Positions 1 through 64,000 of a DNA stretch of 64,000 nt are shown piece after piece. The DNA is taken from NCBI GenBank assembly GCA_025330725.1, contig JAIWND010000016.1, forward strand, positions 1 through 64,000, written 5' to 3'. Numbering within the stretch: the stretch's first letter is position 1; each line of letters begins with the position of its first letter. The stretch comes from Chlamydoabsidia padenii (lineage: Eukaryota > Mucoromycota > Mucoromycetes > Mucorales > Cunninghamellaceae). The translations under genes and the position numbers were made by a program. The notes under the pieces were generated by a model that did no database searches, had not been told where the DNA came from, and saw only the letters and a list, made by a program, of their open reading frames with translations.

Positions 1-1
1 T

Positions 2-320
2 ATCAACTTGATCACCAAGGAAGAAGCTGACGATGATGAAGTGGCTAACGTGACTAAGGATGATGCAGACAAGGTAAAGTGGCTCTTCCTGAACATTGAT
101 TATGAAACGACACTAATCTGGGAGGGGTTTTGTGTGTGTGTGGGGGGGTAGTTTATGAATGATATGGAACAAGCCGATGTACCTCAAATATCGTCTAACA
201 ATGATGATGAAATGACAACTGAAGATTTGGTAAGGAATAACAAAAAGAAGAATGATTGATGATACGCCTGTGATTAACTAACTTTGTATAATTGTTGTAT
301 AGCTTCTTATGATGGACTAA
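2..320 (+). CDS. C-terminal end of an unknown acidic protein (partial)
   Basis: Only the last 55 or so residues are present, in three exons: 2-73, 152-229 and 303-320, with introns 74-151 (GTAAAG...TAG) and 230-302 (GTAAGG...TAG). Both junctions keep the frame, and the last exon is only 18 nt before TAA. The visible peptide is rich in Asp and Glu (stretches such as EEADDDEVANV and SSNNDDEMTTEDL) with no domain I recognise. An acidic tail like this is common in nuclear and chaperone-type proteins, but no function can be assigned from it. The gene begins left of the window. Confidence 0.6.
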
Positions 321-1067
321 TTAACGAAGTACGATATATAAATATAGTTAACTTTAGTATGATTACAGTACATAGTCTACTCCTTCTCTATTACTTTATT
401 GATTATTATTAAGCCACTTTAATTCACATATATCTGCTGTCTTCTGTCTTCTGATAATAAAAGGCCCTTTGGAAGGGATGATTATCTCACGCCCCGTTTA
501 ATTTTGATTGGTCAATGCATTGTCCGACCAGGATATTCATGGTGTATTAACTTTCGTCATGATAGTCAAGAGGGTCCCCATGAGCTCAATCAAGGGCCAC
601 TCGTCAATAAAACAACAGATCCTTTTTGTTTGTAAACCTTTCTCTGTGCAACTGATCGGTATAGTTTCCCCATTTAGGTAACCTTCATGCTCGATCGTGT
701 CAAGTACCTATTGATATTTTAAATGCCGACATTGACCATTTACAGGGTGTCCTTCCTACATTGTTTGATTAAATGCATGTATTAGCATAAATGATGGTGT
801 AATTGAGGTTTTTATTGTTTGTATATATAAAGAGGATTTCCATCAAAGACTATTTTAACCAATCATACAACAAAAAGGATAATATGACAAACAAACTAAA
901 TAACAGGAGGATTGGTGGAAGTGATATAGAAGGGAGGGGGGGGGGTTCAAGGGTATGATGCGTTATGGAGTAAAAAATAAAAAAGCAAATGACAAAGTAA
1001 AAATAAATGCAAAATGACAAAAGAAGAGATATAAAGTAAACTAGATCCAACCCATAGAGCGCCACAC
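321..1067. other. intergenic, convergent 3' ends
   Basis: AT-rich gap between two converging genes. It holds AATAAA-like 3'-end sequence (for example near 456) and G-rich runs near 935-950. No conserved ORF, tRNA or promoter element was seen. Confidence 0.5.
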
Positions 1068-1347
1068 CTATTTCGATTTCTTGACCATCGTTGTCGAATC
1101 CAAACCATTGGGTAAACGGAACAAGCCATGTTGAGAGAAGGAAGGAGAGGCGATGGAGAGTGGAGGTGCAGCGGAGGTTGTTATGTTGACAGTCGTTGCA
1201 CGTTTAGGACAATACCTGTATTCCGGGAATGCTTCCTTGTGGGCTTGTTTTTCTTGTTCTGCCATTTGATGCCAAGGTCGTTTTTCGTTTTCGGATAATG
1301 AGGACCAACGCCGAGATGCACGTCTACAATTATAAAAAAATGAGTTA

Positions 1348-1382
<35 letters not shown>

Positions 1383-2528
1383 TTCTTGTCCTCCCTTTGA
1401 CTTACTTTGAGATTTCTTCGGCTCGCAAAGTTGGATCTTGTGTTTTCAATGCTTGACCATAGTGGCAGCGAAACTATACACAAAGTAAAAAAACAACAAC
1501 AAGTGTTAATGATGAGAAGAGTGGGTTTAAAAAGTGACTTACATGAATCCATGCATTTCGAGGACGCTTGATATGAGCATTTTTAGTTAAAAACATGCTT
1601 TGATCCAATTGTTTTTTGTCTTCATCTGATTTGATTCGGTGCCAAGTTGTATCCAAAGGAGTGGAAGATGGAGAAGAAGAAGGAGATGCCGAGGTTGATA
1701 CCGATCCTAAAGATGAGGATGTATGCAAGTTAGCGGCAGAAGCACAAGCAGCAGTGAGAGTGGGTGACGTACATGTTTCTTGACCCTGGAAGGGAGTTGT
1801 TGTTGTTGTTGTTGTTGTTGTTGAATGACATGATTTTCTTTTCTTGTTGGATTGATGAGTAGGAGATGAATTTGGTGTAGATAAATAAGATGATGAAGAT
1901 CGATCCATTGATTGTGAATGAGACCGACGAGGTGGTAAAGGTGAATAAATAGTTGATAATTGATGTGTCAAAGTAGGAGCAGTAGCACGTCTAGTTGTAA
2001 AAGACACCAAAGGAGGAGCCAATTGATGAAATAATTGAGGTCGAATCTTGAAAGTCGAGTTCATCATTTCATTCACTTGAGGTTGTGGTTCCAAGTAAGC
2101 AGGCAAGACACTTTTCTGAGGAGATGCTGGTGAAGGAGGACCATCATCTATAATAGTAAGAAGAATGAGAGTTAATAACATTTATAAAACACGTCCCTTT
2201 AATCATGATTGTAAATATAAATAAAAAAGTAAAGATAAACAAAACAAAATAGAGATAAACAAACAAATAACAACGTCAACGTTAACGTCAATCGTCATCA
2301 AATGAGTGTAATAAAAAAAAAAAAAAAAAGGAACTTACCTAAAGGAAGATGACGTCCATAACTTGATAATGCAGGAATTGGTGGTAGATCAATGGACGAT
2401 GCAGATGATGGTGGTGTTGGTACAGTAGATGATGGGTAATAATGAGAATCGATCATCAATAAAGAGGGCGTATTGACAGGGTTGATCATTGTTGCCGGTG
2501 ATGCCATGGCCGTATTTGTGTGATACAT
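1068..2528 (-). CDS. HMG-box (MATA-type) transcription factor
   Basis: Predicted 372-aa DNA-binding regulator. Four exons on the minus strand: 2528-2339, 2147-1543, 1473-1406 and 1323-1068; all phases agree. The start is the first ATG of the 5' exon, giving MYHTNTAMASPATM. Residues 1-250 are Ser/Pro/Thr-rich low complexity with a Thr run. From about residue 255 a single HMG box spans three exons: it opens IKRPRNAWIHFRCHYGQAL, continues through an ISKRASRRWSSLSENEK core and ends near EAFPEYRYCPKR. The R-P-x-N-A-[WF]-I opening is typical of the MATA/Ste11/MAT1-2 branch. The region downstream of the box is short and Ser-rich. Zygomycete sex genes sexP and sexM are HMG proteins flanked by a triose-phosphate transporter and an RNA helicase; neither is here, so this is probably a paralogous Ste11-like regulator rather than the sex locus. 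Confidence 0.85.
1349..1379. repeat. A31 homopolymer (T-run on the gene strand)
   Basis: About 31 consecutive A on the plus strand, inside the last intron of the minus-strand HMG gene, so the pre-mRNA carries a long U tract upstream of the 3' splice site. Confidence 0.95.
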
Positions 2529-3505
2529 TTCTTTTTCTTTTTTAGAAATGATACGTATAAATTGTTATATAAAATAAAAGAGATAGATATAAAATTGAAT
2601 GTTATATGATAAAAGTAAATGATATAAATGAATATATACAATAGAATGCTATTCAATGACAAAACGATGATGAGTTTAGACAAAGAAATAAAAAGAGGGG
2701 GGAAATGGATTGAACCAAAGTTCGTTAATAAAGAAGAAGGAGGGAGAAAGAGAATAAAGAGAGAGGAATGGAAGAAGAAGTCTTTTTTTCCCTATTGGTT
2801 GTTGTAATATTGATATGTAAAAAAAAAAAAAAAAAAAAAAAGTAAAAAAAAAGTGAAAGAGAAGTAAAAAAGAGAGATTGCAAAAAAAAGGCACGCTAAA
2901 AAAGAATCACAATGGACTGGGTCCGATCGGGATTTGAAAATTCAAAAAGAGTGCTATTAAAGTATTAAACATCAATCCAAAGGTTCCACCCGCTGGTATT
3001 GAAAAGAACTGATGCTGTGTAATTGTTCATTTGAGTTGTTTTTTTCTCTCTCTCTTCTTTGTACACCTACCAATTAAGCTGATTATTCGACATCAAAGCC
3101 TGTGCAACATCCACATGAAAGATAATGAATGAAAACAATGAAAAAGTGATATGGTAATCTAGTTTTACCCGAATAGAAGAGAGTACATGAAATAAAAGAA
3201 ACATGGTTGAGCCTCCGAATGAAAATTGGTTGACACAAAGGTGATCCCCCTTTTCTTCTCCTGTAAACAGGAACAGATGTGTCAAATAAAATCAAGAGCC
3301 CCCTGACTATCTTTTTACTTCATTTTAGCTCGACAAAGAACTCTTTATCATTCACTCTTTTTGTTTACTTGCCTATTCCAAGGTGTGATCTATAATGTCA
3401 TTGTGATTGGTAAGCCAATAGGAAGTCTTCCTTTATTCCTGTGTAACTTGATTTGCACCCCAGAGGACCGTGGCAAAGTTCACATTCCGACAGTTGCCTC
3501 CATTC

Positions 3506-3540
<35 letters not shown>

Positions 3541-3603
3541 TCGCCACCTTTTTTTTCCTTTCTTCCTTTTTTCTCCTTAACTTTTTCTTCTCCACCATTA
3601 ATT
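2529..3603. other. divergent promoter region, HMG gene / HEM4
   Basis: Shared upstream region of two divergent genes. It contains one exact CGG-N2-TTTGAA element (2928-2938) and A- and T-runs (2819-2840, 3507-3539). Short ORFs around 3067-3295 have splice-like edges but no conserved protein, so I do not call a gene. Confidence 0.5.
2928..2938 (+). promoter_or_regulatory. CGG-N2-TTTGAA element
   Basis: Exact copy (CGGGATTTGAA) about 390 bp upstream of the HMG-box start codon and in reverse orientation relative to that gene. One of 17 exact copies in the window. Confidence 0.6.
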
Positions 3604-4359
3604 ATGCGGGTATGGTTTTTTAAAGCGCATAGTGACGATTACCAACACCAGACCGAACAACAAGGCTATGAACCTCACTTTATTCCCGTCCTCGACCAGC
3701 AATATACCACCGAAGAATTAACACAACTATTACAACAAGGACCAACATCAATATCAGGCATCATAATCACTTCCCAGCGATCAGTCACCACTTTGTCTCA
3801 AGCGGCACCACAACTCGATGAACAGCAATGTCAGGCATGGCAAGGCCTACCTCTTTACATTGTAGGCGACACCACCACAAGGAAACTACGAGCAGGATTG
3901 GAAGGACAATTGTTTTTTTTACCACATGAACCATCACCTCCCATGGTCACCACAGATCATGCTGCAGCACTTGCCGACCATCTTGTTCAACAACCACCAA
4001 CCCATCTCTTGTTTTTAGCCGGTGATAAACGAAGAAATGAATTGCCGAATCGACTAGTGCAAGGTGGTTATCGATTGACGGAAATTCAAACTTACCAAAC
4101 ATGTCGACACCCTGATTTGCCTCGTCGACTGTCTGCATTACAACAACAAGAGCAGGATTGGTCGGTATTTTTTAGTCCTTCCGGTGTGGATTACTTTCTC
4201 TCCCTCCAACCGACTTGTAGATCCAAGATCGCTGCTATTGGAAACACCACCGCCTCACATCTTCAACAACTAGGTTATCATGTCCATGCTATTGCCTCTA
4301 AACCCGATATCACTCATTTGCTGAACGCCATGGTGGATTATGATCAGAATGTAAATTAG
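3604..4359 (+). CDS. HEM4: uroporphyrinogen-III synthase
   Basis: Cytosolic heme-pathway enzyme that closes hydroxymethylbilane into uroporphyrinogen III with inversion of ring D. Single exon, 251 aa, close to the usual 250-270 for the family. I start at the ATG of MRVWFFKAHSDDY because the open frame upstream is a T-run that would encode a poly-Phe stretch unlike any HemD. Recognisable family features are the first-lobe segment SGIIITSQRSVTTL (the 'I-fTS' block), LPLYIVGDTTTRKLR, the hinge-crossing LLFLAGDKRRNELPNRL and the last-lobe block WSVFFSPSGVDYFL followed by KIAAIGNTTASHLQQLG. Sequence is poorly conserved in this family, but the order and spacing of these blocks is convincing. No other heme gene lies nearby. 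Confidence 0.88.
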   Translation: MRVWFFKAHSDDYQHQTEQQGYEPHFIPVLDQQYTTEELTQLLQQGPTSISGIIITSQRSVTTLSQAAPQLDEQQCQAWQGLPLYIVGDTTTRKLRAGLEGQLFFLPHEPSPPMVTTDHAAALADHLVQQPPTHLLFLAGDKRRNELPNRLVQGGYRLTEIQTYQTCRHPDLPRRLSALQQQEQDWSVFFSPSGVDYFLSLQPTCRSKIAAIGNTTASHLQQLGYHVHAIASKPDITHLLNAMVDYDQNVN

Positions 4360-4388
4360 CTATAGTAGTATAGTATCCCCCTAATCCC

Positions 4389-4412
4389 TATATATATATA
4401 TATATATATATA
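4389..4412. repeat. (TA)n microsatellite
   Basis: About 12 TA units just downstream of the HEM4 stop codon, in the probable 3' UTR. Confidence 0.9.
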
Positions 4413-4611
4413 ATAAAGTAAATCATTACCCATTATGTCTTTAGTCTTTTAATAGACGGATAAACATGTTTGATTATAAAAAAGTGCATGAATATAAAAC
4501 CCATATATAGATATTTGACAACTGTGATCAGGATCCAGTTTTTGTTTTATTTTATTTTTTTTAAAAAAAAGTATTTGCATAAAAAAGATTATTAACTAAA
4601 AGATCTAACTA

Positions 4612-5759
4612 TTACATACCAGCCGAAGGAGCTTCATTGACGACCAAACGGAAGATATCCGGACGAGAGTAATGACCAATGGGATCCAAATCCAGTTTAC
4701 CTTGAATGATTTCATCCATATTCAAATCAGCCACCAGTAAATCTTCTTTATCACGGAGGGGACCTGCCAAGATTTTACCCAAAGGAGACACAATGACACT
4801 ACCACCTAAAGAACGCAACGCTTTCGGATCACCTCCGTCCAAATCACTACCGGCATGACCTTCTGGGTAATCTTCTTGACGAGTGAATTGACAGGCCGAG
4901 AGGACAAAACAACGACCTTCCATCGCCACATGTTGGATAGTAGATTGCCAGGTATCACGATGATCCACAGTAGGGGTGCAGTATAATTGGACACCTTGGT
5001 TGTACATATGATTACGGAGTAAAGGCATATAGGTTTCCCAACAAATCGAGCCACCAATACGATATCCATCCCGATTTTTCACCACTGGCATGGTGGATCC
5101 ATCACCAAATCCCCAACAAAGTCGTTCGGACGCCGTAGGCATGACTATTGATAAAAAGAAGGGGAAAAAAAAAATCAGTTTGACTGTTATAGACCCATGT
5201 ATTTTTTTTTTTTTACCTTTTCGATGTTTGCCCACATAACCTTGATCAGGGTCAATGTATATCATACTACAGTATAAGGTACCTAATAAAGATATCAAAG
5301 TCCGTCAGTTTCTATATATTTTTTTCTTCTTCTTTTTGGTCATTCAGTCTCTTACCAGTTAATTCTTCACGTTCAATCACACCTGTAACAATAAAGATAT
5401 CATTGGCCTTGGCGATGGCGGCAATACGATCCGTCACAGGCCCAGGGACCAAGATGGCACCTTTATGATACTTGGCAAACTCCTCCCGGCCTTCCGGAGT
5501 TCGAGCACCAATAACACAACCAAACGAAGAGTTCTTGGGATAACCACCAATAAAAGCTTCACTATGTTAAAAAAAAAAAAAGGTTAAACAGTTTTTGGGT
5601 AAAGAGGGTGAGAGGATTATATACTTACGGGAAAACAATCATTCGAACTTGAGAATGATAAGCACTGTTAGCATAATTTTCAAGCTTTATCAAGGTTTCT
5701 TCCAAGTCAAACTTGGGAGTACCCACTTGAGCAACTGCAACACGGAATACCGAAGTCAT
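4612..5759 (-). CDS. nitrilase (aliphatic nitrilase family)
   Basis: Predicted 311-aa hydrolase converting organic nitriles to the acid plus ammonia. Four exons: 5759-5629, 5561-5356, 5282-5217 and 5144-4612, all phases consistent. The catalytic triad is complete: Glu at about residue 45 in [10 protein letters not shown], Lys134 in GKHRK, Cys169 in [11 protein letters not shown]. The sequences [16 protein letters not shown] after the Lys, and [19 protein letters not shown] after the Cys, are typical of true nitrilases rather than amidases or Nit2/omega-amidase relatives. The protein has no secretion or mitochondrial signal, so it is probably cytosolic. Substrate cannot be told from sequence; indole-acetonitrile, cyanide or aliphatic nitriles are all handled by this subfamily. 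A degenerate relative of the common promoter element lies near 5844-5855. Confidence 0.92.
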
Positions 5760-6004
5760 TACTTTTTTTGTTAAAAAAAAAAAGAGAGAGAAAGAAGTAA
5801 AAGGAAAAAAGATTGTACATGGCTGTCATAATGTATCAATTTATTTAAATCGGCGCTTCCATCCCCGTGCATCTACACCTATCAAAAACTAAAAGAAGGA
5901 TAAAGTTGGGTTTTATTTATTTGGATATGAGAATACTAAATGACTATAAACATGAAGAAGGGGTGTGTGGAGACTAGTTTACTAATGTGATAAAGAAGAG
6001 GAGG

Positions 6005-7645
6005 CTACTTGGTCCTTTGCATGGCGTTGGATTGTTGTTGTGCAAAGAGTTGAGCAATACCATTAATGAGAGTAGGATTAATGATATTCTGAGCTTGACA
6101 AAACGTACGAGCCAAAATGGTAGGGTCATCCAATTTCCGAATCTCTACCGGGACCTTTGTACCATTTTCCAAATCCAGGTGAATTCGCACCACCACCGAG
6201 TTATGTGAAGGAGGGGGAGCGGCGATTCGAGTAGGTGTTTCCATAAATGCTGGTCGACTGACACCATCCTTTCGATAGTAGTTCTTGGGTAAAGGTGGAC
6301 CGGTTTCTTGATCTGAATACCTCGTTTTACAAGGATCAGAGAACCTACCTGATTTGAGAGCACTGGTTTGTTCATCCAAGAATTGCATTGGTGTTGTATT
6401 GTTAAAAGTTGACCATTGACTCTTGCTTGATCCCCATCCATCATTGTTGTTTACTTGTTGTTGAGGTGGTGTAGTAGATATATTGTTGTTGTTGTTGTTG
6501 CCCATAAAGTTACAATTCGCCCATTTGCTGTTGTTTGATCCCCATCCATCATTGGTTTGTTGTTGTTGGAGAGGAGGTGTTGGTAATTGAGGAGGAGAAC
6601 CCCACCCACCTTTACTTTGTTGTTGAAGAGGAGGTGTTGGTAATTGTGAAGAAGAGCCCCATCCGCCATTGTTTTGTTGCTGTTGTTGAGGAAGTGATGA
6701 TATTTGTAGAGTAGATAATCGTCCTGCTGTGTCATTATAATTTGCTGTTATTTCATCCCATCCTGATACCCAATCCAAATCATTTGCTGTAGTCTTTCTT
6801 GTTCCATTGTCATGTTTGGATCCCCATTGCTGAGAAGAGAGTGATGATGATGAAGTAGGTTGCTTTGCATATGAGAATCCTGGAGGTGGTGGAGGTGATG
6901 GTTTTCCTGTACTTAATGGGTATCGTCGTTGGGGGATATTTTTAAATCCAGGAGGTGGCATCATTGTTGGTTTTGAAGGTGAGGATGATTTCTTGTTACT
7001 GTCAAATCCAAATGATGAAGAATCTGATTTGACAAGACTATTGGACCAAGATGCAGATGCGCCGTCAGTATTAGATGGTGATGATGATGATGATGATGAT
7101 GATGGTTGGTGTTGTTGTTGCTGCTGCTCTTGTTGTTTTTCCCAGAATGGCGTTTCCACCAAAGTAGCACCCCAACCAGAATTGTTAGTGGTAGGTGGAG
7201 GGCGACGGATGGTGGATAGAGGTGGTGGTGCTTGTGCTTGTTTATTAACCGGCTTTGTATGACTGAAGGTGGTGGCTTTCTTTGTTGTTGTTGTCGAGGA
7301 GAAGGTTGTTGGTTTAGGTTTATTTGGTTGGCGTTTCCCCTTTTTGTTGTTCCCACTGGACCGTCCCTTGCGTGTCGTTTTATCATTGTCACCTTTCGGT
7401 AAAGGCCCACCTTTCAATCGATGCTTCAAAATGTCTTCTTCGTCTATCGGTTTATAGTTTTTGCCTTGTCTGTGTAATCCACCACTACCCTTTAAGCCTT
7501 CTGATACTTTTGCATTAGCCCCAAGCAGTTCTGACCAACCTTTTGCACCAGTCAGATCTTGAGATGTTGATTCTTGTTGACTTTGGTCACCCCAGGCACA
7601 AAGACTTATAGGAGCATAGTCATCATCGCTATAGTCACTTTCCAT
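6005..7645 (-). CDS. GW/WG-repeat, Q/N-rich low-complexity protein
   Basis: Single-exon 546-aa protein I cannot name. It is mostly disordered: Ser, Gln, Asn and Pro runs, a basic K/R stretch around residues 85-110, and a Q-rich centre. Tryptophan next to glycine recurs through the chain: CAWGDQ, KGWSEL, NSGWGATL, QWGSK, SGWDEI, GGWGSSS, GGWGSPP, DGWGSNN and DGWGSSK. Three of these sit in a local repeat with the spacer QLPTPPLQQQ. Spaced GW/WG dipeptides in a disordered chain are the hallmark of Argonaute-binding 'AGO hook' proteins (GW182, Tas3, NRPE1 tail). A compact, probably folded C-terminus follows (about residues 480-546, VVVRIHLDLENGTKVPVEIRK onward to FAQQQSNAMQ). What I infer is a possible RNA-silencing or RNP scaffold; a simple low-complexity RNA-binding protein is the alternative. 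Confidence 0.6.
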   Translation of the reverse strand: MESDYSDDDYAPISLCAWGDQSQQESTSQDLTGAKGWSELLGANAKVSEGLKGSGGLHRQGKNYKPIDEEDILKHRLKGGPLPKGDNDKTTRKGRSSGNNKKGKRQPNKPKPTTFSSTTTTKKATTFSHTKPVNKQAQAPPPLSTIRRPPPTTNNSGWGATLVETPFWEKQQEQQQQQHQPSSSSSSSSPSNTDGASASWSNSLVKSDSSSFGFDSNKKSSSPSKPTMMPPPGFKNIPQRRYPLSTGKPSPPPPPGFSYAKQPTSSSSLSSQQWGSKHDNGTRKTTANDLDWVSGWDEITANYNDTAGRLSTLQISSLPQQQQQNNGGWGSSSQLPTPPLQQQSKGGWGSPPQLPTPPLQQQQTNDGWGSNNSKWANCNFMGNNNNNNISTTPPQQQVNNNDGWGSSKSQWSTFNNTTPMQFLDEQTSALKSGRFSDPCKTRYSDQETGPPLPKNYYRKDGVSRPAFMETPTRIAAPPPSHNSVVVRIHLDLENGTKVPVEIRKLDDPTILARTFCQAQNIINPTLINGIAQLFAQQQSNAMQRTK

Positions 7646-7766
7646 ATGTCGAGACAGGATTATAAAAAAAGGGGGGTTCGATTAGAAAAAGTAAAGAGGA
7701 AAGAGAAGAAAAGAAAGAAAGAAAAAAATAAAATACAAAAAGGTAGGTCTTGAAATCGCCCGGAAT

Positions 7767-7777
7767 CGGGATTTGAA
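7767..7777 (+). promoter_or_regulatory. CGG-N2-TTTGAA element
   Basis: Exact copy about 120 bp upstream of the GW-repeat gene start, reverse orientation relative to that gene. Confidence 0.65.
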
Positions 7778-7944
7778 ATATAACATCCACCCTCACTTGA
7801 ATCACTATATCATGACACTTGAAAGAGTATACCCGATTTTATCATCACTATTACTGAAACCAGGTCAAGTATTAACTGCATCAACACATGTGTTTATACA
7901 ATGAGGATGATGGGTGAAACCAATTACGATTCAAAACAAAATGG

Positions 7945-7955
7945 CGGGATTTGAA
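7945..7955 (+). promoter_or_regulatory. CGG-N2-TTTGAA element
   Basis: Exact copy about 90 bp upstream of the RPS23 start codon, same orientation as the gene. Confidence 0.65.
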
Positions 7956-8043
7956 TGTTTGAAGGGGAAGGTGGAGATTCAAAAACCAAAGTGAATCTCA
8001 CATTACCTTGCACCTTCCTTTTTAAACTTTCTCAAATAACAAT

Positions 8044-8751
8044 ATGGGTATGTAGAACTGACGATAATCAGGGATAAACAAACGAATCAATATTAAGGAA
8101 AACGATAAATATAGCGATGGAATAGATGGATGCATGAATGGATGGATGGATAACAGATGGGAACATTTTACTCACCACTTTTTTTTTTCTTTTTTTCTCA
8201 TCGTCTTCATTATTCATTTAGGTCAACCTAGCGGTTTGAATGCTGCCCGTAAGCTTCGCAACACTCGTCGTGAACAACGATGGGCCGACAAGCAATATAA
8301 GAAGCGTGCCTTGGGTACTGCTTTCCGCTCCAACCCCTTTGGTGGTGCTTCTCACGCTAAGGGCATTGTCCTCGAAAAGATGTAAGTACAAGGGAAACAA
8401 CAACAACAACAACAACAACAAAAATGAGTATAACGGGGATAACTAATCATTCGTCCTTTTTTTTTTTTTTGTGTATGATGTAGTGGTGTTGAAGCCAAAC
8501 AACCTAACTCTGCCATTCGTAAGTGTGTCCGTGTCCAATTGATCAAGAACGGTAAGAAGGTCACTGCTTTCGTGCCCAACGATGGTTGTTTGAACTATGT
8601 TGACGAAAACGACGAAGTCTTGATTGCTGGTTTCGGTCGTAAGGGTCGCGCTATTGGTGATATTCCTGGTGTCCGCTTCAAGGTCGTCAAGGTCGCTGGT
8701 GTTGCTCTTATTGCCCTCTACAAGGAAAAGAAGGAAAAGCCTAGATCTTAG
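8044..8751 (+). CDS. RPS23: 40S ribosomal protein S23 (uS12)
   Basis: Decoding-centre protein of the small ribosomal subunit; 143 aa, the same length as the S. pombe protein. Three exons: 8044-8047, 8222-8381 and 8484-8751. The first exon is only ATGG, so the start codon and the first base of codon 2 are followed at once by an intron, a common layout for fungal ribosomal genes. The protein begins [14 protein letters not shown] and carries the nearly invariant blocks [57 protein letters not shown] and the C-terminal EKKEKPRS. The PNSA loop includes the conserved proline that is hydroxylated in other eukaryotes. Intron 2 has a CAA-type triplet run. Confidence 0.97.
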
Positions 8752-9144
8752 ATTATAGTCATATACATCTTCCACCCTCTTTTGTTTATGTTTGAATAAA
8801 AAATGTTGTCTTTCTGTGATGATTGGGTTTGTTAGTCTTACTGCAGTTATCAATTCGGCATATTAAAAAGGCTGTCGGGATTATAAATCCCTCAGGGTCC
8901 AAGGGTGCTAGTTACATCTCATTATGCAGATGGTCGTGTACCTGGTTAAGAATCATGTCTAATCAATAAAAATACCAATCATTAAAAAGTGTGTGTATCC
9001 TATACACATAAGTATTAACCAAATGTCTATCACACCCTTTTCTAATTCTACTCTACCCCAACATAGCCAAGTTATATGTAAACAATATAGTTAAAAGAAT
9101 CATTTATTATAAAAAGTAATAGATAAGACTACATATAGAGCTAT
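8752..9144. other. intergenic, convergent 3' ends
   Basis: Between the converging RPS23 and RPN10 genes; AATAAA at 8795-8800 fits an RPS23 3' end. The rest shows nothing I can support. Confidence 0.5.
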
Positions 9145-10535
9145 TTATTTACTATCATCATCATTTTTCTTGTTCTTGTCCTTCATATCATCCAGGGCCT
9201 TTTGAATCCGGGCATCGTTTGCATCCACACCAGGTAAAGATCCAAGCACTGCTGACATCATGTCTTGATCCCCATTATTATCATTCATGGACATTTCCAG
9301 AGCACGTTGTAGTTCGGCGTCTTCATCCATATCAACATCTTCGTCCTAATGTAAAACAAGGTGATTGGTCGGTTCATCCCTGCCTAGTTTATTATTATAT
9401 ATAATTTTTTTTACCTCCACTTGTGCGTCACCCATAGACATGGCCAATGCAGCTTGTAATTCAGCATCTTCATGACTAATATCATCATTCTGTTGTGATG
9501 AATCGACCACCATGGTATCATTTGGCGCAGATGTGTTTGATGATTCCCCTTTTCCTACTGAAGCTTCTTGTCGAGCCTTTTCTTCTTCGAGTGAGATACG
9601 TAAAGCCTACATAATTATAACCCAACAATCAGTAACCACTTTTCCATCCGTTATCACCTGTTTTTTTATTTTATTTTACCAAAGCCAGTTCAGGATCAAG
9701 GTTGGGATCAATACCGAATTCAAAGTCACCACCACCAGAGGAGAAGTTTCCAGAAGCACCATCTTCGCCAGCAATGATTGGAGTAGACATCAACATATCA
9801 CTCAAGAGGTGAGGACCAGGAGGAATAGAGACCAGATGACTACATGAGAAGCCCCCCCCAAAAAAAAGTGATTAGACATCGATGAGTTGTTGTTCCACCA
9901 CTTTTTTTACCTGTTATCACTGTTGTTCACATTGGTGATAAATGCTTCCAGTTTGACAGTATTTTCAGCTTCTTCGCCAAAGTTAATGATATCAATCGCC
10001 ACATTGTTCTTTTTCAGTTTCTTTGCTAGTCGTACCAAAGTCCTTTCGTCACAGTCCAAAGGGCTTGCCACAAACACAATAATCCGTTGTCGTTGATTTC
10101 TGTTTTGTCGATGTCTTAAGGCAAGCTAACAATAAATATCATTAACACTTGTCATTCTCCCCCCCCTCCATCATATATATATTATTACCTGGGCAATTTG
10201 AATACTGGTCAAAAAGTCACTTTTACCGTTGGCCTTGATACTGTGTAAAGCAGACAAAATCTTGCCTATATCCGAAGTTAATGTCACCAGTACTTCAGGA
10301 CTTTTACCCGCCGCCGTCATTAGACCCACCGTGTTTTCAGGGTTGGATTGCGTTTTACGATTAAAAACAAGATTCACCGCTTCGTTTTGAGCTACCAGTC
10401 GAGTTGGAGTATAGTCACCATTACGCATCCATTCCGAGTTATCCACCCTAAATATATAAAAATAAAGAATGAGTTCTTGACAATCGTGTTATTTCCCCCT
10501 AGGACTTACACAATCATTGAAGCTTCCATGACCAT
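9145..10535 (-). CDS. RPN10: 26S proteasome ubiquitin receptor RPN10
   Basis: Regulatory-particle subunit that binds polyubiquitin chains; 350 aa. Six exons: 10535-10510, 10447-10189, 10125-9911, 9839-9680, 9606-9415 and 9345-9145. The first 190 residues are the VWA domain ([20 protein letters not shown] at the start, later [20 protein letters not shown] and [15 protein letters not shown]). Three ubiquitin-interacting motifs follow: one in [16 protein letters not shown], one in [17 protein letters not shown] and one in [16 protein letters not shown]. Yeast has one such motif and human two, so three is at the high end. The C-terminus is Lys/Asp-rich. An exact CGG-N2-TTTGAA copy lies about 185 bp upstream. 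Confidence 0.96.
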
Positions 10536-10717
10536 GGTTATAAGTATGTGTTGAGAGTATAATAAGTGAAGAAGAAGAGTATATAATGTCGGATATACAA
10601 AGGACGATCTTTTTTTTTTGTGAATGAAAGAAGAAAGAAAAAGATGCGCGCCCCCCACCAGGGAAAAAAATGTCCATGACGTTCATTTTTTAGTCTCCCT
10701 GCGAAAAAATTGGCTGA

Positions 10718-10728
10718 CGGGCTTTGAA
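10718..10728 (+). promoter_or_regulatory. CGG-N2-TTTGAA element
   Basis: Exact copy about 185 bp upstream of RPN10, reverse orientation relative to the gene. Confidence 0.6.
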
Positions 10729-10899
10729 TATTACTCGATCAAGAAGAAAGAATTGATACTATCTACAAAGAGTATCTTTGTTCATGGTCGTAAAGATCAA
10801 TTCTAAAAGTAAATGATTTTATTATTGAACAGTTTCATGCATTCTCGGCTATAAAAAGTTGATTCATGCAAAAAGGAAAGATTTAGTCACTTTTATGAT

Positions 10900-10910
10900 T
10901 TCAAATCCCG
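10900..10910 (-). promoter_or_regulatory. CGG-N2-TTTGAA element without clear gene
   Basis: Exact copy on the minus strand. RPN10 already has a closer copy, so this one may serve an unannotated transcript toward 11000-11260. Confidence 0.5.
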
Positions 10911-11383
10911 GCCACTGCACAATGGGCTTGTCATTATGCTTTCTACATCAATGGTTACAAATCAGTTTGACTGTATCTCTCTCTTTTAAGAAATCATGAC
11001 TTTCACTTTGTAGGCTCAAAGATGAGGGTAAGAGGAATCTATTTAAACCTCGCTATCACCCATTCGATCATCCCCCTGATTTCCCCCCTTTTTTCAACAA
11101 ACTGTGGGGTGAGTACTGTTCAGCTTTTTCTTTTCTTTTTAGACGTATATATATATATATATTTTAGTATCAACGTGATCATCACATTTATGATCCATTT
11201 ACAGCCTGTATCCATCGATGGCTTTGGATTGCCTATCAATTCATGCAGAATACTGTAATCAAGCCATCAAACTAAGGACATTCTTTCTTGTTTTATTTTA
11301 AATTATATGGACTATGGACAGAATATACAATATGAGAAGAAGGGGAAGATGTAAACTAGTTCTAACCGCCACCATGTGTAATT

Positions 11384-12190
11384 TTATTTCAAATCTGCTT
11401 TTGTTGAGCTTGTTGTTGCCTTGGTGGTGATACCTTGTTGGGTGGAAGCTGATTCTTTTTGTTTATCTTGAGCCACCATCATTGTTTCTGTTTCCTTCTT
11501 TTGTTGCAAGTAGAGTTTGTATTGCGCTTCCAGCTATTATATATAGATATATAAAAACATACATTAGCATGATATCTGTATCGCCCAATCCCACCTTACC
11601 TTTCGAGTCACTTCATGACTACGTCGCAACAACAAGATGTTAGGTTCACGTCCTATTGCCAAAGTAATAATTAGAAAAAAATTATAAAAATCCAATCAAG
11701 ATGGCCACAACTTACGATAGATCATATAGTGTTCCCAGCCACTGGAGATACTTATACCCAATTGACGGTATTCCCTTTCTATTAACAGTCTCTTTAGTCC
11801 ACGGTCGGGCAAGTAGGCAGCAATTTGTGGAGGCAAAATGATATGTCTATAGAATAAAAAACCAAGGTTGAGTAAAAGAGTCAAGTCAAAAAGTGTCACT
11901 GTACCTGTATTGATATTCGTCGTCTATGGGAGGAAGAGAGAGGTGTTAATGGATTCAAAAAGTTTGCCAATGGTTGCTTTACCTTTATAAATGGGCGATC
12001 GCTTGATGTATTCCCGGAATGTGGCTACATCACGTTGCATTCGTTCACGGGCACGTCGACGCTTTTCCGCCTTTGCTTCGTCTTGTGTGGTGGATTGATC
12101 AGTATTATTATTCGTCGGCGGTTGATCGAGTTGAGGGCGTTTTGTAATCGGTTGTTCCAAGTCCACAACCGAGGAAGATGCACGTTTCAT
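11384..12190 (-). CDS. CKS1: cyclin-dependent kinase regulatory subunit CKS1, with extensions
   Basis: Small adaptor that binds CDK and phosphorylated substrates; 186 aa. Five exons: 12190-11983, 11923-11905, 11846-11716, 11652-11600 and 11533-11384. Exon 2 is only 19 nt. The start is the ATG at 12190 (MKRASSSVVDLEQP). The CKS core spans about residues 65-135: SPIYKDDEYQYRHIILP, LLIEREYRQLGISISSGWEH, then REPNILLLRR. Phosphate-binding basic residues and the E-P-x-I-L-L segment are kept. The core is flanked by an N-terminal extension with an Arg-rich stretch (EKRRRARERMQRD) and a Gln/Thr-rich C-terminal tail, making it longer than the usual 80-150 residues. An exact promoter element is 130 bp upstream. 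Confidence 0.93.
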
Positions 12191-12492
12191 GATCACTGTA
12201 AAAGTAAATTACAACAAGGTGGATAGAAAGGTAATCGATTGCTTGAAAAATAAAAAATAAAGGAAGGGAGAAAAAAAAAAAAATCAATGTAGCGCCCCGA
12301 CATACTCACGAATACACCAAGCGGGATTTGAAAATTAACTTTTCGCATTTTGACAGCGATCAAAAGGCAACAAGGTGTAGTAAGATCATGTGTTTATTTA
12401 GTCAAGTAAAAATATACATATATATAAATAGATAGATAGATAAAATACAATAAGTGTAGTAAGAGGTAAGATTAAACAATATAACATAAATT
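12191..12492. other. intergenic, CKS1 promoter / MFS 3' end
   Basis: Carries one exact CGG-N2-TTTGAA element (12322-12332), an A-run and a short TA/GATA simple-repeat stretch around 12415-12442. Confidence 0.5.
12322..12332 (+). promoter_or_regulatory. CGG-N2-TTTGAA element
   Basis: Exact copy (within GCGGGATTTGAAAATT) about 130 bp upstream of CKS1, reverse orientation relative to the gene. Confidence 0.65.
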
Positions 12493-14505
12493 CTAGGCAG
12501 GTGGGGAATCAGACTGATCTTCAACAGGATGGATCAAAAAGGCCAGCAGACAACCCAATGCTGAGAGACCAGCACACATATAAAGGAATAGACTTGGCAT
12601 AGTTTTGACCGAGGCACTATAAATAAAGTTGATACCAACTATAGCAATCATAGCTAAGAGAAGAAGAAGGGTGAGTTGCATGATTTTTTTTTCTTTCATG
12701 TGAAGACTTACTGGCAATAGATTCAATGACCGCTTGAGCCCCGCATAAAGCCCCCACTTCAGAAGGATCGACCAAGGTCGTATACAAAGACCGAATCGAA
12801 GGCTGGGAAAGGATCGCCCAACATTCACACACCAATGCTATTGTAAATCCATGTTCAGTCGTCACCAAACCCGCCATCAGCCAGCTACAAGCCCCGATCC
12901 CGAGCCCCACTCGAATCATATACGAGTCAAAAAGGATCCGGTGTTCCACCTTGTCAGATTCCTGCCAATAGGACTGCAGTTTGATTAATATCCAGGGCAA
13001 AACAACCGTGATGACAAGGAAACGAATCAGGGACATGACACTGGCGAGTAATCCACCTTCATAGGCCGTCCATTTGAATTTGAGCATGGCGTATAAGAGT
13101 ACAGGAGGCTGGGCGATGGTGGCCATGACGAATTGGATGGAAGCAAGGATAGGGACAGCGTAACGGTTGATGTGCCGAGGTTTTGTTTTGCTGAGGATGG
13201 ATAAGGCCGAGAATAAGTTGAGTTTCTTCCATAGGTTCGAGTCTTGTTCTTCTGATGCTTTTCTTCTTGCCCGTTTCATTGCGTTTTCGTCCAGGGATTC
13301 AGGCATAAACCAGGTGATATAGATATAAAAGCCCACGTAGATTATGCTCATGAGATAAAAGACGCATACCACACTGCCTGTTTTCTATATTACAATACAG
13401 TAAAAAAAAAAAAAAAGGTACGGTGAATAGATGAGTTCAGTATCGGGGTTTCCATTTTGGGGTTTTACCAGAATGAGTATACTTGCAATGGTGGGACCTG
13501 TATAGACAATAAGATTAGTATCCTATTTAACTGATAGATTTCTCTGTCATTGACTTACCAAACACAGCACCAGCAAGAGCGGAGGCAACCATCCGACCAA
13601 AAGCCACAGTTCTGAATTGCATGAATCAAGTCAGGGACGAGTTAATAAAAAGTTGACATGCCAAGAGTTTTTTTTTCTCCTTTACCTCGTTTCTGGGGTA
13701 GTGCAATCAGAGATATATGCTTGAACAGCCGCCACAACGATCACATCACCTGCCAAGAGTCCATGTGCCAAGGGCGCCACTATCAATGGCGTTACACCAA
13801 CCCAGTTTTGGAAGTTTGCCACGGTGATATAACAGAGCATCGTCAAGATTCCGCCAAGTGAAAAGATTCGAAACACCAAGCGTCGACCATGTCTATCAGA
13901 GAGCGATCCATAAAAACTGGCCATAAGGAAAGCTAAACACACAAAAAAAACAAAAGTCAGTTTTCTTATTCTTTTTCTTTTCAATCAACTTACTACTTGC
14001 AGAATCAACAAACAAGAGGATGGCTTGAATCTTGGAGACAATAGCTTGGACTTCAGGAATGGCACAGTCTTTTACATCGGGTATATCGCCATCATAGTTG
14101 TCCATCATCCAGGAAAGAATACCTAATCCAGAGTTTACTGTTCTTGATTGATAGTATCTACAATAAAAAAAAGTGTTAGAGTCACATTAGATCAAGAAGG
14201 GTTTTTACCTATCACAAAAGATATCTTGATACCATTGCACCATTGGAGCCATCATTGCCCTAAAAGATGAAAAAATAATAATACACACATGAGTATCATT
14301 TATGCATAATAAAAAAAAAGAGAGAATTCTTGTTTTACCCCATTCCAATAGTGAGAAAGAATAATGGAATAATGACATGCCAAGATGATGCGTTTCTTTT
14401 TCCTTTTTCGTCACCCTTGTTACCCAACAATGGATCTTCTTCATTCAGAGAAGAAGACGGTCCTTCATTGTTCACAGAATCTAATCCTTTATCTCTTTTA
14501 AGCAT
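12493..14505 (-). CDS. major facilitator superfamily transporter
   Basis: Predicted 514-aa multi-pass membrane carrier. Eight exons: 14505-14339, 14259-14209, 14157-13994, 13932-13686, 13611-13559, 13497-13469, 13384-12712 and 12653-12493, all in phase. The loop after the second membrane segment has the MFS signature (YGSLSDRHGRRLVFR), followed by GGILTMLCYITV and GLLAGDVIVVAAVQAYISDC. A long charged loop (about residues 255-290, with AMKRARRKASEEQ) divides two six-helix halves. A roughly 45-residue stretch between segments 1 and 2 (CDRYYQSRTVNSG to QAIVSKIQ) is probably an exposed loop. It resembles the TetA/folate-transporter-like (PCFT, HIAT1) MFS group common in fungi; substrate is unknown. 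I preferred the acceptor at 12655 for the last exon because the next one, at 12612, breaks the frame. Confidence 0.85.
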
Positions 14506-14879
14506 AGTTGTATATACAGGTTTGTTTAATTTGTTATAATGTAGATATAGAAATAAAAAAGGAAACGTAAAGGAAAGAGAGGGGAAGAAATCAAAAGTTT
14601 TGAGTTATCTTTTATGAAACCAATTTGAAATCCCGACCGTTCGTTTCGACATATGCGCCGAGTTATCACAATCATTTATGGAAATAGTTGAACAGATACA
14701 TTGGGTTTGTGCTCCCAGGCAAGGGATGTTAGCCGAACTCTAAATGATGGTAGAGAATCATAGCATTGTGCCTTGTAGTCGGGGGTTGAAAAACGTACGA
14801 GGTGAGGAGTTTTTTTTTTTTTTTTTTTCTTCTTTTTTCTTTTTCTCTTTTACTTTTTACACACATTCAACTAATTACG
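14506..14879. other. divergent promoter region, MFS gene / unknown gene
   Basis: Holds a one-mismatch promoter element for each gene: 14625-14635 (TTGAAATCCCG) about 120 bp from the MFS start, and TCGGGGGTTGAAAA near 14780, about 100 bp from the gene to the right. Confidence 0.5.
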
Positions 14880-16280
14880 ATGACCGATAAGGAACATATA
14901 CACAACGAAATGAACGCTATTCTTGATGAAAGGTAATATTGAATCACTTGGGCAAAACCCACCAACTTGGCTTATTCTTTTTTTTTTTTTTTTTTTTTTT
15001 TGTTGTTGCTTCCCTTTAGCATAGAACAACCAACAGGACTGATTGATCTTTTGGGTGACACTTTGCAAAGCTCTCAAAACGCCTTCTCATCCTTCTATCC
15101 GGTAAAGTAGGTATAAAAATGGATTTAATGCTTGCCTTATATATTTATACACGATTCACTGTAGATACTTGAAAGGATTTTACAACAACAACAACAAAAC
15201 CAACAAATGGCACAATCGATCAATCCAGTACTGCAACAATTGATCATGAACAAGGTCAGGATCGGTAAGATTAGCAACCACCGTAGTGTAATATAGGATA
15301 CTAAAGTGTATTGGATTAGATACCCACTTTCATACTTCGCAAGACTCGCCCCTGTTGACCATCACTATACATAACGGAACACCTTGCACCATTCAAATAT
15401 CAACAGGAAGGCTCATGTTGACTCCTCGCGTCAATTTTACTTGTTTGAATGACCAACGATCAAGTGAATACGAAAATGGTGTACAAAAGGTAACTATATA
15501 TATAAAAAAAAATAGAAGTATATCACCCCTTGGTTACTCACTCACTTTTTCAGGGCACAACCTTGGACCTAATATCCTCTTGTCAACATACAACATCGGT
15601 GAATGGACAACTATCTAGTCAACCTGAAGAATCTCTCTTTTTACCAGACTTGACAACAACAACAACAGCAACACCTATTTTATTACCTCCTAATGCTGAC
15701 CATCAAGAAGTTATATGCATCCAAACAGCCTCCCCTATACAGTATGATGGCCTTGTTGATATTCACATCCCGATCCCAGGTCACGAGGTGAAGGCAATGG
15801 ATGATCAACATAGTATCCATCCACTCCATCTGACACATTCCTTTGGTATCTATATTATTGATCAGGTAAATAAAGAAAAAAAAAAGGGGGGGAATATATT
15901 ACTAATAATTGTTGTTTAATGGGTGATAGATTAAAAAGGTGGTGGTGAACAAGGAGGAAAATGGGCCAGATTTGATTGACGAACAAAATGCCATAGAAAG
16001 GAATTACCGTGGGGATTTTATAAGAGATACCTTGGCGATCCATCCGGTGCTGGGACTTGAAAAAGGCATGCTTATTTGTTTGGAAATGGCAACTGTAAGT
16101 AAACATTCTGATGCATTGTAGTTATACTAACCCTTTGGGCATTACATATAGGACGATGATGGAGTGATTGTTTGTAGGATAGAATCACCTTCTTCATCTT
16201 ACATTCAAGTCCGATTCTTCGGGAAGAATAAAAATGTGGTTAGGGATTTGGTCCATGAACTAGATATATTAGCTAATTAG
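14880..16280 (+). CDS. unknown 336-aa protein
   Basis: Seven exons: 14880-14932, 15020-15101, 15165-15264, 15320-15489, 15554-15865, 15930-16094 and 16152-16280. All six junctions preserve one frame to a single stop, which is strong support for a real gene. I do not recognise the family. The first 80 residues are helical with a Gln run (ILERILQQQQQNQQ). Then comes a mostly beta-rich domain beginning DSPLLTITIHNGTPCTIQ, a Thr/Pro linker, two further beta-like segments (EVICIQTASPIQYDGLVDIH and SYIQVRFFGKNKNVV) and a Leu-rich end. No signal peptide or membrane segment. The pattern suggests a soluble complex subunit, but nothing in the sequence or neighbours says which. Confidence 0.7.
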
Positions 16281-16455
16281 ATATTTGAATGATATAAAAA
16301 TAAACACTTTTTTATTATTATTATTATTATTTGTATATATTGATTATGTGGGATGGGTTAGAAAAAAAAAAAAAAAAAGGAGACTATGAGGTGTATATGT
16401 GTGTGGGGGATAGATATATAACTAGGTAAAACAATAACAATAATAATAAAGAAGG

Positions 16456-17226
16456 TCAAACAAACCATTGTTGGGGATAACTATATACATAATGATAAAC
16501 TAGAGCTACTAAACATGCCAATATCAATAATCTAAACAATCGCCAAATGTATTCGGATACCAGTAAGAGTCGATCAGGTTGTGTATGAAGTGGTGTTGTC
16601 TGTTGAATTATAAACTGGTCGCGCGTCACTGCTTCTTCATCCAAAGGGTCATGAGGATCTTTTAATGATATTGATTGTATTGTTCCTATTGTTGTTGTTG
16701 ATGATGATGATGGTGCTGATATGGATGGTGCTAATGAACATAGTGCTGATGTTGATGATATAACTGATGGTGAAGAAGAAGAAGGCTTTGTTCTTTGTAA
16801 TGGTGAAGAAGAAGGCCTTCGAGTAGATAGTGCAGAAGACGAGGATAAAGAAGTGGTCAAAACATTATTTCGTCGTTGTTTCAATGGTCGTGTCGATGTG
16901 AAGAGTTGTTGTCGTCGTCTTGCCTGTCGTTCAAAACTCTTTTCTGCCAGTTGTTCAATCACTTCTTGACTTCGTAGTTGTTCTGTGATGATACCAGCCA
17001 TTAAAGGAGCACCTGTTCTTGCCAACACCCGTTCGACAAGTTCTTGTAACACCCCTTTTGCATCTTCCTCCTTGGTGGCTTCTTCTAATGCTGCATGGGC
17101 CAATTCCATAAACCGGTCAATATCATCACCCCCATCAGAGCTATTGGATGAGGGAGGAGGTGTACATCGACCCAATGATGTGCGATCGGTAGGGAATACA
17201 TGAGGTTCGTATCTTGCTGTTATCAT
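16456..17226 (-). CDS. tail-anchored membrane protein, function unknown
   Basis: Single exon, 256 aa from the ATG of MITARYEPHVFPTD; the open frame continues upstream but through sequence that reads as 5' UTR. Residues about 40-125 are charged and helical (DDIDRFMELAHAALEEATK, then VLQELVERVLARTG and RSQEVIEQLAEKSFERQARR). A Ser/Thr-rich linker follows. The last 35 residues contain one hydrophobic helix (RLFRLLILACLVALVYHYVY) with only a few residues after it, the layout of a tail-anchored protein of the ER, peroxisome or outer mitochondrial membrane. I see no SNARE motif. An exact promoter element lies 190 bp upstream. Confidence 0.65.
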   Translation of the reverse strand: MITARYEPHVFPTDRTSLGRCTPPPSSNSSDGGDDIDRFMELAHAALEEATKEEDAKGVLQELVERVLARTGAPLMAGIITEQLRSQEVIEQLAEKSFERQARRRQQLFTSTRPLKQRRNNVLTTSLSSSSALSTRRPSSSPLQRTKPSSSSPSVISSTSALCSLAPSISAPSSSSTTTIGTIQSISLKDPHDPLDEEAVTRDQFIIQQTTPLHTQPDRLLLVSEYIWRLFRLLILACLVALVYHYVYSYPQQWFV

Positions 17227-17414
17227 CGTCGTGTATTGGTTAGTTGGTATTTGAGAGTAAAAAATGGGATATATTATATAATTAACCGAGTGGAAGAGTA
17301 AAAAAGAAACGAAAAGAAAAGAAAAGAAAGAAGAATGCCCCCCCAAAAAAAGATAAAATTTATAAAAAAGACACCACCGGAGGCCCAGAGCATCCCACTT
17401 GAGGTGGGACAAGT

Positions 17415-17425
17415 CGGTATTTGAA
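17415..17425 (+). promoter_or_regulatory. CGG-N2-TTTGAA element
   Basis: Exact copy about 190 bp upstream of the tail-anchored protein gene. Confidence 0.6.
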
Positions 17426-17792
17426 TACATTAAAAAAAAGAGTCAGCAGCCGCCCAGCAAAATAGAAGCATGCACAAGAACAACCTATCACCTTATTTTC
17501 TGTTGGTCTTGTGACATTGTCTGTATGTACTGTCCCAAATAGAGATAAAGTCCGTCTTTGTTTATCCAACTTTATCACATTAGATCAAAGCCATAGTATG
17601 TTTTATTGTATGTGCATGACTCTCTTTCCTTCAACCAGCGTGTTTAACAGTGAACAGGATAAATACGATGAGTAACAACGGGGAATACATGACACAGAAT
17701 CAAACTTTGAATCACTACCTTTTTTGAGGTCAAGTGCGGAGATGGGTCAGTTCCAAGTTTGTCTTTGAGAGTGGGAGAGGGGATGCTATTTT

Positions 17793-17803
17793 TTCAAATT
17801 CCG
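17793..17803 (-). promoter_or_regulatory. CGG-N2-TTTGAA element
   Basis: Exact copy about 70 bp upstream of the WRAP53-like start codon, reverse orientation relative to the gene. Confidence 0.65.
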
Positions 17804-17870
17804 CTATTCGGTTTACTTTTCTCAAGTTTAGGTCGCATTTTTTTTTCTTTCTCTTTTTTATCTTGTTCCG

Positions 17871-19660
17871 ATGAACACAAACAATGACTCTTCTCTTGAT
17901 CCAGTGACGATTGATCCTCCACCCCAAAATGACCCGGAGAGCACTGTGACCAAAGTGAACAAGTCTGACACTTTATCCCACGATTCGACAATAGACATGG
18001 ACCACGACATGGATACGATAGGCGATAACACTGAAACGGCTGATCAAGGACAAACATCATACAGTATTTACAGATACGACTGGACTCATTTGATAACAAC
18101 AAGCCTGGCATCCACTCAAGATAGATATAATGTCACCACCGGTCAGTCTCTCACTCTGGATCAACCTTCGAATATTACACCATTCCACTCAACTAGCAGC
18201 AATACAAATAACTTTTTCAAGTCATGTCAATGGTCTCCTGATGGTACTTGTCTCTTGACAAACTCTGAAGATCGCATGATAAGAATATTTGATATGTAAG
18301 TAAATGTTGGGAAAAAAAAAAGGTATTATATCTTTGAATCTGACACCTCTCTCTTGGTTTTTATTTATTTATCTAGTCCATCGTCGATATATGACCCTTC
18401 TTGCTCTGGTCCTATGACTCTTATACCATCTCTGTGTATACTGGAAGGTGAATCTGTTTGTGATGTAGCGTGGTTTCCATCCATGAACATTCAAGATCCT
18501 ACTACTTGTTGCTTCCTTTCTTCTGTACGGGACCATCCTGTTCGATTGTGGGATGCTATGACAGGAAAGGTAATTAATTATAAACATATATATAGATGAT
18601 TACCAACCTCTTCTTTACATATTTAAATAGGTACGAGCTTCTTATTGCGTTGTGAATCATCGCGAACAATTCATAGGTCCCAATGTATTGAAATTCAATC
18701 TAGATGGAACAAAGTAAGGTATCACAATGTAGGTGATTATATACTAACATTTGTTAATAGGATATACTGTGGATACGAAAACATGATTGAAGTATTTGAT
18801 ATAAATACCCCTGGAAACAACACGTCGACCAAGATCAGCACCACACCCAATCGCAAAAGCCGAAAAGGACAAAAAGGCATCATTTCGTGTCTGGACTTTA
18901 ATCCTGATTCAAGTGGAATGTATGCAGCAGGATCTTACTGTAACTCGATTGGACTCTACGATGAACGAACGAACGATCTTTGTTTGAAACTGACGGGTAT
19001 GAAGGGAAATGGGGTCACTCAAGTTAAATTCTCACTGGATGGTACTCTCTTGTACTCGGCTTCACGACAATCCAACTCTATTCTTTGCTGGGATGTGCGT
19101 CAATCTGGGAATATTTTGTATGAATTGGATCGGAAGGGCAAAACTAATCAACGGATCACTTTTGACCTGGATCCAACTGGGTCCGTGTTGATCACAGGTG
19201 ATCAGGTACACACACACACACACATGATAATCATTTTACATATGCTAATCTCTTTTTTTTCTTTTTTTTGAAAAAAGACTGGACATATCTTAGCATATGA
19301 TTTGACAACTCTGGATACCGAAGACGTTGAAACTAAACCAAGACTATTGTCATCATGGTACGCCCATCAAGGTAATAATTAAAAAAAAAAAAAGAGGGAA
19401 TCACTTTTTATACCATGGCTTGACACTTTTATTTATATACATATATAGATACCGTTTCCGGAACCACCTTTAATCCATTATACCCCTCAGTCATAGCCTC
19501 TTGCTCCGGTCAAAGGAAATTCATGACCGACCTATCAAGTGATGAAGATACTTCCGAAAACAGGGCGCACACCATCGATAACAGTTTGAACATATGGCAA
19601 TTATCTGGACAATATGAATGGTACTCAATTGACACTCAACCAATGGATACCTTCACTTGA
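17871..19660 (+). CDS. WRAP53: WRAP53/TCAB1-like WD40 protein (Swt21 family)
   Basis: 483-aa WD40 propeller. In animals TCAB1 binds the CAB box of scaRNAs and telomerase RNA and brings them to Cajal bodies; the fungal relative Swt21 is linked to splicing. Six exons: 17871-18295, 18377-18569, 18631-18713, 18761-19205, 19278-19371 and 19449-19660. About 100 acidic, disordered residues precede the propeller. Diagnostic segments match the animal protein closely: CQWSPDGTCLLTNSEDRMIR, RDHPVRLWDAMTGKVRASY, GIISCLDFNPDSSGMYAAGS, LLCWDVRQSG-like ILCWDVRQSGNILYELDRKG, TNQRITFDLDPTGSVLITGD, and a last blade with IASCSGQRKF. The closeness to the metazoan protein, including the TNQRI-FDLDPTG block, makes the family call firm; the RNA client is inferred. 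Confidence 0.9.
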
Positions 19661-19904
19661 TATGTTAACTCTCCCTCCCTCCCCCCAATAGTAATAGATC
19701 TCATTGGATATACACACACATCCATAGCATATAGTATAATTAGTCATTCCTTCTTTGTATCCATATAATAAACACTCGAGCCGTTACACAACTTTTCTCG
19801 GCCCTTTTTATTTTATTTATTTACAAGAATCGAATAACATGTTGTTGATGATTGGCCAGTGGTTTACATTTATGCAAAAAAGTGAAAAGATCGTCTTTGT
19901 CTAC

Positions 19905-19915
19905 CGGGGTTTGAA
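19905..19915 (+). promoter_or_regulatory. CGG-N2-TTTGAA element without clear gene
   Basis: Exact copy 830 bp from the nearest start codon; unassigned. Confidence 0.45.
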
Positions 19916-20364
19916 TTCATTTCATGCTCACCCATACACAATCCCAATTTAAAAGACTTTAAAATATTACCCATAATCTATGTGCCAACTATATTAGGAT
20001 GGTATCTCCCATTTCTGAAATGCGTGTACATTGCATCACTGTTTCTTTTTTTTTTTCTGTCAATTATGCATTCAACTACTATGTATGCAGGGTATATATG
20101 TGGTTATATGGAATGTAAGGGGGCTCTTCGAAAACCAATCTGTCATAATGATTTGCCCCGAATGGTGGCTACCAACAAATCAAAGCAACTCGTAAACGAC
20201 AAATTCCCACTATATTGTATCATTAGTGTTACCCTTTTCTTTCATGTTATGTCCATATTATAGGGAGAAGCTGACATATTTTGATGGTTCGGTATGAAAG
20301 GGGGGGGGACTGCAAAACGAGAATGTGGGGTAAAACCAGAAAGTAAGCAGAAATCACACGAAAG

Positions 20365-20375
20365 CGGCGTTTGAA
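20365..20375 (+). promoter_or_regulatory. CGG-N2-TTTGAA element
   Basis: Exact copy (CGGCGTTTGAA) about 360 bp upstream of the Lon start codon and directly beside the possible exon at 20384-20504. Confidence 0.5.
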
Positions 20376-20383
20376 ATATTCAC

Positions 20384-20504
20384 CTTTGTCATCAAGTTCA
20401 AAGACTTCCCTAGTTGTAGCTCCATCCTTATAAATAAAAAAAGCATCATGTGAACCAGCCATGTTATCAAGGTATTTGATCGGTCGATCTTGCCATTGTA
20501 TCGC
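20384..20504 (-). other. possible isolated coding exon, unknown
   Basis: On the minus strand a TTCAG acceptor leads into a 40-codon open segment with good coding character (AIQWQDRPIKYLDNMAG, then DAFFIYKDGATTREVFELDD) ending at a GTGAAT donor. I could not find convincing partner exons on either side within the intergenic region. It may be an exon of a small unannotated gene or the remnant of one. No family recognised. Confidence 0.3.
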
Positions 20505-20733
20505 CTGAAGACATAATCAACCACTTTTATGGAGGTTGGTATAAAAAAGGAAAAGGACCAATGGCAATGCGCAATTTATCGGGTGTTGAAATATCTTGAG
20601 TACACATCTCCACGGGTATAATTCCCCCACTTTCCATTTCTTTCCTTTTTCTTCTTCTTCTTTTTACATTAACACTCCTTATCACTTTTTATCCATTCCT
20701 CCCTCTTCTTTATCTTACTATCTTAAAAGCAAT

Positions 20734-23700
20734 ATGGCAGCTCTACCGGATGCACTAGTGGTGGTACCTCTTGAATCAAAGGTACTTTTACCATCTGTTG
20801 TATTAAAATGCACATTAAAGGGGAAGGATGCCGCAGACCTCATTCGAAAACACTTTCGGCCGACTGAACAACGCAAACCTACATATGTGGTATGCATTCC
20901 ATTGAAACCGACGGATAAACCTTTGCCCAGCTCTTCTTCTTTAACGAACCCAACACTTGAAGATACTATCAACAAAAAGACCTCCACCATTACAAAGCAG
21001 CAATCTACTTCTCCAACTAATGACGATGATCATACTGTACTACTCCAACCTCATGAACGGGATATGCTCTATGATTATGGTTGTGTCGCTCGTGTCCTCC
21101 GCATCCAACGGTCCAGTCTCGGTGTTTTTACCATCTTTGTAGAAGGTGTTGGGCGGTGCAAGATCGATCACTTACTCCCATCGATTGATCCTGCCGTCAC
21201 TCTGGCCAAGGTTATTCATTTGGACTCTCCCTCAAAACAAGAACTAGAAGCTGCCAAGGACGACCTGATTGCCTTTCGTGCCCTGGCCAAGGAATTCCTA
21301 TTAAAGATGCGTGAATTGCAATTGCCGGATACCTTGACGAATCAACTGTCCAAATTGATTGATAATGTGTCTCCTCTGACTTTGGCGGATCTGCTGGTAT
21401 CGGTGATAGAAACCTCGTTAGATGAAAAGCTCTGGATGCTCTCGGCAACAAATGTCAAGGATCGTTTGGCCAAGGCTTCGGAATGGATGACACGACAACT
21501 CCATGTGCTCAAGATTAGTGAACAGATTCATTCTAGCATTGAAGGAAAACTTAGTAAAAAGCAACGTGAATTCTATTTACGACAACAGGTAAAGTGGAAA
21601 AAGAAGAAAAAGAACTAGAACAAGAACAAAAAACTCACTGACTTTTCTTCTTATTTTATTGTAGCTTGAAACTATCAAACAGGAACTGGGTGAATCGGAT
21701 TACTCTGGAGGTGGCAAAGATGATGATGAAATGGCAGTATTGGCTAGACGGTTGGACGAGGCGAATTTACCTAAAGAAGCAGCTACGGTCGTCCAAAGGG
21801 AATTGAAACGGATCAAGAAATTGCAGCCTTCTTCAAGCGAATGGTCAGTGACTCGAAACTATTTGGAACTGGTGGCGGATCTACCTTGGAATAAACAATC
21901 GGATGAAATCTTGGATATTGCACGTGCGAAACAGCAATTGGAAGGCGATCATTTTGGGTAAGTACTTGAAAAGGGTGGTGACTTTTATACCATGTTCTCA
22001 TATTTTAAATTATAGGCTGGATCATGTCAAGAAACGTATCATCGAATACTTGTCTGTGGCCAAAATCAAAGGCGATCTCAAAGCACCCATCATCTGTTTT
22101 GTTGGACCAGTAAGCTCAAACTTTTTGTCCTCTTAGTGATGGAATACTCATATTCATTTATATATATATATAGCCTGGTGTGGGTAAAACATCACTTGGG
22201 AAATCTATTGCTACCGCGCTTTCCAGGGAATTCCATCGAATCTCTTTGGGAGGTGTCAGAGACGAAGCTGATATGAGGTAACACAGCATAACATGATGAA
22301 AATGTACTGATAAACCTAACTCGATATCTTTATTTTAATTGTTATTGTAGGGGTCATCGTCGAACTTATGTTGGTGCCATGCCAGGATTGATTGTACAAG
22401 GATTACGCAAAGTAGGTGTAAACAACCCTCTTTTTCTACTAGGTAAGCCTCAAACATTCAAAAAATATAGACCCTTTTACTAATCCATCATTCTTATATA
22501 CATAGATGAAATTGATAAACTTGTCCACTCTACTCATTACGGTGATCCTGCTGCTGCCTTGCTCGAAGTCCTTGATCCGGAACAAAACAACTCTTTTTCG
22601 GATCATTACCTCAACCTCCCTTTTGATCTCTCGAATGTTCTCTTTATCGCCACTGCCAACTCGGTCGATACCATTCCTGAACCTTTACTTGATCGTATGG
22701 AGCTCATCCAACTGAATGGCTATACCTTTGAAGAAAAACTTCATATTGCTCGGTCACATCTTTTACCCAAACAAACAACGGCACACGGATTGGCATTGGA
22801 TCAAGTACAGATGGATGATCAAGTCTTGCTTAAACTGGCGGAAAATTATACCCGGGAAAGTGGCGTACGTAGTTTGGAACGAACATTGGCTTCTGTTGCC
22901 CGAGCGAAATGTGTCTCTTTGGCTGACTTGCGTGAAGCTGGTAATGAACATGATTACAACCCCAAGGTGGATCTAAAAGATTTGGAAGATATCCTCGGTG
23001 TACGTAGTAGGGAAAAAAAAAAAAAAGTGATCAAGAGACAACAATGAACTAACCGACGTTTACCTGCATAGATGGCCAAATATGAAAAAGAAGTAGCGGA
23101 ACGTGATCCTGTGCCAGGTGTTGTTACAGGTTTGGCTTATAGTGGGTCTGGAAATGGTGGTATTCTGTTTATCGAAACATCCAAGATGCCTGGAAAAGGT
23201 GAACTCCAATTGACAGGTAAGGATCAGGAGAGAGGGGAGAGACTATCCAAATGATGATACTTGACTCTCTTTTTCTTTTTTTTTATGGTTTTAGGGTCTC
23301 TGGGTGACGTTATCAAGGAATCAGCACAAATTGCTCTCACTTGGGTCAAGTCTCATGCCTATGCACTCAAAATAGCATCTTCTAATGATCAAAACATTGT
23401 TGAAAAACACGATATCCATGTCCACTTCCCCTCTGGTGCTGTACCAAAGGATGGTCCCAGTGCAGGTAAGCAATGATTATCTATAGGATGTCGAATGCAT
23501 TACTAATGATATGGTCTAGGTGTTACTTTGGTGACTTCATTGGTATCCTTGTTTTCCGGATACTATGTACCCAGTACCACGGCTATGACAGGTGAAGTCT
23601 CCTTACGGGGTCAAGTGTTACCGGTGGGCGGCATCAAGGAAAAGGTAGTCTCGGCTCATCGCGCGGGTATTCGCAAAATTATTCTTCCTTACCGTAATCG

Positions 23701-23848
23701 AAAGGACGTCAAGCAGGATGTACCGGAACGAGTCCAACAAGATATCGAATTCGTTTATGCAAAATCGGTATGGGATGTATTGGAAGCGGCTTTGATCACC
23801 GGCGACACGGAAAAATGGACGACTCGATCTTACGAAAGTCATCTCTAG
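20734..23848 (+). CDS. LONP2: Lon protease, peroxisomal type
   Basis: 858-aa ATP-dependent serine protease for peroxisomal matrix protein quality control. Nine exons: 20734-21588, 21665-21957, 22016-22109, 22174-22277, 22351-22442, 22506-22999, 23072-23216, 23295-23465 and 23520-23848. N-terminal LON substrate-binding domain (about residues 1-250, with a Ser/Thr-rich insertion near 80-115), coiled region, AAA+ module with Walker [14 protein letters not shown] split by an intron, Walker B LFLLDEIDK, and a C-terminal protease domain with the Ser/Lys dyad: Ser in PKDGPSAG (about 748) and Lys in GGIKEK (about 789). The protein ends Y-E-S-H-L. SHL is a PTS1 variant, and there is no mitochondrial presequence, so I assign it to peroxisomes rather than to mitochondrial Pim1. 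Confidence 0.95.
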
Positions 23849-24869
23849 TTAGTAGTAGTTAGATTTATAATTAGGATGCATTAGACTTTGCTTAATAAAA
23901 CTAGGGGTAGATAAAAGTTGAAAGTATGGTATGGTGCATAATAAAATGGAATAATGATGCGGGATGTGTCAAGCCGTTCTTGATGATTGATGATAACAAA
24001 AGAGGATGTCTCGAGTGTGATCATGGGGTATGGAGTATTTTGACGTTTTTGAGTTCCCAGTGATGTAAATACGGAACGTAGTTCTACTTTAACATGATAT
24101 TGACTTGGGGCGGGAATCGAAACAATTTCTGTAACTCCGATCAATGCCATTAACTCGGGTGACCTAAACAAGACAAAGGAACAATGTTGAAGATTAGTGA
24201 GCCTCGAGTCGGAGAATGCCAACAAAAAAAAGGGGGGGGGATGATCTTACTACGACCATTGCATTTCATAAACTTTAATCTAGTAAAAAGTGTTCACAGT
24301 AATAGATTTTTCTGTTATCTAACAAGTTCCGATTAAGCGAGTGATACTGGTGGATCAAATTAAAAAAGCGAACCAAACCAATGATCACCTCACATAGTCG
24401 GATCATCATCTACTTTTACCTCGCACGGTAAATGAAAAAAATAACTGAAATGTTTTATAAATGTAAACAAAACCTCAAATGATCATGGTGAAAAATCCAA
24501 AAGAAAAAAAGACGGGTTTATACACTTTTTTAAAAGAAATGGGAGAAGCTCACCATCGTCATATACCTTTGGCTCTTGTGTGACAAGCGGAGTTTTAAAA
24601 TAACCAAAAAAAGTTTTCTATGGTTCTTTAGTTTGATTTTCTCTATTTCCTTTTTTCTCTTGCTTCTTTTCTTTCTTTACCTTCTATTCGTTTTTTTTTT
24701 TTTTTTTTTTTTTTAAATCAGGGCAATTGTCAACTTATCTGATTCAAAACCTAAAACAACACACACATACTATTATACTATCGTTGCTACGTTTTTAATT
24801 ACAAATTACTGGATCTTGACATTTTTAACCAACTTATTTTACACATACTTGATCTATAAACTCCTTTGA
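23849..24869. other. intergenic, Lon 3' end / NHA1 promoter
   Basis: Contains a doubtful minus-strand exon (23881-24163), a variant promoter element near 24588 (GCGGAGTTTTAAAA) about 270 bp upstream of the antiporter, and a T24 run at 24691-24714. Confidence 0.45.
23881..24163 (-). CDS. possible small gene or 3' exon, unknown
   Basis: Open minus-strand segment converging on the Lon gene, bounded upstream by a good TTGTTTAG acceptor at 24164-24165. It begins in the frame SPELMALIGVTEIVSIPAP and continues YHVKVELRSVFTSLGTQ; the last 40 residues are AT-driven and less protein-like. A possible 5' exon lies near 24250-24275, but the donor there is weak and other splicings hit stops. Family not recognised. 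It could be a genuine short protein or the antisense of the Lon 3' flank. Confidence 0.35.
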
Positions 24870-27629
24870 ATGACAGTCCATGTTATACCTGGGGAATTTA
24901 ATCCTTTTACTATTGCCATTGCTATCCTTAGTGGTGTGATTCTCTTTTATGGTTATGTTTCCATGTTTGTGAAGGAACGAATGTTTCTGTCGGAAGCTTG
25001 TAAGTCCATATATATATATATATATACAGTATACTATTCACTTTAATACTAACTCTGATCACTTTGATCATTTTTTGCTAGTTGTCGCACTTATTGTTGG
25101 GATTATAGCGGGACCACTGGTATCAAATGGATTTAATCCTTATAGTTGGGATAATACTGATATGATCACCAAAGAACTTACAAGATGTGTGATTGCCATC
25201 CAGGTATGACAAAAAGAAAAGTGTTATACTTGTTACTGCTACTAACTACTTATTTATTTTCCGCATGTGTGTTTAGGTCATGGCTGTTGGTATTGAACTT
25301 CCAAAGTAAGTAAATATTGGGTGGGAACTGTTTGGAATTGTTTGTTTTATAGATACTGATCATCCATCCATCTTTTCTATTCTATCTACTTTAAGGCATT
25401 ATTTGAAAAAGGAATGGCGAACCATGTTTATGTTTTTGATCCCTATCATGATATTCATGTGGTTAATCAGTGGTTTATTCATTTGGGCATTAATTCCTCC
25501 TCTTGACTATGTAAGTAATAATGATGCCATATGACAAAAATAAATAAACCACTTGATGATTAACCATAAACTTCTTTATCTTCCTTTTACTAGTTACATG
25601 CTCTTGTCATTGCTGCGTGTGTATGTCCAACTGATCCAGTAAGTCATTTGTGTGGAAAAGTAACTATTTTTAACTAACCAACCTAAAACTTGTTTTCCCT
25701 TTGTAGATCTTAGCGAATTCCGTGGTGAAAGGTCGATTTGCTGAAAAACATGTACCTGCACATATTCGGAATGCATTATCAGCGGAAAGGTAAAACACCA
25801 ATTAAAGGATCGACTCTTTAATAATCATCATCTCTTACATTTTTAGTGGTGCTAATGACGGTATGGGATTCCCCTTCTTATTCTTGGCTATCTTTTTAAT
25901 TAATGAAGATAGTGTGGGTAGTGCTATTGGTAAATGGGTATATATCACTTTACTCTTCCAAATTTTACTCTCTTGTGTTATTGGTGCCGTCGTTGGTTGG
26001 GTTGCTTGTAAAGTCTTGCAATGGTCTGAAAGAAAGTAAGTAACCCTTCTTTCCTTGTGTCTTTTTACTCACATGTTTTCTTTTTCTTTTTCTTTTAATA
26101 GGCATTTAATTGATAAGCCTTCCTTCTTGTCCTTTGGTATTGCCCTTGCCGTAAGTATCTCTCTACCACTTTGAAAATGGATACTTCCGCTTTTACTAAT
26201 GAGAACAATTATTGCTGATATAGCTATTTTTAATGAGTATGACTGGATTCTCCGGTAGTGATGATGTCTTGGCCTGTTTTGTCGCTGGTAATGCCTTCTC
26301 TTGGGACGAATGGTTCCGAAAAGAAACGGAAGAAGCCCATTTCCAGGATGTGATTGATATGATGCTTAATTTGGCTGTCTTTGTGTATATCGGCACTATT
26401 ATTGTAAGTGACAACAAAAAGAATAAGGAAAATGAACACTAATATTCTTTAATTAGCCTTGGTCGGAATTCGGGAATGCCGAAATCGGGTTATCCCCATG
26501 GCGCTTGGTGGTAATTGCCATTCTGGTCCTTCTCTTCCGTCGACTACCTATTGTGATTGCCTTGAAACCTGTGATGCCGGCGATGAAAACTTACCGAGAA
26601 GCAATCTTTAGTGGTTGGTTTGGTCCTATGGGTGTGGGTGCTGTCTTTTTGGCCATGATCGCGAAAGAAGAACTTGAAGAAGTATACGAAGGCAAACCTC
26701 ATCCTGTGGCTTTGGAATTGATCAGCCCTGTGGTTTTGTTTATTGTTCTCGCTTCTACCTTGGTCCATGGTACCACTATTCCTCTCTTCAAGATTGGTAA
26801 TCGTATCCGTACTCGTACCCTCTCTGTCACCAGCACCGGTAGTAATCAAGTCCTTCGCCTTCCCAAGATTCAATTTGGTCAACAGCTAGGTCGCAAAAGT
26901 GCCGATGATGGGGATCGCCGAAGCCGACATAGTCATCATGAAGGTATGACCGAAGTACAACGTAACACCATCATCAATACCCTTCAACAACAGGAACGAA
27001 TGGAGGCAGCACAGAAACAATCGGGTGATTCTGGATCTGGACAAACTGCTACGGATACCGACTATGCTGCCATCGACATGCAGCAACAACAACCACATTA
27101 CAATCAACAGGACGACGATGACGATGATTTTGCAGAAGAAGACTTTTTACCTGGCGGCGATGACGAAGAAGATGAAGACAATAACATGATGACTCAACAT
27201 AGTATTCGGTTTTTGGAACCTGTCAATCCTCGTATGACAGCAAGTAGCTCATCATCACCATCTGGCAACAGCACCAATTTGGAAAAGAATGAAAACAGCG
27301 TATCTAGTTTTAGGGGATGGTTACACCGGAATCATAAGGATGCATCCACATCTTCTCCAGACGCACCAACAGGCACCATATCTCCACCACCACCTCCTAC
27401 TGCTGCTGAAAGCGACTCTCAACACCATCCTACTCCACAACGGCAACGATCCGAGGAACTCGATCCCAAGCATCCTAAAATTAACGTATGGGACGAAGAA
27501 ACTCATATCATTGTGGAAGATACTGATGGAACAAGACACGAAGTATTGGATAAAACAGGGGATTGGAAACCAGAAGTACAAGCTGTCGTTAAAACTATGG
27601 AAAAGGATATGGCCAACAACCCTGAATAG
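24870..27629 (+). CDS. NHA1: plasma-membrane Na+(K+)/H+ antiporter
   Basis: 704-aa CPA-type exchanger expelling Na+ and K+ in return for H+. Ten exons: 24870-24999, 25082-25203, 25277-25305, 25396-25510, 25594-25638, 25707-25789, 25847-26035, 26102-26150, 26224-26403 and 26457-27629. About 12 membrane segments fill residues 1-430. The ion site is clear: CVCPTDPILANSVVKGRFAE and AESGANDGMGFPFLFLAIF (the N-D pair). A long hydrophilic tail follows, with Asp-rich and Ser-rich stretches. It contains the fungal Nha1 tail motif VWDEETHIIVEDTDG. The tail is about 240 residues, moderate for the family. Together with the ENA-type ATPase at 35070 it would provide two routes for sodium exit. Confidence 0.93.
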
Positions 27630-28285
27630 ATTGATTCAAATATGCTTTATTTCAATACTAGTTATACCCTCTTCTCCATTTATTATTACTATTGCTTTAC
27701 TTTGTATTATGTCTCCATTTGCTACCCTTTTTAGATTTTATATCATTTGACATTTTGTACTATTAAAGAACGTTTTATTATACTATCTTAACCATTATGT
27801 CCTTTGTCGATTGACTATACAATAATAATTATAATAAAAAAAACTGTCTTTTATATCTGTGTTAACATATACAAACTTTACTGGCCCACAGCACATGTGC
27901 ATGAAATATATTTCAAACCCCTACCCACCAAGTCTATTGGTTTGTCTTATTCTCCTTCAATTAACCAAGATGTTGAGCTTGGCCTTAAAGATTCTGATAC
28001 TCAGTACTTTTAAACATACATAACAAACTACCTGAACCTAATTTACTCCAACATCTACCAAATTTAGTCTTAACACTAGTTATTAACCCAAAGCTCCTTT
28101 GACAGGTGATGTCAGCTTGAGGTTTTTTTCTTTAGTGTCGGTCGGGGTTTGAACTTCCTAAAGTGGCTGGCAAGATTTCCCTTATATTTTTTTTTCTTTC
28201 CTTTCTCTTTTTAACTTTTTTACCCTTAGACATCCTTTACTAGACTGCTGCCAACACCACTGGCTTTTTATCACCTTTTACCACC
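27630..28285. other. intergenic, NHA1 3' end / TOM40 promoter
   Basis: AT-rich. One exact promoter element (28143-28153); T-rich run before the TOM40 start. No gene seen. Confidence 0.5.
28143..28153 (+). promoter_or_regulatory. CGG-N2-TTTGAA element
   Basis: Exact copy about 130 bp upstream of TOM40, same orientation as the gene. Confidence 0.65.
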
Positions 28286-29478
28286 ATGACCACACCTATA
28301 GTTCCAACTAATGCTTCACCAAATCCTTCTCCTCGTATCTACTCTCCTCTCTCGTCATTCCCCTTGAAAGACCAAAAACCAGCAGGATCACCCATGAACC
28401 CACTCCACTGGTGCTCGTGGTTCTCTTATCAAAAGTCCAAGCTTAATCTACCTAACCCTGGCAAGTTTGAACGTTTACACAGCGAAGCAAAAGGTATAGT
28501 AATTGATATAAAAAAAAGAAAACACACGTAGAAAAACAAAACAAAAACAAAACAAAACAAAGCGCAAACAGCTACTTATCCACATTCTATTATAGACACC
28601 TTTGTGACCAACTACTTATTCGACGGTGCTCAAGCCAACATTGTCAAGGAATTGTCCGCCAACTTCCATGTCCAACATCAATTCTCCTTGGGGTCTCAAG
28701 TTATGCCTCCCATGTATAACTTTATGTCTGGTTATATGACAGAAAGAGTAAGTTGTGGAAATGATTAAGGTATGTATGATACGAGTATATATTAACACCT
28801 ATTTTTTATTTGTTATTGTTATAGACTATGGCTCAAGGCACTATGGATAACGATACCAATTTGAATGCTGTGGTTCGACACGCCTGGTCTCCTCAAACCG
28901 CCACCAAGATTGTTGCTCAACTCACCTCCATGCCTGGTCAATCCATGTTACAAATCGATCAAGACTACACCGGCTCCGACTTTTCCTGCAACATCAAGGC
29001 CATGAACCCCAACCCTCTCGAATTTACCGGGTTATATATGGCCAACTACCTTCAATCGGTCACACCCAACTTGGCTCTCGGTACCGAAGTCGTCTTGCAA
29101 CGTCCTACAGCCGATATGGAAGAAACAGCAATGTCATTGGTGGGTAAATATACTGGTAGTGATTATGTCGCCACTGCCCAATTCCAAGGTCTCGGTGCTA
29201 TTCAAGCAAGCTACTATCAACGTATTAACGAAAAGGTCGAATTCGGCGCTGAAATGAACATTATGGTGCAAAATGGTCGTCGTGAAGCGGTGGCTACAGT
29301 GGGTGGTAAATTCGACTTTAGACAGGCGACATTCCGTGGTCAGATCGATACTACTGGCAGAGTGTCTGCTGTCTTGGAAGAAAAAATGGCACCTGGATTC
29401 TCCTTCCTTGTCAGTGGTGATTTGGATCACATGAAGGGTCAAAGCAAATTTGGCGTTGGTATCATGTTGTCTGCTTAA
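28286..29478 (+). CDS. TOM40: mitochondrial import pore TOM40
   Basis: Beta-barrel channel of the outer mitochondrial membrane TOM complex; 337 aa. Three exons: 28286-28493, 28596-28747 and 28825-29478. The N-terminal 45 residues are Pro-rich and disordered, followed by NPGKFERLHSEAKDTFVTN, the conserved helix that enters the pore. The barrel region has the expected alternating pattern; TOM40 blocks include HQFSLGSQV, QIDQDYTGSDFSCNIKAMNP and VGKYTGSDYVATAQFQGLG. The protein ends KFGVGIMLSA, which fits the C-terminal beta-signal (charged, x, Gly, x, x, hydrophobic) used for insertion by the SAM complex. It is distinguished from VDAC by the N-terminal helix and the DYTG block. Confidence 0.96.
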
Positions 29479-29792
29479 ACTCTCTCTCTATTTACTCGTT
29501 AACTTATTTATATACACCCCATATAAAATGTATACTTCTCCCTCCTCCCCCCCCCGATTTTAACACATTGCATCCATATACTGTTTATTATCCCTTTATG
29601 AAAACAAAATGTAATATCAATAAATAAATTATGTAAACATTTATTATATCTTATACTGCTGGATCTGGTCTTTGATGGCACTTGTTGATGTCTCACTGGT
29701 ACAATTGGCGGCGTTTGAAAAATGTCTTGAAAAAAAAAAAAAAAAAAAGAGACCTGTTTGCCCACTCTTCTTCTTTTTTTACATTCAACACA
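29479..29792. other. intergenic, TOM40 3' end / U2AF promoter
   Basis: AATAAA near 29622 fits the TOM40 3' end; one exact promoter element (29709-29719) and an A-run follow. Confidence 0.5.
29709..29719 (+). promoter_or_regulatory. CGG-N2-TTTGAA element
   Basis: Exact copy (CGGCGTTTGAA) about 75 bp upstream of the U2AF start codon, same orientation. Confidence 0.65.
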
Positions 29793-30712
29793 ATGGCTGA
29801 ATATCTGGCTAGTATCTACGGAACGGAAAAAGACAAGTAAGTAGATCAATAAACAATTAAATTGTATATCGTCTTGTATAACTAACCTCCTTTCCTCCAT
29901 CATCATAACAGAGTCAATTGCTCTTTTTATTTCAAGGCAAGTCTACTCTTGTAAAAAAAAGAAAGGAAAAGATCCTTGTCCCACTAACACTTTATGATAT
30001 TCAGATTGGTGCTTGTAGACACGGTGAACGCTGCTCTAGAAAACATGTTAAACCGACCTTCTCACAAACGATGCTAATTGCCAACATGTATAGAACACCA
30101 GGACAAGATCAACCCCAGGTACCACCCGCTCAAGATCAAGCCGACTTTGATTTGTTTTATGAAGATATTTTTACTGAATTGGCATCCTTTGGTGAAGTAG
30201 AAGAAATGATCGTATGCGACAATGTAGGTGATCACTTGGTGGGTAATGTCTATTGTCAATTCCGATATGAAGAAGATGCAGGCAAGGCGGTGGAAAGCTT
30301 AAATGATCGATTTTATGCTGGTAAGAGGATGATGAAATAAACAGGGGGGGAGGATATCAATGAATTAATCGTGTGTGTGTGTATAGGTCGACCTCTTTAT
30401 GCGGAATTATCACCAGTAACAGATTTTAGGGAAGCTTGTTGTCGACAAAACGAAATAGCCGAATGTAACCGTGGTGGGTTTTGTAACTTTATGCACTTGA
30501 AACATCCTTCCAGATCACTTTTACGGGATTTAAAAGAAGGACAACGTTTGACGATTAGGGAAAAACGACGGGAGGCACGACAAGTGGAAGAAGGCGAACG
30601 ACAACGAAGGCGACAATTGGAAAAGGACGAGGAGGATAGACGACGATATGCTCCAACCGATGATGTAAAGGAAGAATACCATGATGCTCCCTCTCAACCA
30701 TTGGCCACGTAG
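29793..30712 (+). CDS. U2AF1: U2AF small subunit (U2AF35/U2AF23)
   Basis: Splicing factor that reads the AG at 3' splice sites; 236 aa. Four exons: 29793-29836, 29912-29936, 30005-30320 and 30387-30712. Intron 2 (29937-30004) begins GCAAGT, not GT. The protein across that junction, [17 protein letters not shown], is almost identical to the human one, so this is a real GC-AG intron. Domains: first CCCH zinc finger (about 17-42), U2AF-homology RRM (about 45-130, with [19 protein letters not shown]), second CCCH zinc finger in [20 protein letters not shown]. The C-terminus is Arg/Glu-rich and lacks a clear RS domain, as in S. pombe. Confidence 0.97.
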
Positions 30713-30914
30713 TATTAGTAGTAGTTTGTAAATGATTTACTTCAACAACAATAAAATGCATCATCTCTTTTTTTATGTACCACACATGGTTTAACACTAT
30801 AAAATCGCTCAATGTGGTCGGGGGTTAAAATATATAAAAAGGGGGTAAGTGGTCCTCTCCTTTCTCTCTTTCTCTCTCTCTCTCTTTTTTTTATCCTCGA
30901 CGTTGGTTTCACTT

Positions 30915-32132
30915 ATGAATCCACTTTTATTTGCTCTTTGTCTATCCACCTTGATTTTCGTCCATGCACTTCGTAAACGATCTTTGACCAGGGGTGGTGC
31001 GACGGGTGCTTTTGTATTGGGGTTAACAACCTTTTCATCTTCTTACTGGCTCTTCACCACCGTGCTCTTGACATTCTTTTTAACCAGCTCCAAACTAACC
31101 AAGGTAAATATAAACTATAACAAACTTGTTTTACAAGACCTAACAACGGATACTGTTTATTATTATTATTATTATTACTAGTTTAAAGCTGAACGAAAAC
31201 GCCAACTTGAAGATGAATATGATCAATCTTCAGAACGTAATATCGTGCAAGTTGCGTGTAATGGTCTTACTGGTGGTGTGGTTGTCACTTTATTTCACTT
31301 TATTGGTGATGCTTCTTTGACCTGTTATTCATTTGATAAGTGGCAAAAGGTGCTTGTTTGGATGTATATTGGGTAAGTCAAATGAATACAAAGACAAACG
31401 TGTTGGTTGACTCCTCCGCTTTTTTTTTTTTTTTTTTTTTTTTTTATTTTATTTTTTTAAAAAATTGTAGACATTATGCCTGCTGCTCTGGTGATACGGT
31501 AAAAAGTTAATTCTGACACGATTGAATTCTAGGTTTAACGACATTTTTATCTAGTGGGCTAGTGAATTGGGTATTTTGAATAAATCATGGCCTTATTTGG
31601 TGACGAAATGGAAACGTGTACCTCCTGGTACAAATGGTGGTGTATCTCCTCTTGGTCTTGCTGCATCTTTAGCAGGTGGTACCTGTGTTGGCTTGGCCGG
31701 TGCTTTATCTTTACTTTTAGATCAACGTTGTGATGGGTTTCATTGGGATTTGGTCGTGCTAGGTGCTTTGGCTGGTCTTGGTGGCTCGATGGTAGGTTGG
31801 GATGGAAAATAGAGCGGGTTAGCTTATTTTTTTTTTCTTTCTTCTTTTCTTCCCCTATTGATGCCATAGATTGATTCGATTCTCGGTGCAACCATCCAGG
31901 AAACACTTTACTCAAAGGAAAAGAAGATAGTGATTTCGGCTCAATCTAAAGACACTCAAGCTGTCAATGTTGGTGGATGGAATCTCTTGGATAATCATCA
32001 GGTATATACATTCTAGTTGAATCATTCACAGCTTACTTGAACGTTTTGTTTTATTAGGTTAATCTTGTATCTTCCTTGTTGACTTCTGGACTTTGTGGAC
32101 TGGCTTCATTGTACTTTTATAACGTTATTTAG
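30915..32132 (+). CDS. TMEM19/DUF92 family membrane protein
   Basis: 283-aa multi-pass membrane protein. Six exons: 30915-31103, 31182-31372, 31471-31498, 31555-31791, 31870-32001 and 32058-32132. The family hallmarks are present: [13 protein letters not shown] near the start, the block [15 protein letters not shown] assembled across a 28-nt exon, [20 protein letters not shown], and [13 protein letters not shown] near the end. The plant relative VTE6 is a phytyl-phosphate kinase and bacterial DUF92 proteins resemble CTP-dependent kinases of polyprenyl alcohols, so an isoprenoid- or lipid-kinase role is possible, but the fungal and animal members are uncharacterised. A variant promoter element (TCGGGGGTTAAAA) lies near 30819 just ahead of a TATA-like run. 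Confidence 0.88.
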
Positions 32133-32486
32133 TTAGTTTATATCAATTTGATAAAAGAATAGTATATAATAAACACTTTTTTTTAAAAATAATATTATAC
32201 AGTTGTAGTGCATCTTTCATTGGCATTAATCGGAGTTATATTTAAACCCAGTACCTCGACAAGTATGGGATGTAGGCTCTGACCCTAACACTAAATGCGT
32301 GTAACTGATCTATAAAATTGACAAAGTCATGCAGAAGACGGTATTATGTTGGATAATTGAGATTTTTATTATATAGTGAGATCAATGTCATTGGTATGTA
32401 TTTATTTACTGTACAAGATGGGAAGGGGGGGGGGAAAATAGAGAGTAAGAGAAGATGGATGTCATAATCCTAAAGGTCGACTATAT
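32133..32486. other. intergenic, convergent 3' ends
   Basis: Between the DUF92 and FYVE genes. AATAAA near 32168; G-run near 32425. Nothing else supported. Confidence 0.5.
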
Positions 32487-33454
32487 CTAAAAGGTCGACC
32501 ATTGCCAATCAGCAGGGACAGAGGGTATTGGATTAAACGCTATAGATAAATAAGATTGATCAGCCGCCAATAAATCAAAATGATAGATTTAATTGATGAT
32601 CAGTTTACCTGTATTATTACTTTTCTTGTCATTCTGCTTGTTAATGATGGATATGTTTTTAGATGGAAATGACGGAGAGACGATATCTATTACAAAAAAA
32701 GGAGGGGTTAGTTTAACAGTTTTATGATACATCTTCTTTCACCTTCTTTCCCCACATCAGTCACGCCTTCCATTGCATGAGGTTGTTGAGTCATTATTCC
32801 TGGATGTCGTTTATTGATAGAAGTTAGAGTCCTGATTGATGATTGTTGTTTTTGTAATAATTGTGATGATGATTTATTCGTTGTTGTTGAATTTCCTTCC
32901 AGCCAAGAGTGATAATCTAATTCACATGAATCACAACCACGTGAAAGAATACCTTGATGGTGAAATCGACAGTCTTGATCCAATTTAAAGTAAGAGGAGC
33001 AATGTTGAGCACAGTAAATATTACCACATCGTCGACAATGATGTCTGCGATCAAACAATCCAAACGACGTTGTACAACCAGGATATCCACAATGCGATGC
33101 TTCCGAATCAGGCTAGAATTATACCCCAGAATCAGGATTTTGTAAAAAAACCAAGTGAGTCAGTCAGTATATGTAGTTCTTTTAATACAATAAGCACATT
33201 GACTTTATGGGTCAATTAGCAAAAACACTACTAATGATAATAATATTTCCCCCCCCCTTTTACAACTACATATTTATATTATCCTCTTTGCTTACCTTCC
33301 AATGATGCCTTGATGGTGGTTCCATAATGTGTTGATTATTAAGACTTGCCACAGGTTCAGGAGTCGAAGGGATGTTTGAGGTTGTAGCATCGGAAGTATG
33401 TCCTGGTGATATACCAGCCGTTCGTTTAGTCTTAATTATCGGGTGGGCTATCAT
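32487..33454 (-). CDS. FYVE-type zinc finger protein
   Basis: About 219 aa. Four exons: 33454-33296, 33112-32743 (or to 32731), 32686-32609 and 32539-32487. Two donors fit the frame at the end of exon 2; I favour 32743 (AAG followed by GTGAAA) because it pairs better with U1. The zinc finger occupies about residues 56-110: two Cys pairs frame the basic PI3P-binding core FDRRHHCRRCGNIYC, followed by a further Cys pair in RGCDSCELDYHSWLEG. FYVE domains recruit proteins to endosomes or vacuoles through PI3P. The protein ends VPADWQWSTF, a short tail that I recognise from the filamentous-fungal family with this finger; its function is unknown. The linker is Ser/Gln-rich. Confidence 0.85.
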
Positions 33455-33491
33455 GCTGTACTGATTCCAAGGAGGCAATAGATGTATGAAT

Positions 33492-33523
<32 letters not shown>

Positions 33524-33665
33524 GAATTAAAAAAAAAAAAGTCCAGATTATATAAACATTTTTAAACCGCGATTTAGACAGAGTGAGTTTTTTTTTATTA
33601 TCAATAAAGTGGGATATAAAGGCATATACAGTTATCAAGTAATGATAAATGGGAGTATAAATAAG

Positions 33666-34259
33666 CTATTTCTTTGGCACCACTGATCTTTTATCCGCGG
33701 AAAAGTCGAGACCAAAGTGACGAAGTACAGGTCCAGCAATATCAGAAAACACAGAGTGAGAGTCTTGATAAAAGGTATGTTTGGCTCTGTTGTCCTGTGG
33801 TGTCCTTGGAAGAGCATACTCAAAAGCCACGCCCGTTTTCGCCAGTTCCAGAGCCTGTTTCATTTCCTCCTGTCGTCCAGTTTTCTTAAGAAGATATATC
33901 AAGTTGATCGTCACTGTGATTTCCACCGCTTCATCACGGAGTGGTTCGGGTACCTGGTGTAAGAAGAAACATCCATAGTCAATGGATTGCTGAAGAGTTG
34001 GCGCATATCGTACCAAGCTGGAAATGGCTTTTTGGAAATTGTCGATTTGTAGTTCGCTATAGTTGACTTTTGTCTTTGACCAAGGATTATCGTTATCTGA
34101 ATGGCGTGCCCGGAATCGGATCATGTCGCATAGTTGGGCAAAGGCGTGTTCAGCTTGAGGGAACTGTCCATTCTTGCAATAGTGTACAACACTCCCTCGT
34201 GCGTCCATGACATTTTGTGGTGCTGGGCGTTCTTGTTGGTATGATTGGCGATGAGTCAT
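33666..34259 (-). CDS. unknown 197-aa helical protein
   Basis: Single exon, start at MTHRQSYQQERPAPQ because the frame upstream is only an A/T-run. I do not recognise it. The composition is that of a folded, mostly alpha-helical soluble protein: GSVVHYCKNGQFPQAEHAF, then a paired-helix pattern through LQIDNFQKAISSLVRYAP and INLIYLLKKTGRQEEMKQAL. The helix-pair spacing with NGQFPQAEHAFAQL and TGRQEEMKQALELA is TPR-like, though I cannot place full repeats. No signal or membrane segment. It is 212 bp from the FYVE gene on the same strand, but nothing shows they are functionally linked. Confidence 0.6.
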   Translation of the reverse strand: MTHRQSYQQERPAPQNVMDARGSVVHYCKNGQFPQAEHAFAQLCDMIRFRARHSDNDNPWSKTKVNYSELQIDNFQKAISSLVRYAPTLQQSIDYGCFFLHQVPEPLRDEAVEITVTINLIYLLKKTGRQEEMKQALELAKTGVAFEYALPRTPQDNRAKHTFYQDSHSVFSDIAGPVLRHFGLDFSADKRSVVPKK

Positions 34260-35069
34260 TGGTGGTATATGAGAAGAGAAAGAGTGTGAGAGATCACAAA
34301 AGAAAAAAAAAAAAAAAAAGGTGGGATTCAAAAAATCACTTTTTTTTTTTTTAAAAAAAAAAAAAAAAATTCCGCATTTGCATTCTGTGGTTAAACTGTG
34401 TATACATTAAAAAATCTGTCATTAACAAGATACATTGTCCTTTAAAGTTTCACAATGTGCATGCTTTGATCTCACACTGACTCATTGGTCAATGCATCAA
34501 GTCTTCCTGAAATAGACTGATACATTGTGAGAAACCTGACGATACAAGCGGTCTAGATAAGGTCAAACTTGTCAATTTTTAAAACCCCGCATTTTCGATA
34601 ATATGACAAAGTATCCAGAATACACAATGTGATGATGATAAAAAAAAATGATAGGTTTGTTCCTCGATTTCTATCTTTCCATTATGTTTTCATGCTAAAA
34701 GGTTTTGGATGGCATTAATAAGAAACACACGTTCCATCTTCAGAAGGTTGAGAAGGGCATAAACTACGTAAAACGTTGTTCTCGTTTTTCTGATCTGGAT
34801 GATTCCGATTACCCGATGACTCCTCATTGTTGATGTTTTTCTACCTTTATCAGAATACATACGCTAAGACTTTACATGATAAATCGAATACTGAGAAACA
34901 GAAGAAGGAAAAATAGAAAATCGGGGTTTAAATTCGGAGGAGGTCAAATCATCCAATCATTTACCGAGAATTCTCTCTTGTGCGGCATGATCCTCCCAAA
35001 CATAAAACCAAATCTGAAGAGCGTCACTTACTTTCTTCTTCTTCTTCTTCTTCTTCTTCAAATTAATAT
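34260..35069. other. divergent promoter region, unknown protein / ENA ATPase
   Basis: Contains variant promoter elements near 34577-34590 (TTAAAACCCCGC) and 34922 (TCGGGGTTTAAAT), a T/A homopolymer block at 34340-34370 and a CTT triplet run just before the ATPase start. Confidence 0.5.
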
Positions 35070-35936
35070 ATGAATCATCAAGAACAAAACCAAACTACTA
35101 TACAATTCGATGAATTACCTGATGGAGGTCGACACAAGTACAATAATGAAAAGATTGCCCAAAAGCCCTTGACAAGAAGCTCCACTGGTCAAAGCAGTGC
35201 CAGTTTTGATACAAAATCCGTCCGATCTGTGGTCATGAAACGCATGAATTTGGTTAAAAGGTATAAAAACAAGAAAAGGTTAAACAATGCTATGGATCAA
35301 GCTGAAGACCGAGTGGAAGGTCCTCCTTATCATACCATGGATCTGAACACTGTTACGAAACTGCTCAACTCTGACTTGGAGGATGGCTTGAGTGAGGAAG
35401 AAGTGGAAAGACGAAGGTCCGAATATGGATTCAATGAAATGGAAGGCGAAGGTGGTGTTAATCCTTTCAAACTCTTATTGCGACAATTCCTTAATATTAT
35501 GGTGCTGATTCTGATCATAGCAATGGTAAATGAAACCCCGACAGCATATAATTATTTAATATTTCGATATTCCTCTTCCTTTTTTCTTTTACTTACCTTT
35601 TATTTTTATATTCTCCCTTAAATGCAATCAATTAGGTGGTGTCATTTGTATTCAAAGACTGGATTGAAGGTGGTGTCATCCTTGGTATCACTTTTATGAA
35701 TGCTGGTATTGGCTTTATTCAAGAATTCCGTGCTGAAAAAACTATGGATGCTTTACGACAAATGGCTTCACCAACAAGTGTCGTGGTTCGTGGTGGTCAT
35801 CAAAAGACTATTGGTACACGTGAATTGATTCCTGGTGATATTATCATTCTCAAAAGTGGTGATGTTGTTGGTGCTGACTGCCGCATTGTCGAGTAAGTCA
35901 TGGAACCGAAAAAGCTTTTTATAACACTTTGTACTC

Positions 35937-35996
<60 letters not shown>

Positions 35997-38629
35997 CTTG
36001 ATAGATCCTTCAACATGGACGTTGACGAAGCCCTTCTGACTGGGGAATCTCTTCCTGTTAATAAAATGTAGGTGTTTAGATAATGTTTGGGAACCAGGCT
36101 ACTCATGACTCTCTTCATGTAATAATAGATCGGACAAGATTGAAGGCCCAGATGATGTACCACTCGGGGACCGTGTGAATATGACTTACTCGAGTACTAT
36201 TTTGTCTAAAGGACGTGGCAAGGCTCTTGTGACATCAATTGGTATGAAGACTGAAATCGGACGTATTGCTAAACGACTCTTGGACAGTGGCGACAGTCAA
36301 AAGACACCTCTTCAAAAATCAATGGATCGTATGGCGTTGGCTTTATTGGCAGTGGCTATTATCTCGGTTATCATTGTATTTGCCTGTGCGCTATTCAAGA
36401 TCAACGACGATGTGATTCTCTATGCTATCTCTACCGCCATCTCTGTCATTCCTGAAGGTTTAGTAGCGGTGGTGACTCTGACTCAAGCTTTCGGTGTTCA
36501 CGCAATGGCACAACGCAAGGCTCTGGTGCGACGATTAGCTGCTTTGGAACTATTAGGTGCTGTGACAAATATTTGCTCTGACAAGACGGGAACTCTGACT
36601 CAATCCAAGATGGTACTGACACGATTATGGCGACCGGATACTGGATTCTACAGCATCAGTGGATTGGGATTCGATATCAAGGGGGAATTGACTTCAGAAA
36701 ACGATAACAAGGTGGTTGACGATCTGTCCATTGGATTACGCAACTTGACTACTACTGCTTCTCTTTGTAACATGAGTGAAGTGCGAAAAGACAAGAAAAC
36801 CGGCGACTGGAATGGCATTGGTGACCCTACTGAAGTGGCTTTACAGGTGTTTGCTCACAAGATGAACATGGGGAAACCTGCTTTGACAAAATCTAGATCG
36901 AACTCTACTGAAGAAGAAGAAAAGGAAACGACTGGTGATCAAGGACTTTGGAAAATAGTGACTGAATATCCATTCGACTCGACAATTAAACGAATGAGCG
37001 TGCTCGTCAAATCTCCTCAGGGCAACCATATTGGCTATCTCAAAGGTGCAACCGAACGTGTCCTCCAATGCTGTGTGGGCTATTGTCAAGATAATGGTGA
37101 TATTAAATCTGCTAGTCCGGAGGAACTCGAATCTCTCATTTTACCTCAAGTCGATGAATTGGCTTCGGGTGGTTTACGGGTTTTATCTTTGGCTATGCGG
37201 AAAATGAAAACGGATGGTCAAGTTTCCAGCGATACTTTTACTCGTGAACATATCGAACAAGACATGATCTTTTTGGGCTTGGTTGGTATATATGATCCTC
37301 CGCGGGAAGAATCCAGACAAGCTGTAGAAAGCTGTCATCAAGCAGGTAAATTTTTTTAAAAAAAAGACTAATCGTTTGGAAGCGAAAAACTCACTGATAT
37401 GATTATTCTCATATAGGTATTACTGTACATATGCTTACTGGAGATCACATCGCCACTGCTACTGCCATTGCTAGAGAAGTCGGCATTGTACCTGGAAACT
37501 ATCGACTCGACAATAAACATTCGGTGGATTTGGTCATGTCGGCACAAACATTCGACAAACTAACAGAAGATGAAATTGACCAACTACCCGAACTTCCACT
37601 GGTGGTTGCTCGATGTAGCCCCGATACCAAGGTCAAGATGATCGAAGCCCTCCATCGGCGCAAAAAGATCGCTGCTATGACAGGTGATGGTGTAAACGAT
37701 AGTCCTAGTCTCAAGGAATCTGATATTGGAATTGCCATGGGTCAAGCTGGATCGGATGTGGCCAAACAAGCGGCTGATATTGTCCTGGTGGATGACAACT
37801 TTTCCACCATTGTTAGTGCTATCCAAGAAGGTCGTCGTGTGTTTAGTAACATCTCCAAATTCGTTGTCCATATGGCATCTGCTAATGTGTCTCAAATCAC
37901 TCCTCTTTTGATTGGTCTTGCATTCAAGGATACCATGGGCAACCTCGTCTTTGTCCTCAGTCCGATCTCTATTCTCTTCAACAACCTTATTACGAGGTAA
38001 GTCCTATTAGATAAAAAAAAAAAGAAACACATGGTCGATCTAACTCTTTTTTGTTTTGTTTTACTAGCTCACCACCTGCTATGAGTTTGGGTCTGGAACC
38101 TATACATGCCGACCAAATGACGACACCTCCACGTACATCCAAGCAAAGTCTTTTTTGTTGGTCTAACCTGGCGGATATTCTATACTATGGTATTATGGTT
38201 GGTTTGATTTGTCTATGCAATTATTTGGTGGTCATCTGGGGTTATGGCAACGGATATGCGTCTCTTGGTGTGGATTGTAACAAGGAATGGAGAGAAGATT
38301 GTACTCTGGTATTCCAAGCTCGTGGTGCTCTCTTTGCTACTTTGACGGTCATCAATCTACTACACGGCTTTACCTGTCGCGATCTCCTCCATTCCACTTG
38401 GAGCATCAGTGCCATGCGCAGGTCTCAAAACTGGTACCTTTATGCAAGCTTTATCCTTGGCGTCATTCTTCTCGTTGTGGTCCTATATGTGCCGGTATTG
38501 AACAGGGACGTATTCAAACACGAAGGTATCACTTGGGAATGGGGGATGACGGCGGCTTCGGTGGTGGTGTATATCTGCTTGGCTGAACTTTGGAAAGCGC
38601 TCAAGCGTAAATTTTATTACAACTTGTAG
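35070..38629 (+). CDS. ENA1: ENA-type (type IID) Na+/K+-exporting P-type ATPase
   Basis: 1044-aa cation pump extruding Na+ or K+ at the plasma membrane. Six exons: 35070-35525, 35636-35892, 36005-36067, 36129-37345, 37417-37996 and 38068-38629. The first 85 residues are a basic, disordered extension. Catalytic landmarks: actuator TGES (DVDEALLTGESLPV), membrane segment 4 AISVIPEGLVAVVTLT, phosphorylation site ICSDKTGTLTQ, nucleotide-binding LKGATERVL, hinge MTGDGVNDSPSLKESD. The pieces VNMTYSSTILSKGRGKALV and the SPS-type hinge separate type IID from SERCA (IIA) and Na/K-ATPase (IIC). The intron after exon 2 carries a 55-base T-run. Transcription of ENA genes is usually salt- and pH-induced, but nothing specific is visible here. 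Confidence 0.93.
35939..35993 (+). repeat. T55 homopolymer in ENA intron 2
   Basis: Uninterrupted run of about 55 T ending 11 bases before the 3' splice AG of intron 35893-36004. Length is likely polymorphic or subject to assembly error. Confidence 0.9.
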
Positions 38630-39711
38630 ACTGTTTGTATATATTGTATGTAGTGTTTTATTTTATTTTTCAAATGTGCTAGTCCTCTTTGTGTCCGTAT
38701 TATATTTCTTTTTTATCCCTTTACTCTTATCATTAATCCTATTTTAAAATAAAAACCATGTCACCTATGCTGTGTTTGAACCAAATACATTTATGCCGAC
38801 CAATTTAAAATCCCGACTTTTTTTTTTTCCCCTGGTATATGCTGAAGAGACAGGGCTACAACATATAAAAAGATTGGTACCTGGTTTATACTTTGCATAA
38901 ATGTAGATCCCCAGATGAGTAACCAACCATATGACAAAAAGACAAATACTGTAGACATACAAGACAAATCATTATAATAGACACTAGATGCTAGAGCATG
39001 ACCCAATGAAGTTATATGTTTTATTAATTAATAAAAAAAAGGCAGATAAGATATACTATCACTATTACTGCCCATAGAAAAAAAAAGTTAACATGTATCC
39101 CATATTACTGTTAGGTAAAAATTAGTATTTTGTTCTACTTACAAAAGTTTTGTTAGTAGAGGGAACCTCCTCTATAACGTCGTTCCATGTCGATAGTCCA
39201 ACCCAGTTAAAGTACCAGTAATCTTTTATCCATAGTTGACATGGGAAGAATGTGTGCGTCTATTGATGTTATTTCTTCTGGATGGCTAATGCATTAAAGG
39301 ATTGTAGTTTTGTGACCAGTTTTGTTAAATCTGTTTGTTGTTTTTGTTATCCCAAATGTCATTACCAGTACCATCGTCATTGGTAATTGCTGCTGTCATT
39401 ATCATCTGTGCCACTTTAATAGTCACTGGTGTTGTTCAATGTGTATTATCAACGAAAGCAAAGCGAAAAACGAAAAGGAAAGAAATACTTTTGTAAAAAA
39501 GCATGGATTATCCCCCGCCCCTGAATCCCCCCCATCACAAAGTTAAAGCGCCGATTACATCAAATCAAGACCCCCCATGGAAGAAGTTTCATGTTCGACT
39601 GGACCAGTATTCTGACATGTGTATCAAACAATAAGAATCATTCTTTATTAAATTTAGTGTTTATAAAATAAATATATATAAAAAGAGCAAAAAGGGAATA
39701 ATGATCTACAT
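38630..39711. other. intergenic, convergent 3' ends with a variant promoter element
   Basis: Over 1 kb without a supported gene between converging ENA and Zn2Cys6 genes. A variant element (ATTTAAAATCCCGAC, 38803-38817) sits here although neither neighbour starts here. ORFs at 38765-39006 and 39322-39546 lack coding character. Confidence 0.45.
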
Positions 39712-40398
39712 CTAGGGGATACAAGGTGGGTTTAAATGATAAGTAGGGTGTCCAGTATCGCCTTGATGTAAAAGAGAAGGTAGTAGTAACCTAGGAATGT
39801 TCCGGCTAAACAAAGATGATTGTGGCTCGAAAGCGGAAGATGGCATGTCAACATGGTGTAATGGCGGTAATATCAATGGATGATCCCGGTGATTCATGTT
39901 TCCCGAACCATAATCCTGGGCTCCGATGGTACCTGCGTCTAGATGTGGCGGTACCTCTAATGTTGTTGTTGATGATGAAGAGCAAGTGGATAAAGATGAA
40001 GTAGGTGGTGAGAATACTAGAAGAGGAAGCGATGGATATCGTCGTTGTATTAAGAATTTCAATGTTTTTTCGATTTCCTGTAAACGTTGTTCAATAGCTC
40101 GTATGGTCTGTGTCATTGGTCTTCTTGAAGGCGATCGTAATCTTGTCCTTGTGTTCGATCCTGCTGTCGGGTTACTTGTTGTAGTTGTCGATTCGTCGGT
40201 ACGACATGGTTTGCTTGTGGGATGCCGCTGTTGTGGTGCAATTGTCGCCATTGTATACTGGCAATTAGAATAGGACTTTACACATGGAGCACATGGTTGT
40301 TCGTTATCACACTTGGTTTTTTTCCTACGACATTCCGAGCACGCCCTGACCACCTTTAATCGTTTCCGTCGTGATGGTTCATTAATCGACTTGTCCAT
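39712..40398 (-). CDS. Zn2Cys6 transcription factor, short
   Basis: Single exon, 228 aa. The Gal4-type binuclear zinc cluster is complete near the N-terminus: CSECRRKKTKCDNEQPCAPC, then a spacer and a sixth Cys in SYSNCQY, with a basic run RRKRLKVVR before it. A helical, probably coiled-coil segment follows (IRAIEQRLQEIEKTLKFLIQ), suggesting a dimer. The rest is Ser/Thr/Pro/His-rich. There is no fungal_trans middle-homology domain, so the protein is far shorter than classical members of the family (600-900 aa), but short Zn2Cys6 proteins are common in early-diverging fungi. The reading frame stops cleanly, and no downstream exon is evident. Confidence 0.8.
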   Translation of the reverse strand: MDKSINEPSRRKRLKVVRACSECRRKKTKCDNEQPCAPCVKSYSNCQYTMATIAPQQRHPTSKPCRTDESTTTTSNPTAGSNTRTRLRSPSRRPMTQTIRAIEQRLQEIEKTLKFLIQRRYPSLPLLVFSPPTSSLSTCSSSSTTTLEVPPHLDAGTIGAQDYGSGNMNHRDHPLILPPLHHVDMPSSAFEPQSSLFSRNIPRLLLPSLLHQGDTGHPTYHLNPPCIP

Positions 40399-41177
40399 GG
40401 TAAGGGGAGTTGTGAAAAAAAAAAAAAGAGCGGAAGAGAAACGAAAAAAGAGGGGGGAAAGGATTTCAGTTTTATTGGTTGATTTTGTAATCTAGTCTAC
40501 CCGATTTGACAGACCATTCAATGATACACTTACTATTTTTTTTTTTTTTTTTAAAAAAAAGTTGGTGATGATAAGATTGTATTTTTATATTTGCCTTTCA
40601 CATCTATTAAAAAGTCTTCACTTTAATGAACTTTTTTTTTTTTTTTTTTTTTTTTTTTGTTGTTGTTGTTGTTGGATGGCAAAAGTATCGGACCTTAATT
40701 TCCCGAGTGAAATATGCACCAAGTATCGACTCTGGGTCTAGTACATTTCATATTTTGTCTTTATGGTTCTGGAAATGCATCAAACGTTATAGCTAGTCAG
40801 AATGAACTGATCTTACATCATCGTATAGCTCATCGAACGAAAGGAATTTAAAAACTTCTTGATGTCGGGTTTTGAAATGACTTCAGGAACCATCATCCGT
40901 AGCCTTCCATCCGTTATATGGTGTCACATTGACGAGACAAATAAAAAATCATCCGTTTTCTACCTTCATGTTATATACAAGTCCTTCACAATGATCCTGT
41001 GAAAGCCTCTTCTCTTCCAAATGGTTAAACCAAGCAATGATACTAAAAAAAAAAGGAGTCGCAAAATGAAGTATTTAGAGGATAAAGGCATCTTTATTAA
41101 ATTCATATCAACTATAAATACAATGACTATTGTTAATGGTTTCTATACTAAAAAAAAGTTGGATCACAAGTATGTGT
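40399..41177. other. intergenic, Zn2Cys6 promoter / TRM5 3' end
   Basis: Low-complexity: A-run before the Zn2Cys6 start, T-runs at 40531-40552 and 40632-40658, a GTT repeat, and one exact promoter element (40866-40876). Confidence 0.5.
40866..40876 (+). promoter_or_regulatory. CGG-N2-TTTGAA element
   Basis: Exact copy (CGGGTTTTGAA) about 470 bp upstream of the Zn2Cys6 gene; the most distant assignment, so uncertain. Confidence 0.45.
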
Positions 41178-43136
41178 TCAAATGGTAGGTTTCTTCATCT
41201 TCTCTGTAGGTGGTGATGAGAGAGCTTCGTCGACTTGATCTTGAGTTCGTTTGCCAGTACTATATATAAAGGGTTAGTCAGTATTGTAATCATTCAATAC
41301 AGTCGTTTACATTTTCACACACCTTTCGGAGCCAAATACCATGTCAGGTGTCAATGGGAAAGAGATGCAGTACATTTCTTTTTTCGGAGCTACATTTCGT
41401 ACCCAGTGTAACTTGCTCGCGGCAGGATCGTAATGAGATCCAATCGCTCGTTCTACCCTCTATAAATAAGAATTGATTTAATCCATTTCATACCTCTTTT
41501 TCTTTACTTGTTTACCTTTGCAATATCTTGGTCTGGTTGATCACTTTTAGTAAAGCAGTGACAATGCACCATGGGCAGTTTGGGAGCAGGATCAAGTGAG
41601 TCGTAAAGTTGTTTTTTACCTCGATAAAGCCCCCGGAACGCATCCAGAAACTCTATTGCTGTATCAGGTAAGTTCATCACGAAATGGTCAAATGTTTTCC
41701 ATCCGTCTTTAGTTGCATCCTTGGTCGAGTCCAGATCCTTCACCGCTTGTCGTATAAAGTCGCGCCCGTCCATGTTGTAAGGTTTTAATTTGGCGTCAGA
41801 GATCTATCAAACCAAAAACAAGAGTGATTATTATGCAAAAACCTGATCATTGTTTTTCATTACCTTATTAATTGACTTGTTTGTTTTTAACCAGTGATAA
41901 GATTCAGGATTGAGGTCATTGGCGTATACAATAGTACCGTTTTTAGCAGCAGGTATAGCAAACGGTCCTACACCAGCAAAAACATCACCTATAAAAAAGG
42001 TCAACTTTTAGCAGACTTGTCATCCCCCTTTTGATTATTTTGCTTACTTACAAACCAGTTGATTCTTCCCAAATGACTTGACTAGTCGATCGTGTTCAGT
42101 ATGAAGTCTTGAATTCCAGTATACTTTGGAGAAGTCAAACTTGAATCTACATCCACTTTCTTTCTACAAACAAAAAGATGTAAAGTCGAGCTGGTGATGA
42201 ACAACTCCTTTCCTTTTTTTTTTTTCTTTTTCTTTTCTTATTCCTTACCACTTCAGTCACCATGTTAGTATCACCGGCCAAGACTTCCATTTGGAAGAAC
42301 CGAAAGGTGGTGTCGATGTTATTGAGCTTGTTGACTACGCTAGTGATATTCTTGTTTTTCTACAAGGCAATACAAGTTTATTTTTTTATTTTTTAACCCA
42401 ACCTGGTTTATACTTACATCCAAGATGACTTGACCAATTAAATGTTTCCAGGGGAACAGTTCTTCGCGTAAATTCATATGTGCTAAATAAACAGAAGCGG
42501 ATTAATCATCGCACACCCATTATTCTGTTCTTACCAATATGTCCAACTTGTGTGTATGCCGAAGGGATTTCCTTGACTGTATTGGGTATCACAGCGTGTA
42601 GAATTTGTTCTAAACAAAACAAAAAGCAGTGAGTGATTTCTCGTTTTGCATGATTCTCACCAAAATTTAAGTTACCTGTGGTCCAAGAAGTGTAATCCAA
42701 GTTGATAGTATGGTTGACAATTGAGAGCCCCTCATCCTGAATTAATTGCTTGGTTTCTGGAGACAAGTCACCGGTATCTATTTCAAAATAAGTCAAGATA
42801 TCATTAGTATACGTTTGTATCAAATATGGGCTTATTCCTACTTACCAACAAGATCGTGTCTTAAAAGCAAAAGTCGTGTTTCTTTAGATTCAGGATCGGA
42901 TATAACGTTGCGCATTCGAGGTAGATTGAGTATGTCCCTAACAAACAACATTTAAAAACAAAACAAAAAGATTACTGGATCAATAATAGTGAAGACGATC
43001 ATACTTACGAAGATACTGTTTTTTGGACCAATTTGACTTTTTTAGCAGGGATACGAAGAGCAAAAGACTGGATAGATTTCTTGAATGCTTCTCTGTTCAA
43101 TGCAGTCATACCATGGTGGAGGGGCGGTGTGAGCAT
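41178..43136 (-). CDS. TRM5: tRNA (guanine37-N1)-methyltransferase
   Basis: Makes m1G37 next to the anticodon, which prevents +1 frameshifting; acts in cytosol/nucleus and, in yeast, in mitochondria. 438 aa in 11 exons: 43136-43009, 42937-42846, 42777-42676, 42609-42535, 42482-42418, 42359-42249, 42163-42052, 41988-41864, 41803-41516, 41459-41323 and 41259-41178. The start is the upstream ATG giving [18 protein letters not shown], which matches the family N-terminus. The SAM-binding class I fold is visible: [20 protein letters not shown], then [17 protein letters not shown] and NMDGRDFIR. The catalytic NLP motif is in [17 protein letters not shown]-terminal segment [17 protein letters not shown] is also typical. 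Confidence 0.96.
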
Positions 43137-43230
43137 ATCTGATCAGGTCAAGTTCAAAGATTAAATGGGAAGAAGAGCAGCGGAAAAAATCCTTTCTTTT
43201 TTTTTTTTTTCTTTTGTCAACTTTTGAAAG

Positions 43231-43241
43231 CGGGTTTTGAA
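43231..43241 (+). promoter_or_regulatory. CGG-N2-TTTGAA element
   Basis: Exact copy (within GCGGGTTTTGAAAATT) about 95 bp upstream of TRM5. Confidence 0.65.
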
Positions 43242-43418
43242 AATTCAAGGCAGACTCGATTTGGTCTTCCCGGTTTCAAAAAGGGTTCCCCTACTTGTAA
43301 GTACATCTCTCTATCTGTCATCAACTTTTTTTTTTACGCATTATTTTGATTCAATGGGCAAGAGAACTTGATAGACCCTTTGTTTTGGAAAGAGGGCTGG
43401 ACTCTTTTGTCCACCCAC

Positions 43419-43429
43419 TTCAAATCCCG
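43419..43429 (-). promoter_or_regulatory. CGG-N2-TTTGAA element
   Basis: Exact copy between TRM5 and the AAAP gene; second copy for TRM5 or unassigned. Confidence 0.5.
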
Positions 43430-43661
43430 TCCATCGGTTGTCTTTATGTTTGAAATCTTGCTCGGAAAAGCTTTAATGAATTCATCTATTTCCACAAACA
43501 TGATACTATGCTCATTGAAACTCTTGTATTATTTTTCTTTCCCTAATACAAAGTTGGTGGGAAAGAAAAATCATCAAAAGCTGAGTATCCGGGTATAGTA
43601 GCTCACATTATCGTATGGGGTTGGTACCCAGTTCAGCCATTTTTGAATTTTCAGGGGTTGG

Positions 43662-43672
43662 CGGGATTTGAA
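43662..43672 (+). promoter_or_regulatory. CGG-N2-TTTGAA element
   Basis: Exact copy, same orientation as the AAAP transporter gene and 450 bp before its chosen start codon, or 260 bp before the alternative ATG at 43933. Confidence 0.5.
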
Positions 43673-44118
43673 AATGCTTCACTTTGGCAGCATTGCCTCT
43701 TTTAGTACGATTGAGGAGGGGGAGGAAGGTTAAAATAACTAATCGCTTTTCACATTATGGAAGTAATGATAGTAGGTAGCTGAAATCTTCGATATTCTTT
43801 GATCGGGCTTCTTTTCGGCTCAAAAAAAAAAAAAAAAAAAAAAAGAGAGAGAATCATGTCCTTCAAAAATGGTTTCTCCTTTCTTTTTTTCCTTTTCTAC
43901 TTCTTTCTCTTTTTCTCTGTTTCTTTCACCTGATGGAGAGTAATGATAGATACTCTTCATCTTACTGTCAAGGTAAGTTGTGTAACACTTGAAATCACAA
44001 TTGTCTATCATGACCAAATAATAGTCTTTCTTATGCTAGACGACGGGTCAACCATTCGACAATGTCATGATTTTAAACCCCCGCCACCATTGTCTGATGG
44101 AAATGATCATTTCTTGTC

Positions 44119-46081
44119 ATGGAAATATCTACCAAGAAACATTTCAAACACCTCTGTTTTAACAAGTATAATGTAAAAAAATACAAACATGTTGTTGAAA
44201 GATATGTTTTCGGTTGGTGATGAATATTGAATTGACAGGTATTGTTGGATAATGGTTACTTTAGTTGTGTGGTTGCTGGTAGTGGTACTCTCGGGATTCC
44301 TTATGCTCTCAGTCAGTCTGGTTGGATAGGAATGCTTTTTCTGCTGATAAGTGCATGTATATCACATTACACTGGATGCTTGATCATACGATGTCTCTAC
44401 CTTGGCCAGTAAGACCTAAACCAACAAAAAAGGAAATGGGCTTGCGGGGTTGTCGAGATTTAAAAATTCATGCATATTGCTTTTTTATCTTTTAAGGCCG
44501 AAACGGTTGGATGGTTTTCCAGAAATAGGGCATGCGACTTTTGGTAGACCTGGTCAGGTTGTAGGATTTATCTTTTCGCAACTATTGCTTTTCGCCACTC
44601 CAATCGTTTACTTTATCTTGGCAAGTGGTAATATAGCTGATCTGCTGGCAAGTGTGGGTGTCAATCTGGATTTTAAAGTTTGCGCATGGATCGTATCCGT
44701 CACTGTTGGTGTTCCTTTTGTTATGGTCAGAAATATGAAGGACGCTTCTTTCATGAGGTAAGCAACAAACTTTTTTCTCTCTCTCTCTCTCTCTTATGCG
44801 TTGGGTATTCTTATTCGAAATATGATAGTCTGGTAGCCACACTGGCATCTATTTGTCTGATCCTAATCATCAGTGTCGTTTCAACCTCCGACTACGATGA
44901 TGTCAATCGTCATGTTCACCATGATATTGCAATTCCTCGACAGTTTCCCATGGCATTTAGTACGTTTAGCTTTTCGTACTGTGGCAATGTCATTTTCCCT
45001 CAACTGGAAGGTTGTATGAGACAGCCTCGCCATTGGTCCAAAGTGATGCTGGTCGCCACCATTGTCATTACATTGATGTATGTCATTATTGGTTTTGTGT
45101 GTTACATGGTTTATGGCAATACTGTTTTGAACCCCGTATTTTTAAGCATCCCACATGGTAATTCCTCGGTAAACCGTCCTCAACTCTGAAGATTTACATA
45201 GGGAGAGGAAAAAAAAAATTAGGGACGAGAATTTGACTCCACGTTTTTCTTTCTTAGGTTATGCAAGAAATATTGCCATGATTGTAGCCACCATCCATGT
45301 TTTACTGGCATCCCCTCTTTATCTATATGTGTTTACTATTCGCATCGAATCTTGGCTTGGTCTTCCCACAAATAACGCGGCACTCGAAACCCCGGATCGA
45401 CTTGGTCAGTTGCATGAATCTGTAAATCTTCATCATCCAATGACAGACAAGCAAAATTATTTTTCACCTCCGATCTTCCATGCCCCGCATAAATCCAATG
45501 CAAGTCCTCCAGTTATCAGCTCTAGTGATGGAACCACTGATAGTGATAATACTGATCAAGTGACAGAAATCGATGTTTATGGTGACAATGATGATCGCAT
45601 AACAAGTAGCAGTAACATTACTATGATCATCACCCATCCGAAAGAGAAAGGGTTCATTGATGCTATCCCCGACAATCAAAGCCTTTCGAGAAGAACCACG
45701 GCTAACCATTATATTGTAATAAGAAGCGTTCGATTTCTAGAATGGTTGTGTAATCATTCTGTATTGGCCCGAGTTTTGCTTCGCAGCCTTGAGATTGCTA
45801 CTTGTGCCCTTATCGCCATGCTTGTACCTTACTTTTCCGATGTCATGAATTTGATCGGGACCGTGGCTGCTGAATCATTAACATTCGTTTTACCGTGTGT
45901 ATTCTTCATCAAACTTACTTGGCAAAAACATTCCATAGACAAAAAGGAGCGTCAAACATTCTCTGTTGTGCTAGAAAGTGTTGTTTGTGCATCGATCGCT
46001 TTGTTTGGTGTGTTCTGTATCTGTTTTGGGATCGTGGATGCTATTGCTGCATTAACTCGAGATCTATCAAAACAAAATTAA
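44119..46081 (+). CDS. AAAP-family amino-acid transporter (Avt-like)
   Basis: About 545 aa, 11 or so membrane segments, probably a vacuolar or plasma-membrane amino-acid/H+ carrier. Exons: 44119-44172, 44239-44408, 44497-44757, 44829-45157 and 45258-46081. The first transmembrane segment carries the family block CVVAGSGTLGIPYALSQSGW. Later blocks include SFSYCGNVIFPQLEGCMRQP, the usual F-x-F-x-[GC]-x-x-x-x-P block of the family, and YARNIAMIVATIHVLLASPL. A 90-residue hydrophilic insertion (about residues 310-410, Asp/Ser-rich) interrupts the C-terminal half. The N-terminus is the weak point. The 18-residue first exon (MEISTKKHFKHLCFNKYN) keeps phase and lies just downstream of a variant promoter element. 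An alternative ATG at 43933 needs a poor GTTTTA donor to reach the same frame. Confidence 0.82.
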
Positions 46082-46860
46082 CAATAAAACACATAAACAA
46101 GGGTCCAAGATGATATATATATATATATATTATATGTATCAATTAGTTTTATTATGAATCAAGTTTTAAAAGGTCAAATAACTTCTAATAAACTACTGTA
46201 GACGATGTACAGGGAATGGTGCAGCCTAGGGTGTCCGTTTCGTGTCGTGTGTCAATTCTAGGAGTGGTCTAAAGTAATGTTCCTACCAAGTAGATCAACT
46301 ATTAGTAAGTAAAAAAAAGTTGTATCAGATTAGTAACGTTGGGTCCTGTGTGATAAGGTCTTACTTGAGTTGGGTGGGTGGGTCTAGGTTGATTCGTATT
46401 CCTAGTTCACCGCCGGAGAAAATCCATTATATAGCCATACAGTAACATATCTACTACAAAAAAAAGAGTTGAAGCAGTTTATTTCTATTTTTACCAACAG
46501 ATTGAAGCAAAAGATGAGTGTCACAATTTCGTATATCAAAAGATGGGAAAAGAAGAGAGAGATAAGTGATCTGAATTTTTTTTTCTTTCTTTTAAGGCTC
46601 GAATTTTCGAATTCCGCTAAAAACAAAAACGAACCCCGATTGTGTGCGCTTTGTTTTTTTTTCCCTCCTTTTCAGCTCTTTTGATCATTCTCATTTTATC
46701 TTTTTTGATAAAGTTGCTTCCAAAGCTGGATTATCATGCAAAGAGAACCGAACAAGAAAAACTTTACATTATAAGTATCTACTCCTCCTCATATATTCAT
46801 TTTACATTGTATAATTGTTGTCAAACTAACACGTTTCTTCTTTTGCTGGGTTTTTACAAG
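46082..46860. other. intergenic, AAAP 3' end / TAF2 upstream and first exon
   Basis: TA-repeat near 46113-46132 and 3' flank of the transporter. A TTYGAA form of the promoter element is at 46606-46616. The probable first TAF2 exon ends at 46774 (ahead of GTATCT), but no ATG lies in the needed frame. Confidence 0.45.
46606..46616 (-). promoter_or_regulatory. CGG-N2-TTCGAA element (one-base variant)
   Basis: CGGAATTCGAA on the minus strand, about 245 bp before the first secure TAF2 exon. TTCGAA and TTTGAA are both forms of the TTYGAA core. Confidence 0.5.
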
Positions 46861-49800
46861 TCATGAACGGTTCGTACTTGATGTTGATCCCTGTAGGCGT
46901 TTTATAGAGGTAACGAATCCAAACTAACAATGACACAAAATAACAACCTATCATATACTAATGCATACTTGGAATTTACTTTTATTTAAACCGAAGGGCT
47001 CTGCGGAACTGACAATACAACCTCTTGCTCAATTATCCAATATACGAATTAATTCACGGCATTGTTGTAAGACTAATATACTGACTCTAATCACGAGAAA
47101 AAACTTGGTACTAATAGTTTTCAACCTATAGACATTACGAAAACCTATGTTAATGGTATCTCCGTGGACTTTGACTTGTCTGATCCTGTCTCCGAACTCA
47201 CTCTTGGCAACAATACAACAATCGCACATCATCAAGTATACAAAAGCAAATACTTGGCAGCGTTACGTGATGCGGATGACGGTGAATTATCTATCAGCAT
47301 ACCCGATCATTGCATGAAACAGGTATTTTAATAGAGGGAATCAACCAACTTTATAGATACTTACTGACGTCTCTTTTTACCTTTACTTTTAGATGACTGA
47401 ATCTGAAGCTCAACTTATCAGCAACCAAATCTTTTTGCAAAGCCATGCAGGTAAATAGCATTTGGAAAAACCATCTCAGCTAGCAGGGTATATATAAAGC
47501 AAAGGTACTTAATCTCTCTTTTTAACTGTTTTCGAAGATCTCAACGACGACCATAACGATAAAACGGCAAGCTCAAACGAACCCAATATACCATCCTATG
47601 CGCCAATTGTAATACGAATCGACTTTAAACTGGAGGATCCAAGAGCCGGTATAGTTTTTGTTGAACCGGACGAAGAAATCGCACCTTATGTAAGTGAATT
47701 GAACAAAATAGGGATCACGAACAAAAGTACTAAATGGATATTTATGAATTACATTCATAGCGGGCACATCATCTTTATACTGTCAACCAACCCTTACCTG
47801 GTGCGACACGGGCATGGCTTCCTTGTATCGATCGTATTGCGGAACGGTGTACTTGGGATATGGAATTCGTAGTGCCACGAAGAATGGGTGGTACTGTTAT
47901 GGACATGGATACTGATTCAACATTTGATGAAGATGCTACTGTTGTTGTCTGTAGTGGCGAAGTGGTGGAACAGGTAAAAGAACAAGAAAAACAGTGGGGA
48001 AAATAATAAATGAATGTACAAACTAATCATCTTTTTCATGTAGGTCATTCATCCAAAAGATCACTCCAAGAAAATTGTCCACTATAATCTCTCTGTCCCG
48101 ACTGCTGCTCCCTTTATTGGATTTGCTATTGGTCCTTTTGAAATGATAAAATTGTCACCTTCTCAACTACAAGAAGAGGTCCTCAATGCTGCTGAATTGG
48201 ATGAAAGTCAACAACAAAGTCTAATGGCCGAAATTAATATGATGTCAAATATCTATGCTTTTGCTTTACCTGGATTCCGTGACGAACTGAATATTAGTTG
48301 TACCTTCTTGATGCATGTAAGTATATAAAAGAAAAATCGACCACGAGTCATAAGACGCTTACTAATCTTGTTATCATTATCATTAGGCGATGCATTTTTA
48401 TGCTCAGGAATATGGCTCATATCCCTTCTCCGACTTTAAACTGGTCTTCATTGATGATGCTTGGTGCGACACTGCTTCAAGTGCATCTCTTGCCATCTGC
48501 AGGTAAGCCCAAACAATGTTTAATGGATGGAGGTATCATGGACGACTTAATAAATTGTTTATTTATTTAGCTCACGACTCTTACACGATGCAAGCATTAT
48601 CGATCAAACATATCATACTCGGCACGCATTAAGTCTAGCCCTTGCAAGGCAATGGTTTGGTGTGCACATTATACAGAAAACGTGGATGGACACTTGGTTG
48701 ATTGCTGGACTTGCCAACTTGATGGGGTCTCTATTCATAAAACGACATTTGGGTAACAATGAATATCGATTACGATTGAAGAAGGTAAGATAATACAGAT
48801 AATGATGTAGGTAAAGCATTGATCATTGAACAATGTTTTGTATTTTGTAGGACATGGAACTATGCTGCTCTTTGGATGTCAATAGGGCGCCTTTATACAA
48901 CCCTGCTCTACCATCGCCATTAGACCCAGATGATTTAAGCTTCTTGGAACTCAAGGCTCCTTTGGTGTTGTATATCCTGGACCGACGTATGTGCAAAGCT
49001 GGCTCCACTCTTGGTCTCTCTCGTGTTATACCCAAGATCCTCGTCTCTGCGATGAGTGGTGAACTGGCTCAAAATGCAATCAGCACTCACTACTTTATGC
49101 GACTATGCCGAAAAGTTAGTGGATTCGATACCAAGACCTTTGCCGACCAATGGATTTACAAAAGTGGTTGCCCCAAATTCAATTTTGCCTTCAACTTTAA
49201 TCGCAAGAAAATGGTGGTGGAATTCTTTATGAAGCAAGAAAATACAAACTCATTTATCTCCAGCACACAGGATGGCGAACGTGTACCTTTGACAGACGGC
49301 GGAATTGTCAACTATCAAGAGTTTATGACTCCTTTGTTTACTGGTAGTCTTACAGTACGGATTCATGAAGCCGATGGGACACCTTACGAACATATCTTGG
49401 ATATCCATTCAGCAGAACAAAAGTACGAAGTCCAATTCAACACGAAATATAAGCGGATTCGACGAAACACCAAACGATTCAGGGCGAAACAAGCAGCAGC
49501 GGCAGCGGCAGTGGCAGAAGAAGAGCAAGAAAACGAAGAAGGTGCGGAACCAGGAACAACAACTATGCTGGGTATTATTCCTAGTTTGGGATTGGGTATG
49601 CCTGTATTTGAAGATCCTGTCAAGAAACAAGAATGGCAGATCTACGAATGGGGACAAGGTGGCGAAGATACCAGTGGGGCAGCAAGTGCTATGTTTGATT
49701 GGATTCGACTCGATGCTGAATTTGAATGGCTTACAAGTATTGAATTCCAACAACCTGATTATATGTGGGCTGCTCAACTTACCAAGGACAGAGATGTGGT

Positions 49801-50439
49801 TGCTCAACATGATGTAAGTCACCGAAAAGGGGGTGGAGTATATGCATATGTCAATGAAACTGATCCTCAACCTTTTTATTTATTTTATTTATGATCTCTA
49901 GGCTGTCACTGCCTTACAACATATGCCATCACCACAAACTTCCACCAGTTTACTTCGGGCTCTTCTTGATCAAAAATGTTTTTATAAGATTCGAATGGAA
50001 TGTGCATATGCATTGGCTTCGGTAAGAAGAAATAAACTTGCTAATGGATGAATCGCTGTTGATAATTATACTAAACTCACTCTCTCTCTTTCTCTCTTTG
50101 TTTTCTTTTAATAGTGTGCAAGTCCGGCAGTGGATTGGATTGGGCTTCTTCAACTAGGCAAGATGTTCCGAAAACGCTACTGCTTCCCTATCAGCTCTCC
50201 AGACGATGGCGACGATGGTATACCTTTGGCCCTGGCCATTCCTAAACCCAACAACTTTAGCAACATCCCAGACTACTTTATACAAAAGGCGGTGGTGATC
50301 GCATTCTCTCAGATTCGTGATAACCGAGGACTGGCTCCGGAAAAAGTACGCAAACTCTTATTGGATCTCCTGAAATACAATGACAACATCGGAAATGAAG
50401 TAAGTCTATAAATATATAATAATGAAATGCATGATTTAA

Positions 50440-50488
<49 letters not shown>

Positions 50489-53400
50489 ATTGATAGTTCT
50501 CGGATTGCTATTATATTGCTACTATGATATCTGCTCTTGGTGATTCTTTGATACCGTCTCCTAATGCTCAAGATGCGCTTACTGTTGACACTACTGAAGG
50601 GAAAGAATTGATCAGCGCTGCTCTATCTGAAATCGAGCGCTTCCGTACCTTGGATTATGTCATTCCTACTTATCACAACATTGTCACAGTATCATGCTTA
50701 AAGGTAAAACAGTAAAATCAAAATACTCAGGAATCTAACTTTATATTGTGGAAACGTTTAGACTATTACAAAGCTGATGATGAATAGTTTGATGGATATC
50801 AACCTGGCTACCTTTATGCCTTACACAAGGTAAAAATGAAGAAAAGAATAATGATTATATGATAGAATACGATGAATCTTTATTGATCTTTACTTTTTGG
50901 TTTTTAGATATGGAAACTACCTTGAAGTCCGACTCACTGCCTTTGATAGTCTCTTTGTCTTGGCTGGTCTTCTTAACAGCGAATTGACCAATTACTTCTT
51001 GACCGTGATCAAGGAGGATCCATGCGCTTATGTCTCTCACTATGTCTCTCGTGCAATGCTGACTTGGCTTGGCTTGGCTCTCAGGGACAAGACTGATACT
51101 ATCCAAACAAAAGCTTTTGAAGAATTCGCTGAAGAAGAAGGCAAGGTGGTCATCGAAGACGAAAAACGAAGATTACAGAAAACGGTACAACAAGAATTCC
51201 AGGCCAGCGTGGAATCCTTACGCAAACGGTTTGGGAACAATACTGAATTACAAGATAATCTATGGGACCTCCTCAAGTAAGTCACCGTAACAAAAAAAAA
51301 AAAAAAAAAAGAGAGACCTTGTAATAAGGGAACTAATCTCTCACTCCTTTTTTTTCATTAGCTCTCGGGAAAATGTCACTATTGATCACTCTATCCGGAA
51401 ATACCTCTTGCAGTTTTGTGAATACATGTACAAGCCTATTGATGTTGGATTAAAGGTGACCATCCGTGTGCCCGCGTTACAGGTAATACTAGATTTACTT
51501 TTTGAAATTTTTTTATGCATGACTCAACTTGATAATTTATCTCTTCTACAGCCTCAAGAAGCTTCAGAAGACATATCTGAGCCAGCAACACCTACTCAAC
51601 CTATTTTACGGATCAACAAACCAAAGCAACCCATAAAAGATAAGAAGGATACTGAAGGTAAGTTTATAATGCTATATATCTAAGCTTATTTTTACTGTGG
51701 CTAACATGCTTACACTTCATTTTATTAGGGAAATCAATCAAAATACTATCCTCTATTCGATCATTTGTATCCGACAACAGTGAAGGGGCACCTGAACAAG
51801 CTGGTACTTCATCTACCATATCACCTCCAGCCTCGCCAATATCACAACCAATCAGTAGTCATTCGGAAACAAAGCTCACTACAACTGTCAAGCCTCCAAA
51901 ACCACCAAAGGTCAGCATCAAGAAATCATCCAAAATGCCATCCTCAGAATCGAAAAAAATTAGGCGGATATACAACAAACTACAAAAACATCGTGCTGCT
52001 GCTGTATTCCTCCAAGAAGTTGATGAAGAAATGGATGGTGCTCCTGGATATTATGATATTATCAAGAACCCAATGGATCTCGGAAAAATCAAGAAAAAGG
52101 TGGATGAAAAGGTGTATACTTCCTTCTCTCAATTTGAAGCCGATGTCCGCCTGATGCTCAGCAACTGCTATATCTTCAATCTACCTGGATCTCTTGCTTA
52201 CGACCAAGGACAAATACTGGAAAATGTGCTGGAAAAGGAGCTTGCCAAGGGACGAGAAGCTGATGAAAACCAAAACATGACTATTGTGGAAAGCCGTGAA
52301 CCGTCACCAATAGGAAATACAACCACGGTTCTCCCAACAAAACCAGTGGACACCTCACACTTTGATGCTTCACCTATTGCACAATCTGTGGAGACTTCAC
52401 AATTAACTTCACCATCACGACCATCACAATCACTAACTCCATCTCAACCTCTACAACAATCACTGCCAATACATCCACCACAAAAACTACATCGATCGGA
52501 ACCTCCACCATCTTCTCAAACCACACAGACACAACCGACAGCAACACAATTACAACCTAAACATTCTGTACAGTCATTCTCACAGCCTCCACCATCACCA
52601 CAGCGTCTACAAACTTCCAAGTCTCAAGCATCTACATTGGTACAGTCTCCCAAACACCAGCGACCACATGGATCAGAGCCTCCACCAACCACAGTACGTC
52701 CTCAACCACCTCCTACTGTAAACCAAGAACCAACTGTCCATCATCGACCAGCACCAACATCGATGCCACCAACATCAGCTCCTACCTCTGTCCCTCGCAC
52801 TCGGACCATCAAGGATATATGCACCTCTATCCTCACCAAGACAATGGAATCTCGCCATGCCTTTGAATTCTTGCGACCTGTGGACCCCATCAGCCAAGGC
52901 ATACCTCAATATATGGAAATTATCAAGCGACCAATGGACCTGGGAACAGTCAAGACCAAATTGGCAAATGATCAGTACATGTCGGTACAACAATTTGATG
53001 ATGATATCCGGTTAATGCTCTCCAACTGCTACAAATTCAACCCACCAAACACTTATGTCTACAACGAAGCAAAGCAGCTGGAACAAGTATACAACAAGGA
53101 ATATGACGCCAACTTTGGTACTAATCGACTCACTCAATCATCCAGTGCAACAAAATATCCTACAATAAGTCCTCAAGTCACTCTACAGAGTGGTCATCCA
53201 GTTGCACAGGCACCCACCACCTCTCTTGCCACAGTACAATCTATGAACCATTCGTCGTCAAATCCACAGAAACCAAATCAACCAACTCCTCCGGCTATGA
53301 CACCCATCAAGAAGGAAAAGCAAAGGAAATCATCACTCAAGACTGTCTCCTCTCTGCCTGTGTCTGCTTCGCCTGGTGGTTCCTCTGTCAACTCTGCAAC

Positions 53401-53645
53401 AACTTCAAAGCCCAGTGCTATCCAACCTCTGATGGACTCTACAAACAAGGAAAAATGTCGTCGCATACTATCTCAATTGTGGAATCGACCTGAATCACTT
53501 GCTTTCCATTATCCGGTAAGCTGCTTACAAAAATGAAAAATTAAAAAGGCTAAAGGTAATGGATGGCTAATCTATTCTATTTACTATCTATAGCTGGATG
53601 TTGTTGCTCTCAACATCCCTAGTTACTTGGACATTATAAAGGTAA

Positions 53646-53679
<34 letters not shown>

Positions 53680-55333
53680 AAAGGGAAAGACCGAGACCTA
53701 ACATCTTTATATCTTGTAGCGACCCATGGACCTTACGACAGTGCGTGAAAACTTGGAAAATGGTACCATCAAGACGGTTTGGGATTTTGAACGGGACATT
53801 CGACAAATCTTTTGGAACTGCTTCCGCTTCAATGACTCGATGTCCGCCATTAGCCAACAAGGTCAAGCTCTCTTATCCTTCTTCAATCGACTTTGGTATA
53901 ACGACTTTGCTGAACCCGACTGTCTTAGTGGTGATGACGAACGTGCTGCCAAGAATCTTATGGCTGCCTTGATGAAACAAGAATATGCGGCGCTGTTTAC
54001 CGAACCTGTGGATACCTACGCGATACCAGAGTACAAGGAACGTATCAAATCACCAATGGATCTTCGAACAATGTCTGAAAAGCTGGCTTCTGGGCGATAT
54101 ACGTCTTTAAAACAGGTGGATGCGGATCTTCGCCTTATGTTTGACAACTGCTTCAAATTTAACAGCCCCAGGACTATTGCTTATGATCAAGGAAAACGGC
54201 TGGAAAGGTACTATCTCAGCAACGGCGGAAAGGAAGTGAGATCACGTATCAAGGAACAGCAAAGGCAAACCACCCCTTCCACAAGCGATACTACACACAA
54301 AAGCTCACCGACAATGGCATCGACATCCAAGCCTGCGTCGAAACCGGTGTCACCATTTCACTCACGACATAATTTACCATCTCCTGTCAGAACAGCAACA
54401 GCAACAGCTCTACCCGAAAAGCAAGCTTTACCACCAGCCTCATCACCATTTATTCAGAAGCCACGGTCGACAACAACTCCTCCGTTCAAGGCATCTGCGG
54501 TTACACCTCCTGTGCGACCAGCATCAACAGGTACTTCTCCTACTATAGCGGTTTCAACCACACCAGGTACAATACACCCTCCAGTATCAACTCCATCGCC
54601 AAGTACCTCTACACACACAAAACTTTTGCCTGGTCTTCATACGAGGTTGGACGCTCTTCTAGTCAAGCTGAAGAAAAACAAGAATGCAGCTCCTTTTCTG
54701 GTCCCGGTAAGTATACAAAGGTAGTCAATTGGCTACTAAACAGTTATGTTAATCATTCTCCCATCTTCTACTATAGGTGGATCCTATTGCCCTGAACATT
54801 CCTCATTATTCTACAATCGTACCTAACCCAATGGACTTGGGCACCATGTAAGTGATACTTTTTTATAATTGTTTGAAGGTAAAATATAATCCTCAGGGCC
54901 TCCTTTTTTAACTCTTTTTCTTTCTTTCTTTCTTTTTTTTTTTTTTATAGGACGAAAAAACTAAGGTCTGGTGGATACAAGTTTGTTAAGGAATTCGAGG
55001 CCGATTTCCGATTGATTGTGACCAATTGTATCCTATTCAATAGTCCTGACCATGTGATATCTGGCCTGGCGAAATCTCTGGAAACCATATTCAATAAAGA
55101 AATACAGCCTATCAAGGTAAAAGAAGAACAGTTAATGGCGGGAATCAAGACAACTGGATCAGCAAAGACATCGGGAAAGAAATCAAGCTCCTCGACATCT
55201 ACTATTAAACCCGATGTGAAGAGGTACAAGCCGGTGCTGGACAAACTCAAAACAAAGGAGTACTATGGTGCTTTCGCCATTCCTGTGGATCCTGTGGCTC
55301 TTCAAATTCCAACTTACTATGATTATGTCAAGG

Positions 55334-55369
<36 letters not shown>

Positions 55370-55968
55370 TGATCTTGATTATTAAACACAATTACTTTCA
55401 TTCACAGCATCCGATGGACTTCGGTACAATACAAAAGAAATTGGACAAGTATCCTAATGCCGAGACCCTTCTGCATGATATCAAGCAGGTGTTTGTAAAC
55501 TGCTATCTCTTCAATCTGGCGGACGATATTGTGGCTCAATGGGGAAGACTTTTACAACAGGATTTCACCAACCTTTGCAACGAAAAGGGGCTAAAGACAG
55601 TGCACATCGACATGGATAAAGAACGTCAGGTAGCTGAATCTGAAGGAGCCGTCCTACAAGATCTTACGTACTATGACCCATCAACATATGCCAACTTGAA
55701 TTCAGCGACTCCATTTGCCGCCCCAGCAACATACACCGCACCATTACTATCACATCCTTTACCTCAAGCGTCAATGACTATATCGCCATCCAACGACAAT
55801 AAACGGGCATATGAAGATACTTTCTATGGCTATCAGGTAAATCTTTCATTCCCCGCATGTATGGCAATGAACTAACTTTTTTTTTCTTCTTCAATCTAAT
55901 AGCATGGTGATCTCAAGAAACCAAAAATCGAACCTTCCTCTTCCGCCTCTAACGGGAATTATATGTAG
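46861..55968 (+). CDS. TAF2: TFIID subunit TAF2 fused to six bromodomains
   Basis: At least 2,447 residues in 24 secure exons; junctions were checked one by one and keep a single frame to TAG at 55966-55968. The first 1,150 or so residues are TAF2: HERFVLDVDPCRRFIEGSAE at the start, an M1-aminopeptidase-like fold without the HExxH zinc site (LALARQWFGVHIIQKTW where the family has its zinc helix), then the HEAT-like half (SDCYYIATMISALGDS, FRTLDYVIPTYHNIVTVSCL). A Pro/Ser linker leads into six bromodomains at 51950-52240, 52800-53106, 53440-53903, 53937-54230, 54632-55110 and 55223-55590. Each has a PMDL/PMDF motif and an N-C-x-x-[FL]-[FY]-N type end, so all six keep the acetyl-lysine-binding Asn. 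The start codon is unresolved; the chain given begins mid-exon. Confidence 0.92.
50444..50486 (+). repeat. (TG)n microsatellite in a TAF2 intron
   Basis: About 21 TG units between the donor at 50400 and the acceptor at 50496. Confidence 0.95.
53647..53676 (+). repeat. A30 homopolymer in a TAF2 intron
   Basis: About 30 consecutive A on the sense strand in the intron at 53642-53719, unusual because most long runs in introns here are T on the sense strand. Confidence 0.9.
55336..55367 (+). repeat. (TA)n microsatellite in a TAF2 intron
   Basis: About 16 TA units directly after the donor at 55333 in the intron that splits the sixth bromodomain. Confidence 0.9.
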
Positions 55969-56701
55969 TGATAGACAATTTGTAATCACGTAGTATTATC
56001 ATTCCCCTTTATCCTGTTTTACCTTTTTAATAATGTATATACTTGTACAAACAAATAAAAACATCTGATTCATTCGAACCCTTTTAAAAATTATGTAATC
56101 ATTTATAGCATCTGTTTACTTTAAGGGTGGTATGGGGATAAAAGAGTATGAAGGTCCTGGGCTATCGGCGTTTGAATATTATGTCTGCAGGATTTACACA
56201 GCATATGTTTTCGGGTGATCATGTTATTTAAATACCATCTCGTGCCTGATTTTTCAATCAATCATCGATTGTTTGGCAGGATGGCTTGATATGTATCTCT
56301 ACTCATTAGACTTGAATAGGTTTTACCCACAATTGCGCTTTCATGTCATCATTTAATGGTACTTCATACCTACATTTTTATCTTGGCTATTTTTCTACTA
56401 TGCTCCTCCTTAACAAGTGCATATGATTGTTGACCTGAGGTTGCTAGCAGTATGATGCACTATAACTACAACTGCATTGACTCTTCAATGTGGTTCCCAC
56501 ATTTCAATCACCGCCTTTTTAAAGGCCGGACGGAAAAAAACCCTATAATTCTACTCAGATTTATTTTTCTTTTCTTTTCCCTTTCTTCATTCCTTTTACT
56601 TTACATTTACCCTCTCCTTCTTTACGATTTTTATTTTATAATACAAATCTGTTTACTAGTTTACACTTCTTCATATCTTGTTCCTCTTCTTTAAAACTTC
56701 A
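55969..56701. other. intergenic, TAF2 3' end / ASH protein promoter
   Basis: AATAAA near 56056. One exact promoter element (56166-56176), and a related GC-flanked block near 56511-56530 (CCGCCTTTTTAAAGGCCGG) closer to the start. No ORF supported. Confidence 0.5.
56166..56176 (+). promoter_or_regulatory. CGG-N2-TTTGAA element
   Basis: Exact copy (CGGCGTTTGAA) about 525 bp upstream of the ASH protein start. Confidence 0.5.
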
Positions 56702-58083
56702 ATGTTTGGACAAGATGAAAATGAAGATACAACACTATTTGAACTGGTGGACGTACATGGTCGGCTAACTTTGGATCAGGTCTATGGGAACGGACTACAC
56801 GCTCTGAAAAGACTTACCATATGCAACTTGACAGATCGACGAATAGTGGTGCGGATGCGATCAAACCTACGTAATCAGATCACCTTCCAGACAGAAAACG
56901 AAAACTTGGTGGGATGGGATGTTGGTGACAATACAACGAACACAGTCGCTTGGTCGCAGCAGCAATTGAATCAACAACAGCAAGAAGACACATCTGTTTG
57001 CAACAACCATAGACAGCCTTGGAATGAACTTTTCAACATTGTTAATCATATCGACGAATTGATCCTCAACCCTCGAGAAACAAGACCATTAATCCTTGGC
57101 TTCTTACCTGACGCAAGAGAAGATGACGACGACACCAGCACAAGCGGCGGTATCTTCACCCAGGACAACTCTGAAACAGACACCTTCAACTGGTTTAATG
57201 TAACTGGCAGCTTATTCTTCTTTGGTTACGTGGATGCAGTATCAAACATGGCCGACTATCAACAATCTATCAAATTCCGGGCTAGTGTCTGTCAATCAAC
57301 ATTATGGACGGATGTAACTGAGACTGGAATCAACTTTGACGATTGTGTCATGGGGAAAACTTATCATCGTGACTTTACGGTAAAGAACAAATCTGACATT
57401 GACCTATACTGGAAACTGAATACTGTGGACATGTTAAATGGTTGGTTGGACTTTGCTGATGCTGATACTGGTGCAACATTTATGGATCAACAATATGGGC
57501 CCATTGGCGGATGCTCTTCTCGTAGGATTCGTATCACTTTTACACCAAAGGACGTGGGGGAATTCAACTATGACTTGCAATTAGAAAATCTCAATGATGC
57601 CCGAAATGTGGTGCAATGCAAGATACATGCTATTGTGCGATCGGTAGCTCACAAGGAATCTTTGGTGGTGGCTAGTGGCAATTTGATCGATTTTGGCGAT
57701 TGTATCTCTGGTCAATGGACGGTACAACAAATGGTGCTAAATAACATCAGTGAAACTCCTGTGGAAGTCCGGTTTTTGCCTGAAGGTGGGGATGTTGTCT
57801 TTGATATAAAATCAAGTCTGGATACGCCAAATGAACTTGCTCCTGGCTCTGAACAACGATCTAATTTGGTGACTCCTCCTACAACAACACTTGCCAGCAA
57901 CAGCGACTTTTCGGCAACTGATAGCGACTTCTCTCGGTCTTCTTCGCCAATCTCAATGGAATCATCAAGTGTTTGGGGTGGTGTCCGCATTCACACACCG
58001 TCGCAGGCTGCAACCTCAGTACGATCTACTGGTGATTTAGACGTCAAACCACAAGCAACATCATGTAAGTCATGGCTCCTCCT

Positions 58084-58137
<54 letters not shown>

Positions 58138-61100
58138 AGTCTTGACTATACCAAACTAATTTTTCTTCTCTTCTTCTTTGAAATAGTACCAGTTGAAAAC
58201 TACTCTAGGATTGAAGATCTACTACTCAAGCCTGGAAAAGAAAGGACGGTGCAAGTCTCCTATCGACCTCAAAAGGATGCCAATCTGATGGATTTCAATG
58301 CTGGGCAACTTATACGGCGTAACTTCAGAATTGTCCTTGAATATGGTACCTACCGAAGCACTGAACCCAAAGAACGGAAATCTGTACAATGTCGGGCAAG
58401 AACATGTACTTCTTTTGTGGAGGTGATTCCCAAGGAAATCAACTTTGGTGATACTGATGTTGGCACTCTCAAATCAATACCCATCAACATCTTCAACAGA
58501 TCCGATATTTTGGCGCGGGTGGAACTGGAATTCACGTCAAAGGTGCTGAACTGCCTTCGGGGGGAAATCACTATACAACCACGAAGCTACGTCGAACTCA
58601 AGTTGGATCTATACCCACGCAAGGTGAATCCTGAATATCGAAAACAAATTACACTGGTGAACTATCTCAACAATGACAACGACCAAATTATTGAAGTACA
58701 AAGCACCAACATTGATAAAAATAGAGTTACCTTCCACTCTCTGTTTTATCGTATTCTCACTGCCACCGGTGCTAATTACTTGGATTTTGGATCGATCGCA
58801 CTCAATTCACCATCATTGCGCACATTCACAGTGGAGAACATTCGGAACAAGCCTTTGACTTTGGATATCACAACATCAATCCCTCAAGACCTGGTGATAT
58901 ATGTCAAGAAAAAGCGAACCAACAAAAGCACCACAAGTCCTCAAATCGGCAAAGGCAATACACCATCTGTACCGTCTGCACCAAATTCCATTGCAATCAA
59001 CAATCATGATTCTAGCATCAAGAAGAAGGATCGTCGAATGCATCTACACCGTGTGCTTTTGGATCGAGACAACAGTAGCATCAACAATGGCCCCATTAAT
59101 AACAGCAATGGCACCGATGGTAATAGAGGTGATTTGTCTCTCGAACATCAGCAGCAACAAAAGCGTATTCATCGTGCCGACCGGGCTACTTACTCCTCCA
59201 CAGCATATCTGGATTTGGCGACGGCACCTGCACAGCACAAGAATACTAGGTAAGAATGAAAAAAAAAATAATCCAACAACTTACACTGGACAAAATGCAA
59301 TATATAATGGTAACCCTTTTATTTATGATTATTCTTATAGCAAACGGCGGTTACTGCGATCTATCAATAAGAAGGAACTCAATGATCTGCGGGATTTGGC
59401 TGGTGTGAAGTCTCAACAAGTTAAAACTGAAAAGAAACGGTCAAATGGTCCTGGTAAAAATCTATTGGTTAACAATCATGGTGCTGCTACAAACTCCAAC
59501 AACAATGGTATCATCAATGGGCACACACGGGATAATCAACACAAACGTAAATCTCATCATCGACATATGGGGATCACTGCTGCTCGTTACAAATCTCGGA
59601 AGAACTTGGATTGGTCTGATATTGCTGGACAAGCTCGTGTGCCTTTTGAAGATCTCCTATCAGTGCTCGAACATGGCTCGAAGGCTCCTCCTCCACTATT
59701 TCCCAAGCAGGCTGCCGAAGAACAATTTGTCCGACATCAGTTGGCTTGGCGACGTGAATTGGAACGACTGATCGAAAAAGGTGATTTGGTCCAAACATCA
59801 CTTGTGCACGTGGATCCCGAAGGCGAAGAGGAAGTGGTGATCGTCTTTACTCCTAATGGTGAAACCAAGCCTCATGTCAAAAGTGCTCCCAAGAAACAGG
59901 ATGGTCGGATCTTCTTACGATTGGTGGATTTTGATCGGGATATCGAACAGACGGAATTTGAAAACTTGCTCGATTTGGATCAATGCAACATACCTCTACG
60001 TGAAGTCATTGTCCGTGCACAACTTTGTCGATCTGTGATGGATTTGGGTCAGAAGAATATCAACTTTGGGATGGTGGAACGGAACGAACGGCACGCCAAA
60101 TCTATAGTGTTACACAACCGGAGTGAAACGCCATTGCTCTACGCCATTCGGAAATCTGGTTCCATTGCCTCTGGTGACATTGATCTCGGTGCTGGACGCT
60201 ATGGTGTAGTGCGGTCTTTTGGTAAACGGGAAATCGAATTCACCTTTGAACCAACTTTGCCTGGTAGCTTCATGGAAAAATTGACAGTGGAAAATATTCG
60301 GGATCGTCATAATGATCAAGTTTTATCTCTCAAGGCTATCGTGCGTAAACCTTCAACATTCTTCATCCAGTCTCTGGAGTTGGCATTTGGACCTTGTCTT
60401 GTGGATCATATGTGTACTCGAACCGAAGCTATTGTTGTCACAAACACCAACAAGCAATCAAGAATGTTTGAAGTGCGTGTGGACCCGAACGAAGCAATCT
60501 TTGGATGTTACTTTGGTGAATTCGACTTTGTGGTGGACGACGACGAATCAAAAAAGACATTATCCAAAGAAGCTGAAGAAGAAATCGAAAACCTAGAACA
60601 AAAGCTCAAGATTGCTAGACGGAAAAATCAACCAGACAAGATCAACAAATACATCAAGAAATTAGCCAAACTCAAGGATAATGGTGCTGCTATTCCAAGC
60701 AGTCCGACCGTGGATGCAACTTCAACATCGACTGATACAACAAATGGTGATGGGGGCAACAAGGATATGACGGCAATGATATTCAAGAAGACCTCTGAAA
60801 GCGTGGTGTTTCCCCTGGATCCTCATGCAACCAAGACAATTACTGTTTACCTCAAGGCTGCTTTACGACCATTAAAACAAGGTGAATCTTATCAAGACAT
60901 AGATATGCTTCCTTTACATGTCAGGGGTCGCATCATGGTCCATGAATACAAGAACACAGATGTCTGCAAAAGCATCATGTACACGGCGTTGATATGCAAG
61001 AACCAGGCGGATTATAATCGAGAACTGGCTTTGGAAGGTCAACAGGCGGCAACAATATCTCCAGTGGTATCTCCTACAAGCTCTCCATCTTCACCTCCAT

Positions 61101-64000
61101 CGTCTATGGTACCTCCTATACCTGAAGTGGCGGTGGCAGCTGAACCTGAAGAATCACTAGTACTGGAACGAACAAGCTTTGATGGTGGCAAGGCCGAAAT
61201 AGATCAGCAATCTACTTTCTATGTACGTGTTACCAATCAATCGGACAAGGAATTACCGTACAGCTTTGTGGTGGATGACAATAATGAGAAGAACTTCTTC
61301 ATCTGTCCAACAACAACAACACCTTTGGTACCATCTGAAACTCGGAAAATCTTGTTTGATATACTGCCAACGACTGTGGGTAAACAACATCATACACTAT
61401 CAATACGAAACGACATTACCGGGACAATGCAAACATTCACCCTTCAGGTCCTGGTCCACCGCAAACAATACCTGTCATTTCCATCTCTCTCTGAAGATAC
61501 AAATGGTGAATTGGATCTTGGCTTCTCCTATGTGGATCCTGGAAACAAGTACTCACAGGTGACGCCTCTATTGGTCAAAAACATAACCGATGAAGATGTC
61601 TATATCACTTGCCAAAGTAATCTGTCTCACCAAGTGCTTATATTTATGGATGAAACCGGAAAACGTGGTTTGGTGGATATGATGCCTTTCAAGCGTGGCA
61701 ACTTACTGACTGTGTGGGTGGCAGTACAACCAAATTTATTGACTGGCTATCTGGGCAACTCTGAAGATGAATGCCGAGAACTGGTGGGTGGCATTAAATT
61801 CTCTATCTACACCAAAGATGATGGCGGACGGGACACTGGCGATGTACTAACTGAAGAAGAAAAAAAACTGGATGCAGCAACGAATCTGATGTGGACGCAG
61901 ACGGTCAAGTTTACATCGATTATTGGCCAGTCTCATCTTCAAGTATCTCACCAGGTCATCAACTTGGGCTACACCGATCTTTTGCACGAAGAATTCTATG
62001 GGGCATTCACCATTCAAAATAAGTCTGGACAGTTACCTTTAGATTATGAAGTCGAATGTACAAGTGGGAACATTGTCTTGGACAGGCGTGGTGGAACCTT
62101 GAATGGTTGGAAAGATGGTACTGGTGCTTTGAAACTACGCGACTCGGTTGGCGATGACAGCCATGGGGATGATGATGATGAAAACTATGGTGATGCGTTG
62201 ACTACTTCTCTGGCTCAAATTACATTCCGAATATACTCTTATCGACATGGTTTACTGACGGAACGATTACTGGTCACCAATATGCATAACAGCAAAGAAG
62301 TGTTTGAAATAGAAGTCAGACTCTTTGTAGATTGTGGAAAAATGGATCTTTTATCGATACCCTCTCGACAGACTCCTCTCGACGACACTTATCACTCGAA
62401 TCACCGTGAAGCTTACCCTCTTCGTACATTGAAATGGGAAAGTATATATATATGTCCTGTAGACGAAATCGACAATGATGATGCTGGCACTAGCAGGGAC
62501 AACAACAATAATAATAACAGCAACAATAATAATAATAACAATAATAACAATAACAGCAACGAAGAATGTCATGACAAGGATGATGGGAAGGATGAAGCTA
62601 CACCAAAACTCAAAATGATACAGCTACCACCTCAAGATGAACAACGACTTTATATCCGGGAAATAGAAGTGGCGAATACCTCTGGACAACCTATGATGCT
62701 GACAGCGGGAAGTGATATTGATGTGAAGGCACAATGGGTGGTACAGGATCAAGCAAAGAAACAAATCATGGAATCGACAACGGTGGTATTGGCATCCCCT
62801 TTTACACAATGTAGTGATCAAGTAGCTCTTCAACCTGGTCAACGTTTGCGGATACAACTATATTGTCCATCAGTACACAAACTCTCGGCGGAATCAAGAA
62901 ACCTTGCATTACAGGGACGTAGCGGCTCACTCGAAGGTATGCTGGTGCTATATGATTCTAGACAACAAGTAGAAGTTTTGGCGATGGAATTACAAGCTCT
63001 CTTTTGTGTATCTCTGGCTGCTTTGTCTGTGGAACGAATAGATCTAGGGAAAATCGGCCATATCAATTCCTGGAAACCTACAAAATTCCAATTCTCTGTG
63101 CGTAATTTGTCTGATGTCCCTGTATCATATACCCTGCAAGCATCACCCTTCCTTAACTTTGTGCCTTTGGACAAAAATGGTGTGGCTCTTATAAATTGGG
63201 ACAAAAACTTTTACGTTCCGGCAAAGAAGTCGCAAACTGTCGAAGGTACCTTGGAAACTCTGGCCATGGTTGATCAAATATCCGGACACCGGCGGATCGA
63301 TATACAAATTATAAATCAACGTAACCCCAGCAATTACATGATGCTTCGACTCAAGGCTCTCATGACATCTTTTGAATTGTTCTTTGATGGACTGACGAAC
63401 GGCGAACTGGTTTTACCGACTCTACAGCACCCTATCCCTGATCCGAATGTAACTTGTGACAACTGGTTTGTGATCCGCAACACAACTGACGATGACATAC
63501 GATTTGAAATTGGTGCGGATATATCTTCTGATCTCGTGGACTATATTAGGCTGGATGTTTTATCAAGATATTCTAATTCTCCTCTAAAAGGTGGTATCAC
63601 GGTTAGCGCTCAAGGGAAAATGGAGGTGCGTATACGGGCAGCACCAAATGAAGCAACACGACTCCCACTTAATCGACCTGATTTGATGGATGCTACAGTG
63701 GGTGTTATTCTGGCAAATCTCTGGGTGACTACAAGACCAAAGGACGAAGACCAAACTGTCCGGGAGGTGATTCCCGTGCGAAGTTACTTGATGGACACTC
63801 CAACATTCTCTCTCAGCGAACGGCGTTTGGACTTCAAGTTGATGACATATTATCGCGAAGACCAAGAACAACAACAACAACAACAACGGGATGATGGCAA
63901 TAGAAATGAACACCATCGCCAATTGGAACGGCTGAACCGAACATTGAAGATAGATGATGATCAATTGTCAACCTACTCAACACCTGCGATATGCGTCCCT
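56702..64000 (+). CDS. giant ASH/MSP-like repeat protein (partial, runs off the window)
   Basis: 2,362 codons visible in three exons, 56702-58064, 58187-59249 and 59341 to the window end, with no stop. The chain is a string of immunoglobulin-like beta-sandwich units of the ASPM-SPD2-Hydin/major-sperm-protein type. The recurring signature is [IL]-[ND]-[FL]-G followed 15-20 residues later by N-x-[ST]. I count nine, for example INFDDCVMGKTYHRDF, IDFGDCISGQWTVQQM, INFGDTDVGTLKSIP, LDFGSIALNSPSLRTF, INFGMVERNERHAKSI, INLGYTDLLHEEFYGAF and IDLGKIGHINSWKPTKF. Inserts include a coiled coil (KEAEEEIENLEQKLKIARR), Ser/Pro-rich loops and an Asn run near 62500-62560. In animals such repeats occur in centrosome and cilium proteins and TMEM131-type proteins. 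No membrane segment or signal is visible so far. Function unknown. Confidence 0.8.
58086..58130 (+). repeat. T45 homopolymer in ASH-protein intron 1
   Basis: Uninterrupted run of about 45 T beginning 21 bases after the donor at 58065 in the 122-bp intron. Confidence 0.9.

What the first reader, a model, noticed from the sequence alone, without database searches (positions are those of the whole stretch)
46861..55968. TAF2 carrying six bromodomains in one protein
What is seen: 24 exons with matching phases run without a stop from a clear TAF2 body into six bromodomains, each keeping the acetyl-lysine Asn and the PMDL/PMDF block. Known: human and budding-yeast TAF2 have no bromodomain; human TFIID reads acetyl-lysine through two bromodomains of TAF1, yeast through the separate protein Bdf1. 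Inference: in this lineage acetyl-histone reading by TFIID has moved to TAF2 and been expanded to six readers, perhaps with loss from TAF1 or of Bdf1. I do not know whether such a fusion has been described.
Basis: partly seen in the sequence, partly recalled or inferred. Interest (0 to 1): 0.88.

Follow-up and report, generated by a model that had tools for sequence, protein, structure and literature searches.

The report
Six bromodomains on a fungal TAF2
In this mould the transcription-start protein TAF2 carries six modules of a kind that recognise acetylated proteins such as histones, and versions with two or more turn up in several groups of fungi, so the well-studied yeasts, whose TAF2 has none, may be the odd ones out.

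Summary
Confirmed, and intact. One 25-exon gene (46736-55968 +) encodes a 2460-aa TAF2 ending in six bromodomains, each significant alone (E 1.3e-14 or better), with pocket Asn and Tyr kept. The source is very probably Chlamydoabsidia padenii.

All 120 listed long homologues carry two or more bromodomains: three in the listed basidiomycetes, up to six in Mucorales and Endogone. Unfused TAF2 is seen in Ascomycota. TAF1 here lacks bromodomains, but Bdf1 is not lost: two BET loci. The TAF2 bromodomains score closer to BET than to TAF1 ones, so a move from TAF1 is not supported.

Best reading: a multivalent, BET-like acetyl-lysine reader built into TFIID. Four fused proteins have both, so an ancestor with both is possible. 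Binding, TFIID membership and transcripts are untested. I found one passing hint in print (Cryptococcus).

The parts
46736..55968 (+). whole coding span of TAF2 with six bromodomains, 25 exons, 2460 aa, stop TAG 55966-55968
46736..46770 (+). probable first coding exon
   Evidence: product matches Absidia repens and Halteromyces N-termini; inferred
46771..46857 (+). probable AT-AC intron
   Evidence: inferred
48311..48772 (+). M1-aminopeptidase-like stretch (introns inside), below Pfam cut-off
49163..49756 (+). TAF2 Ig-like domain PF25316
49757..51091 (+). TAF2 TPR-like domain PF25577 (introns inside)
51092..51943 (+). junction linker, with introns 51277-51361, 51483-51551 and 51658-51728
   Evidence: 78% identical to Absidia repens
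51944..52234 (+). bromodomain B1
   Evidence: E 3.5e-23; coordinates
52805..53095 (+). bromodomain B2
   Evidence: E 7.4e-23; coordinates
53441..53887 (+). bromodomain B3 (introns 53516-53593 and 53642-53719 inside)
   Evidence: E 3.4e-21; coordinates
53933..54217 (+). bromodomain B4, in tight tandem with B3
   Evidence: E 5.2e-23; AlphaFold2 pLDDT 95; coordinates
54635..55095 (+). bromodomain B5 (introns 54707-54776 and 54848-54950 inside)
   Evidence: E 1.6e-21; coordinates
55210..55569 (+). bromodomain B6 (intron 55333-55407 inside)
   Evidence: E 1.3e-14; coordinates

Best explanation
The gene encodes the only TAF2 found in this genome, with six BET-like bromodomains joined to its C-terminus through long Pro/Ser/Thr-rich linkers. 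Shown by sequence: one open spliced frame, a TAF2 body, six pockets with the acetyl-lysine Asn and Tyr, bromodomains better conserved than most of the linkers, and bromodomain-bearing TAF2 in several fungal groups. Inferred: the protein sits in TFIID as TAF2 does elsewhere, with its body at promoter DNA, and the tethered bromodomains bind acetylated tails, most likely of the +1 nucleosome, by avidity, which holds TFIID at acetylated promoters. In one polypeptide it would do what Bdf1 does as a separate protein in budding yeast and the TAF1 double bromodomain does in animals. The simplest history is one fusion before the groups that have it split, changes in copy number afterwards, and loss in Ascomycota.
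For: Open 24-exon frame and a first exon matching relatives. Domain hits. 120 of 120 listed homologues (of 177 found, candidates limited to about 1346-4282 aa) carry two or more bromodomains. Among 439 bromodomains over 60 bits in 121 TAF2 proteins the Tyr is kept in 439, the Asn in 417, the shelf Phe in 438. Against Absidia repens the bromodomains are 80-89% identical and the linkers L12, L23, L45 and the C-tail 43-55%, but link1 is 78% and L56 79%; against Parasitella 47-60% against 27-30%, link1 53%, C-tail 7%. B1, B2, B3, B4 and B6 form supported groups by position that include Mucorales and Endogone; B5 does so for Mucorales only. First bromodomains of the different groups score high against one another. 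Highest scores outside TAF2 go to the genome's own Bdf1-like and C45 bromodomains and to BRD4, above TAF1. B4 models as a bromodomain. PF25577 matches only this locus in the genome.
Against: No transcript or protein was seen. The deposited model of this gene ends inside B5, so an isoform with four bromodomains is possible. Comparison of the B4 model does not single out BET: the first VIA-align rows are BRWD1, BAZ2, CECR2, PCAF and GCN5 bromodomains within a tie. The first bromodomain lacks the Asn in 22 of 72 three-bromodomain proteins, so not every domain need read acetyl-lysine. The bromodomain tree rests on 97 columns with 26 open forks, and several first domains are unplaced. Profile scores of some first domains are high against second and third ones too, for example Bas2 to Zoo1 110 bits, so one fusion is favoured but not shown. 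The BET comparison used a small reference set, with cut human pieces. Spizellomyces and Geosiphon models are unfused.
Confidence: 0.7

Rival explanations
1. The bromodomains are real parts of the protein but act on acetylated non-histone proteins, or mainly as scaffold, rather than reading promoter nucleosomes.
For: No binding data; the first bromodomain has lost the Asn in 22 of 72 three-bromodomain proteins; gatekeeper positions differ between the six.
Against: Asn, Tyr and shelf Phe are kept in all six here and in each position of the 15 six-bromodomain proteins.
Confidence: 0.17
2. The main product is shorter: retention of intron 54707-54776 ends the protein inside B5, leaving four bromodomains, as in the deposited model.
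For: P0004 ends this way; 29 of 121 proteins show four bromodomains over 60 bits, some of them partial models.
Against: B5 and B6 are 81% and 89% identical to Absidia repens and keep the pocket residues in all 15 six-bromodomain proteins.
Confidence: 0.08
3. Two neighbouring genes, a plain TAF2 and a polybromodomain protein, have been joined on paper.
For: No transcript seen; the linker is long.
Against: Clean junction introns with matching phases, 97% coverage and 78% identity of the junction linker in Absidia repens, and the same order in 120 of 120 listed homologues.
Confidence: 0.03
4. The TAF1 double bromodomain was transferred to TAF2 as B3-B4.
For: B3 and B4 are a tight tandem; Mortierella relatives, which keep a TAF1 bromodomain, appear to lack B3-B4 on TAF2.
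Against: B3 and B4 profiles score 35-56 bits against TAF1 bromodomains and 66-94 against BRD4, the Bdf1-like and the C45 domains; the fungal TAF1 proteins seen here have one bromodomain, not two.
Confidence: 0.02

Closest known systems
Human and Komagataella TAF2 (TFIID subunit 2)
   Same: the TAF2 body aligns
   Different: one matched stretch each, in the TAF2 part only, when B1 is in the query
Fungal TAF2 proteins with bromodomains in public annotation
   Same: same architecture; Absidia repens is 93% identical over the body and has six bromodomains
   Different: three bromodomains in the listed basidiomycetes and two to six elsewhere
Bdf1 / BET proteins
   Same: highest bromodomain scores outside TAF2 go to these and to the C45 locus; [quoted passage not shown]
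   Different: separate proteins with an ET domain, absent here; two such loci are in the same genome
TAF1 double bromodomain of animals
   Same: bromodomains in a TFIID subunit
   Different: another subunit and lower profile scores; no bromodomain at either TAF1 of this genome
Budding yeast Taf2 tail binding Taf14 (PMC9177701 and PMC7442819, passages seen)
   Same: the TAF2 C-terminus brings an acyl-lysine reader to TFIID
   Different: a short peptide that binds a separate YEATS protein, not covalent bromodomains
Polybromo-1
   Same: six bromodomains in one protein (six stretches listed)
   Different: no TAF2 body; SWI/SNF subunit (recalled)

Membership tests
TAF2 (TFIID subunit 2) | TAF2 Ig-like (PF25316) and TPR-like (PF25577) domains | tested here: met
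   E 7.8e-30 and 2.8e-63
TAF2 (TFIID subunit 2) | M1-aminopeptidase-like region without the zinc HEXXH motif | tested here: met
   M1 match 26.5 bits against cut-off 27.7; LALARQWFG stands where M1 enzymes have HELAHQWFG (motif recalled, read by eye)
TAF2 (TFIID subunit 2) | assembly into TFIID | not testable with these tools
   needs purification
Bromodomain | Pfam profile over cut-off, six times | tested here: met
   54.3 to 81.8 bits against 21.7
Bromodomain | acetyl-lysine Asn and ZA-loop Tyr | tested here: met
   six of six
Bromodomain | bromodomain fold | tested here: met
Bromodomain | acetyl-lysine binding | not testable with these tools
   no assay
BET (Bdf1/BRD4) | ET domain after two bromodomains | tested here: not met
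   no PF17035 among the five families found in the protein
TAF1 | DUF3591 core | tested here: not met
   no PF12157 in the protein; the TAF1 genes lie elsewhere
Polybromo | BAH and HMG domains beside the bromodomains (feature recalled) | tested here: not met
   neither is among the five families found

The most novel reading that the evidence does not exclude
The C-terminus of TAF2 is the fungal TFIID's slot for acyl-lysine readers. An early fungal TAF2 carried both BET-like bromodomains and, at its very end, a basic-hydrophobic peptide that docks a Taf14-type YEATS reader. Descendants kept one or the other: Mucorales and Basidiomycota the bromodomains (up to six), Ascomycota the peptide, while some Mortierella relatives, Jimgerdemannia and Calcarisporiella still have both. 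The TFIID of textbook yeasts would then be a derived, half-stripped form.
Probability: 0.35. Interest if true: 0.78.

Novelty: new variant of a known kind. Interest (0 to 1): 0.6.

Why it matters
TFIID is the first general factor at RNA polymerase II promoters, and how it reads acetylated chromatin is usually told from two cases: TAF1 bromodomains in animals, and separate Bdf1 plus Taf14 in budding yeast. A TAF2 with covalent bromodomains in several fungal groups would make the yeast arrangement look derived. It would also offer a system in which the link between promoter acetylation and TFIID can be tested by point changes in one subunit.

Tried and rejected
Transfer of the TAF1 double bromodomain to TAF2: suggested by the pattern in Mortierella relatives, not supported by profile scores. 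Loss of Bdf1: not supported. A second TAF2 in this genome: no other match to PF25577. My first version of the novel reading, that Ascomycota gained the Taf14-like peptide in exchange for lost bromodomains, was weakened on re-checking: four fused proteins (P0034 Jimgerdemannia, P0035 Calcarisporiella, P0041 Podila, P0044 Mortierella claussenii) end in the peptide too, so I changed it to an ancestor with both and lowered its probability from 0.40 to 0.35. AlphaFold2 of B4 alone gave pLDDT 59 and was not used; with 16 relatives it gave 95. The structure comparison did not single out BET; TAF1 and BET are not in its 50 rows, which excludes nothing. Foldseek lists Candida glabrata Bdf1 BD2 and human BRD2 and BRD4 BD2 among rows of similar E-value. 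YEATS matches exist on six contigs, and an ET match without bromodomain on C14; whether one is Taf14 was not settled.

Searches for a published description: (listings). They led to one passing hint, PMC12844337 (passages): a Cryptococcus neoformans hit that aligned only to the Spt7 bromodomain region is the TAF2 orthologue. The survey most likely to discuss this, Antonova et al. 2019, is not held; I have not read it.

Limits of the counts. One search took candidates of about 1346-4282 aa and listed 120 of 177; one search took about 405-1290 aa and listed 120 of 713. The length ranges favour fused and unfused proteins by design, so they show presence, not proportions. Of the 120, two carry a whole bromodomain, two a piece, and many are fragments. 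The peptide count (58 of 71) used the proteins over 1100 aa among P0147-P0240; the nine over 1100 aa among P0121-P0146 were left out (one of nine has the peptide, a Coemansia partial model; two are fused and several partial). The 71 include unnamed sources, Geosiphon and Cryptococcus depauperatus, and many Aspergillus and Penicillium, so they are not independent. The 13 misses include five Lipomyces, Geosiphon, C. depauperatus and two unnamed. The stricter published consensus gives 47 of 71, control 16 of 3550, fused 3 of 120. Spizellomyces and Geosiphon are single gene models that may be cut short.
Full report
WHAT IS THERE. A small gene finder gave the same gene, but it was trained on this gene. 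The edge at 46861 is not the start: joining ATG 46736-46770 across an AT-AC intron, 46771-46857, gives a protein of 2460 aa whose first 22 residues are identical to those annotated in Absidia repens and Halteromyces. This junction is inferred.

The contig holding the window is 767,659 bases long, as is the contig of P0004 from Chlamydoabsidia padenii, whose protein is 100% identical over 1927 residues. That model starts at residue 207 of the 2447-aa model and reads past the donor at 54707 to a stop inside B5. The two ends of the gene therefore rest on relatives.

CONSERVATION. Against Absidia repens the six bromodomains are 80-89% identical; L12, L23, L45 and the C-tail are 43-55%, but the junction linker is 78% and the short B5-B6 linker 79%. 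Against Parasitella the bromodomains are 47-60%, four linkers 27-30%, the junction linker 53% and the C-tail 7%. The bromodomains, the last two included, thus look constrained.

DISTRIBUTION. Of 177 homologues found with the TAF2 body among candidates of about 1346-4282 aa, 120 were listed, and all 120 carry at least two bromodomains by a profile built here. Counting domains over 60 bits in these and the window protein, 73 proteins have three, 29 four, 15 six, two five and two two. The listed basidiomycetes have three; the six-domain proteins are Mucorales and Endogone. A second search, among candidates of about 405-1290 aa, found unfused TAF2 in Ascomycota (Schizosaccharomyces, Pneumocystis, Saitoella, Lipomyces, Aspergillus and others), Geosiphon and Spizellomyces. 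Human and Komagataella TAF2 match in one stretch each, in the TAF2 part, when B1 is in the query. In a tree of 30 TAF2 bodies the seven Ascomycota lie on one side of a branch; fused and unfused labels need four changes.

HISTORY OF THE DOMAINS. In a tree of 138 bromodomains, B1, B2, B3, B4 and B6 form groups by position that include Mucorales and Endogone; Endogone's fifth is only weakly tied to B5. Mortierella's second and fourth fall with B2 and B6, its third near B5 with weak support and by profile score, its first unplaced in the tree; Umbelopsis's second to fourth fall with B2 to B4, its first unplaced. Six may thus be ancestral to these groups with later losses, an inference on 97 columns. 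First bromodomains of Mucorales, Mortierella, Umbelopsis, Dimargaris relatives and Basidiomycota score high against one another, which favours one fusion, although some also score high against second or third ones.

TAF1 AND BDF1. The genome has two TAF1 loci, on C2 and on C8 about 30 kb beyond this gene, with no bromodomain near either. Of 120 TAF1 proteins listed (of 1092), 22 carry a bromodomain: 21 of the 22 from Mortierella and its relatives, and Geosiphon. Those relatives thus have bromodomains on both subunits. Two loci have two bromodomains followed by an ET domain. TAF2 bromodomain profiles score higher on these, on the C45 locus and on BRD4 than on TAF1 bromodomains, with a small reference set and cut human pieces.

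MECHANISM. [quoted passage not shown] Six bromodomains at the end of the same subunit would sit in the same place. I propose binding of acetylated tails near the start site by avidity. None of this was measured.

A SECOND PATTERN. [quoted passage not shown] A similar peptide lies in the last 40 residues of 58 of 71 unfused TAF2 proteins over 1100 aa, against 23 of 3550 control stretches and 4 of 120 fused proteins. None of the 31 proteins P0001-P0031 and none of the 74 proteins P0047-P0120 has it in the last 45 residues. The four fused proteins with it are from Jimgerdemannia, Calcarisporiella, Podila and Mortierella claussenii, at the very end. A further 31 of 120 fused proteins have the pattern between body and first bromodomain. 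The bold reading is an ancestor with both readers and loss of one or the other. The rows are related, many gene models are cut short, and no Taf14 partner was checked.

KNOWN OR NEW. The architecture is visible in public annotation. In the papers I could search I found one passing hint, for Cryptococcus (PMC12844337, passages), and no description; the main survey of TFIID evolution was not available. I call it a new variant of a known kind, with a real chance that specialists have noted it.

Noticed in passing
window 46771-46857: The first intron looks like a rare AT-AC intron (ATAAGT...TTTTAC); several mucoralean models of the same protein start after it, as if gene callers could not cross it.
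   Followed up: partly
window 54707; protein P0004: The deposited C. padenii model of this gene is cut at both ends and ends by reading past a donor site.
   Followed up: yes
G000 C8:85605-87010 and C2:153786-155356 (L030, L029): Two TAF1 loci, one on the same contig about 30 kb downstream of TAF2; Halteromyces, two Cunninghamella species, Gongronella and Dichotomocladium also show two TAF1 proteins each.
   Followed up: partly
P0290-P0313, P0316: TAF1 of Mortierella relatives (21 of 22) and Geosiphon has a single bromodomain, while the other 97 listed TAF1 proteins show none.
   Followed up: yes
P0147-P0240; P0034, P0035, P0041, P0044: Unfused TAF2, and four fused ones, end in a basic-hydrophobic peptide like the Taf14-binding motif.
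   Followed up: partly
first bromodomain of P0053, P0070, P0074, P0113 and others: Smut relatives, Malassezia, Exobasidium and Pisolithus/Scleroderma have Thr or Ser in place of the pocket Asn in the first TAF2 bromodomain, 22 of 72 three-domain proteins.
   Followed up: no
window 56702-63894: Long predicted neighbouring gene; its first 473 residues match Cep192 and HYDIN/CFA65 Ig-like domains, although these fungi are thought to lack cilia (recalled).
   Followed up: no
window 39712-40398 (-): Zn(2)-Cys(6) transcription factor in a single exon.
   Followed up: no
G000 C45:551648-552480: A third double-bromodomain locus with no ET match on its contig.
   Followed up: no
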